DNA of 38,456 bases from a virus. This document shows, piece by piece, positions 1-38,456 of the stretch. The stretch is taken from positions 1 to 38,456 of IMG/VR virus record IMGVR_UViG_3300045258_000024. One strand, written 5' to 3'. Position 1 is the first letter of the stretch. Each line of letters starts with the position of its first letter. Both the position numbers and the translations under genes were made by a program. Under the pieces are notes generated by a model, which was not told where the DNA came from, did not search any database, and saw nothing but the letters and a program-made list of their open reading frames with translations.

Positions 1-111
1 TTAACCGAATACATAACGCGCGAAACGCAGGATTTTTTTCAACGTCTGGACAAGCTGGAAGGCGACGTAAACGATTTAATGAACGCCAAAATTCAGGAAA
101 ATGATTATTAA
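1..111 (+). CDS. C-terminal end of an unidentified protein (partial)
   Basis: An open frame runs from the first base to a TAA at 109-111 and gives a 36-residue charged tail containing TQDFFQRLDKLEG and ending IQENDY. The start lies outside the window. Its last 11 bases overlap the start of the next gene, the tight coupling seen through the rest of this strand, which supports it being a real gene end. The heptad-like spacing of L and F residues suggests a helical, possibly coiled-coil tail. Function cannot be assigned from this fragment. Confidence 0.6.
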   Translation, partial: LTEYITRETQDFFQRLDKLEGDVNDLMNAKIQENDY

Positions 112-511
112 AATTACCGGCCACATAACCGACATTTTCCCGACGGAAAGTTTTGGCAATTTCGAAAAGCGCGTCGCCTGGGTGGCCGAAGTCAGTGGCG
201 ACCGTTACCCGAACACTTACGCCCTGGAATTCCAGCAGAACGACGTTAACCAACTGGACCACGTTTCGCCTGGCGACCTGGTGGAATGCAAGGTCGACGT
301 AAAAGGGAAGAAATGGGAAAAGGGTGGCAAGTCTGGCGTTATTAACGTCCTAAAATGTTTCGACATAATCCGCCAGGCAGCCGGACCGAAGTTTGTGCCC
401 AGCACGCGCAACCAGACGGGCGGCATTCCACGAAAGACACCGCCGCCAGGTAATTCGCCGTCTGGGCATCCGGACCGCTGGCAATCGTCTAAAAAGGACC
501 TGGAAGACTAG
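101..511 (+). CDS. DUF3127-like OB-fold protein, putative ssDNA-binding
   Basis: 136 residues. The first ~90 match my memory of the DUF3127 pattern common in Bacteroidetes and their phages: an ITGHITDIFPTES opening, a KRVAWV strand, YPNTYALEF, a GDLVEC turn and a closing strand near INVLKCFDI. This looks like one five-strand OB-fold. The C-terminal ~45 residues are Pro/Gly/Arg-rich and end in an acidic KDLED tail, as in single-stranded DNA-binding proteins that recruit partners through the tail. It lies just before the recombination genes, where a phage SSB is common. The start overlaps the upstream gene by 11 bases. DUF3127 membership is family recognition; the SSB role is inference. Confidence 0.6.
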   Translation: MIIKITGHITDIFPTESFGNFEKRVAWVAEVSGDRYPNTYALEFQQNDVNQLDHVSPGDLVECKVDVKGKKWEKGGKSGVINVLKCFDIIRQAAGPKFVPSTRNQTGGIPRKTPPPGNSPSGHPDRWQSSKKDLED

Positions 512-516
512 GAAAA

Positions 517-546
517 TTTTGGTAATTAGATTTTTTATTACATTTG
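517..546 (+). promoter_or_regulatory. putative Bacteroidetes-type promoter
   Basis: TACATTTG at 539-546 fits the TAnnTTTG -7 consensus. A TTTTGG box at 517-522 lies about 17 nt upstream, slightly short of the usual 19. It is in the gap after the OB-fold gene. A terminator follows within about 40 nt, so the product would be very short unless read-through occurs. Confidence 0.4.
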
Positions 547-583
547 AACAGGCGAAAGCGCCGCGCAGTTTGGCATAACTGGC

Positions 584-618
584 AGCCTGTTCTGGAAATC
601 GGAACAGGCTTTTTTATT
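584..618 (+). terminator. Rho-independent terminator
   Basis: A 9-bp perfect stem (AGCCTGTTC at 584-592, GAACAGGCT at 602-610) has a 9-nt loop and is followed by a T-tract. It closes the transcript holding the OB-fold gene, or the short transcript from the promoter just upstream. Confidence 0.75.
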
Positions 619-641
619 TTTTATCTGAATTGTTTCATTCG

Positions 642-660
642 CGTTTAAAAAACGTTTAAA
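642..660 (+). repeat. direct repeat CGTTTAAA x2, operator candidate
   Basis: CGTTTAAA occurs at 642-649 and 653-660, one helical turn apart. The second copy lies in a short palindrome (AAACGTTT). The pair is in the leader of the HTH gene at 687 and could be an autoregulatory operator. This is inference from spacing and position only. Confidence 0.3.
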
Positions 661-686
661 TTCGCCGTAACAAAAAAATTCATTTT

Positions 687-959
687 ATGCCCAGGGAACG
701 CAAAATACAATACCAGCGGACAATCAGCCAGGAACTTCATACCGCATGGTTAAAGCTAAAACGTAAAGGCGATTCGGCCATAATTGCCGACAAGCTGGGA
801 CTAAGCCGGCCGGTTATCGACCGCGCGTTACTTTATGGGTATGTCGCCCAGGTCGCCGACCTTCCCGACCAAATAAACAAGTTCTTTTTTGATCGCATGG
901 AAGCCGAAAAAAGCCAGGCCAAAAAACTAACGGCCATGGCGGACAGCCTGGCCAAATAA
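687..959 (+). CDS. small HTH DNA-binding protein
   Basis: 90 residues. A helix-turn-helix-like segment spans about residues 29-52 (SAIIADKLGLSRPVIDRAL, where GLSRPVIDRA resembles a turn plus recognition helix). A Lys-rich C-terminal helix (EKSQAKKLTAMADSLAK) follows. The ATG follows an A/T-rich leader (TTCATTTT), typical of this sequence. It sits after a terminator and direct repeats and before the recombination genes, so it may regulate that operon. No precise family is recognised. It could be a small transcriptional regulator or a replication/recombination accessory. Confidence 0.6.
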   Translation: MPRERKIQYQRTISQELHTAWLKLKRKGDSAIIADKLGLSRPVIDRALLYGYVAQVADLPDQINKFFFDRMEAEKSQAKKLTAMADSLAK

Positions 960-973
960 ATTCGTAACTTTTT

Positions 974-983
974 AAAACCGTTA
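974..983 (+). promoter_or_regulatory. AAAACCGTTA start-proximal motif, copy 1
   Basis: Exact 10-mer ending 4 nt before the ATG at 988. It is one of five exact sense-strand copies (see findings). It may be a translation-initiation enhancer replacing Shine-Dalgarno pairing, or a regulator site. Confidence 0.55.
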
Positions 984-987
984 TAAT

Positions 988-1860
988 ATGCACGACGAAG
1001 GAATCGACATTATAGAAACGTCCGCGGCCGAAGTTATCAACCAGGAAGCCGCGTTAAGCCTAATAACCAAGGCGGAAATAGACGTACAGATTTCGACCGC
1101 CAAGGCCTTTCCGCGGTCAATAGCGCAGTTTTTAAAACGCGCTGAATCTATGGCCACTGTTTCGGAATCCGTGGCGCAATCCTGCGCCTATGCCCTGCCA
1201 AGGGGTGGAAAGACACTTAAAGGCCCGTCCGTCCGTTTGGCGGAAATTGTGGTTTCCAGTTACCAGAATATCCGGACCGGCGCGCGCGTTATCGCAAACG
1301 ACGGCCGCCAGATTACGGCACAGGGTATTTGCCACGACCTGGAAACGAACACCTGCGTTACCGTAGAGGTCAAGCGGTCCATTCTTCAAAACGAATGGGT
1401 GGCTGGAAGGAAAACCGGGCGCATGGTACCCATGACCGAAGACATGCAGGTCGTTACTGGAAACGCCGCCTGCGCCATTGCATTCCGGAACGCAGTGTTT
1501 AAGGTTATACCGGCCGCGCTTATCCAGGACGTTTTCGAAAAGGTCGAACAGGTTGCGCGTGGAACAGCCGAAACGCTGGTGGCCAGGCGCACCAAGGCCC
1601 TGGACTATTTGCACGGCCTGAAGGTTACGGACGCCCAGATTTGCGAAGTTTTGGAACTGCGTTCCGTCGAAGATATTGACCTGGAAAAGCTGGTCGTTCT
1701 GCGCGGAATGGTTACCTTAATAAAAAATGAGGAAAGCACAGTCGCCGAACTATTCCACCAGGATAAGACGCCAAAAGACAAGGCCGAAAAGGCGACAGAC
1801 GCCACGACCGACGCCATTAAAACCGCTGCCAGCAGGGCCACAAAAGTAAATCCGAAATAA
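988..1860 (+). CDS. putative RecT/ERF-like ssDNA-annealing recombinase
   Basis: 290 residues. I recognise a widespread phage family by the block QSCAYALPRGGKTLKGPSVR followed by LAEI (about residues 64-88), then a NIRTGARV...TAQGICHDLETN segment, and TGNAACAIAFRNAVFKVIP (about residues 157-175). Members are usually encoded next to a YqaJ-type exonuclease, as here (2346). By analogy with RecT or Red-beta/lambda-exo pairs it would anneal single strands made by that exonuclease. The C-terminal ~30 residues are Lys/Ala/Thr-rich and look disordered. The start follows the AAAACCGTTA motif by 4 nt. Family recognition is fair; the annealing function is inferred from context. Confidence 0.6.
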   Translation: MHDEGIDIIETSAAEVINQEAALSLITKAEIDVQISTAKAFPRSIAQFLKRAESMATVSESVAQSCAYALPRGGKTLKGPSVRLAEIVVSSYQNIRTGARVIANDGRQITAQGICHDLETNTCVTVEVKRSILQNEWVAGRKTGRMVPMTEDMQVVTGNAACAIAFRNAVFKVIPAALIQDVFEKVEQVARGTAETLVARRTKALDYLHGLKVTDAQICEVLELRSVEDIDLEKLVVLRGMVTLIKNEESTVAELFHQDKTPKDKAEKATDATTDAIKTAASRATKVNPK

Positions 1861-1861
1861 A

Positions 1862-2113
1862 ATGGGTATCGTCAAAAAAATGCAGCCGAATAAAACGTAT
1901 TATTCCCAGTCGATAACGACTGAAGGAATGCCGCCAGGCGTCCAGCTGGCGAACGCCGAAGCGATAGCCCGGTTAAAAAAGGCAATGGACGATTACCAGG
2001 ATAAACACCCGCGGGCGTCTGCCAGGGAAGTTCGCAAGTGGGCCGCGAAGAAATCCGGCGTTCAGGTTATTGCAAAATCTGATACTATCCAGAAAACAAA
2101 AAAACCGTTTTAG
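1862..2113 (+). CDS. conserved small basic protein of the recombination operon
   Basis: 83 residues, starting one base after the preceding stop and so probably translationally coupled. The N-terminus carries MPPGVQLANAEAIARLKKAM; the rest is basic and helical (HPRASAREVRKWAAKKSG) with a Lys-rich end. Its position between the annealing protein and the exonuclease suggests an accessory role, perhaps nucleic-acid binding given the charge. No family recognised. Confidence 0.6.
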   Translation: MGIVKKMQPNKTYYSQSITTEGMPPGVQLANAEAIARLKKAMDDYQDKHPRASAREVRKWAAKKSGVQVIAKSDTIQKTKKPF

Positions 2114-2311
2114 GTGGACCTAAAAGAAAGTTATAAAAAGCTGGTAATTTTCCTGGCGTTACAGGCGTTTACCTGTTCCTTTTGGGTCTTTATAGCATGG
2201 ATAAACCCGCCCGTTTTTTTGCAGAAATATTACATTTTGTTTTTAATTCCAGAAATTCCGGTCTTTGTTGGATGCTATAAACTATACCGACTAATTAATC
2301 GACGCGCTTAA
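2114..2311 (+). CDS. small two-helix membrane protein (GTG start)
   Basis: 65 residues read from a GTG directly abutting the previous TAG. Two hydrophobic segments are visible: KLVIFLALQAFTCSFWVFIAW (about residues 9-29) and YYILFLIPEIPVFVGCYKLY (about 39-58), with a positive end (RLINRRA), suggesting both termini in the cytoplasm. A membrane protein inside a recombination operon is unexpected. The abutting start makes translational coupling likely. No family recognised; a tiny membrane effector is possible but unproven. Confidence 0.55.
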   Translation: MDLKESYKKLVIFLALQAFTCSFWVFIAWINPPVFLQKYYILFLIPEIPVFVGCYKLYRLINRRA

Positions 2312-2330
2312 TTTCTTACATTCACGTTTC

Positions 2331-2340
2331 AAAACCGTTA
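2331..2340 (+). promoter_or_regulatory. AAAACCGTTA start-proximal motif, copy 2
   Basis: Exact 10-mer ending 5 nt before the ATG at 2346. An imperfect -7-like TACATTCA lies at 2317-2324. Confidence 0.55.
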
Positions 2341-2345
2341 CATAA

Positions 2346-3368
2346 ATGAAATCGAATATTACGTTAATTCCGACGGCGGGAATGCCGCGGGAAGACTGGT
2401 TACAGTTCAGGAAAAAAGGAATCGGCGCCAGCGAAGTCGGCGCGGTTATGGGCCTTTCGCCTTATAAATCATCAATAGAATTATTTTATGACAAAATCGG
2501 CGAATCGCTGGGTTACACCGTCGAAAATTTGGCTATGTTCCTGGGCACAGAACAGGAAAGTTTTGTCGCCATGTTGTGGGAACACTGGGACCCAGTAGAC
2601 GGCACGGTCGACACAATGGTCGCCAATTACCGCGCCGGCCGAAAGGTCCGAAGATGCAAGCGCGTGAACGCGTACGCCACGAATTCGAAATATCCGTGGT
2701 TATTCGTCAGCCTGGACCGCGAAATAAATAAGTTCGACGCCCGCGGAAACGGCGCCCTGGAATTAAAGACCGTCGGCGGGTGGGAATCCGACAAATGGGA
2801 ATCCGGAATCCCGCCCAGTAATATAGTCCAGGTAACCACCCAAACGCTGGTCTGCGAATACCTGTTCGGTGAACTGGCGCAGTTAAAAGATAACCGCGAC
2901 TTTTTTGTTTTCCCTTTTGAGCATAACGAAAGCATAGCCGAAAGCATCCTGGCGACGACGAAAGCGTTTTGGGATAGGGTGGAAAAGGCCCGCGTTATCG
3001 TAACCAGGCGTTTTGAGGCACAGCGGAACATGAATTACCGGGCCGTCGATGAACTGAACGCCGAACTTCAGGCCGTAGAGCCAGAACCAGACGGTTCGGA
3101 CGCCTTTAACGCGTTCCTGAAAGAAAAGTATAAGATTGCCATTCCGGGCGAACAGGCGGGCAGCCTGGAAGACCTGGCGAACGCCCAGGCCCATAAAGAA
3201 GCCAAAGACCGGATTAAATTAATTGAATCCGAAAAACAGCTTTACGAAAACCGCCTGAAGAATGTAATTCGGGACGGCGCCGACGCCCTGGATTTCGGCG
3301 TAAACGGGCGGGTTACCTGGAAAACGGACGCGCGGGGGATAAGAAGATTTTTGAATAATGTGAAATAA
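2346..3368 (+). CDS. YqaJ-like viral exonuclease
   Basis: 340 residues. The N-terminal RKKGIGASEVGAVMGLSPYK (about residues 22-41) is the GxSExxxxxGxxxY signature of YqaJ/lambda-exonuclease-type nucleases. The PD-(D/E)xK core follows: D124 in SLDREI, E139-L-K141 in GALELKTVGGW, and Q162/Q166 in NIVQVTTQTLV. The C-terminal ~110 residues are charged and helical and may form an extra domain. It is expected to degrade one strand of linear duplex DNA for the annealing protein at 988. All catalytic positions look intact. It probably shares a transcript with the upstream genes, with a weak -7-like box and AAAACCGTTA motif directly before it. Confidence 0.85.
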   Translation: MKSNITLIPTAGMPREDWLQFRKKGIGASEVGAVMGLSPYKSSIELFYDKIGESLGYTVENLAMFLGTEQESFVAMLWEHWDPVDGTVDTMVANYRAGRKVRRCKRVNAYATNSKYPWLFVSLDREINKFDARGNGALELKTVGGWESDKWESGIPPSNIVQVTTQTLVCEYLFGELAQLKDNRDFFVFPFEHNESIAESILATTKAFWDRVEKARVIVTRRFEAQRNMNYRAVDELNAELQAVEPEPDGSDAFNAFLKEKYKIAIPGEQAGSLEDLANAQAHKEAKDRIKLIESEKQLYENRLKNVIRDGADALDFGVNGRVTWKTDARGIRRFLNNVK

Positions 3369-3386
3369 CCCTAAGTTCGTTTCGGA

Positions 3387-3421
3387 TTTGTCAAATATAT
3401 CGCTGTGCGGCCTTATATTTG
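3387..3421 (+). promoter_or_regulatory. putative promoter for the replication operon
   Basis: TATATTTG at 3414-3421 matches TAnnTTTG. TTTG at 3387-3390 lies 23 nt upstream, longer than ideal. It is in the 146-bp gap before the replication initiator gene. Confidence 0.45.
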
Positions 3422-3434
3422 TTTCTATAAAATG

Positions 3435-3444
3435 TAACGGTTTT
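3435..3444 (-). promoter_or_regulatory. inverted copy of the AAAACCGTTA motif
   Basis: TAACGGTTTT on the + strand is the exact reverse complement of the start-proximal motif. It lies 14 nt downstream of the -7 element, about 70 nt before the gene at 3515, and is not next to a start codon. If the motif is protein-bound DNA this could be an operator copy; it may also be chance. Confidence 0.35.
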
Positions 3445-3514
3445 AGACCGGATAGGACGAAGGGGCGCACAACCCGGAATTCTGTTCGGTTTTTTATTTC
3501 CACTAACCCACATA

Positions 3515-4327
3515 ATGGAAAAAATTTTTATTCTTCCCGACTGGAAGGCCCTTCGCAACCTTACGGCAACATTGCAGCAATCTTGGTTTTATGGCTGGAC
3601 ACATTGCGACGCCTGCGGCGTTTTCGAACTGGACGAACCGCACGCGCGCGTAGACATGGGCCGCCGCGTTACCTGCGAAGAATTCGAAAAGATGCAAGCC
3701 GCCGGCGTTTACAAAATCGACGCAAATAAATTCCTATTTATCGACTTCATCCGGATTAACAATTCCGGAACCATAAAGGAAAATTACAACCCCCACAAAC
3801 CAGTTTTCCGGGCACTACAAAAACACGGTTTAACACTTTCGCCGGATTTACTTTCGGTTAATTTTAACCCTGGGCCAAGGTTGAACGAAGGTTCAACGAA
3901 CCTTATAGGTGAAGGTATAGGTAAAGGTATAGGTAAAGACATAAAGGTCGAACCGACACTTTTTGAAGTAGACGCGGATTTTATGCCATGGAAGTCGCCG
4001 GAATTTTTAGCGGTCTGGAATGACTGGAAGGAATACCGGCGTTTAGAACATAAATTTAAGTTCGCCAGCGACAAAAGCGAAAGGGCCACATTAACAGAAC
4101 TTTCGAATCTGGCTGGTGGCGACCAGGCTAAAGCTATTGAAATCGTTATGCAATCCCTTTCTAAAGGATATAAAGGCTTTTTTGAACTAAAAAATAATTC
4201 CAATGGAACCGACAAAAATTTCAGAACTGTTACCGGCGGCCATTCCAGAAAGTCAGCTGGCGCCCATGAACTTATTGACGAACTTAGAGCCATACACGAA
4301 AGCGGAAACCGCAGTTTTGAGGGCTAA
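3515..4327 (+). CDS. phage replication initiator-like protein
   Basis: 270 residues. The N-terminal ~110 residues resemble winged-helix phage replication proteins: a WFYGWTHCDACGVFELD block (about residues 26-42), FLFIDFIRINNSGTIKENYN, then a HKPVFRALQKHGL helix. A low-complexity linker GEGIGKGIGKDI (about residues 132-143) is encoded by three 12-bp tandem repeats. The C-terminal domain (PEFLAVWNDWKEYRRLEHKF...KGYKGFFEL) resembles the DnaD-like C-termini of such proteins. It probably binds the origin inside its own gene and recruits the host helicase. The last ~40 residues are coded in a 125-bp overlap with the next gene. The initiator role is inferred from architecture. Confidence 0.6.
   Translation: MEKIFILPDWKALRNLTATLQQSWFYGWTHCDACGVFELDEPHARVDMGRRVTCEEFEKMQAAGVYKIDANKFLFIDFIRINNSGTIKENYNPHKPVFRALQKHGLTLSPDLLSVNFNPGPRLNEGSTNLIGEGIGKGIGKDIKVEPTLFEVDADFMPWKSPEFLAVWNDWKEYRRLEHKFKFASDKSERATLTELSNLAGGDQAKAIEIVMQSLSKGYKGFFELKNNSNGTDKNFRTVTGGHSRKSAGAHELIDELRAIHESGNRSFEG
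3880..3940 (+). other. candidate replication origin: dyad plus 12-bp iterons
   Basis: An inverted repeat GTTGAAC-gaag-GTTCAAC (3880-3897) is followed by three tandem 12-bp units at 3905-3916, 3917-3928 and 3929-3940, consensus ATAGGTRAAGGT. The units are in frame and encode the Gly-Ile-Gly-Lys linker of the initiator. Iterons within an initiator gene are the classical lambda-type origin layout. Origin function is inferred. Confidence 0.45.
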
Positions 4328-4940
4328 GTATGCGACGCCAAAGATTTGCAGACTATTACCCGTTAAGGTTGTGCACGACGTTAAGTTAATGCTCTTAAAC
4401 ATTCATTCGGCGACGGGCTGGGAACTTCCAACTGGCAACATGCGCCAAATCGTAGAGCGCCAGCTAATCGCTACGCTTTTGGAAAAATATTCGAACCTGA
4501 ATTTTACGGAAATAGAACTGGCATTCCGCACCCTGGCCCATGAAGTCCAGGAATATGGGAAACCGTTTAACATGGCGCTTTTTAACCAGGTTTTAGAACT
4601 TTATTTGTATAACCGCAAAACTATTTCAGACATGGAACAAAGCCGCCAAAAGCAGCCGGAACTGGAATTACCAACCATGACCGACGAGGAAAGACAGACT
4701 TACCTGGAAGAAACAAAACTAGCCTATCTGTGCGGCCGGTTACAGCTGCGAATGTTACCGATTGACTGCTATAATTACGCCCTTCGCGTCGGCCACATAG
4801 CGCCGACCAGGGAAGAAAAATGGGACGCCTATTTCCAGGCTGGCCAGATTTTAAACCCTGAAGGAAACGCCAAGGTCCTGCACGATACCGCCGAAATGCT
4901 GTCTAAGCAGATTATTCTTTCAAAATATTTTAAGAAATGA
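4203..4940 (+). CDS. replication-associated protein of unknown function
   Basis: 245 residues, soluble and mostly helical, with segments such as NLNFTEIELAFRTLAHEVQ and PFNMALFNQVLELYLYNRKT. It begins inside the preceding gene; an alternative ATG at 4266 (residue 22) would cut the overlap from 125 to about 60 bases. The upstream A/T-rich AAAAATAATTCC supports the first ATG. It directly follows the initiator gene, where many phages encode a helicase loader, but I see no Walker A motif. The role is therefore open: replisome accessory or loader-like is a positional inference only. Confidence 0.6.
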   Translation: MEPTKISELLPAAIPESQLAPMNLLTNLEPYTKAETAVLRAKYATPKICRLLPVKVVHDVKLMLLNIHSATGWELPTGNMRQIVERQLIATLLEKYSNLNFTEIELAFRTLAHEVQEYGKPFNMALFNQVLELYLYNRKTISDMEQSRQKQPELELPTMTDEERQTYLEETKLAYLCGRLQLRMLPIDCYNYALRVGHIAPTREEKWDAYFQAGQILNPEGNAKVLHDTAEMLSKQIILSKYFKK

Positions 4941-5179
4941 GAAAAGAAACCCTGGAAGCCGAAAAAAGCGCGTTCAAATTGCTGGCCACGATTACCGCGC
5001 TGGAAAAAATGGCCGCCGTCTATAAGTTCAGGCTGGAAATAGCTTTGTTCGCAGACCGAAACACGCGCCCGCGCTGGATTATAAAAACCGGAAAGGTCCG
5101 CGTGGAAAACGAAAGTTTGCCGGCGGCGCTGGAAGCCCTAAAAAATTCGATTATAAACCCTTTAAATGTAGAATTATGA
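4937..5179 (+). CDS. small conserved phage protein, unknown
   Basis: 80 residues with ATGA overlap to the preceding stop. The first ~40 are a charged helix (LEAEKSAFKLLATITALEKM); a short strand-rich middle (PRWIIKTGKVRVENES) and a closing helix follow. It is co-translated with the replication genes and followed by another ATGA overlap. Nothing identifies a family. Confidence 0.55.
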   Translation: MRKETLEAEKSAFKLLATITALEKMAAVYKFRLEIALFADRNTRPRWIIKTGKVRVENESLPAALEALKNSIINPLNVEL

Positions 5180-5514
5180 AGATCGTTTTTCCCTTTTTTG
5201 CGTTTGTACTTTTTTCCTGTTCCAAAGCCACCGAAGGCCTGGCGAAAGTTCAGTGGTCCGGTTACTACATTGTCGATTCTGTCCAGGCGCCCAGCGAAGG
5301 CGTGGCCCGGTCGATGGCCTACGACTGCCCTGGCGACGTGAAGACCTGGGCCGATACTGTGCTGGACTATAACCACGGCGTTCCGCCAGACCAAACAACC
5401 AACTGGCGGGAAGTTCACCCGGAATTTATGCAGTTTATTTCCGTTGTTGAGCGCCGGCCAGGTCTTTGGGTCCGCCTGTATTACACCTATAAAACCAAAA
5501 AGCGGGTTTTATGA
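5176..5514 (+). CDS. small putative lipoprotein
   Basis: 112 residues. The N-terminus MKIVFPFFAFVLFSC has a Lys, a hydrophobic core and a lipobox-like VLFSC, with the lipidated residue predicted at Cys15. Two more Cys-free and then Cys-containing segments follow, and residues such as WSGYYIVDSV and ARSMAYDCPGDVKTW show a compact globular domain. It overlaps its neighbours by ATGA on both sides. Phage lipoproteins can act in superinfection exclusion; that role is only a possibility. No specific family recognised. Confidence 0.55.
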   Translation: MKIVFPFFAFVLFSCSKATEGLAKVQWSGYYIVDSVQAPSEGVARSMAYDCPGDVKTWADTVLDYNHGVPPDQTTNWREVHPEFMQFISVVERRPGLWVRLYYTYKTKKRVL

Positions 5515-5906
5515 CCGAAACGATTACCGCCGCCGAATACCGGAAAATCCACGCGAAGACCGAAAAGCATAAGGCCCAGGCAACCCGCGTAAAGTTTGGA
5601 AACGAAAAATGTAAAATCGACGGCATAACCTTCGACAGTAAAAAAGAGGCGAAATATTATGGCCTTTATAAGCTACTGGTGGCCACCAGGGAACTAAAAA
5701 AGTTCGACGTGCATGTCCGTTACCCGCTGGAAGTTAACGGCGTCCTGGTATGCGTCTACGTCGCAGATTTTGTTTTACACTATCCGAACGGAAAAATTAC
5801 CGTCGTCGATATTAAGGGCGACGCCACGGTCGGCCTTTCTGTCTTCAGGATTAAAAAGCAGTTAATGAAGGCCTGCCATGGCCTGAATATTCACGTTATC
5901 AATTAA
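5511..5906 (+). CDS. DUF1064-like PD-(D/E)xK endonuclease
   Basis: 131 residues. The block CKIDGITFDSKKEAKYYGLY (about residues 34-53), then YVADFVLHYPNGKITVVDIK and a FRIKKQLMKACHGLNIHVIN end, is the DUF1064 pattern found in many phage replication modules. Candidate catalytic residues are E47, D86, D100 and K102, a PD-(D/E)xK arrangement related to Holliday-junction resolvase/T7 endonuclease I-type folds. It would process branched DNA during replication or packaging. ATGA overlap with the lipoprotein gene. Family call is good; activity is inferred. Confidence 0.75.
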   Translation: MTETITAAEYRKIHAKTEKHKAQATRVKFGNEKCKIDGITFDSKKEAKYYGLYKLLVATRELKKFDVHVRYPLEVNGVLVCVYVADFVLHYPNGKITVVDIKGDATVGLSVFRIKKQLMKACHGLNIHVIN

Positions 5907-5914
5907 CCACAAAT

Positions 5915-5924
5915 AAAACCGTTA
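5915..5924 (+). promoter_or_regulatory. AAAACCGTTA start-proximal motif, copy 3
   Basis: Exact 10-mer ending 2 nt before the ATG at 5927, in a 20-bp intergenic gap. Confidence 0.55.
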
Positions 5925-5926
5925 CC

Positions 5927-6442
5927 ATGTTAAGAACACGATGGACAACCCAGGAAAAGGAAAAGGTTAAAACCCTTTACAATTCAGGCCTTTCAGATAC
6001 GCAGATTGCCGTAAAGACCGGCCGCAGCACGAAAGCCATTCAGATAATTCGCGGCAGAATCGGCGCCGTGAAATTCCACATTGAAAGGGAAAAGGGAATT
6101 AAGGTCGGCCCACGCGCCAAACCCAGGCCCGGAAAAATGCCGGAAGGCGCCCAGCTGGTCATGGAAGACATTTTACCGAATATTCCCAGGGATAACGCCA
6201 TTAAGGCGAACGAAGCGTTTTTCGGAAAAGAGGCGACGCACAGGTCGAAGACCCTGGCGGGGAATGAAGAAATTTACCCAGGCCCAGCCATTCAGAAAAC
6301 GATAAATTCAGATATAGGCATTTCCGGAACGATCAATATTTATAACCACGACGGGGAAACCGATTTCACAATAACCAACTTGGCGCCCAGGAATGCCATT
6401 AGTATTCTGGCCAAAATTATTTCTAAACTTGTATTGGAATAA
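5927..6442 (+). CDS. Myb/HTH-like DNA-binding protein
   Basis: 171 residues. The N-terminal RWTTQEKEKVKTLYNSGLSD and following TQIAVKTGRSTKAIQIIRGR (residues 5-44) read as a SANT/Myb-like or homeodomain-like helix-turn-helix. A basic Pro-rich linker (GPRAKPRPGKMPEG) and a strand-rich C-terminal part (ISGTINIYNHDGETDFTITN) follow, perhaps for oligomerisation. It is preceded by the AAAACCGTTA motif. The next promoter (6443-6473) begins right at its stop. Probably a transcriptional regulator of early or middle genes; no exact family recognised. Confidence 0.6.
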   Translation: MLRTRWTTQEKEKVKTLYNSGLSDTQIAVKTGRSTKAIQIIRGRIGAVKFHIEREKGIKVGPRAKPRPGKMPEGAQLVMEDILPNIPRDNAIKANEAFFGKEATHRSKTLAGNEEIYPGPAIQKTINSDIGISGTINIYNHDGETDFTITNLAPRNAISILAKIISKLVLE

Positions 6443-6473
6443 TTTGCCCAGCGTTTCTATTTCTTTACTTTTG
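6443..6473 (+). promoter_or_regulatory. strong Bacteroidetes-type promoter candidate
   Basis: TTTG at 6443-6446, 19-nt spacer, then TACTTTTG at 6466-6473: a full match to TTTG-N19-TAnnTTTG. It is followed by the AAAACCGTTA motif and the ATG at 6497. Probably drives the accessory operon from 6497 on. Confidence 0.65.
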
Positions 6474-6479
6474 CTTTTC

Positions 6480-6489
6480 AAAACCGTTA
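6480..6489 (+). promoter_or_regulatory. AAAACCGTTA start-proximal motif, copy 4
   Basis: Exact 10-mer ending 7 nt before the ATG at 6497 and 6 nt after the -7 promoter element. It would lie at or near the 5' end of the mRNA. Confidence 0.55.
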
Positions 6490-6496
6490 AAATTTT

Positions 6497-7972
6497 ATGA
6501 CAAAAACACCAAAAAAAAACGCCGTCGGCGACGTTACCGTAATGGAAAAGCCCGACACTTCAACAGAAATTACGCCGCACGAAATCGTTAACGCGCCGGC
6601 CAGGCTGACGCCTGAAGACCAGGCAAAGCTGGAAGTTAAAAAATTTGATTTGCCGCGCGCCTGGATAGCGCAGAAAAAAGCCGATTACAAAGACTTAAAA
6701 ATTTCCGGCGCCGAAGATAAGGACGGATATAAAAAAGTCGAAGCGGCATGGCAGGAAGTTCGCGGCAAACGGATTGCCACCGAAAAAAAGCGCGAAGAAA
6801 TTAAAGGCGGTTACCTGGTTATAGGCCGGGCAATCGACGCCGAAGCCAAAGACCTTATTTCCCTTTTACGGGAAATCGAAGACCCGTTAAATAACGCCTT
6901 GGTGGAAATAGACGATTTAAAAAAACAGGCCGCCGCAGAATTGGAACGCCAGGCGCAGCTTAAACTTCAAAACCGCGTTTCCGAATTGCTTGAAAACGGA
7001 ATGCAGTTTACCGGAAGTTATTACAGTATCGGCGAAACCATTTCCATGGACGTCGTTACACTGAAGTCGATGAAGGACGACGAATTCACCTTTTTACTGG
7101 ATAAGGTCAAAACCACGAACCGCGACATTCTGGAAGCCAAACGCAAAAAAGCGCAGGACGACCAGGACGAACGGGACCGGATTGAAAACCAGCGGAAAGA
7201 AAACGAACGGATTGCCGAAGAAAACCGACTGGCCCAGGCAGCAATCGACGAACAAAAGCGCAAGCTGGCCGCCACCCTTTTAAAAATGCGTACCCAGCAA
7301 TTAACCAGCCTGGGCATGTCGTTTGTTTATGCAAATAAAACTTTTGAATTCAGGATTGACGGCGACCGGGCATTTATGGGCCTGGATTACGTGGAAACGG
7401 CCGCAGACGAAGCGTTCGACGCTGAACTGGCAAAACTTACAGTCGATATTTCCAAACTGAAGGAAAAGGCCCAGAAAGCCGCCGACGACCGAAAAAAAAC
7501 CCAGGACGAACTGGACGAACTTAACAGAAAGGCCCAGGAAAAGAAAAACCGCACGCTGGCGCGCGAAATGGAAATCCTTTCTGCGTTCGGCGTGAAAAAA
7601 GAGGGCGAAAAATATGTCGTCCGGTCGAAGGTCCCAGGCAGCCAGGCCGCTATGAGTATTTTAAAAACCACGGTCGAAGACCTGGACGAAAACGCCTGGG
7701 CAAATGCCATGAACGAAAGCAAAAAGGTTTTTAAGAAATTCCAGGCTGAAAACCTGAAGGATGGCGTTCGCTACGAAAACGAACAGGAAGCCAAACGCCG
7801 GGCGGCCATGACTGACGCCGAACAGATTTCCGATATAATGGGACGCATGGCGCAGATAGCCCTGGTTTCGCCGCAATTAACGACAGACGCGGCGAAAGAA
7901 ATCTGGAAAAAATTCGACACTGGTTTCGGCGTTCTGTTAGTTGAGGCCGAAGACGCAATAAATAAATTATGA
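6497..7972 (+). CDS. large coiled-coil protein, unknown function
   Basis: 491 residues, rich in Lys, Glu, Gln and Ala with long heptad-like stretches, notably about residues 195-262 (AKRKKAQDDQDERDRIENQR) and 312-355 (KLKEKAQKAADDRKKTQDEL). A Pro-containing N-terminus precedes; globular segments around GMQFTGSYYSIGETISMDVV, and LTSLGMSFVYANKTFEFRID with a related LSAFGVKKEGEKYVVRSKVP, look like short repeated beta domains between the coils. It is the first gene after a strong promoter and overlaps the next by ATGA. Layout resembles phage DUF1351-type proteins, but I cannot confirm that. Confidence 0.6.
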   Translation: MTKTPKKNAVGDVTVMEKPDTSTEITPHEIVNAPARLTPEDQAKLEVKKFDLPRAWIAQKKADYKDLKISGAEDKDGYKKVEAAWQEVRGKRIATEKKREEIKGGYLVIGRAIDAEAKDLISLLREIEDPLNNALVEIDDLKKQAAAELERQAQLKLQNRVSELLENGMQFTGSYYSIGETISMDVVTLKSMKDDEFTFLLDKVKTTNRDILEAKRKKAQDDQDERDRIENQRKENERIAEENRLAQAAIDEQKRKLAATLLKMRTQQLTSLGMSFVYANKTFEFRIDGDRAFMGLDYVETAADEAFDAELAKLTVDISKLKEKAQKAADDRKKTQDELDELNRKAQEKKNRTLAREMEILSAFGVKKEGEKYVVRSKVPGSQAAMSILKTTVEDLDENAWANAMNESKKVFKKFQAENLKDGVRYENEQEAKRRAAMTDAEQISDIMGRMAQIALVSPQLTTDAAKEIWKKFDTGFGVLLVEAEDAINKL

Positions 7973-8271
7973 AAGTTACCAAGGTAGAAAGGCGCAAATT
8001 GATTGAATCCATTTTGCCGCAGCTGGCGCCGGCGTTCGTTGAAACGAAAGCCAAAAAAACAGTTATGGGCACGTCTTTAATCGGAAGGAATGTGGTAAAA
8101 GATATTGGCGGCGAAACCGTGCAGCCTGGGCGACTTTATACCGTCGACGAAGTAAAGAAAATTCCGATTAACCATTCAATGCGCCTTTCTGACCTTATCC
8201 GCCAGGCGAAGGATTTTGACGATATGACTACCAAACTGGCCGCCTACGTTGTTAAGCATTCCAAACCATAA
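7969..8271 (+). CDS. small conserved protein, unknown
   Basis: 100 residues, ATGA overlap with the coiled-coil gene. It opens with a charged helix (VERRKLIESILPQLAPAFV), has a central Gly-containing segment (TSLIGRNVVKDIGGETVQPG) and ends in two helices. Basic overall. It is probably co-expressed with 6497 and 8286. No family recognised. Confidence 0.55.
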   Translation: MKVTKVERRKLIESILPQLAPAFVETKAKKTVMGTSLIGRNVVKDIGGETVQPGRLYTVDEVKKIPINHSMRLSDLIRQAKDFDDMTTKLAAYVVKHSKP

Positions 8272-8285
8272 AAATTTCAGCAAAA

Positions 8286-9098
8286 ATGAAAATCGAACTT
8301 CAAAGGGTCCACCTGGACAAAGAAAACAAACTATCCGTTTCCTATAAGTTGACGGACCATAACAATATGGCGCCAGTAGAGGCCGGACCGTTTACCGCGT
8401 TCGTTCATAAAGATTTGATCGACGCCATGACCCGCCTATCTGTGCACGCGGCGCTTATGACTGGCCAACTAAACCCCGGCGACATTTCGGACGTGGAAAA
8501 CCCGGCCGAAATCCTGGTCCAGCCATTTACCGCGAAATCCTGGTCCATAAGTGGCGCAGATAACACGCAGGCGATTATTATTTCCGCAAACCGGCAACTG
8601 GCGGACAAAAAGGTTTTTAACTTCAATACGCCGCGTTATCTGTTAAATGCGAATGAGGAATCCAGATATTACGCCATGGACGACGTTCTGAAATGGGTTA
8701 ACAGAACAAAACAGGAAGCCCTGGCGTTTCTGGATGGAACCAAGGTGGGCACGGACCCGCAGGGAAACCTTTTCGCGCAGAATGAAACCAAACCTGTTAC
8801 AAAATTGCAGATAGCCGAACCAGTTTCGAAGGAATGGACTGCGGGGGAATATTTAAACGAAATCGCGGACGAACCTGGCGCTAAAAAATTTATTCCAAAC
8901 GGCGTTAAAGCTGACCCGGAAGCCCAGGCGCGCGTTAAGGAATGGGAAGCGGCCGAAGGTGAAAACAAAGACCGGGCGAAGGCCGTGGCGAACCAGGCTG
9001 GCAACAAAGGCCGGAAGAAAGGTGGCGCCAAACGCGTAAAGCAGACAGCCGACAACCGTTCCGGCATTATTCACGACGATGAAAACGCAGTCGAATGA
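8286..9098 (+). CDS. hypothetical phage protein with basic C-terminus
   Basis: 270 residues. The first ~115 form a strand-rich domain (ELQRVHLDKENKLSVSYKLT; VQPFTAKSWSISGADNTQAI); the middle has a helix (DDVLKWVNRTKQEALAFL). The C-terminal ~60 residues are basic and low-complexity (AKAVANQAGNKGRKKGGAKR), likely a nucleic-acid-binding or disordered tail. It overlaps the DnaQ-like gene by ATGA, hinting at a DNA-related job. Not otherwise recognised. Confidence 0.55.
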   Translation: MKIELQRVHLDKENKLSVSYKLTDHNNMAPVEAGPFTAFVHKDLIDAMTRLSVHAALMTGQLNPGDISDVENPAEILVQPFTAKSWSISGADNTQAIIISANRQLADKKVFNFNTPRYLLNANEESRYYAMDDVLKWVNRTKQEALAFLDGTKVGTDPQGNLFAQNETKPVTKLQIAEPVSKEWTAGEYLNEIADEPGAKKFIPNGVKADPEAQARVKEWEAAEGENKDRAKAVANQAGNKGRKKGGAKRVKQTADNRSGIIHDDENAVE

Positions 9099-9697
9099 AA
9101 GCCCTAATTTTTGACACCGAAACCAATGGCCTGCCAAAAGATTTCCGGGCGCCCATGCGCGACCTGAAAAACTGGCCGCGGGTTATTCAACTGGGCTGGA
9201 CGCTATTCGATTTAAAGACCGGCGAAACACTGGCAGAACACGTTTTTTTAATTAAGCCGCAGGGCTGGAAGGTGCCGAAGGAAAAATTTTGGATCGACAA
9301 CGGATTCAGCCAGGAAAAAAATGAAAGGGAAGGCGCGCCCATGGTCCAGGTTCTGGGAATGTTTGTTCTGCACGCGGGGAATAGCGACGTTATTGTCGCC
9401 CATAATATGGATTTCGATTATAACGTCCTGGGTGCAGAAATGCTGCGCTATAAGCAGACGACGGGAAGAATTATTCCGCAGCTGTGCACGATGAAAGCGG
9501 GCACGGAAATTTGTAAAATTCCGGGTAAATACGGGAAATATAAATGGCCCAGTCTGGACGAATTACACCGTTTCCTTTTCAAAAAGAACTTTGAAGGTGC
9601 CCACGACGCCGGCGCCGACGTCCAGGCCTGTAAGGTTTGCCTGGTGGAAATGATTAACCGTAAATTGATTCAATTACCGGGTTTAAAATCTGTTTAA
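9095..9697 (+). CDS. DnaQ-like DEDDh 3'-5' exonuclease
   Basis: 200 residues. Exo I is FDTETNGLP with D7 and E9. Exo II is AHNMDFDYN (H103, N104, with D106 or D108 as the metal ligand). Exo III is HDAGADV with H170 and D175, giving the DEDDh signature. KYKWPSLDELHRFLF (about residues 148-162) is the usual helix before Exo III. It has no polymerase domain, so it is a stand-alone nuclease; roles in proofreading, DNA or RNA turnover, or host nucleotide scavenging fit. It overlaps the gene upstream and precedes a Cys-containing small protein. Confidence 0.85.
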   Translation: MKALIFDTETNGLPKDFRAPMRDLKNWPRVIQLGWTLFDLKTGETLAEHVFLIKPQGWKVPKEKFWIDNGFSQEKNEREGAPMVQVLGMFVLHAGNSDVIVAHNMDFDYNVLGAEMLRYKQTTGRIIPQLCTMKAGTEICKIPGKYGKYKWPSLDELHRFLFKKNFEGAHDAGADVQACKVCLVEMINRKLIQLPGLKSV

Positions 9698-9698
9698 A

Positions 9699-9899
9699 AT
9701 GCTGCCTGAATATTGCGCCAAATGTGGGAAACAGTTAATTCCAGCACCAGCCAGGTTCGACGGCGAATTTACATTCGTGGGATTTTTAGAGCACGATTGC
9801 AACCAGCAGAAAGAACAGGCTTTTTTGCAGGTAGTCGAAGAAATGGTAAATGAAAGCGTCCACGCCTGGAATGAGGGCGCCAAAAATCAAAACTTTTAA
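9699..9899 (+). CDS. small zinc-ribbon-like protein
   Basis: 66 residues starting one base after the exonuclease stop. An N-terminal YCAKCGKQL (CxxC knuckle) and a later EHDCNQQKEQ could complete a Cys3His or Cys3 metal site; a helical acidic C-terminus follows (EEMVNESVHAW). Such short Zn-binding proteins are frequent between phage early genes. No specific function assigned. Confidence 0.5.
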   Translation: MLPEYCAKCGKQLIPAPARFDGEFTFVGFLEHDCNQQKEQAFLQVVEEMVNESVHAWNEGAKNQNF

Positions 9900-9901
9900 A
9901 A

Positions 9902-10396
9902 ATGGAAAGTCGTTATTTGTTGGAACGCCGCGCCCTGAAGTTGAAAGGGCCGAAAACCGCCAAAGAAGAAAAGGCCGACGCCCAGGCGAAAGGAGATTTT
10001 TACCGCGACCAGGCAGCGCAAGCGCCGAAGAAATGCGAAGAATGTGGGCAACCGCTGGCCGGAACAATGGCTATAAATCCGGCCGCGGTCGTGGCCCATA
10101 TTCTACCTAAAAGGCGCGAAGGCGGGTGCCCGTCGGTTGCCCTACACAAAAATAACCGGTTTTTTGCCTGCGGCAACTGTCATACAAACTACGACCAGAA
10201 AGGCGCCACCTATGTGCAAAACATGTCAATATTTGAGGTTTTAAAGAAGCGGGTGGCGACTTTTTACCATTTAATTCCCGAAAACGAAGTCCAGAACGTT
10301 CCCGCTTATTTCAGGCCGGAAGAAAAAAAAGTAAAGCATGGAAGTAAAAAAAAGCCGGGCGGAAAAAATCGAAAGCCTGCAAAAAAAGGCAAATGA
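9902..10396 (+). CDS. HNH-like endonuclease or Zn-binding protein
   Basis: 164 residues. A zinc knuckle CEECG (about residues 45-49), then AAVVAHILPK with the H of the HNH core, then NNRFFACGNCHTNYD (about residues 88-102) carrying the N, a second CxxC and the final H. This is the degenerate HNH layout with two CxxC pairs. The first ~40 residues are a charged helix; the C-terminal ~25 are very basic (SKKKPGGKNRKPAKKGK). It may be a homing or packaging nuclease or a DNA-binding remnant. It overlaps the next gene by 59 bases. Unlike packaging HNH proteins, it is 4 kb upstream of the terminase. Confidence 0.65.
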   Translation: MESRYLLERRALKLKGPKTAKEEKADAQAKGDFYRDQAAQAPKKCEECGQPLAGTMAINPAAVVAHILPKRREGGCPSVALHKNNRFFACGNCHTNYDQKGATYVQNMSIFEVLKKRVATFYHLIPENEVQNVPAYFRPEEKKVKHGSKKKPGGKNRKPAKKGK

Positions 10397-10658
10397 ATTG
10401 CTGGCCTGGTTCGAAGGCAAAGACATGCCGGCGCCGCCTTTTTTGTTGAGCCAGGGCGAAACCTGTATCGACCCGGAAAAAATGGTTTATGTAGCCCTAA
10501 CGACGCTGGACACTTACGCCGATAATCCGTTCGCCAAACCCTTTGTTTCTGCATACTTGCGATTAAATAACCTTAAAATTTTTATCGAACGTGCGACAAC
10601 TAAATCAGCTGGTTCTAAGCGTGGAAAGCGCGCGAAGCCTGCAAATGCTGGGAATTGA
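10338..10658 (+). CDS. small hypothetical protein in nested overlap
   Basis: 106 residues. It starts 59 bases inside the HNH gene and ends 68 bases inside the following one, both in other frames. Helical N-terminus (RAEKIESLQKKANELLAWFE), a Pro-rich centre (DMPAPPFLLSQGETCIDPEK) and a basic end (KRGKRAKPANAGN). Codon choice looks like neighbouring genes, and no shadow relation to the flanks explains the central, non-overlapping part. Function unknown. Confidence 0.55.
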   Translation: MEVKKSRAEKIESLQKKANELLAWFEGKDMPAPPFLLSQGETCIDPEKMVYVALTTLDTYADNPFAKPFVSAYLRLNNLKIFIERATTKSAGSKRGKRAKPANAGN

Positions 10659-10998
10659 ATGCCCGCCATTCCTTTACTGGGAAGCAATTACGGACGAATA
10701 TGGGTCCAGGTACGAAGTAGGCCAGTTTATGAATCCGGACGACGGATTAATCCCAGCCTGGACAAAGACTGAACTGGACTACATGATAGGGAACGACCTG
10801 GAAAAGCCGGACCTGGTATTAACCAGGCGGGCCGGAAAGTTCGGCAACCTGAACAAATACCCGCTTTACTATCCTAACAAGTCGATAGAATTCGACAATG
10901 GCGCCGAAGCCAGCGCCCAGGTTTTAATTTTTTTGATCGAAAACGAACAGCTGGACGTCGCAAAGATTAACGAACGTTACATTAAATTTTTTCAGTAA
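10591..10998 (+). CDS. conserved phage protein with SxExxxxLxxLGxxxxxxLYW-type motif
   Basis: 135 residues with a GTG start. The segment SVESARSLQMLGIECPPFLY plus W (about residues 10-30) matches a motif I know from many small phage proteins of unknown function that begin with a SLELAKRLKELG-like stretch. The GTG start is chosen because the next ATG (10647) would remove that conserved segment. The rest holds a loop (KFGNLNKYPLYYPNKSIEFD) and a C-terminal helix (ASAQVLIFLIENEQLD). The overlap with the upstream gene is 68 bases; the next gene starts at its TAATG. Function unknown. Confidence 0.6.
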   Translation: MRQLNQLVLSVESARSLQMLGIECPPFLYWEAITDEYGSRYEVGQFMNPDDGLIPAWTKTELDYMIGNDLEKPDLVLTRRAGKFGNLNKYPLYYPNKSIEFDNGAEASAQVLIFLIENEQLDVAKINERYIKFFQ

Positions 10999-11195
10999 TG
11001 GACCTGCAATTATTTGCCGAAATGGTCGAAACGATGCGCGAACGCCAAAAGCATTATTTTAAGACCAAAAGAGAAGACCCAAAAAATTGGGCGCACATTA
11101 ACGCGGCGCTGAACCAGTCGAAGGCGCTGGAAAAGGAAGTCGACGAAGTAGTAAAAAATATTCTGCACCCAGACCCACAAAAGTCTTTGTTTTGA
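10998..11195 (+). CDS. small hypothetical protein
   Basis: 65 residues, starting in a TAATG overlap. Mostly one or two charged helices (LQLFAEMVETMRERQKHYFK; ALNQSKALEKEVDEVVKNIL). Looks like a small coiled-coil or dimerising protein. It closes a transcription block: a promoter-like TACATTTG begins 3 bases after its stop. Confidence 0.55.
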   Translation: MDLQLFAEMVETMRERQKHYFKTKREDPKNWAHINAALNQSKALEKEVDEVVKNILHPDPQKSLF

Positions 11196-11197
11196 AA

Positions 11198-11220
11198 TAC
11201 ATTTGAAACAAATTTGAAAC
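11198..11220 (+). promoter_or_regulatory. TACATTTG box with duplicated ATTTGAAAC
   Basis: TACATTTG at 11198-11205. ATTTGAAAC is directly repeated at 11201-11209 and 11212-11220, 11 bp apart, ending 1 nt before the ATG at 11222. No clear TTTG box is seen upstream. Promoter or operator candidate. Confidence 0.4.
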
Positions 11221-11221
11221 G

Positions 11222-11467
11222 ATGGCCATAAACCAGAACCTTTGCAAAATTGACAACGTGCCGGCGGTAATACCGCACATTTTTTGTTTCGGTTGCCTGA
11301 ATGACTGGCTACGCGTCCGTAAAGCTATACAGGCCAGGTTAACGGCCGTCTTTGGTCCAGCTACGCGCGAAACACTGCCCATTATTACCCAGGAAATGGC
11401 GCGTCTTAACGCCCTTTGGAAACGCGACCGCGACGCCTTTGAAAACGAAGCCCGAACATGGTACTAA
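11222..11467 (+). CDS. small hypothetical protein with CxxC-like pair
   Basis: 81 residues. The N-terminal half has HIFCFGCLNDW (CxxC) and a KAIQARLTAVFGPA helix, then a charged C-terminal helix (ARLNALWKRDRDAFENEART). It overlaps the next ORF by 10 bases. Could be a small Zn-binding or dimeric protein. No family recognised. Confidence 0.5.
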   Translation: MAINQNLCKIDNVPAVIPHIFCFGCLNDWLRVRKAIQARLTAVFGPATRETLPIITQEMARLNALWKRDRDAFENEARTWY

Positions 11468-11748
11468 AAAAACAAGTCTTTACGCAAATGGACAAACCGA
11501 CGGCCCTGTTAACGATTTCAGACGAAGGGCCGGGTAAACCTATGCTTGTCGACCTTCGCCTGGGTGGCGTCGGCGAAATGAAGGTCCTGACGGCGTTAAG
11601 CTGGGCCGCCGGCCAGCTGGGAAGGGATATTTATAACCGCGCCGTCGCAGCCTGCGGGACCGACGAAACCGCCGTGGTAATTGAGTATATGAAGACTAAG
11701 CAGCACCTGGAAGACCAGACCATAAATGACATTTTAGGAAACATTTAA
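11458..11748 (+). CDS. small conserved protein, unknown
   Basis: 96 residues. An internal ATG at 11488 (MDKPTALLTISDEGPG) is an alternative start that would avoid the 10-base overlap. The fold appears alpha/beta: KPMLVDLRLGGVGEMKVLTA followed by two helices (LGRDIYNRAVAACGTDETAV; YMKTKQHLEDQTINDILG). It ends inside the AAAACCGTTA motif of the next gene. Function unknown. Confidence 0.5.
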   Translation: MVLKKQVFTQMDKPTALLTISDEGPGKPMLVDLRLGGVGEMKVLTALSWAAGQLGRDIYNRAVAACGTDETAVVIEYMKTKQHLEDQTINDILGNI

Positions 11749-11756
11749 AACCGTTA
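11747..11756 (+). promoter_or_regulatory. AAAACCGTTA start-proximal motif, copy 5
   Basis: Exact 10-mer ending 3 nt before the ATG at 11760. Its first two bases belong to the TAA stop of the previous gene. Confidence 0.55.
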
Positions 11757-11759
11757 CGA

Positions 11760-12119
11760 ATGTATATTTTGCACAAAATCCGGGCAGCGATACGCGCCTG
11801 GAAGACACCGCACAGAACGAAAACAGGAATTTTGACAGCGCGGGAAGTTCATTGCACCTGCGAAGCCTGCCCGACACAATACGAAATAGTTTTAACCGAC
11901 GGGCGCATGGCGTACGCGCGTTATCGGTGGGGTAAACTTTCCATAACCCTTTCCCTTTTCCCGACCAAAGACATTTCCGACGCCGTTTATGGCGAACTGA
12001 TTTATTACGCCGATACTGGCGACGAATGGAATGGGATTATGTCGGAACCACATTTTTCGAACCATTTAGGTCTGGCGGGAATTTCTTTGGCGCCCGACCT
12101 GTTAGATTCAATCCAATGA
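11760..12119 (+). CDS. hypothetical protein with Cys pair
   Basis: 119 residues. An N-terminal basic helix, then VHCTCEACPTQYEIVLTDGR (three Cys within seven residues plus a strand pair), then a strand-rich segment YARYRWGKLSITLSLFPT and an acidic loop (YYADTGDEWNGIMSE). The Cys cluster could bind metal. ATGA overlap with the next small gene. Not recognised. Confidence 0.5.
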   Translation: MYILHKIRAAIRAWKTPHRTKTGILTAREVHCTCEACPTQYEIVLTDGRMAYARYRWGKLSITLSLFPTKDISDAVYGELIYYADTGDEWNGIMSEPHFSNHLGLAGISLAPDLLDSIQ

Positions 12120-12283
12120 CACCGCAGCAATTCGAAATCTGGCTGGACCAGGCGGCCAAAGAATTCGAACAACTGGCCGAAAAGGTCGAAGACCAAAGCC
12201 CGACCATGTATAAGGTTTACATGGCCAAAGCGCTGGTTTACCAGTCTATCCTGGTGGAATTCAAAAAGGTAAAATTCAGATAA
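12116..12283 (+). CDS. small hypothetical helical protein
   Basis: 55 residues when started at the ATG at 12116, which overlaps the previous TGA as ATGA. A longer in-frame extension upstream (from 12026) would run deep into the previous gene and is rejected. Helical, with QQFEIWLDQAAKEFEQLAEK and YMAKALVYQSILVEFKKVKF. Ends in a TAATG junction with the next gene. Function unknown. Confidence 0.5.
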   Translation: MTPQQFEIWLDQAAKEFEQLAEKVEDQSPTMYKVYMAKALVYQSILVEFKKVKFR

Positions 12284-12519
12284 TGAAAATGGGAATATCT
12301 AAGGAAATGACCGTCGCAATTAACGCGTTTCCAGGCGACAAGGTTTGGGTAAGGAATTACAGGCGCGACGGTTACCAGGAATTCGGAAAGGTTATCGAAA
12401 CGACTGTGAACGTGGACAATTCGGTCCGGTATTCCGTTAAATACCGAATCCAACTGGAAAGGAAAAGTAAAACCGGCCGACCTTTGTTTTTGTACGTCGG
12501 AAACGACGGTATTTTGTAA
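12283..12519 (+). CDS. small beta-rich hypothetical protein
   Basis: 78 residues. Predicted strands and turns: FPGDKVWVRNYRRDGYQEFG, KVIETTVNVDNSVRYSVKYR and RPLFLYVGNDGIL, suggesting a small SH3-like barrel. Met at positions 1, 3 and 9 leave the exact start uncertain; the first forms a TAATG overlap. The leader of the next gene begins straight after. No family recognised. Confidence 0.5.
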   Translation: MKMGISKEMTVAINAFPGDKVWVRNYRRDGYQEFGKVIETTVNVDNSVRYSVKYRIQLERKSKTGRPLFLYVGNDGIL

Positions 12520-12538
12520 CCATTTAAAACGCATAATT

Positions 12539-13339
12539 ATGAACGACGAAAGTTTAGAGAAAAGGCGCTGGCCGGAAGCCAGGCAAGTAAGCCGCGAAGA
12601 ATCCACCGGCGACCCGCTGGCGCAGCTAAAACAGGACCACCTGGCAGGCCAGGCAGAAATCGACAAAGCCAAAGGCGTAAACCCTGCGCCGGAACCGGAA
12701 TTCGTCGACAAGCTGGCGGCGCTTATCAATTCGGTTTCACGTGAAAACCGCAGCAACACGCCCGATTTTGTGCTGGCGAAGTTTATGGAAACATGTTTGT
12801 TCGCCTTTGAGAATGCCAGCAATACGCGCGAACGCTGGTTCGGGAAGTATCTGAATATCTTGGGCGAAAACAAGCCGGCCGACCGGCGCCCGGTTATAAA
12901 GATTCCGAAAATGGAAGACGTAAACACGCGCACGCCTGAAGGTTATTTATTTAATGCTGCCATGGCCATTTTAACGGTCGAATACCAGCCTGGAATGAGT
13001 TATCCGGCCATGTATAACAAAGTCAGTGCCCTGGCCGTTAAAATTCTGGAAGGCGAAGCCGGCCGCGACGAAAGGGAACTTTCGTTCGACTATAACAGCC
13101 AGCCACCGACGACGGCAAAGGCTGAAATTTTGCGGGAATTTCGTTTTGAAGATATAGACACAAAAACGCGGGAAGGCCGTTATTTAATTGGCGCAATAGC
13201 GAAACTAATGGCGGATTTACACCGCGATTTGCACCCAAACGCAGTAATGGAATTACTGAAAATCTACGCAGACGCGGCGTTCGAAAATAACAAGCCGAAG
13301 TTTAATAACGCCGGCAACCGTAACGAAAAGCCAGTATAA
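12539..13339 (+). CDS. hypothetical protein with phage TPDF domain and internal duplication
   Basis: 266 residues. The segment LINSVSRENRSNTPDFVLAK and continuing FMETCLFAFENASNTRERWF (about residues 61-100) resembles a short phage domain known from stand-alone small proteins. Downstream, two ~45-residue segments are alike: EDVNTRTPEGYLFNAAMAIL (about 124-143) and EDIDTKTREGRYLIGAIAKL (about 205-224), each continued by a similar helix. The gene therefore looks assembled from small modules with one duplication. The leader has a degenerate AAAACG-type motif. Function unknown. Confidence 0.55.
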   Translation: MNDESLEKRRWPEARQVSREESTGDPLAQLKQDHLAGQAEIDKAKGVNPAPEPEFVDKLAALINSVSRENRSNTPDFVLAKFMETCLFAFENASNTRERWFGKYLNILGENKPADRRPVIKIPKMEDVNTRTPEGYLFNAAMAILTVEYQPGMSYPAMYNKVSALAVKILEGEAGRDERELSFDYNSQPPTTAKAEILREFRFEDIDTKTREGRYLIGAIAKLMADLHRDLHPNAVMELLKIYADAAFENNKPKFNNAGNRNEKPV

Positions 13340-13372
13340 AAAACATTTATAATCCTTTAAAAATTATAAGCT

Positions 13373-13573
13373 ATGCCACTGACTGAAGAAGTAAAAACTA
13401 GGCTGAAAGCCGCCGGCCGCGAAGACTTAATAAAGGCCATGGAAATAAACGATTCCGGTTTCGCCGGCGTAACGAAGACGGGCCAGATAGTCGACCGGCG
13501 GGAATACCCGGACGCCACACCAGTTCCGGAAAACGAATTACTGGGAATTCCAAAGCCGAAGCCGCTGCCATGA
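13373..13573 (+). CDS. small conserved phage protein
   Basis: 66 residues. The sequence LIKAMEINDSGFAGVTKTGQ then IVDRREYPDATPVPENELLG and IPKPKP resembles a short protein I recall in Bacteroidetes phages, with the constant VDRREYP and GIPKPK segments. It overlaps the double-HTH gene by ATGA and is probably co-regulated. Function unknown. Confidence 0.55.
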   Translation: MPLTEEVKTRLKAAGREDLIKAMEINDSGFAGVTKTGQIVDRREYPDATPVPENELLGIPKPKPLP

Positions 13574-13959
13574 CACGCGAAAAAATGATCGAATACCTAA
13601 AGGCCAACTATCTGACCCAGAAAACCGAACAGATGGCCAGGGCGCTAGGCGTAAGCCGGGCCACGATATTCCGGTTATACAGCCGGGCGGGAATAACGAA
13701 TCCGCGGACGTACACCAGGCCGCCGGCAAGCGTTTGCAAAAAGCGGGCAGCGTTCATAAAATCGAAGAAAGGGAAATGGACGGCAACGCAACTGGCCAAG
13801 GCGCTGGGCTGCACCAAAGACCAGGTTTATAATCTTTGCCGTTCTTATGACCTGGACATTAAGCCAGGCCGGGCACGCTACGGCAAAAAGGACAACCAAG
13901 GTAAAAGCGGACTGTTTAACCCGGACCTGGTGAAGAATGAAGACACTTTCCTAATTTGA
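13570..13959 (+). CDS. double helix-turn-helix DNA-binding protein
   Basis: 129 residues with two HTH units: TEQMARALGVSRATIFRLYS (about residues 18-37) and TATQLAKALGCTKDQVYNLC (about 74-93), each with a basic linker. It is the last gene before the terminase pair and ends 22 bases before a pair of direct repeats in the terminase leader, making it a natural candidate for the late-gene regulator or a terminase-region DNA-binding protein. Neither role is shown by sequence alone. Confidence 0.65.
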   Translation: MTREKMIEYLKANYLTQKTEQMARALGVSRATIFRLYSRAGITNPRTYTRPPASVCKKRAAFIKSKKGKWTATQLAKALGCTKDQVYNLCRSYDLDIKPGRARYGKKDNQGKSGLFNPDLVKNEDTFLI

Positions 13960-13981
13960 CGTTATAGCGTGCAAAAAGGAA

Positions 13982-14014
13982 CGTTTTTGGAAAGAAAATG
14001 GCCGTTTTTGGAAA
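13982..14014 (+). repeat. direct repeat CGTTTTTGGAAA x2, operator candidate
   Basis: Exact 12-mers at 13982-13993 and 14003-14014, spaced 21 bp (two helical turns), in the 146-bp leader between the double-HTH gene and the terminase. Candidate operator or packaging (cos/pac) element. Confidence 0.4.
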
Positions 14015-14032
14015 TAAAACCACGTAATTTGT

Positions 14033-14068
14033 AACAGGCCGGAAGGAACCGCAACCCGAAGGCCTGTT
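14033..14068 (+). terminator. hairpin in the terminase leader
   Basis: An 8-bp perfect inverted repeat AACAGGCC/GGCCTGTT with a 20-nt loop, followed by TAATTT rather than a strong T-tract. It could be a weak terminator or a regulatory hairpin. Confidence 0.35.
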
Positions 14069-14105
14069 TAATTTGGCAGAAACAGTGTAAAAAACCGCGT
14101 TTTCC

Positions 14106-14534
14106 ATGGCATCAGAAAAGCAACTGGCCGGATTAACGCCATTCAAACCTGGGCAACCCAGCGCGAATCCGAATGGCCGTCCGAAAGGATCGAAAAATAA
14201 AAAGACCGTCCTGGCCAAACTACTGCACATTAAAACGGTCGCAAAAAACCCGTTAACAGGCAAGCGGGAACGAATGACTTATTTGGAACAAATGTTTTTA
14301 GTCCAGATAAAAAAGGCTATTCGCGGCGGCGACGTCAATTCCTTCAGGGCGTTAATGGAACGGTTCGAAGGAACAGCTATGAAATATTCGGAAATGTTGA
14401 GCCTGGAAATGGCGCAAACGTCTGGCTGGTCTGGCGAAGAAATACCGCAGGCGGCCGCAGGAACTACAATTATTCGCCGAATCGTCTTTAAGACTTTGGA
14501 AACAAGCGCCAGCCCGCAAATTGTAAACGAATAG
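14106..14534 (+). CDS. terS: DUF5681-type terminase small subunit candidate
   Basis: 142 residues. The N-terminal FKPGQPSANPNGRPKGSKNK (about residues 14-33) is the DUF5681 signature (FxPGQSGNPxGRPKGS), common in proteins next to terminase large subunits. The middle is helical (MFLVQIKKAIRGGDVNSFRA). It ends one base before the large-subunit ATG. In the family it is thought to bind DNA at packaging initiation; the TerS role here rests on family and adjacency. Confidence 0.7.
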   Translation: MASEKQLAGLTPFKPGQPSANPNGRPKGSKNKKTVLAKLLHIKTVAKNPLTGKRERMTYLEQMFLVQIKKAIRGGDVNSFRALMERFEGTAMKYSEMLSLEMAQTSGWSGEEIPQAAAGTTIIRRIVFKTLETSASPQIVNE

Positions 14535-14535
14535 C

Positions 14536-16119
14536 ATGTCGGAAACCCAGGAAAGCGTCGTCTGGTTATCTGAACCGCAAACGGCCGTTTTATCCAGCCG
14601 CGCGTCGGTTATCCTGGACATGTCCGGCCAAGGCGGCGGCAAGTCGCAGAATATTGGTTATTCGTCCGGAATGTTCGTTTCTGATTTTCCGGACCTACTG
14701 GGATTTATTGGCGCTAATACAAACATGCAGTTAAGCCAGTCGACGCTGGCCAATGTTTTCAAAACCTGGCGCCGCGACTTTGGATTCGCAGAATACGACA
14801 AGCGCGGAAACCCAGCTGGCGCGTACGTGGTCGATAAAATGCCGCCGGTTCACTTCAAAAGGATTTTGCAGCTAAAGGAATACACCGGAACGATCAGTTT
14901 CTGGAATGGCGCCCTTATATTCCTGGGCAGCCTGGAAAACTATAAAGCGCATGAAGGAAAGGAATTCGCCTGGGCGCACCTGGACGAAACCAAAGACACG
15001 CGGGAAGGCGCGTTAAAAGAGGTTATAATAGCCCGTTTACGCCAGTTCGGTCTTTGGTATGGACGAAACCAGGAATTAATATATAACGCCCAGGTAACCG
15101 CCCAGGAAGCGCTGGAAAACGGGTGGACCGCCTGGAATCCGCTTTACATTCACACCAGCCCGGCCCTGGTAGGCGTGGAATGGCTTAACCAAATGTTTAA
15201 ACTTAGCCATTTCGAAAAGCAGATAAAAGAAAAGGTTACGCAAGGAACGCGGTCGTTCTTTAACGTAAAATTCGATAACAAAGAAGTGGTTATTTACCCG
15301 GTTCACTTCAACGCCCACAATTTGCCGCCAAATTATATCGAAAACCAGGAAGCCAATTTAATAGAGGAAGACAAGATTTTAAAAATGGTTCACGGTTTCC
15401 CGTTCGGAAAGTCTGGCGGCGAATACTTCCCGTTATTCCGAAAAGATAAACACACTGGCCACATTCCTTTCGACCCGGCGGCGCCAGTTCATCAAACATG
15501 GGATTTTAACGCCATTCCTTACATGACTTGCGTCCTGGCGCAGCTACGATATATAATTCGCTACGTCGACCAGGTAGGCGTTAAGCACGACCAGCCAGTC
15601 CATGGCAGTAAGGCCCTGGAAGTAATGCAGATTCGGTTTTACCGCGAATACTGTTTCGAAAGCCCGCGCAATTCGACAGACGCCGTTTGTGAACAGTTCG
15701 CCCAGGAACATAACCCGCAGATTACCGAAGTGTTTTATTATGGCGACGCGAACGGCACCCACAGAATTCCAGGCATGGGCGCCTATACGAATTTTAAGGC
15801 CATAGAGGACAAGCTATTCGCGTTCATGCACAACGCCAGCAAGCGGGTAAAAGCGATAAACGTGGCGCCGCTAAAAAGGCGGGACCTGCTAAACCGGATT
15901 TTCTTTGGCAAGTACCCTGAAATCGAAATAATGTTCGACCCGGAAGCGTGCCCAAAAACGGTCGAAGACTTCGAAAATGTTCGCCAGGGCAAGGACGGCG
16001 AAAAGCAGAAAAAAAGCATTAAGGAAAACGGGGTAAACATTGGCCAGCAATACGGCCACACGTCCGACGCGGTGGAATATCTGGTCTGTGAACTATGCAA
16101 AAACTACCTTTACGAATAA
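14536..16119 (+). CDS. terL: terminase large subunit (ATPase/nuclease)
   Basis: 527 residues, normal length. The packaging ATPase has a Walker A-like SGQGGGKS (residues 30-37), preceded by VILDM, and Walker B FAWAHLDE (residues 144-151) with the catalytic Glu following. The RNase-H-like nuclease shows acidic residues D323 (TWDFNAIPY), D404 (YYGDANG) and D511 (HTSDAVEY). It drives DNA into the prohead through the portal and cuts the concatemer. Start one base after the small subunit stop. All hallmark residues are present. The packaging strategy (cos, pac or headful) cannot be read from this window. Confidence 0.92.
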   Translation: MSETQESVVWLSEPQTAVLSSRASVILDMSGQGGGKSQNIGYSSGMFVSDFPDLLGFIGANTNMQLSQSTLANVFKTWRRDFGFAEYDKRGNPAGAYVVDKMPPVHFKRILQLKEYTGTISFWNGALIFLGSLENYKAHEGKEFAWAHLDETKDTREGALKEVIIARLRQFGLWYGRNQELIYNAQVTAQEALENGWTAWNPLYIHTSPALVGVEWLNQMFKLSHFEKQIKEKVTQGTRSFFNVKFDNKEVVIYPVHFNAHNLPPNYIENQEANLIEEDKILKMVHGFPFGKSGGEYFPLFRKDKHTGHIPFDPAAPVHQTWDFNAIPYMTCVLAQLRYIIRYVDQVGVKHDQPVHGSKALEVMQIRFYREYCFESPRNSTDAVCEQFAQEHNPQITEVFYYGDANGTHRIPGMGAYTNFKAIEDKLFAFMHNASKRVKAINVAPLKRRDLLNRIFFGKYPEIEIMFDPEACPKTVEDFENVRQGKDGEKQKKSIKENGVNIGQQYGHTSDAVEYLVCELCKNYLYE

Positions 16120-16129
16120 AACCTTTTTT

Positions 16130-16279
16130 ATGCAAACCATTTCAATCGTTTTAATCGTCGTGGTCCTGTTCATCCTTATTAACAGCCTGGCGCACCCGAA
16201 CCGCTGGGTTTGTAATGTTTTACTGGGCGTGGCCATTATTTTATGGCTGGTCGGCGCCTACGGGTGGCCCTTCAAATAA
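16130..16279 (+). CDS. 49-aa two-helix membrane protein
   Basis: 49 residues from the ATG at 16130, reached through AAAACCTTTTTT, a degenerate form of the start-proximal motif. A longer in-frame extension into the terminase gene is rejected. Two hydrophobic helices: ISIVLIVVVLFILINSL and VCNVLLGVAIILWLVGAY, with HPNRW between. It could be a holin, antiholin or other small membrane effector; the two-helix topology fits class II holins but the evidence is thin. Confidence 0.5.
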   Translation: MQTISIVLIVVVLFILINSLAHPNRWVCNVLLGVAIILWLVGAYGWPFK

Positions 16280-16286
16280 CCAATTT

Positions 16287-16751
16287 ATGAACGAAAAAAA
16301 GACTATTGATTTAACCGGCGTGGTCGTCGCCGTAGATTTTGACGGGACATGCGTTTACCACGACTTTCCGGAAATTGGCGAAGCCGTGCCGGACGCAATT
16401 TTCGCGCTAAAACTTATGGTCCAGGCTGGCGCCCAGCTGGTTCTTTACACTATGAGGGCCGACACAGACAAACGGAAATGTTTAACGGAAGCGATAGGAT
16501 GGTTTATAACCCACGATATTCCGTTACTGGGCGTTAACATTAACCCGACGCAAAGGGAATGGACCACCAGCCCGAAGGTTTACGCCAACCTGTATATAGA
16601 CGCCGCCGCCGTAGGCTGCCCGCTGGCCTTCGATAAGACCAGGCACAGACGGCCATTCGTTTACTGGCGTGCGGTCCTGGAATACCTGGCAGCCTACGAA
16701 AAGCACGCGCCAAGTATTATTCCAGCCAAGGCCAAAATTGTTACTGAATAG
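16287..16751 (+). CDS. HAD-superfamily phosphatase, BT0820-like
   Basis: 154 residues from the ATG at 16287. Motif I is VAVDFDGTCVYH (nucleophile D17, acid/base D19), motif II is LYTMR with Thr, a Lys occurs in the ADTDKRK region, and motif IV is LYIDAAAVGCPL (D105 present, but the second Asp of the usual DD pair is Ala). The small, cap-poor core fits phosphatases on small phosphorylated substrates known from Bacteroidetes and their phages. Substrate unknown; nucleotide or 5'/3' end phosphate processing is possible. It sits between terminase and portal, a common place for cargo genes. The upstream longer reading is rejected because it runs through the membrane protein gene. Confidence 0.7.
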   Translation: MNEKKTIDLTGVVVAVDFDGTCVYHDFPEIGEAVPDAIFALKLMVQAGAQLVLYTMRADTDKRKCLTEAIGWFITHDIPLLGVNINPTQREWTTSPKVYANLYIDAAAVGCPLAFDKTRHRRPFVYWRAVLEYLAAYEKHAPSIIPAKAKIVTE

Positions 16752-16754
16752 TTT

Positions 16755-16762
16755 TACATTCG
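16755..16762 (+). promoter_or_regulatory. TACATTCG promoter-like box
   Basis: One mismatch to TAnnTTTG (TTCG), directly after the HAD stop and 34 nt before the ATG at 16797. Possibly a separate promoter for the secreted protein. Confidence 0.35.
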
Positions 16763-16796
16763 TTTCCTGTTCTTTTCATCAAAAAACTAAACGACA

Positions 16797-17585
16797 ATGA
16801 AAAAATTTTTATTAGTCCTTATGGCTACGGTCCTGGCCATTTTAGCCCTTTACATTTCAGCGAACGCACAGCCCGACAAGTTACCGCCGGTTTATAGTAC
16901 CCAGCCTATTCGCGTCGGGACGGTTTACTGGCTTTTCGACGATTCAGCAAAGCAGGCGCAGCTTTTCGAAGTATGGACCCAGCAAGGTTGCCCGGCCAAT
17001 ATTTACATACACGACACCCTTTGGCAGATACCAGGCGGTTATTCACCAGTCCGGCCTGCGGTGGACCCTGTACCATACCGCGACACTATTTATTTGTGCC
17101 CGCCAACTGGCCAGCCGCCGGCCGTATTTACCACGATTTTTACAACCCAGACGCCACCAACAACGTCTGAAGTTGACGCCCAGGGCGCTATTACGATAGG
17201 CGTCCAGTTTAAAGCCAGCGCCGCTACGTACGTAAAAGGCGTTCGGTTTTATAAGGTTTCGAATAATTTGGGAACGCATATCGGTTACCTGTATAATTCG
17301 ACCGGAACAATTCTGGACAGCGGGACCTTTGTGGAAACGGCGTCCGGATGGCAAAGCGTCCAGTTTAAAAAGAATATTCAGCTACTGCCAGGCGCCACAT
17401 ACACGGCGGCGGTTTATAGCGCGTCTGGCCGTTATTCGGGCATCCAGGGCCAATTTAACACGCCGATAGTTAACGGAATTCTGACGGCCACAAAGGGCGT
17501 TTACAATTACGGGAATAAATGGCCGACTTTGAGTTACAACAATTCAAATTATTTCGCGGACGTAATTACGTCGCCGACTTTCTAA
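16797..17585 (+). CDS. secreted DUF4082 domain protein
   Basis: 262 residues. The N-terminus MKKFLLVLMATVLAILALYI with SANA is a Sec signal peptide (cleavage predicted near residue 24). Residues ~30-125 form a Pro-rich region with a Cys-containing QQGCPANIYIHDTLWQIPGG. Residues ~133-262 match my memory of DUF4082: IGVQFKASAATYVKGVRFYK, GYLYNSTGTILDSGTFVETA, YTAAVYSASGRYSG and a closing NNSNYFADVI. DUF4082 is a beta-sandwich in bacterial surface and secreted proteins, thought to bind carbohydrate or act as adhesive module. In a phage it would be exported by the infected cell or lysogen. The lipobox is absent. Confidence 0.7.
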   Translation: MKKFLLVLMATVLAILALYISANAQPDKLPPVYSTQPIRVGTVYWLFDDSAKQAQLFEVWTQQGCPANIYIHDTLWQIPGGYSPVRPAVDPVPYRDTIYLCPPTGQPPAVFTTIFTTQTPPTTSEVDAQGAITIGVQFKASAATYVKGVRFYKVSNNLGTHIGYLYNSTGTILDSGTFVETASGWQSVQFKKNIQLLPGATYTAAVYSASGRYSGIQGQFNTPIVNGILTATKGVYNYGNKWPTLSYNNSNYFADVITSPTF

Positions 17586-17620
17586 AAAAATTCCCGACAT
17601 TTAACGACAAAACGCCAAAC

Positions 17621-17926
17621 ATGCCGAACGTTCTGACCCTTGCGGCGGACAAAAGCAAACAATTTGCCGAAAATGTATGGAAGAATCCGCGGACCATTAT
17701 AGCGTTTATTATCGTGGTCGGTTGTTTCAGTTTCCTTTTTGTCCTGCTTTATAAGACGATACCGGACGCCAATAAATCCATTATCGACATAGCAGCCGGC
17801 GCGGTCCTAACGACACTGGCAACCGTCGCAAACTTTTACTTTGGTTCGTCTAAGGATAAGAGCGACCAGGACAAAGCCGAAAGGGATAACGTGGCAAAGA
17901 ATCCGCCTTCGACACCAGCGGCCTAA
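17621..17926 (+). CDS. membrane protein, holin candidate
   Basis: 101 residues from the ATG at 17621. An in-frame ATG at 17519 would overlap the DUF4082 gene by 67 bases, so the shorter start is preferred. Two hydrophobic stretches: RTIIAFIIVVGCFSFLFVLL (about residues 22-41) and SIIDIAAGAVLTTLATVANF (about 52-71), followed by FGSSKDKSDQDKAERDN, a highly charged tail. This two-helix plus charged tail layout, ending in a YFGSS motif, fits phage holin-like proteins. No endolysin is visible beside it, so the call is tentative. Confidence 0.5.
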   Translation: MPNVLTLAADKSKQFAENVWKNPRTIIAFIIVVGCFSFLFVLLYKTIPDANKSIIDIAAGAVLTTLATVANFYFGSSKDKSDQDKAERDNVAKNPPSTPAA

Positions 17927-17931
17927 TTTTG
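17924..17931 (+). promoter_or_regulatory. TAATTTTG promoter-like box
   Basis: Matches TAnnTTTG and overlaps the stop of the holin candidate. No clear -33 box. Lies 34 nt before the ATG at 17966. Confidence 0.3.
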
Positions 17932-17965
17932 TAACCCATTTTGTCAACTTCAAAAAATAAGTTCT

Positions 17966-18208
17966 ATGGCAGGCAGATTAAATTTATCAGAAATTAAGGA
18001 CCTTTTCGATTCGGCCGCTTTTGGCCAGGCCCTTATAAATGGCGACGTTCCTGCAATGCAGGCCGCCGTTATTCCAAAGTACACGACGACGGCACGCGAC
18101 GCGCTGGCAGCAGCAGCCAGGCCGGAAGGTTTGGTAATTTACAACACGACCACGCACAAACTAAACGTCCGCGTGGCCGCAGCCTGGGAAGTCGTAACCA
18201 GCGCTTAA
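17966..18208 (+). CDS. small tail-fibre-tip-like protein
   Basis: 80 residues. The C-terminal half, ARDALAAAARPEGLVIYNTT with THKLNVRVAAAWEVVTS, resembles the short repeated segments of phage fibre and surface proteins in which GLVIYNTTT leads to a final W-V strand. It is detached from any fibre gene and placed before the portal. It could be a small decoration or head fibre, or a fragment left by recombination. A terminator follows 38 bases after the stop, so it ends a transcript. Confidence 0.5.
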   Translation: MAGRLNLSEIKDLFDSAAFGQALINGDVPAMQAAVIPKYTTTARDALAAAARPEGLVIYNTTTHKLNVRVAAAWEVVTSA

Positions 18209-18246
18209 AGTCATAACAAAACACCGGGCGCGGTCAGTAATACGCG

Positions 18247-18276
18247 AAAGCCACCCGTTAAACGGTGGCTTTTTTA
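18247..18276 (+). terminator. Rho-independent terminator before portal
   Basis: A 9-bp stem AAAGCCACC/GGTGGCTTT with loop CGTTAAAC, followed by TTTTTATTT. A TACATTTG promoter element begins 2 nt later. Confidence 0.8.
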
Positions 18277-18278
18277 TT

Positions 18279-18286
18279 TACATTTG
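18279..18286 (+). promoter_or_regulatory. TACATTTG promoter box for the portal operon
   Basis: Exact match to TAnnTTTG, fused to the preceding terminator and 17 nt upstream of the portal ATG. No TTTG box at the expected -33 distance because the hairpin occupies that position. Confidence 0.5.
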
Positions 18287-18303
18287 ATTCAAATTCCTAA
18301 CTT

Positions 18304-20289
18304 ATGCAACTGGCCGACGCGCTTATTTTGGTAAAACGCCTGGTTTTATCCGGCGAAAAACACCAGGATTATACCAGAACCGTAGACCTGGCGGACACAT
18401 ACCTAACCTATATAACCGGCCTGGGAATCGAAAGGAAACTAAAGAAATTCGTGCCCAGGGAATCGGACGTCATGTTCACCCAGCGCGTGGAACTGACCAA
18501 GGCAATAACGCCGGCCATTTCTTCCAGTCTTAAAACGCCGTTTTCGAAGGTTACCAGAAATAACCGGATAAAAACCGATATAAAGCTGGAAAACAATAAC
18601 CGCCAGGCGTCCGTCGATAAGATGCTAAAAGGATTTTATGGCGCGCCGCAAAAAAAGAACCGCGGGCTAACCTACTGGATGAATACCAGATTTTTGGAAC
18701 TGAACTTTTCGGACCCTAACGCCTGGATAGTCGTGGAATGGGATAACCCGGCCGACGACGCCACCGTAGTCCAGCCCAGGCCCTTCGAAGTATCTGCGGC
18801 CGAAGCGGTAAATTATTACGCGGCGAACGACGTGGTAAAATGGCTTTTCGTAAAACAGGAAATAACGATCCTGGCTATTGACACCGTGCCCGTTCAGCCG
18901 AACAGCACTGTTCCGGGTTACGTTCAGCCGGCGACGATTGCAAACGAACCGAAGAAAACGCAAGGTTGCCGTTTTACGCTATACGACGAAGACGTAACGG
19001 TCGTTTTCGAACAGGTTGACCCAGCCTATTTAAAGCAAATCGGTTATGTCTACGAAACGAACGAACAGCTGGTCGTCGTAGGGAAATATTCGTACATAAT
19101 TCGATTCTTCGAAACGAACTTAGGGTTTCCGCCGGTTTACCGGGTCGGTTATAAGCGCGACGAAGCCACCAAGGGCCGCACGTTTGTAAATCCGTGGCAT
19201 GACGCCCTTTGTTACTTCGATAAGTCGTTGAAGACGGTTTCAGAACTTGATTTAACCATGACCCTGCACGCCTTCCCGCAGAAAATCCAGTATGTCCAAA
19301 AATGCGTCGGCCCTTCCAGGCAGCAACGTTGTAACAATGGGATTTTAACGGACGGTAAAACGTGCCCGTCCTGCAATGGCAGCGGGTATAAGGTGGCCAC
19401 GTCGGCCCAGGACGCCATTTTACTTCCCATGCCAGAAACGAAGGACGAACTAATCCCTTTGGACGATATTCTGGTTTACAAAAGCCCGCCGATTGATATA
19501 ATCGAATTCCAGAACGATTATATTAACCAACTGGAAAGGCAAGCGCACCAGGCCGTATTTAATTCCCAGGTTCTGGTCCAGTCAAAAGCCACGAACGTAA
19601 GTGGACAAAATACCGTAAAGACGGCCACGGAAATAAATACGAACCTGGATTCTGTTTATGACGCATTAGAACCGTTCACGGAAAAATACAGCGAATTTTA
19701 TATGGATATAGCCCTAACCATGGGCGTATTGACCGGCGAACAGCTGGAAAAAATTGATGTTACGCATGAATTCCCAGCTGACTATAAAATGAAGGGCGAA
19801 GACCTGTTACTGGCCGAAAGGGCCGAAGCGTCCCAGGGTGGCGCGCCGTCATTCCTTTTGCAGCAAATCGACGACGACCTGGCGGCCATTGTTTACCAGG
19901 GCGACGACGAAGGTTTCCAGGTTTACAAAACGCAGCGGAAATATTTTCCATTTACAGGCATGTCGCCGGATGAAATAGCCCTGGCGGTTACGTCGCCACT
20001 GGTGCCGAAGGCCGACAAAGTGTTATGGTTTAATTTCGGACAGATTTTTACGCTATTGCTGGAAGAAAACCCGGATTTCTACAAAATGACCGACGCCAAA
20101 AAGCAGCGGACGGCCGTGGAAGAAATGACAAAGCGTTACATGGAAAAGGTGGCCGCAGAAAACCCGTCGATTAACGCCGACACGCTGCGGAATACAAATC
20201 CAATAGCAGGAAACCCGCCAGCTGGCGGCGGCCCAGCCGGCGAACAGCCTGGCGACAATAACCCAGGCCAAGGCGCATCAAATCCTTAA
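18304..20289 (+). CDS. portal protein with a four-Cys zinc-binding insertion
   Basis: 661 residues, following terminase and preceding the minor capsid protein. Overall length, an N-terminal helical region, a central beta-rich clip/stem with LVVVGKYSYIIRFFETNLGF, and an acidic helical crown region with LDLTMTLHAFPQKIQY and QNDYINQLERQAHQAVFNSQ fit portal proteins. Unusual is C334-x8-C343-x10-C354-xx-C357 followed by NGSGY, a DnaJ-type CxxCxGxG knuckle inside the portal. The C-terminal 35 residues are Pro/Gly/Asn-rich and disordered. Forms the dodecameric DNA gate. Portal call rests on length, position and fold-like features. Confidence 0.75.
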   Translation: MQLADALILVKRLVLSGEKHQDYTRTVDLADTYLTYITGLGIERKLKKFVPRESDVMFTQRVELTKAITPAISSSLKTPFSKVTRNNRIKTDIKLENNNRQASVDKMLKGFYGAPQKKNRGLTYWMNTRFLELNFSDPNAWIVVEWDNPADDATVVQPRPFEVSAAEAVNYYAANDVVKWLFVKQEITILAIDTVPVQPNSTVPGYVQPATIANEPKKTQGCRFTLYDEDVTVVFEQVDPAYLKQIGYVYETNEQLVVVGKYSYIIRFFETNLGFPPVYRVGYKRDEATKGRTFVNPWHDALCYFDKSLKTVSELDLTMTLHAFPQKIQYVQKCVGPSRQQRCNNGILTDGKTCPSCNGSGYKVATSAQDAILLPMPETKDELIPLDDILVYKSPPIDIIEFQNDYINQLERQAHQAVFNSQVLVQSKATNVSGQNTVKTATEINTNLDSVYDALEPFTEKYSEFYMDIALTMGVLTGEQLEKIDVTHEFPADYKMKGEDLLLAERAEASQGGAPSFLLQQIDDDLAAIVYQGDDEGFQVYKTQRKYFPFTGMSPDEIALAVTSPLVPKADKVLWFNFGQIFTLLLEENPDFYKMTDAKKQRTAVEEMTKRYMEKVAAENPSINADTLRNTNPIAGNPPAGGGPAGEQPGDNNPGQGASNP

Positions 20290-20292
20290 CGA

Positions 20293-21186
20293 ATGCCAGA
20301 TTTAGGCGACCAAATAGATAAGTTACAGGGCGACCGTACCAAGTTGATCGATGCAATTATCGCAACCATGGAAACCAAACTGGGCCAGGCGCAGCGCGCG
20401 CTTTGGGATAGCCTGGTCGCCGATTTCGTCGATAAATTGGACGTAGACGAAGACGGCAATGTAAAGAACACGCTGGCCAACAAACAAAAGTTTAACCGCC
20501 TGGACCGGATTTTCGACGCCTTCAATGCTACGACCGGCCTGGAAATAGCGGCGGTTATCGTTAAGCAGGTCGATAAAATATTTTCCTTCAATAACAAATA
20601 CTTTGGTAACCTGACCACGCCGACGGTTATGGGTAAAATTTTCCCAGATACCGAAAAGCAGATAAACGACTGGCTGGGAATTACCCAGCGCGGCGGGCTG
20701 GTGGAAAACGGATATTTGCAAAGAATAATCCAGGACCCGACCGTCCGGAATAATGTTCGGGACACAATGTTCCAGGCCATTGTTACGAAGCAAGGTTACC
20801 AGCGCGTTAAGTCTGACCTGAAGGACTATATTCTGGGCCTGGACGCCGACCAGGCTGGCGCGTTAAAGAAATATTATCGAAATTTCGTTTACGACACGTT
20901 CAGCCAGGTAGACCGCACCCAGGCGAAAATTATAGCCGATAAGCTGGTCCTGAAGTATGCCATTTATGAGGGCGGATTGATTAAGACCAGCCGCGAATTT
21001 TGCAAGAAACGGAACGGAAAGGTTTTTACCACCGAAGAAATAGAAAAGTTCGACCCGACAGTCGCAAAACCGCCGAATTATAACCCTTTTACGGACCTGG
21101 GTGGTTACGGTTGCCGCCACCACCTGAATTACATTCCCGAAAGCCTGGCGTTCATCCTGCGGCCGGATTTGAAGCCAGCGGCCTAA
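20293..21186 (+). CDS. minor capsid / head morphogenesis protein (SPP1 gp7-like)
   Basis: 297 residues, starting 4 bases after the portal stop. A long helical N-terminus is followed by a C-terminal domain with GGLIKTSREFCKKRNGKVFT (about residues 224-243), then YNPFTDLGGYGCRHHLNYIP (about 257-276). This is the R-xFC...GK...F...GCRHxL arrangement of Mu gpF/SPP1 gp7 head morphogenesis proteins. Conserved Cys and His residues may hold a metal. Members are injected with DNA or help assemble the portal vertex. Family call is fair. Confidence 0.7.
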   Translation: MPDLGDQIDKLQGDRTKLIDAIIATMETKLGQAQRALWDSLVADFVDKLDVDEDGNVKNTLANKQKFNRLDRIFDAFNATTGLEIAAVIVKQVDKIFSFNNKYFGNLTTPTVMGKIFPDTEKQINDWLGITQRGGLVENGYLQRIIQDPTVRNNVRDTMFQAIVTKQGYQRVKSDLKDYILGLDADQAGALKKYYRNFVYDTFSQVDRTQAKIIADKLVLKYAIYEGGLIKTSREFCKKRNGKVFTTEEIEKFDPTVAKPPNYNPFTDLGGYGCRHHLNYIPESLAFILRPDLKPAA

Positions 21187-21278
21187 ACCGGGCACTGGAT
21201 TTGACGAATAAATAATTTATTGGGGTTTAAAAATCCCTTTACCTTCGAATATTATAAAACCTTTTAAAAATTTTTAAC

Positions 21279-21644
21279 ATGGCAGACGCAGTTTCTACGA
21301 CCGAAGAAATGGTCCCAGTCCGTTTAAATCCAAAAACCCACGCAGGCAACCCTTCGAAAATCGAAGAAGGTTCTGCGGTCCTTTCCATTGTTTCCGGCGG
21401 CGCTACTGCGCGGCCAGCCACCGACCAGGAAAAGGCTGACGACGCCAGCGCGGGTAATACCGGGCTGGTCGGCTTTATTCTGTCCGAAGACGTGCCCGGC
21501 GTTAGTACCTGGCAGGTAGTCGGCGACGCAGACCTGGGCGCAGGGGTAAAAACAATTACCGACGGCGGTTCATACACCTATAACGACCCACTGGCCGACA
21601 ACCTGGGCGCGACAATAGGTTCGCCGGTTGCGAAAGTAGCTTAA
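21279..21644 (+). CDS. small virion-associated protein, unknown
   Basis: 121 residues, acidic, Gly/Ala/Thr-rich, no clear hydrophobic helix. Composition and position (after minor capsid, before scaffold) suggest a decoration or head protein. Its end, LGATIGSPVAKV, is closely repeated in the next gene (LGATAGTPVPKV), hinting at a shared C-terminal docking element. The leader has AAAACCTTTTAA, a relaxed form of the start motif. A terminator follows 6 bases after the stop. Confidence 0.55.
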   Translation: MADAVSTTEEMVPVRLNPKTHAGNPSKIEEGSAVLSIVSGGATARPATDQEKADDASAGNTGLVGFILSEDVPGVSTWQVVGDADLGAGVKTITDGGSYTYNDPLADNLGATIGSPVAKVA

Positions 21645-21650
21645 ACCCAA

Positions 21651-21679
21651 AGGGCCGGTTAAAACCCGGTCCTTTTTTC
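21651..21679 (+). terminator. Rho-independent terminator
   Basis: An 8-bp stem AGGGCCGG/CCGGTCCT (one G-U) with a 7-nt loop and T6 tail. It separates two proteins that share a C-terminal motif. Confidence 0.75.
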
Positions 21680-21703
21680 CTTTCACCTTCAAAACCGCGA
21701 AAA

Positions 21704-22027
21704 ATGATAGTCGACGTAACTTTAACAAACGCGAAGTTTTACGACGTACAGCGTAAATTTGATATAGTTCTAAATGAACCTTTTATAATATCGACAGACT
21801 CAAAAACGCCGCTAATCTGGGCGACGGTGAACGACGCCGCGCTGGAAGTTATAGAACACGATACCACCCTGGAAGCCAAGGCGACAAAACTTGGCAAGGC
21901 TTTGGTTATAATCTATAACGCAGGAATGGAAGTCCAGAAACAGCTGGAAATAAATGTCGTCGCAGACACTAACCAGGCCGAAGACCTGGGAGCAACCGCC
22001 GGAACACCTGTTCCGAAGGTGCCCTAA
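21704..22027 (+). CDS. small beta-rich protein with shared C-terminal motif
   Basis: 107 residues. The first ~90 look like an Ig-like beta-sandwich (DVTLTNAKFYDVQRKFDIVL; VIIYNAGMEVQKQLEINVVA). It ends DLGATAGTPVPKVP, nearly repeating the end of the gene at 21279. An Ig-like domain in this position suggests a capsid decoration or surface protein. The leader AAAACCGCGAAAAATG is a degenerate start motif. A 326-bp gap with several hairpins follows. Confidence 0.55.
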   Translation: MIVDVTLTNAKFYDVQRKFDIVLNEPFIISTDSKTPLIWATVNDAALEVIEHDTTLEAKATKLGKALVIIYNAGMEVQKQLEINVVADTNQAEDLGATAGTPVPKVP

Positions 22028-22069
22028 CACTGGATTTTAGATTTAATGGAATAACAAGTTTAGTTTTTT

Positions 22070-22097
22070 GAATCCTGGCGTTTTTACGCTGGGATTC
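22070..22097 (+). terminator. hairpin in the long intergenic gap
   Basis: An 11-bp stem GAATCCTGGCG/CGCTGGGATTC with two G-U pairs and loop TTTTTA. There is no real T-tract after it (CTTTACATTACG), so terminator function is uncertain. Confidence 0.5.
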
Positions 22098-22191
22098 TTT
22101 ACATTACGTACGGTTTTTCATTTTTTCATCTATTCGTTAAAAGCTGGGCGGATATTGCCAGAAAACGAATTTTTGGAAATTGGATTTAAGC

Positions 22192-22222
22192 GGGGCCAGT
22201 TTCTACTGGTCCCAATTTTTTT
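22192..22222 (+). terminator. Rho-independent terminator
   Basis: A 9-bp stem GGGGCCAGT/ACTGGTCCC (one G-U) with loop TTCT and a T7 run. Confidence 0.7.
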
Positions 22223-22225
22223 ATC

Positions 22226-22233
22226 TACATTCG
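22226..22233 (+). promoter_or_regulatory. TACATTCG promoter-like box
   Basis: One mismatch to TAnnTTTG, starting 3 nt after the T-run of the preceding terminator. The next terminator lies about 35 nt downstream, so any transcript would be very short. Confidence 0.3.
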
Positions 22234-22267
22234 CCCGGTCATAATAATCGTTTTGAATGCAATCGAA

Positions 22268-22296
22268 AGCCTGGGCGGAAACGCCTGGGTTTTTTT
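22268..22296 (+). terminator. Rho-independent terminator with GAAA tetraloop
   Basis: A stem of about 10 bp around GCCTGGGCG / CGCCTGGGT, closed by a GNRA-type GAAA loop and a T7 tail. Confidence 0.8.
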
Positions 22297-22316
22297 CTTC
22301 AGCGCCCAAATAGCAC

Positions 22317-22324
22317 TACATTTG
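22317..22324 (+). promoter_or_regulatory. TACATTTG promoter box
   Basis: Exact TAnnTTTG match 30 nt before the ATG at 22354. T-rich upstream sequence (TTCTTC) partly resembles a -33 box. It is followed by AAAACCTTTTATT at the start. Confidence 0.45.
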
Positions 22325-22353
22325 AAACATTATTCAAACAAAAACCTTTTATT

Positions 22354-22815
22354 ATGGCACTGGAAAGCAAAAAACAGAACCTTTCGAAGTATTTAATAAT
22401 CGCATTAATTCCGCTGGCGGCGCTGGGAATTTCCACGTTTATCGTGCACGAATCCCAAAAGCCCGAAGTGGTTAAAAATTCCGGATTCCACCGCGACGGT
22501 TACCCGGACGTCCCGACTACCTACGAAATAACCGCCAGCCCGGCGCTGGTGTATTCTGATTTCTGGGAAACCGGAAAACTGCTTATAATCCTGGGCTGGA
22601 TTATCGCAATAGCTGGCCCGGTCGTTTATTTTAAGACGCGGGAAGCCAGCGGCAAAGAATCCAGCAACTGGATTGCCTTTTTATTCTGGGTGGCCGGTAT
22701 TAGCCTGGTTTTCGGTTTGTACGCGGATAGGCGTGGCCAAATGGTTTACCGACAGACGATTACAGAACAGGTTTACCAGGCTAACGAAAACGATTTGGAT
22801 AACCTTTTTAAATAA
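22354..22815 (+). CDS. membrane protein, unknown
   Basis: 153 residues from the ATG at 22354; an upstream in-frame ATG at 22180 lies before a terminator and is rejected. Three hydrophobic helices: YLIIALIPLAALGISTFIVH (about residues 13-32), LLIILGWIIAIAGPVVYF (about 76-93) and WIAFLFWVAGISLVFGLY (about 108-125). A short acidic end follows. Membrane proteins in a head gene cluster are unusual. It could be a superinfection-exclusion protein or a membrane partner of late genes. No family recognised. Confidence 0.6.
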   Translation: MALESKKQNLSKYLIIALIPLAALGISTFIVHESQKPEVVKNSGFHRDGYPDVPTTYEITASPALVYSDFWETGKLLIILGWIIAIAGPVVYFKTREASGKESSNWIAFLFWVAGISLVFGLYADRRGQMVYRQTITEQVYQANENDLDNLFK

Positions 22816-22833
22816 ACCTTTAAATCCTTTTTT

Positions 22834-23262
22834 ATGAACGGAATTATTATAATAGGCCTTTTGCTTTTTAGCGTTATCTGCATTATAGAGGCAAAACTTG
22901 AAAGCATAACGATTGCCCTTAAAAATCCGGACCTGGCCAACTATCCGGACCTGAACGCCCAGGAACATAAGTGGAGCGCCATTTATTACCTGGCCATAGC
23001 GTTTTCTTATGCCCTGGTTTCCTTTCTGGCCATGGGTTTTAATATCCGGTTTGTTCCCTACCTGGTGGCCTTACTGGTCATTCGGCGCATATTTTTCGAC
23101 TTCGCTTTAAAGATTATACGCAAGCGACCAGTTAAAACCATTGAAGGCGACCAACCTTTGGACACCGCAGTCCGGAAGGTTTTTGGCGTTAACGGTGGTC
23201 TGGTCGAACTGGCCGTCGATGTAGCAATACTGGCGGGAATGGTTTATTTATCACTTCTCTAA
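22834..23262 (+). CDS. multi-helix membrane protein, unknown
   Basis: 142 residues with four probable membrane helices: IIIIGLLLFSVICIIEAKL, IYYLAIAFSYALVSFLAMGF, RFVPYLVALLVIRRIFFDFA and a C-terminal LVELAVDVAILAGMVYLSLL. It follows the other membrane gene by 18 bases with a degenerate start motif (AAACCTTTAAATCC). The two genes may act together at the host membrane. Function unknown. Confidence 0.6.
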   Translation: MNGIIIIGLLLFSVICIIEAKLESITIALKNPDLANYPDLNAQEHKWSAIYYLAIAFSYALVSFLAMGFNIRFVPYLVALLVIRRIFFDFALKIIRKRPVKTIEGDQPLDTAVRKVFGVNGGLVELAVDVAILAGMVYLSLL

Positions 23263-23273
23263 ATGTTTAAAAA

Positions 23274-23885
23274 ATGGCAACAAAAACTGAAAAGCAAGCG
23301 CCGAAGGGCGACGCCTTAGCCAAGGCGGTAAAAGAAATGGCAGAAACGCAGCCGGCGGCGGTGGACCCGGCGGCGTCCAGGATGCAAGTTCCGCCAGGCC
23401 AGTCGTCAGCTGGCGCCGACGAATACAAGGTAAAAGAAGTAATTCAGGACGCGCCTATCCAGGACCCGCAGCGCCCGACGATTACAGCGCCAGACATTCA
23501 GCCAGCCGTTAACGATCCACATTTAAGCAGGAACCAGCAACCGCCGCCGGGTATCACTGCCCAGGTTCAGGCTGGACCAGTGGAACCGACCGAACAGCAG
23601 ATTTTCGATTTTCTGGCCAAACGTTACCCTGGTGTAACGCTGGAAAATATAAAATCGGCCCAGGCTATGGTTACGCAAACGTCTGGACACCCAGCCGAAA
23701 CAGACCTAGCAGGCCTGGAAAGACACTACGGCCCAGGCTACATAACGGCGCATAAAAAAGGCGACCCGGAAGTCCGGTATTTTACCGCCCTGGGCTGGAA
23801 AAACCTGGGTGGAAACAACAACATAGAGGGCTGGCGCCAGGACGTTGTTATACCGCCGGAAGTCTTAAACCTGAATAAAAAATAG
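23274..23885 (+). CDS. Pro/Gln-rich hypothetical protein
   Basis: 203 residues. The first ~105 are low-complexity, rich in Pro, Gln and Ala with repeated SRMQVPPGQ- and SRNQQPPPG-like segments, likely disordered. The C-terminal ~100 hold a helix (EQQIFDFLAKRYPGVTLENI) and a strand-rich end (YITAHKKGDPEVRYFTALGW). It precedes a small protein and the scaffold candidate, so a role in head assembly is plausible. No family recognised. Confidence 0.5.
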   Translation: MATKTEKQAPKGDALAKAVKEMAETQPAAVDPAASRMQVPPGQSSAGADEYKVKEVIQDAPIQDPQRPTITAPDIQPAVNDPHLSRNQQPPPGITAQVQAGPVEPTEQQIFDFLAKRYPGVTLENIKSAQAMVTQTSGHPAETDLAGLERHYGPGYITAHKKGDPEVRYFTALGWKNLGGNNNIEGWRQDVVIPPEVLNLNKK

Positions 23886-23887
23886 TT

Positions 23888-24082
23888 ATGGCCAACCTGG
23901 TAAGGATTCGAAATATTAAGACGGGAAAGGAAAGCGATATTCCCGCGGACCTGTACGAAGCCAAAAGCCAGGCCCGCAGTTTTAAATTTGCTTATAAGGT
24001 TATAACGCGCATAACTGAACCGCCGGAAGTGGTCGCATTACGCAAACGAATGGCGGCCAGCGGCAACGGAATTAAAAAATAA
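23888..24082 (+). CDS. small hypothetical protein upstream of scaffold
   Basis: 64 residues: NLVRIRNIKTGKESDIPADL then SFKFAYKVITRITEPPEVVA and a basic helix. It starts 2 bases after the preceding stop. Short strand-turn-strand proteins with IxNxxTGxExxIP just before scaffold/capsid genes occur in Bacteroidetes phages and could be head assembly factors; this is only contextual. Confidence 0.5.
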   Translation: MANLVRIRNIKTGKESDIPADLYEAKSQARSFKFAYKVITRITEPPEVVALRKRMAASGNGIKK

Positions 24083-24112
24083 TTGGTATAATCAGAAAAA
24101 AAAATACTTTTG
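24083..24112 (+). promoter_or_regulatory. strong promoter immediately before the scaffold gene
   Basis: TTG at 24083-24085, 19-nt spacer, TACTTTTG at 24105-24112: a full consensus match. The next ATG is at 24115, only 2 nt downstream of the -7 element, so transcripts would start at or just inside the annotated start codon. Confidence 0.6.
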
Positions 24113-24114
24113 TT

Positions 24115-25047
24115 ATGAAAGTTAACCACGAAAAACTTTTACGGGCCTTACTTGCAAAGGCATACAAAATGCAAGACGGGGAAATCGACGAAATCCTAAA
24201 TTCGTCAGACGATAACGCACACGACACCGGATTACAAACCATTTTAGACAAAGACGCGGCCCGGATTACTGCGCTAAAAACGCCGAAAGCGGGCACGACA
24301 TTCCAGGATGGTTATAAAAAAGGTAAGTCGGAAGTTCTTTCAGAATTCGAAAAGGATTTAAAGGAAAAATTTGATATTGAAAGCGACGCCCAGGGAATCG
24401 AACTGGTCGAAGCGGTGATAAGCAGCAAGGTAAAAGCCGGCAAGCCGAAAGACTTGACCGACGACGACATAAAGCGCCACCCGGTTTACCAAAATCTTGA
24501 AAAGACCAGTAAAAAAGCGCTGGCAGATAAGGAAACCGAATTCACTACCAAGTTAACCGAACAGGAAAAGGGTTTCAAAAAGGCCCAGACATTCCAGACA
24601 GTGGGCGAAAAGGCCCTAACGGTCCTGGACAGTCTAAACCCTGTTCTTTCTTCAAATCCCAAAGTCGCGGCCACCCAGCGAAAAACGTTTTTGGACCAGT
24701 TTAAAGGTTTCGAATTCGAAATCCAGGGCGACCGGGTATTAGTTTCGAAGGACGGTAAATTACTGGAAGACGGCCACGGCCATTCCATGGAATTCGACGC
24801 CCTGGTCAAACAAAATGCCGCCGACTATTTCGATTTTAAAGCGAATAATGGCGGGAAGAATGCCGGCAACGGCGCAGACGATAAGGACAAAGGCACGCCA
24901 CCAGCTGGCGGGCAAAAAGGTTACCCAGCCGGATTCGCACCAAAGACTTTCGCCGAAGTCGCCGCGTTTGCCAATGACAGCACAAAACCCATAGCAGAAA
25001 GGCAAGCCGCCGCCGAAACATGGGCAGCGGAACACCCGGACAGCTAA
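24115..25047 (+). CDS. putative scaffold protein
   Basis: 310 residues, acidic and helical, with a coiled-coil-like middle (EKTSKKALADKETEFTTKLT then EQEKGFKKAQTFQTVGEKAL) and a Gly/Asn/Asp-rich hinge (KANNGGKNAGNGADDKDKGT) before a last helical segment (AFANDSTKPIAERQAAAETW). It lies directly before the major capsid gene, the usual scaffold position. Scaffolds template the prohead and are removed later. An alternative start is Met19 (24169), which would give the promoter a normal leader. Function is inferred from position and composition. Confidence 0.6.
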   Translation: MKVNHEKLLRALLAKAYKMQDGEIDEILNSSDDNAHDTGLQTILDKDAARITALKTPKAGTTFQDGYKKGKSEVLSEFEKDLKEKFDIESDAQGIELVEAVISSKVKAGKPKDLTDDDIKRHPVYQNLEKTSKKALADKETEFTTKLTEQEKGFKKAQTFQTVGEKALTVLDSLNPVLSSNPKVAATQRKTFLDQFKGFEFEIQGDRVLVSKDGKLLEDGHGHSMEFDALVKQNAADYFDFKANNGGKNAGNGADDKDKGTPPAGGQKGYPAGFAPKTFAEVAAFANDSTKPIAERQAAAETWAAEHPDS

Positions 25048-25093
25048 ATAAAAGACAGTTTATTTTTTTACTAACCCATTCAATTTTTTTACC

Positions 25094-26131
25094 ATGGCAG
25101 CAGGAGATTTTACCGCGTCGGCGCTTTTAAGCATAAAGCTAAAAGCCGAAGCAATGTGGGCAGATGCCCGTTTGTCCCAGGATTTTAAAGCAAACGCCCA
25201 GGCCGCCGTCGCCGTAAAGCGTAATTCGTCCGCGACCTTTCGGGAATTAGAGGATTCCGACAAGGAAAACACGGTAATAGTTACGTTCATTAATCCGTGC
25301 GCCGTGGCCGTCGCTGATTGCACAACAGATTGCACGATTGCAGGGAACGAACTGGAATCCGGTTCGAAAACTTACACCCTGGATTTGTGTAAAGAAGTCG
25401 TTTTCACCGTCGACGCCGAAAAGACGCGCACAAACGCCTATTCGGTCGAAGAATTGAGCGCCCGCGGCCTGGCAGCAGCCGTTAAAGCGCTGGATGAATG
25501 GTGGGCGCAGCAGATTTTAATAAAACTGCACGCGTTCGAAGGAATAAATGTGGACCCAGCGCCGTACACGTACGCCGCCGGAACGACCACTATTCCGAAC
25601 GCCAGCTATAACCTTTCCGTTATCCCGAATATTATGTACGACGCAATGGTTAACAAACTGAATTCGCCGTATTACATAAATAACGGGGATTTGTGGGTCG
25701 CCTGGACAAATGCCCAGCTGAACGCCGCAAATCTGGACGGAAAAGGCGACGCTGCCCGCGCTGCACAGTTAAACATGTATTTCGACCCGTTCAACTTTTC
25801 AGCGTCCGGGACCACTGAATCCATTTTCGCGGTTTCCAGTTCCGCCGTGGCTTTTGTAACGAAGACCCGTTACAGTTCTACGCCGGTCCTGGTGGGCGGT
25901 TCTGTTCAGCAGACCCGTTACACCGTGCCCAGTTCTGTAATTCCTGGCGTGGCCTACGATGTTATCTACACGCTGGCCTGTACGTCAGTGGGCGCAGTGG
26001 CGCACGTGAAACATAGCTGGAAGGTGAAGACCCAGGGCGGAATTTTCCTGAATCCGGAAGGATGCCCGGTTACGATTTCGGCCGTTACTTATAACCCTAC
26101 GGGCGTTTTGAGTTACACCCACGGCGCATAA
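25094..26131 (+). CDS. major capsid protein
   Basis: 345 residues after the scaffold candidate. The N-terminal helical part KLKAEAMWADARLSQDFKAN and strand ENTVIVTFINPCAVAVADCT, then a long spine-like helix SARGLAAAVKALDEWWAQQI, resemble Bacteroidetes phage capsid proteins I know. The C-terminal third is strand-rich (GVAYDVIYTLACTSVGAVAH). Six or more Cys residues, including a CTTDC pair, suggest metal or disulfide stabilisation. High expression is expected. A T-rich leader precedes the start and a terminator follows within 40 bases of the stop. MCP assignment is by position and resemblance. Confidence 0.75.
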   Translation: MAAGDFTASALLSIKLKAEAMWADARLSQDFKANAQAAVAVKRNSSATFRELEDSDKENTVIVTFINPCAVAVADCTTDCTIAGNELESGSKTYTLDLCKEVVFTVDAEKTRTNAYSVEELSARGLAAAVKALDEWWAQQILIKLHAFEGINVDPAPYTYAAGTTTIPNASYNLSVIPNIMYDAMVNKLNSPYYINNGDLWVAWTNAQLNAANLDGKGDAARAAQLNMYFDPFNFSASGTTESIFAVSSSAVAFVTKTRYSSTPVLVGGSVQQTRYTVPSSVIPGVAYDVIYTLACTSVGAVAHVKHSWKVKTQGGIFLNPEGCPVTISAVTYNPTGVLSYTHGA

Positions 26132-26168
26132 AACAGGCTTTTCAGTTTTGCCAAATAAACAGCGGAAA

Positions 26169-26197
26169 AAACCCGGTTCAGAAATGGCCGGGTTTTT
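26169..26197 (+). terminator. Rho-independent terminator after the capsid gene
   Basis: An 8-bp perfect stem AAACCCGG/CCGGGTTT with an 11-nt loop and T-rich tail. TACATTTG follows 5 nt later. Confidence 0.8.
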
Positions 26198-26201
26198 ATT
26201 T

Positions 26202-26209
26202 TACATTTG
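26202..26209 (+). promoter_or_regulatory. TACATTTG promoter box
   Basis: Exact TAnnTTTG match fused to the capsid terminator and 20 nt before the ATG at 26230. Likely resets expression for the connector and tail genes. Confidence 0.5.
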
Positions 26210-26229
26210 GTTCATAAAACATTTTTCCC

Positions 26230-27336
26230 ATGGCCATAATGACCTGTTTAAAAAATATTTTCGGTATTACAAATTCAGATTGCCCATGTATTACCGGAAG
26301 CCTGACCAGCGAACAGGTTACGGACGTTAAACTAAGTACGTCCGGCCTATATATGGACGACGTTGAAGGCGGGGTTTCTATGAAGGGCCTGGGCGACGTA
26401 GACACCTGTTTAACCTTTTACCAAATGGCCACCAAGGCCCGCGATAACGCAATCCAGCGCTTGCAGGACGACCTGGTTATCGCTATATCGAATAAATACA
26501 AAAAGGATAAAAACGCCTTTTCTGGCCAAATCGGAAGAATGAGTTTCGCCCAGACGCTGGCCACGTCGAAAAATATTCAGGCCCTTCGCCTTCGCCCGAA
26601 TGACTGGTCCGACGCCATGGTAACCCTAACGCGCATGAATATAGTTTTAAACGAAGCGGTTACCGACCTGGTAATAACCATTTGGCGGGTGCCGATTGAT
26701 ACGGTTATGGGCGAAATAGTGAAAAGTTTTACAGTAACGACCGTGGCCAATGGTTACACGACCGTCCCAGATAACGCGCCGCCGGATTTGCCTTTACTTA
26801 TGCCGTTCGTCGTAAATAACGAACTGGTGGAATATTGGGTAACCTACGATTTGACGGGGAAGACCGCCAGGCCAAAAGATACCGCCCTGCAATGTGTAAC
26901 CTGCAATAAAGGGACTGCGCCGTATTCGGACTACGTTACTGTCTATGGCGCCCAGCTGGATTCGACCGGCAATTTTTCAAATGCCGCCTACGATCAATTT
27001 TCACATGGGTTAATTCTGGACGTGGATATACGCTGTAATAACGAATCGCTGGTATGCCGCGAATACAAAGCAGACGACGCCATTTCTGTTACTATGGCCT
27101 ATGCCAGCCGGTTTAAAGCGGCCGAACTATTAATCGAATACGTCTTAGGCGCGACAGACGTTAACAGATATACGACCATGGCCCGCGAATACCTTTGGGG
27201 TAAACGAAACCATTTCCGCGCAGAATACGACGCGCGGGTTACATACCTGGCGGCCACGATAGACGTAACCAGTTCGAACTGTTATGTTTGCCGCGAAGCC
27301 ACAAACCAGCCACGCGTTCACGGAATTTTAAGCTAA
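26230..27336 (+). CDS. virion structural protein (connector or neck candidate)
   Basis: 368 residues. The N-terminal CLKNIFGITNSDCPCITGSL and STSGLYMDDVEGGVSMKGLG and the helical KARDNAIQRLQDDLVIAISN resemble a protein commonly found after the capsid gene in Bacteroidetes phages. The centre is strand-rich (IVKSFTVTTVANGYTTVPDN) and C-terminal segments carry several Cys (CVTCNKG; CYVC). Position directly after the MCP suggests a head-tail connector, tail tube or neck protein. I cannot choose between these. It starts a new transcription unit and stops 2 bases before the next ATG. Confidence 0.55.
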   Translation: MAIMTCLKNIFGITNSDCPCITGSLTSEQVTDVKLSTSGLYMDDVEGGVSMKGLGDVDTCLTFYQMATKARDNAIQRLQDDLVIAISNKYKKDKNAFSGQIGRMSFAQTLATSKNIQALRLRPNDWSDAMVTLTRMNIVLNEAVTDLVITIWRVPIDTVMGEIVKSFTVTTVANGYTTVPDNAPPDLPLLMPFVVNNELVEYWVTYDLTGKTARPKDTALQCVTCNKGTAPYSDYVTVYGAQLDSTGNFSNAAYDQFSHGLILDVDIRCNNESLVCREYKADDAISVTMAYASRFKAAELLIEYVLGATDVNRYTTMAREYLWGKRNHFRAEYDARVTYLAATIDVTSSNCYVCREATNQPRVHGILS

Positions 27337-27338
27337 CC

Positions 27339-27929
27339 ATGGCCAGCACAAACGACCTAAAAGGGAAATTCGCCGAAATAAAGGCGCGCCTAGTAAACCA
27401 ACTGCCAGAAATAGCGGCGACGCTGGCGGTATCGGCGAAGGCCGTAGCCGAACGGCGGATATTAAGCGAAGGGTTTGGCCGGACGTATTCGGAAAACAGG
27501 ATTCCAGCCTGGTATCTGGACGGGAAGGAACTGAACGCCGCCGGCACGGTTTACCTGAAGAATAAAAAAAAGCAGGACCAGAAAAACACCCACGTCCAGG
27601 ACGGGGTTACTTTCTTCCCGCAGGACTACGGCGTAAACTGGAAGGAATTTCGTAACGCGCAAGGGTTACCGACCGAACACGTTGATTTGCATTATTCTAA
27701 CAGAATGTTTTCAAATATGAACGTGGCACACTTCCAGTATTCAAGCGACGGAACCCACGTTATCGCATTCCTGGGCGCGACCAATATCGAAGACCAGAAA
27801 AAAATGGACTATAACCGCGACCGATACGGCGATTTTATCCGCCAGTCCATTTCGAAGGAAGACGACGACGCCCTAAGAACGGTGGCGGGCGACGAAGTAA
27901 GAAAAATAATAAACGGCGTAAATCTTTAA
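27339..27929 (+). CDS. tail completion / neck protein candidate
   Basis: 196 residues from the ATG at 27339; a longer ORF start at 27288 would overlap the upstream gene. It begins with a helix (NDLKGKFAEIKARLVNQLPE then IAATLAVSAKAVAERRILSE) and is strand-rich in the middle (TVYLKNKKKQDQKNTHVQDG), with a helical end. The order connector, neck and tail terminator is typical between capsid and tape measure. No family match can be named with confidence. Confidence 0.55.
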   Translation: MASTNDLKGKFAEIKARLVNQLPEIAATLAVSAKAVAERRILSEGFGRTYSENRIPAWYLDGKELNAAGTVYLKNKKKQDQKNTHVQDGVTFFPQDYGVNWKEFRNAQGLPTEHVDLHYSNRMFSNMNVAHFQYSSDGTHVIAFLGATNIEDQKKMDYNRDRYGDFIRQSISKEDDDALRTVAGDEVRKIINGVNL

Positions 27930-27932
27930 GCT

Positions 27933-28565
27933 ATGAACAAAGCACTGGCCAGGGTTTTAAGGGATAAACTTTTGGATTTGCCATTTATCGAAGTGGCGGC
28001 CGGCCTGGTCCAGACGGTTACCACCACGGACAGCGTGCCCAATAGCGCAGCCGACGAAGCGGCCGTTTCCGCGGTAACAAAAAAGTTCCCAGTGGCCACG
28101 TCTGTAATTCCTGAAGACTTTTGCAAAAACGGAAAGGAATTCCGGACCATTCCGAACAGTAATTACCGTTCCCTTATCTACTTCGAAGAATTCGGAATAT
28201 CCGTCGGCCCAAAGAACCATGGACATACAGCATTTACTTCCAGGATTCGAATGGTTATCTGGCTGAATAGAAAAAACCTGGTCGGCGCCAGCTATACCGA
28301 TATTTCCGGCCGCTGCATGGCCATGATTATCGACCGCCTTACGGGCAATAACCCGGAAAACGTGGATATTTTCACCAGGCTAACCTGCGAAGTCGCTGCG
28401 ATATTGCCGCAGGACGCCAGCGTTTTCGCCCGCTATACGTACAGCGAAGCCGATAGGCAATATTTGCGGCCGCCTTTCGAATTCTTCGCCATAGATTTTA
28501 CCTGTAAATACCAAGTTCCTTCAAATTGCATGGATTCGATTAACTGGAATGTGAAAGTTTGCTAA
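27933..28565 (+). CDS. tail terminator or neck protein candidate
   Basis: 210 residues, starting 3 bases after the previous stop. An N-terminal helix (ALARVLRDKLLDLPFIEVAA), several strands (FRTIPNSNYRSLIYFEEFGI; TSRIRMVIWLNRKNLVGASY) and a closing strand IDFTCKYQVPSNCM. Alpha/beta layout with a hydrophobic exposed strand fits tail terminator proteins that cap the tail tube. It precedes the small membrane protein and chaperone genes. Assignment is positional. Confidence 0.5.
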   Translation: MNKALARVLRDKLLDLPFIEVAAGLVQTVTTTDSVPNSAADEAAVSAVTKKFPVATSVIPEDFCKNGKEFRTIPNSNYRSLIYFEEFGISVGPKNHGHTAFTSRIRMVIWLNRKNLVGASYTDISGRCMAMIIDRLTGNNPENVDIFTRLTCEVAAILPQDASVFARYTYSEADRQYLRPPFEFFAIDFTCKYQVPSNCMDSINWNVKVC

Positions 28566-28591
28566 CTTTCCGTTTCTAAATCGTTATAACC

Positions 28592-28969
28592 ATGGCGTCC
28601 TTTTTGTTTCAAATCCTTTTGTTCTCTATTTCAGTGGGTATTGTAGCTGCCATTTATCACGGCATTTTAGCCTATTCGCCAGTCCTGAACTGGTGGTTCA
28701 GGTTCGGGCAGCGGTTCGAAAAAAAATGGTTTTACGACCCGATTTGGGGTTGTGTCAAGTGTATAGCCGGGCAGATGGCCCTTTGGAGTTATTTAATTAT
28801 CGTATTCCTGGGCCAGCCGGACGGCCCTGGCGACCCGTTCGCCATTTTTCCGGATAGTAACGCCGACGCCGCGTTACTGCGCCTATTCGGCCTTATATCG
28901 TCTATATGCGCGTCGATATTCTTCGCCATGATCTTCGCCCGCGTTATTACTAAACTTGAAAATAAATAA
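28592..28969 (+). CDS. membrane protein with CxxC motif
   Basis: 125 residues with three predicted helices: SFLFQILLFSISVGIVAAIY (about residues 3-22), CIAGQMALWSYLIIVFL (about 53-69) and LLRLFGLISSICASIFFAMI (about 95-114). The motif DPIWGCVKCIAGQMALWSYL has a CxxC right before a helix, as in a membrane protein family common in Bacteroidetes phages between capsid and tape measure. A membrane protein in the tail gene cluster is unexplained; it may affect host membrane during assembly or injection. Ends 4 bases before the chaperone start. Confidence 0.6.
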   Translation: MASFLFQILLFSISVGIVAAIYHGILAYSPVLNWWFRFGQRFEKKWFYDPIWGCVKCIAGQMALWSYLIIVFLGQPDGPGDPFAIFPDSNADAALLRLFGLISSICASIFFAMIFARVITKLENK

Positions 28970-28973
28970 TCTT

Positions 28974-29462
28974 ATGCCCGACCTGCAAAGAATAGATTTT
29001 GAAAAGGGAACGTTCGAAGGCAAAAGCGGAAAAACTTATTTCGTGGAATCGTCTTTATCCGTGGCCCGTTACGCTGAATTCCAGATTTACGAAAAAGAAA
29101 TGGCCTACGGCCTGACCACAAAAAACTTATTTGAAAAGCTAAAGGCCCTTTTCGACCTGCAAAACAAGATGAAGTTTGCCGAATCCGTGGTCCTGCTTAA
29201 CGACCTAATGCGTGGCGTCGCCAAACTTCAGGAACGCCAGCCGTCCATAATGAAAATCTGCGCCCTTTATATGAACCTGGAAGGCGAAGACCGCGGAATA
29301 ATTAACCAGGACATGATCGACGCGAAAATAAAGGACTGGGCAGAAATTGACGTCCGCGATTTTTTCGCGCAGGCCATTCGTTCGGTGAATGGCTTAATCG
29401 AAATCTATGCGACCGTTTCCCAGTCCATTTCGGACCTGGCCGCGCAGGGAAACGAACAGTAA
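28974..29462 (+). CDS. tail assembly chaperone, short form (gpG-like)
   Basis: 162 residues from ATG 28974; an in-frame ATG at 28956 would overlap the membrane gene and is rejected. It is helical and soluble (KNLFEKLKALFDLQNKMKFA; AQAIRSVNGLIEIYATVSQS). Position directly before the tape measure gene matches phage G proteins. At 29447-29453 the frame passes through G GGA AAC, a canonical -1 slippery heptamer, then stops three codons later (GAA CAG TAA). The -1 frame continues open for 76 codons, so this is the G part of a G/GT pair that coats the tape measure protein during assembly. Confidence 0.75.
   Translation: MPDLQRIDFEKGTFEGKSGKTYFVESSLSVARYAEFQIYEKEMAYGLTTKNLFEKLKALFDLQNKMKFAESVVLLNDLMRGVAKLQERQPSIMKICALYMNLEGEDRGIINQDMIDAKIKDWAEIDVRDFFAQAIRSVNGLIEIYATVSQSISDLAAQGNEQ
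29447..29453 (+). other. -1 ribosomal frameshift slippery heptamer GGGAAAC
   Basis: Read in the upstream frame as G GGA AAC (X XXY YYZ), one base from the lambda G-T site GGGAAAG. It lies 6 nt before the zero-frame stop codon. The -1 frame then encodes 76 residues with no start codon of its own near its 5' end. Confidence 0.75.
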
Positions 29463-29683
29463 AACCGAAGACGGCAAAAAAGCCGATTTACCAGGAAATA
29501 GAGCATATCAGAAAGCTATGGACGGAACTTTGGTTCGAAATGGCCGGCGGCATTAAATCCGAATACGAAAAGATTAAGGCGACCGACATTTTCGAATTCT
29601 ATCCTATCCTGGATTTGTGGAAGGAAAAGCAAAAGCGGGAAATGGAACTATTGAAGTTCAAAGCAAAAAACCGACTTTTATAA
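29453..29683 (+). CDS. tail chaperone -1 frame extension (gpT-like part of GT fusion)
   Basis: An ORF in the -1 frame relative to 28974, with no ATG in its first ~29 codons. After slippage it adds 76 residues beginning RTVKPKTAKKPIYQEIEHIR, continuing through KLWTELWFEMAGGIKSEYEK, to a 236-residue fusion ending KAKNRLL. The rich Trp/Tyr/Glu content and normal codon choice show it is real coding sequence. The tape measure ATG follows 13 bases after its stop. In lambda the GT form recruits the tail tube protein to the chaperoned tape measure. Confidence 0.75.
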   Translation, partial: RTVKPKTAKKPIYQEIEHIRKLWTELWFEMAGGIKSEYEKIKATDIFEFYPILDLWKEKQKREMELLKFKAKNRLL

Positions 29684-29696
29684 AAATTCTTCCAGT

Positions 29697-32600
29697 ATGC
29701 CCGACGAATATGTAGTCCCGTTTGGGGTCGATGCCGCACCCTTTTTAAAAGGCATTGGCGACATGGAAACGGCCACCGACGACCTGACAGCCAAGGCCGA
29801 ACAGTCTAATAAAACCATGCAGGGCGCTTTTGACAATACCGGCGCCGCGGCAAAAAGGGCAGCCCAGGCGGCGGCCGAATACCAGGCACAGCTGGACATT
29901 AACGCCAAATCCGCGCAGTCTTATTTTCAACTTAACGAACGCCTGCGGATTTTAAATGAGGCGCTTTTTACAGAAACCGACCGCGGCCGGATTAAGCTAT
30001 ACCAGCAGGAAATCGACAAGACCAAGGCCAGCATTCAGCAACTTCAGAACATTGGAAAAATCGGATTCGATGCCACCGGCAAGGCCATTGAACGCCAAAG
30101 CGGTTTAATCGAACAGCTGCGCGCGAAAATAAATCTGTATAAGGACGCCATGACCAAGGCGACCGACCCGACCAGGATAGCCGGGTTAAACAAGGTTATC
30201 GAACAGACTACCAAAGAACTTACTGCGCTGTCCAATGCCGGAAAAACAGGTTTCGACAACTTAGGGAATGCCCTGGATAAGACCAGCGCCAGCATAGAAA
30301 AAACGGCGAAGTCGACGAACGTTCTTTCCAAAGGTTTCGGATTCATTCGCCAGGCTGCCTATCTTATCCCAGGTATCGGAATTGCCGGCATATTCAACCT
30401 AATCGGCGAAGCGGTGGTTTCGCTGGCTGGCAACCTGTTTAAAGCTGGCGATTCCTTCGACGCCCTGGCGCAAAAGGCAAAGCTGGCCCAAACCGTCCAG
30501 GAAGCCGCGGACAAAGACGCCGGCAAGCGCCTGACAGATTTAAAATTACTCTACGCCGCCACCCAGAACGTTACACTTAGCACAAAGCAGCGGACGGACG
30601 CGGTTATCGCTTTACAGGCGGAATTTCCCGACGCCTTCAAAAATATTTCCCAGGAAACTATCTTAAACGGTGGCGCAGCAAAAAGCTACGACGATTTAAC
30701 AAAGTCGATACTGGCCACCGCGCGCGCGACGGCGGCAAAGACGCAACTGGACCAACTGGCAGCCCAGCAGCTGGACCTGGATTTCCAGCGCCAGAAAATC
30801 ATAAACGCCACAAACCAGCAACTGGCCAAGGCCGCGGCGACGCGTATAACGGCGCCAGGCGTTTCTGGCGGCCTGGGTGGCGACCTGAACCTGGTGGAAA
30901 GTAAGGCGGCCGTAGAAAAGGACATAACAAACCGGCGGGAAGCGGCCCTGAAAATAAACGACATAGACCAGAAACGGATTAAAGACCAAACGGATTTCCT
31001 TATAAAATTCGCCGGCGGCGAACAGGCTTTAGTCGAAGTCGTGGAAACCAAAGACGCCAAAAAAATCAAAAACGCCCAGGACACGGCCGACAAGCTGGCG
31101 AAAATCCGCGAACAGGAATTAAAAACATTCCAGACTTTGCTGGCCAAATTGCAGGCCACCGACGACAGTTTACAGGCCACGGCAATAGAGGACAACCGGG
31201 CAAGCCAACTGGCAGCCAGCGACGCGAAGTTTAAAAAGATTGCCGACGATGCCCAGCGCGAAGTCGACCAGGCTAAAGTTTCGAATTCCCAGCGCGTCCA
31301 GCTACAAAAGGCCGCCGATAAGGTTATCCTGGACAGCGTGGCCGCCAATAACGCGGCAAAGCTGGATATAAACAAAAAGTTCGACGACGCGCAGCTAAAA
31401 CTTCAGGAAAACGCGCAGCGTGCCCTGGATTCCATTGGCCAGAACAGCCAGGAAAACCAGCTGGCCGCCATAAATAAAAAATATGCCGACCTGACGGCGA
31501 CGATTAAAAAAGGCGGGTTATTAACAAAACAGGCTGAAATCGCAATCCAGAACGCCCGGATTAACGAAATTTCCGACAACGAAATAAAGTTCGGAACCAA
31601 GGCTATACAGGATAAGGAAAAACTGGATATTCAGGCCATAGAATCCGACCAGAAATTCGCCGACAAGTCCGTCGCCATTCAAAAGGAAAAAAACCTGGCC
31701 ATTTTGCAGGTCGAACTAAAGGCGGCCGAAGACACGTTAAGCCTGTTAATTTCGAACGGCAAAACCGAACAGGACGAAATCGTTAAGAATGCCGAACAGC
31801 TTATCGCAAACCTGAAAGCGAAAATTGCTGGCGTCGAAGGCAATAAGGGCAAGGGCCAGACCCTACTGGAATTTTTAGGTATTACGCCCGACGGCCAGCG
31901 GAACCTGGGTTTATATGCCCAGGCTGCCAGCGAAGCGGGTAAAATTACTTCCGATTTCCTGGCCGGCCTGGTCGATGCCAACCAGCAGGCAATCGACGCC
32001 AAACAAAAGTTAATCGACCAGGATAACCAGGAACTGGAAGATTTGCAGGCGCGCCTGGACAAAGAAACCCAGTTAAGGGACCAGGGCCTGGCCAATAACG
32101 TCGATGCAATCCAGCGTGAACTGGACGCGAAGAAAAAAGCCCGCGACGAAGATTTAAAAAGCCAAAAGCAGTTACAGGATAAGCAAAACGCGCTTAAAAA
32201 GGCGCAGATAATTGCCGATTCCATAGCCCAGGTTTCCAATTTGATTACCGCCGCGTCGCAGATATTCGAAGCGTTCAGCGCCATTCCGATAGTCGGCGTT
32301 CCGCTGGCTATTGCCGCCATTGGTTTAATGTTTGGCGCCTTTGCGGTGGCCAAGGTTAACGCCCTTAAAGCAGTCGATTCTGGTGGCCAGACGTTCGGGG
32401 AAGGTGGTTATATTGATGGCAAGCCGCACACCCAGGGCGGGAAAAAATACCGCGCAATCGACGGAAAGGGCGTGGTGGAACTGGAAGGCGGCGAACACGT
32501 TACGAATAAACGTAGTACGAAAAAATATTCGACTTTACTGGATGCAATCAATAACGACGACCTTTCCGGAATGTCTGAAGACGGTTTAAAGGAAATGTTT

Positions 32601-32852
32601 GCCAGCCTGGGAATAGGTTTCGGCGTCGATTCACCCAGGGAAGCCGTGCGCGTTATCCATAAGCATAACGAACTAAAGCAGACGGTAAATTTAACCGCCG
32701 GCCCAGCTGACGGCCTTTCAAAAGACGTTAAGCAGATTTCCACGAACGTTAATTACCTGGCCGAAAAGGAACGCAACCGGACCGAACGCTGGGAAGAAAA
32801 CGGTTATGTCTACATAAAGAAAGGCAACAAAACCACCAAGTTTAAAAAATGA
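29697..32852 (+). CDS. tape measure protein
   Basis: 1051 residues, the longest gene here, directly after the chaperone pair. Mostly Ala/Gln/Lys/Asp-rich helices and coiled coils (about residues 35-210 and 280-720), with hydrophobic segments near 221-245 (LIPGIGIAGIFNLIGEAVVS) and 856-890 (AIPIVGVPLAIAAIGLMFGA). Near the C-terminus, GYIDGKPHTQGGKKYRAIDG and GGEHVTNKR resemble C-terminal modules of Bacteroidetes tape measure proteins. At about 0.15 nm per residue this would give a tail near 150-160 nm, so a siphovirus; that figure is inference. ATGA overlap with the next tail gene. Confidence 0.85.
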   Translation: MPDEYVVPFGVDAAPFLKGIGDMETATDDLTAKAEQSNKTMQGAFDNTGAAAKRAAQAAAEYQAQLDINAKSAQSYFQLNERLRILNEALFTETDRGRIKLYQQEIDKTKASIQQLQNIGKIGFDATGKAIERQSGLIEQLRAKINLYKDAMTKATDPTRIAGLNKVIEQTTKELTALSNAGKTGFDNLGNALDKTSASIEKTAKSTNVLSKGFGFIRQAAYLIPGIGIAGIFNLIGEAVVSLAGNLFKAGDSFDALAQKAKLAQTVQEAADKDAGKRLTDLKLLYAATQNVTLSTKQRTDAVIALQAEFPDAFKNISQETILNGGAAKSYDDLTKSILATARATAAKTQLDQLAAQQLDLDFQRQKIINATNQQLAKAAATRITAPGVSGGLGGDLNLVESKAAVEKDITNRREAALKINDIDQKRIKDQTDFLIKFAGGEQALVEVVETKDAKKIKNAQDTADKLAKIREQELKTFQTLLAKLQATDDSLQATAIEDNRASQLAASDAKFKKIADDAQREVDQAKVSNSQRVQLQKAADKVILDSVAANNAAKLDINKKFDDAQLKLQENAQRALDSIGQNSQENQLAAINKKYADLTATIKKGGLLTKQAEIAIQNARINEISDNEIKFGTKAIQDKEKLDIQAIESDQKFADKSVAIQKEKNLAILQVELKAAEDTLSLLISNGKTEQDEIVKNAEQLIANLKAKIAGVEGNKGKGQTLLEFLGITPDGQRNLGLYAQAASEAGKITSDFLAGLVDANQQAIDAKQKLIDQDNQELEDLQARLDKETQLRDQGLANNVDAIQRELDAKKKARDEDLKSQKQLQDKQNALKKAQIIADSIAQVSNLITAASQIFEAFSAIPIVGVPLAIAAIGLMFGAFAVAKVNALKAVDSGGQTFGEGGYIDGKPHTQGGKKYRAIDGKGVVELEGGEHVTNKRSTKKYSTLLDAINNDDLSGMSEDGLKEMFASLGIGFGVDSPREAVRVIHKHNELKQTVNLTAGPADGLSKDVKQISTNVNYLAEKERNRTERWEENGYVYIKKGNKTTKFKK

Positions 32853-35800
32853 ACACGGTTGTAAATAAATTTCGTTACACGATTGAGGATAGGATAGGGC
32901 CGTTAATCGTTTCGCCGCTGGGTGAAAGCGACTTCCTTTTGGTCTGGGAACTGGAAAGCGAAGGGAAACAGGACTATAAAAACACCCTTCCCAGCGCCAT
33001 AGTATTTACCGGCGAAGCGTTTGGCAAGCTATTGAAGATTGAAAAGTCTATTTACCGCTGTGAATTCTGCGCCATTACAATCGAACGCCGCTGCGGCGGG
33101 ACGACCTGGACGCCCTGGTTTTCCGGTCGAATGTCGAACAACGACGGACAATGGGATTTAGACCGCTGCACGGTTACCATGAAACTGGACGACATAAAAC
33201 CCGGCCAGTGTATCGAAGACAACAAAACCACCCAGGTAAACCTTTTTGGCGTAAGTATCGGCGAACGGCGCAGCATTTTTGTAAACCCGGCGGGTATTGT
33301 TTTGGAAAAGATTGATTTTTCGCAAACTGTTACCGGCGAAATCCCATGTCGAACCCTTACACCCTGGGACGCGCCAGGAACGCCGCTGGATGGCGCATGG
33401 GTGGAATACAAAGAAGAAAGAACCGAAACCGGGTCCGGCGGCGGTAAAACCTGCGTCCTGAATTCCTGGTATGCCCGCGAAACAATTCTATTACCGTGCG
33501 GCGTGCTGGCGCCGGGTCCTGAATGGATCGTCGTGGCCGACGGGTGCCCGTCAACCGACACGAAATGGGCCAGGGAAGCCCGGTTATATGGGTGCACGTA
33601 CAGCCAGCCAGATTTCGGCGACACGACATTGGCGTCCATTTTTGAATGTCAGATAGTGGGCGACGCGCCGGAAAACATAACCATAGATAACGGGTTACCG
33701 CTGGATAAGGTTTTCGAACTTTTTTTAGATAGCTTTTGCCCAGGCTACACGGTCGTAAGTGATTTTTTCCAGATAAACCCGGACGTCGAATCCGAAATAA
33801 ACTATGTTACCGGCCTACGGTCCAAAACCCGGTTTATTACGATCTTCCAAAAATCCGACGTCAAAAGACCGTCGGCCACCAATAACGCCACGATTGCAAA
33901 CATGACCCTGGGCGAACTTTTGGACGACCTGGTAAGCATGTTTAACGTGCGCTGGCGCGTCGAAGGGAATGTTTTGAGAATCGAACACGTCAGTTTCTTT
34001 GTGCGGGCTGCGGGTTTCAACCTGACGGAACCACGCTGGGCGCGCTACGTCGTCGGCCTGCGTCGATATACCTACGATTCAGCAGAAATTCCGCAAAAGG
34101 AAACGTTTACGTTCATGGAAGCCAGCGGCGGCGACTTTGAAGGCGCGCCGATTATTTACAGCGAATGCGTAACCCAGAACGGGCGCGAAAACACGGTTAA
34201 TTTTTCGGCCGAAAACGTTACCACCGACGTCCAGCTGTGCCTGGCGAATCCGGACCCTGACAGTGAAATAGTCCAGGACGACGGTTTCGTTTTTATTGCC
34301 GCAGACTTAGACGATTCGGGTTTTTTTATAATAAGCGAAGCCACTATTTTAGGCGGGAACGTGGTTAACAATTCCCTTGCCTGGGCGCAGCTGCAAAGGG
34401 ATTATTACAAATGGGACCGGCCGGCCCGCCACGGGTTAATGAACTATATAGAAACGGTTTTCAATACCGTCCAGCCGAAAAAACGTGGCGCGCCAATTAC
34501 AATTCCGCTTTGTTGCGACGACGTATTTAACCCGGACGACACGATTTCCACCGCTTTAGGTTCGGGCACAGTGGACAAAGCCACCTTTTCCTTTAAAGGC
34601 GAATCCTTAACGCTGGAATTACTTTACGCCGCCGACATTGGCCTAACGACGAACGAACCGCCATTAGCCCAGAACGACGTCGTTGCCACGCCGCAGGACA
34701 CCGGAATTTTAATAAATGTTATCGCAAACGACACGGACGAAAACAACCAGCTTTTAACGGTTAAAATAATTTTACCGCCGCTGCATGGAACGGCCATAGT
34801 TATCGGAACGAAAGTCCATTACCAGCCGGCGCTGGGTTACCAGGGCAGCGATTTGTTTTTATATACCGTTTCGGATGAATGGAACCAGCCCAGCAATAAC
34901 GCCATGGTTTCAATAATCGTAACGCCGCCGAATGCTGCGCCGATTGCGGTAAACGATGCCTACGACGGACAGAAAAATACCGCTTTAAATATTGCGTCGC
35001 CTGGTGCCGGTCTTTTCCGGAACGACTTGGACGATATTGGTTTTATTCTGGCCAGTTATGACGCGACAAGCGCAAACGGCGGAACGGTGGTCGTAAATCC
35101 GGACGGCACGTTCGTTTACACGCCACCGACTGGCTTTATTGGCCTGGACACATTCGATTACACGATAGTCGATTCCGGCGCATTAAGCGACACGGCCACG
35201 GTAACCATAAACGTTCGGGACCCGGACGCGCCGGTCGCAAATCCGGACGAATACCAGACCGTCAAAAATATTAACCTGAATATTGCGGCGCCTGGCGTGC
35301 TGGCAAACGATACGACTTCAATAGGCGTCTTAGCGACGGTTTCGGCAATTATCACAACTGCCCAGGGTGGTTCGGTGGCTATGAGTACAGACGGTTCTTT
35401 CCTTTACACGCCGCCAGCCAATTTCGTCGGCGTCGATACGTTCACCTATACCGCCGATAACGGAACGTCGACAGATTCGGCCCTGGTAACTATCCGGGTT
35501 TTGCCGCTTATCTGGGTTAAAATGTCTTTAATAAATCTGCAAACGCAACCGAATCCGCTGACCAGCTGCCCGAATGGTTCGACCGACGGCGGACTGTCTA
35601 AAACCGAAACTATCCGGGTCCAGTATTTTTCCAATGCAGCGGGAACCATACCCATAGACGTTACCGGCCTGGGATTAATTGTTTATCTGCGGACTGGCAT
35701 ACAAAGCGCACCAGGCGGCCCTGTTTCGTCGTCTGACGATGGACATTTTACCAGCGGAACGCAGAACGACCTTTTTGTTAACAGAATGTATTTCAGGCAG

Positions 35801-35881
35801 TTTAAAGATTGCAATGGAAATACTGTTTATTATACGAATGAAGTTTTTACATTGTTACCCGGTTCTTATACGATAATCTAA
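32849..35881 (+). CDS. tail/baseplate protein with three tandem Ig/cadherin-like domains
   Basis: 1010 residues. Residues ~1-600 form a Cys-containing tail protein unlike anything I can name, in the position of a distal tail or hub component. Three ~90-residue repeats follow, starting near 604, 695 and 794, each with the pattern N-D-x(n)-ANDT or RNDL-like, a G-S/T-V/A strand, Y-x-P-x-x-G/N-F-x-G-x-D-x-F-x-Y and a TV/LVTI strand, as in Big_9/cadherin-like adhesin domains. The last ~125 residues form another strand-rich module ending NEVFTLLPGSYTII. The tandem domains probably act as a spacer or carbohydrate-binding arm at the tail tip. Confidence 0.7.
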   Translation: MNTVVNKFRYTIEDRIGPLIVSPLGESDFLLVWELESEGKQDYKNTLPSAIVFTGEAFGKLLKIEKSIYRCEFCAITIERRCGGTTWTPWFSGRMSNNDGQWDLDRCTVTMKLDDIKPGQCIEDNKTTQVNLFGVSIGERRSIFVNPAGIVLEKIDFSQTVTGEIPCRTLTPWDAPGTPLDGAWVEYKEERTETGSGGGKTCVLNSWYARETILLPCGVLAPGPEWIVVADGCPSTDTKWAREARLYGCTYSQPDFGDTTLASIFECQIVGDAPENITIDNGLPLDKVFELFLDSFCPGYTVVSDFFQINPDVESEINYVTGLRSKTRFITIFQKSDVKRPSATNNATIANMTLGELLDDLVSMFNVRWRVEGNVLRIEHVSFFVRAAGFNLTEPRWARYVVGLRRYTYDSAEIPQKETFTFMEASGGDFEGAPIIYSECVTQNGRENTVNFSAENVTTDVQLCLANPDPDSEIVQDDGFVFIAADLDDSGFFIISEATILGGNVVNNSLAWAQLQRDYYKWDRPARHGLMNYIETVFNTVQPKKRGAPITIPLCCDDVFNPDDTISTALGSGTVDKATFSFKGESLTLELLYAADIGLTTNEPPLAQNDVVATPQDTGILINVIANDTDENNQLLTVKIILPPLHGTAIVIGTKVHYQPALGYQGSDLFLYTVSDEWNQPSNNAMVSIIVTPPNAAPIAVNDAYDGQKNTALNIASPGAGLFRNDLDDIGFILASYDATSANGGTVVVNPDGTFVYTPPTGFIGLDTFDYTIVDSGALSDTATVTINVRDPDAPVANPDEYQTVKNINLNIAAPGVLANDTTSIGVLATVSAIITTAQGGSVAMSTDGSFLYTPPANFVGVDTFTYTADNGTSTDSALVTIRVLPLIWVKMSLINLQTQPNPLTSCPNGSTDGGLSKTETIRVQYFSNAAGTIPIDVTGLGLIVYLRTGIQSAPGGPVSSSDDGHFTSGTQNDLFVNRMYFRQFKDCNGNTVYYTNEVFTLLPGSYTII

Positions 35882-35895
35882 AAAAGTTTACCAGC

Positions 35896-37899
35896 ATGTC
35901 CTTATATAACGAACTTCCAATAGTCTTTCCGTGGTACGAAAAACAGGAACAGCAGGACCGTTACAGGGAAAACGTAGACGGGACATGTTCGTTTAAACTG
36001 ATAAGTCCGAAAAACAGTCTTTTGCCCTTCCAGTTCCGCAAGCCCAAAACGCTAACCCTTCCAAATAGCTGGGAAATATTTGAGGCGCAAAGCATGGCCA
36101 GCGTGGCGGTTATTACCGGCGCTTTGCCTGACGTAGTTTTTTCTTCCATGGCGCAAAACGATTATTTTACGTTCCCGGGTACACCGATTGCCGGGCTGAC
36201 ACTGGCGCCAGGCTACTATTTTTCAATTATGCGTTTTCCGGAAGGGTCGCAGTATTACAGCGAAGTTTTTTTCGTTCCGGATTCCGGCGCCTTCAACGTC
36301 CAGGACGACGATTTTATCCCATTCCTGAAGTTTGTTTTTTACAATAACAACGATATGCCGCCGATACTTTACGCCCAGGAAAGCCCGTCCGGCGGAAGTT
36401 TTTTTAAGCAGGTTTTTTACCTGGACAGCTTTATAACCGCCAGCGAACCGGAAATCGTCGAAGACGGGACCAAAGACGGGAACGACGAACTTATCCCGAC
36501 CTTTCAAAAGGCGATTATAAATTACCGGATTACGACCGACGCGTCGGAATTCTTAAAAAAGGCAATTAGTTTGCTGCCCATGTGCGACAGCCTGGATTTA
36601 ACGACAAAACTGGGAATCCGGACCGGGCCGATTGAAAAAATTACGGTCGATAGCGTGCCCGAAGGCAATGGCGCCATTTCAATCGTCGACCTGGTATTCC
36701 AGGAAACCGTCGCTATAATCAAAAAAGGTTGTGGAAACGATATGGCGACCGGGTGCAGCGGCGGACCGACGACCATGGTTTTAACCGAAGGAACCCCGAA
36801 CACGTTTTATAAATTCCAGGGCTACGCGGCGCCCGGAACGGTGGTCCAGTTTTACGGGTCCCAGACAGTCGACGGACCCAAAACAATTATTTCAGGCCTG
36901 ACAGCAACCGCCGCCGAATACACCGCCGGCGTTCAGCTGCTTAAAGTTCTTTTCGACCCATTCGTCTACATATCGGCGAAAGCTATGTCGCTAGGTTGTG
37001 ATTTTGGATTCAGTACGCCAGCCATTGAAAAGATAGTAACAGGTCCGCCCAGGCTGACCCTTATTTACGACGACATTCTAAACGTTCCGGTTTCTGACCC
37101 GAACAGCCTGACAGAATGGAACGCGTTTTTTAATACCAGCTTTAGCGCGGACGCCGATTTTAACGTCGTCGAAGTGTCTGGGAATATTGTGAACCTGGGT
37201 GGCCCTACGGCAATGCAAATGCCTGGAAGCCTGTTTTATCTGAATACCCACATAATGCAGGTTTTAGATTATACCGGAATAGTAACGCTATTGCAGGGCA
37301 CAACATTTTACCAGTGTCCAATTTTGGAAAAGGTGGTTTTCAATGGCGTCGCAGGCCTGGGCGCCAGCGAATTCGTGGAATGTCCGTTATTGCAGGACGC
37401 CATTTTCCCGGTCTGTACGGTTATGGCCGCAGGGAACCAGTTTTACCACTGCGTCAGCCTTACAAAAGCGGATTTCCCGTTATTTGCTGGCGTCGTGCCG
37501 ATAAACAGTTTTTACGTCTGCCCTGCACTGGCCGAAATTAATTTCCCGCTGTGCACTGGATTAGCGGATTTTGCTTTTTCCAATAACGCCTGCACGGTTG
37601 TTAGTTTTCCGCTGGCGACCAGTATAGGCCTGGGCGCTTTAGGGAACTGTCCGAACCTGAAGTCTGTAAGTCTTCCCGTTTGTACGTCAATAGGCGACAG
37701 CAGTTTCCGGCCTTCGCCGGCGCTTGAAACGCTATTTTTGCCGGCCTGTACGAACGTGGGAACTACAACCGGCGACGACCTGGTTTTCAATGGAACGACG
37801 GGCAGAACTATTGCCCTGGTCCTGAAATCCGGCACAGAAACCGACGCAGACATAGTTTATTTGCTGGCGAACAATACGGTTACCCTTACATTAGTTTAG
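35896..37899 (+). CDS. tail tip protein with BspA-type LRR, receptor-binding candidate
   Basis: 667 residues. The N-terminal ~430 (NELPIVFPWYEKQEQQDRYR onward) are a strand-rich tail-attachment region. Residues ~469-622 hold about seven 21-23-residue repeats of the type (F-x-x-C-P-x-L-x-x-x-x-F-P-x-C/A-T-x-I/V), for example SEFVECPLLQDAIFPVCTVM, NQFYHCVSLTKADFPLFAGV, GALGNCPNLKSVSLPVCTSI. These match LRR_5/BspA leucine-rich repeats, which bacteria use as surface adhesins. A ~40-residue cap (GTTGRTIALVLKSGTETDAD) closes it. As the last large tail gene in the window it is the best receptor-binding candidate. Confidence 0.75.
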   Translation: MSLYNELPIVFPWYEKQEQQDRYRENVDGTCSFKLISPKNSLLPFQFRKPKTLTLPNSWEIFEAQSMASVAVITGALPDVVFSSMAQNDYFTFPGTPIAGLTLAPGYYFSIMRFPEGSQYYSEVFFVPDSGAFNVQDDDFIPFLKFVFYNNNDMPPILYAQESPSGGSFFKQVFYLDSFITASEPEIVEDGTKDGNDELIPTFQKAIINYRITTDASEFLKKAISLLPMCDSLDLTTKLGIRTGPIEKITVDSVPEGNGAISIVDLVFQETVAIIKKGCGNDMATGCSGGPTTMVLTEGTPNTFYKFQGYAAPGTVVQFYGSQTVDGPKTIISGLTATAAEYTAGVQLLKVLFDPFVYISAKAMSLGCDFGFSTPAIEKIVTGPPRLTLIYDDILNVPVSDPNSLTEWNAFFNTSFSADADFNVVEVSGNIVNLGGPTAMQMPGSLFYLNTHIMQVLDYTGIVTLLQGTTFYQCPILEKVVFNGVAGLGASEFVECPLLQDAIFPVCTVMAAGNQFYHCVSLTKADFPLFAGVVPINSFYVCPALAEINFPLCTGLADFAFSNNACTVVSFPLATSIGLGALGNCPNLKSVSLPVCTSIGDSSFRPSPALETLFLPACTNVGTTTGDDLVFNGTTGRTIALVLKSGTETDADIVYLLANNTVTLTLV

Positions 37900-37929
37900 T
37901 TTGCTACGTTCGAAAAATCTTTATATTTG
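37900..37929 (+). promoter_or_regulatory. strong Bacteroidetes-type promoter candidate
   Basis: TTTG at 37900-37903, 18-nt spacer, TATATTTG at 37922-37929, 38 nt before the ATG at 37968. It starts right after the LRR protein stop codon. Confidence 0.6.
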
Positions 37930-37967
37930 AATCGTCTATTTTACTAACCAGATAAAAAATTCAGTTT

Positions 37968-38456
37968 ATGCCAAACCCAATTTGTCCGGATAATTGCGAC
38001 TTTGCGTTACCGACCGTTCTTTTTGACGACTGCGCGCCGGTCGTGGTTTATTCAGAAATCCGGCGAATTTTCATGGCTAAAAAAGCCGCCGCGCCGTTCA
38101 CAGACTGGACCGAAGCGGCCGAATGGCTGACCAGGATAAACCAGGTAACGACCACCGGCGACGATTATATCCGCGCCCTGACGGTTATAGGCGACAAGCC
38201 CGCAGCGGCCGACGTTTCCAAAGACATTTCGAACGGCCGAAAAATCGTTATCGGCAAAGACCATACTTTAAACATTACCATTGACGACGTTTCCGCCCAG
38301 AACTACGAATTTATGCGCGGCCTGGAATGTGGTGGCGAATTCCGTTTTTGGTACGAAACCGCCGGCGGTTATATCTACGGCGGAAACGAAGGATTTTTAG
38401 CCAGGATTTCTATAAACGACGTTCTAAACCGTGGCGTCGATGAAATCGAAACACTT
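37968..38456 (+). CDS. phage structural protein (partial, runs off the window)
   Basis: 163 codons, open to the last base, so the C-terminus is missing. It begins with a Cys-containing segment (PNPICPDNCDFALPTVLFDD), then YSEIRRIFMAKKAAAPFTDW, IRALTVIGDKPAAADVSKDI and GRKIVIGKDHTLNITIDDVS, a pattern I recall from Bacteroidetes phage virion proteins of unknown exact role. It has its own promoter, consistent with a highly made structural protein, perhaps a tail or fibre subunit. Confidence 0.6.
   Translation, partial: MPNPICPDNCDFALPTVLFDDCAPVVVYSEIRRIFMAKKAAAPFTDWTEAAEWLTRINQVTTTGDDYIRALTVIGDKPAAADVSKDISNGRKIVIGKDHTLNITIDDVSAQNYEFMRGLECGGEFRFWYETAGGYIYGGNEGFLARISINDVLNRGVDEIETL

Follow-up and report, generated by a model that had tools for sequence, protein, structure and literature searches.

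In many tailed phages, a longer form of the tail assembly chaperone is produced by a -1 slip of the ribosome, and the availability of the proteins that assemble the tail tube around the tape measure is set by such frameshifted chaperones. The locus described here resembles the G/GT genes of phage lambda (GGGAAAG) in its placement before the tape-measure gene, the common N-terminus of the two predicted products, a putative -1 shift on an X_XXY_YYZ heptamer and a T part without start codon. However, no sequence homology to lambda G/GT could be detected, and the heptamer of the present locus is U-rich and located 93 nt before the zero-frame stop. The E/E+E' genes of P2 (TTTTTTG, -1 shift) also carry a U_UUU_UUN heptamer before the tape-measure gene, but P2 is a myophage, its E+E' protein has 142 aa and no downstream structure was reported for it (PMC3091744).

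Distant homologs that match GT over nearly its full length, annotated as 'virion structural protein' or tail assembly chaperones, are found at the same gene position in the phrog_8914 family of phages of Bacteroides (B124-14 and B40-8), Parabacteroides, Alistipes, Elizabethkingia, Croceibacter and Flavobacterium. They differ in being mostly single-frame G-T fusions, with a run of 8 to 11 As (A8-A11) near codon 130 instead of the U heptamer. In the PRFect study, the distance from heptamer to stop averaged 26 nt for actinophage chaperones and 36 nt for those of the Xu-set (PMC10885494). Since PRFect uses this distance as a feature, and did poorly at long spacing like ~90 nt (PMC10885494), sites of the present type are easily missed. 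The open literature, as distinct from subscription papers, yielded no description of this frameshift in Bacteroidota phages.

The chaperone locus and its predicted products

The stretch of DNA analysed, called the window here, is an entire IMG/VR contig of 38.5 kb. Its tail genes are similar to those of Bacteroides, Parabacteroides, Croceibacter, Elizabethkingia and Flavobacterium phages. The following features are referred to in the text:

28974-29462, plus strand: G, short tail assembly chaperone (162 aa), a zero-frame ORF with homologs in ~45 viral contigs, an AlphaFold2 mean pLDDT of 86 and the tape-measure gene directly 3'
29348-29350, plus strand: TGA stop of the -1 frame, 9 nt 5' of the heptamer, which limits the possible shift region (frame reading)
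29360-29366, plus strand: slippery heptamer T_TTT_TTC, codons GAT TTT TTC (D-F-F), the predicted -1 shift site, with X_XXY_YYZ at the same alignment position in relatives
29366-29683, plus strand: T, putative -1-frame extension of 105 codons and TAA (29681-29683), based on -1-frame conservation and AlphaFold2 helices
29367-29462, plus strand: dual-coding overlap of the zero-frame tail of G and the first part of T, with BLOSUM62 conservation in both frames and without -1 stops
29372-29394, plus strand: candidate stimulatory hairpin (predicted), 9-bp stem, 5-nt spacer after the heptamer
29447-29453, plus strand: GGGAAAC, the earlier proposed site, judged coincidental (missing from relatives; chance occurrence)
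29697-32852, plus strand: tail tape-measure protein (context), phrog_20660 tail length tape measure, E=6.8e-26

The G ORF starts with ATG at 28974 (a TTG lies in frame at 28956) and ends with CAG GGA AAC GAA CAG TAA. In the -1 frame, the open stretch begins at 29351, 9 nt ahead of T_TTT_TTC, and the earliest ATG, at 29540, lies 80 nt past the zero-frame stop. Ordinary ORF calling misses the T part. The predicted products are G with 162 aa and GT with 131+105=236 aa, which would have residues 1-131 in common and alternative C-termini. AlphaFold2 placed helices at residues 127-137 and 141-161 of G, past the shift point, while the translation of 29360-29680 was modelled as helices (pLDDT 88.7) beginning right at the heptamer. 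According to these models, the tail helices of G would be replaced in GT by an extension helix (2-19) and the T helices. Predicted tryptic peptides are AGHSFGEWLNR and FPVHFGPGR for GT and SVNGLIEIYATVSQSISDLAAQGNEQ for G.

The window protein gave no match in Pfam and PHROG, and fold searches against PDB and BFVD returned no match at E<=0.001, with no solved chaperone confidently matched. Because of the latter, the proposed identity as a tail chaperone is based on gene position and remote homology. When joined at the U heptamer, GT aligned over nearly its full length with phrog_8914 chaperones at an hhalign probability of 96-98%, and several phrog_8914 proteins were named tail assembly chaperone by their depositors. 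The phrog_8914 profile itself matched three of 33 members of the window family (best 1.1e-5), the window protein being unmatched.

Conservation of the -1 frame and of the U heptamer

Single-sequence scans with G alone as query gave no homologs. Relatives were reached via the neighbouring tail gene: two contigs (L010, L011) that carry a related gene 3' of the tape measure gave the initial homologs, six of which were aligned and, used as query, returned 45 loci. After removal of duplicates and cut loci, 43 viral loci including the window were analysed, 37 of which, with <70% identity to one another, served as representatives. Together with a Sphingobacterium mizutaii prophage (L085), the sole chromosomal relative found by a narrower profile search of genome contigs, 44 loci were examined. 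For L010 (contig IMGVR_UViG_3300022917_000014), both contig ends lie inside the chaperone gene and apparently overlap, which suggests a circular or terminally redundant genome.

In each homologous locus with enough sequence, the chaperone is followed by a -1-frame extension of 45-86 aa; truncated loci (for example L043 and L058) are too short to show it. The motif W..L...A.G...Y..(L/I)K...(V/I).EF(F/Y) is common to the extensions of every complete locus, and the order of chaperone, extension and tape measure is kept in the inspected relatives (L010, L011, L018, L020, L085) and in the isolates. These observations uphold the earlier note in its description of the extension as coding and without a start codon in its first ~29 codons, and the -1 frame does run on to the TAA at 29681-29683. 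An extension in the -1 frame without its own start is also what characterizes lambda-type G/GT.

In every locus the -1 frame is free of stops from the heptamer to the end of the extension. Between heptamer and zero-frame stop, no -1 stops occur in 37 loci, while 86 were expected from synonymous shuffling (log10 P -50); just 5' of the heptamer they are frequent, usually within 0-45 nt. A +1 or -2 shift was ruled out, as stops interrupt the +1 frame in 35 of 37 loci. Conservation of the -1 peptide in the overlap reached Z=16.5 against synonymous shuffles, compared with Z=2.6 for the +1 frame, and the mean BLOSUM62 score per column pair was 0.61 for the zero frame, 0.53 for the -1 frame and -0.78 for the +1 frame. 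Examples of the conserved -1 peptide motif are GHSFGEWLNRNLCDRFPVHF in the window and LTNYGEGVERKLQQSYPKYF in L028. The predicted C-termini of G and of GT are each conserved across a dual-coding overlap, which measures 93 nt in the window.

An X_XXY_YYZ heptamer is present at one alignment site in the C-terminal part of G in all 43 viral loci and in the prophage. It takes the form U_UUU_UUN or C_CCU_UUY, with G_GGU_UUU also in the tally. The encoded residues vary (DFF, SFF, GFF, PFF, AFF, YFF, FFF, DFL, GFL, SFL, SPF, IPF, TPF), and what stays constant despite these changes is the third base of the preceding codon together with the U-triplet: the codon before the site ends in T, or else the site is C_CCU_UUY or G_GGU_UUU. 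Given the amino acids and codon usage, the joint probability of the heptamer in the 37 representatives amounts to log10 P -24.7, a value to be read as 'very strong' and not literally, since the lineages share common ancestry and the product overstates significance. Among other FF dipeptides of the same loci, only 16 of 94 are encoded by TTTTTT. The S. mizutaii prophage, fetched after the analysis, has CCT TTT TTT at the site plus a -1 extension. The distance from heptamer to zero-frame stop, 93 nt in the window, has a median of 96 nt and a range of 51-174 nt in 37 relatives. For Bacteroidota viromes, the conserved U heptamer is a clear annotation signature of this chaperone family.

These alignments indicate that the phage very probably makes a longer chaperone form by a -1 ribosomal slip, with the conserved U heptamer, ~87 bases 5' of GGGAAAC, as predicted slip site. 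As a whole, the observations are with high probability best explained by a lambda-G/GT-type chaperone of a Bacteroidota-type siphophage that shifts by -1 at U_UUU_UUC. Judged by sequence conservation, the frameshift is real and programmed, and is one instance of a well-known kind. Most ribosomes would read 28974-29462 and give G. A minority would slip at U_UUU_UUC, where the tRNAs on UUU and UUC could re-pair one base back on UUU-UUU, an arrangement that would suit tandem -1 slippage of the P- and A-site tRNAs; -1 reading would resume with CGC at 29366 and terminate at 29683, giving GT. By analogy with lambda (reviewed in PMC5009743), G would coat the tape measure and T would recruit the tail-tube protein. 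The 110 nt 3' of the heptamer are more structured than control windows over the 37 loci (p=1e-5), and the hairpin predicted in the window was not significant when taken alone (z -0.49). No clear enrichment of an upstream Shine-Dalgarno-like stimulator was found (21/37 vs 31/74). The slipping of the ribosome, its efficiency and the stimulatory role of downstream structure are points that we infer from the sequences.

Alternative sites and mechanisms

The earlier note had proposed a lambda G/GT-type -1 frameshift before the tape measure and had placed the slip at GGGAAAC. The frameshift is supported by the conserved heptamer and the coding -1 frame; the site is not. It is literally correct that the chaperone frame passes through GGGAAAC at 29447-29453 in the right register (G_GGA_AAC) and stops 6 nt later, so that a shift would give 160 residues of G followed by RTVKPK.... 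G_GGA_AAC is present in IS elements for which -1 frameshifting is presumed (PMC4066793), and one relative, L050, shows GGGAAAA in the matching position. However, GGGAAAC is private to the window genome among the loci compared and missing from all close relatives (the closest five, L023, L024, L025, L026 and L027, show nothing similar), and another X_XXY_YYZ heptamer arises by chance in the overlap in 15% of synonymous shuffles (P=0.15); some unrelated heptamer of this type is present in 11 of 37 representatives. In E. coli, H_HHU_UUY ranks with the most efficient classes of heptamer, and the efficiency of G_GGA_AAC is low (PMC4066793). A shift at GGGAAAC would moreover skip the conserved -1 segment 29366-29452 and so leave untranslated a stretch that is under protein-level selection. 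When both junctions were scored on a phrog_8914-type profile, the U site came out better only on average (28 of 38 cases, +3.1 bits), a weak discrimination, and for the window junctions it was not favoured (9.9 vs 9.5 bits). GGGAAAC was rejected as slip site because of its absence in close relatives, the conserved upstream segment and its chance frequency; a shift there is highly improbable. An extension without a slippery site in relatives, which the earlier note had regarded as speaking against its proposal, is thus found as far as GGGAAAC is concerned and not for the frameshift itself. The longer open -1 stretch (from 29351), with its perfect heptamer TTTTTTC, had been missed, and the expected junction peptide GN-RTVKPK gives way to a predicted DFF-RAGHSFGEWLNR.

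At the U heptamer itself, the RNA polymerase instead of the ribosome could slip on the T run and produce a frame-shifted mRNA population, as bacterial transcriptional slippage takes place on runs of 9 As or Ts (PMC5009743) and many relatives have at least 7 Ts at the site. This is less likely, and indeed very unlikely: the window has only six Ts, L044 and L045 (CCCTTTC) keep the -1 relation without a long homopolymer, and it is a codon-phased heptamer that is constrained, with the same -1 relation in every locus. Separate production of T via internal initiation or coupled re-initiation would find a start in the ATG at 29540 of the window and in the in-frame ATG that overlaps the zero-frame stop (ATGA) in L034, L039, L040 and L050. 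However, the -1 stretch lacks ATG in 32 of 37 loci and ATG, GTG and TTG in 28 of 37, and the conserved -1 peptide begins at the heptamer, in these 28 lineages 5' of any start codon; in addition, the first ATG of the window falls inside the conserved T domain and the cultured homologs are mostly single-chain fusions. Separate initiation was ruled out on the lack of starts in the 28 loci, and its probability is negligible compared with that of a -1 ribosomal shift at U_UUU_UUC.

The phrog_8914 branch and neighbouring genes

Eighteen phrog_8914-type records from cultured or sequenced phages were compared (L014, L015, L068, L069, L071, L072, L073, L074, L075, L076, L077, L078, L079, L080, L081, L082, L083, L084). 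All carry an A8-A11 run at codons 127-135, and mostly a single frame encodes G and T together. As lysine is encoded by AAA in 47-78% of cases in these loci, the A run alone is only moderately improbable. The gene is fused or split according to the length of the run, which suggests that slippage on it could yield the short as well as the long form. Where the gene is fused, a -1 slip at the As would usually meet a stop within 2-31 codons and lead to a G-like product. In Flavobacterium phage 1/32 the fusion requires a -1 shift at A10, and the joined gene was annotated by the depositors, while the extension of Croceibacter phage P2559S (A8) lies in the +1 frame. Runs of 9 As cause transcriptional slippage (PMC5009743), and inconsistency in the direction of the frame has been read as an indication of such slippage (PMC3711429). 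In phage BF8P1 (L082), A11 splits the gene into two annotated hypotheticals, and in the closely related B124-14 (L015) and B40-8 (L084) the gene is fused with A10; a sequencing error in the record or natural variation would account for the difference.

The same protein pair may therefore be made by different recoding events in the two branches, a hypothesis in which the recoding signal was exchanged inside a single family of homologous chaperones from Bacteroidota siphophages, a U or C/U heptamer on one side and A8-A11 slippage on the other. From the sequences, such an exchange has about an even chance of being correct. If so, the window branch would make GT by a -1 ribosomal shift, with C-termini of G and GT that differ and are individually selected, and the phrog_8914 branch would encode GT mostly in one frame and obtain G by slippage, the A-run length toggling the in-frame product. 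The contrast between the window family and its A-run cousins makes a swap of recoding with both products kept testable.

On its 5' side, the chaperone gene of the window adjoins a gene for a small membrane protein with a C..C motif (28592-28969). An analogous small protein is encoded at the same place in the inspected relatives L011, L018, L020, L068 and L069, and the one in Parabacteroides phage PDS1 is labelled DUF1360. In L011, a collagen-like protein with Gly-X-Y repeats (2-964) lies immediately 5' of the small membrane protein. The window tail protein 3' of the tape measure (32849-35881) contains three Ig/cadherin-like repeats (Big_9, E=8e-42).
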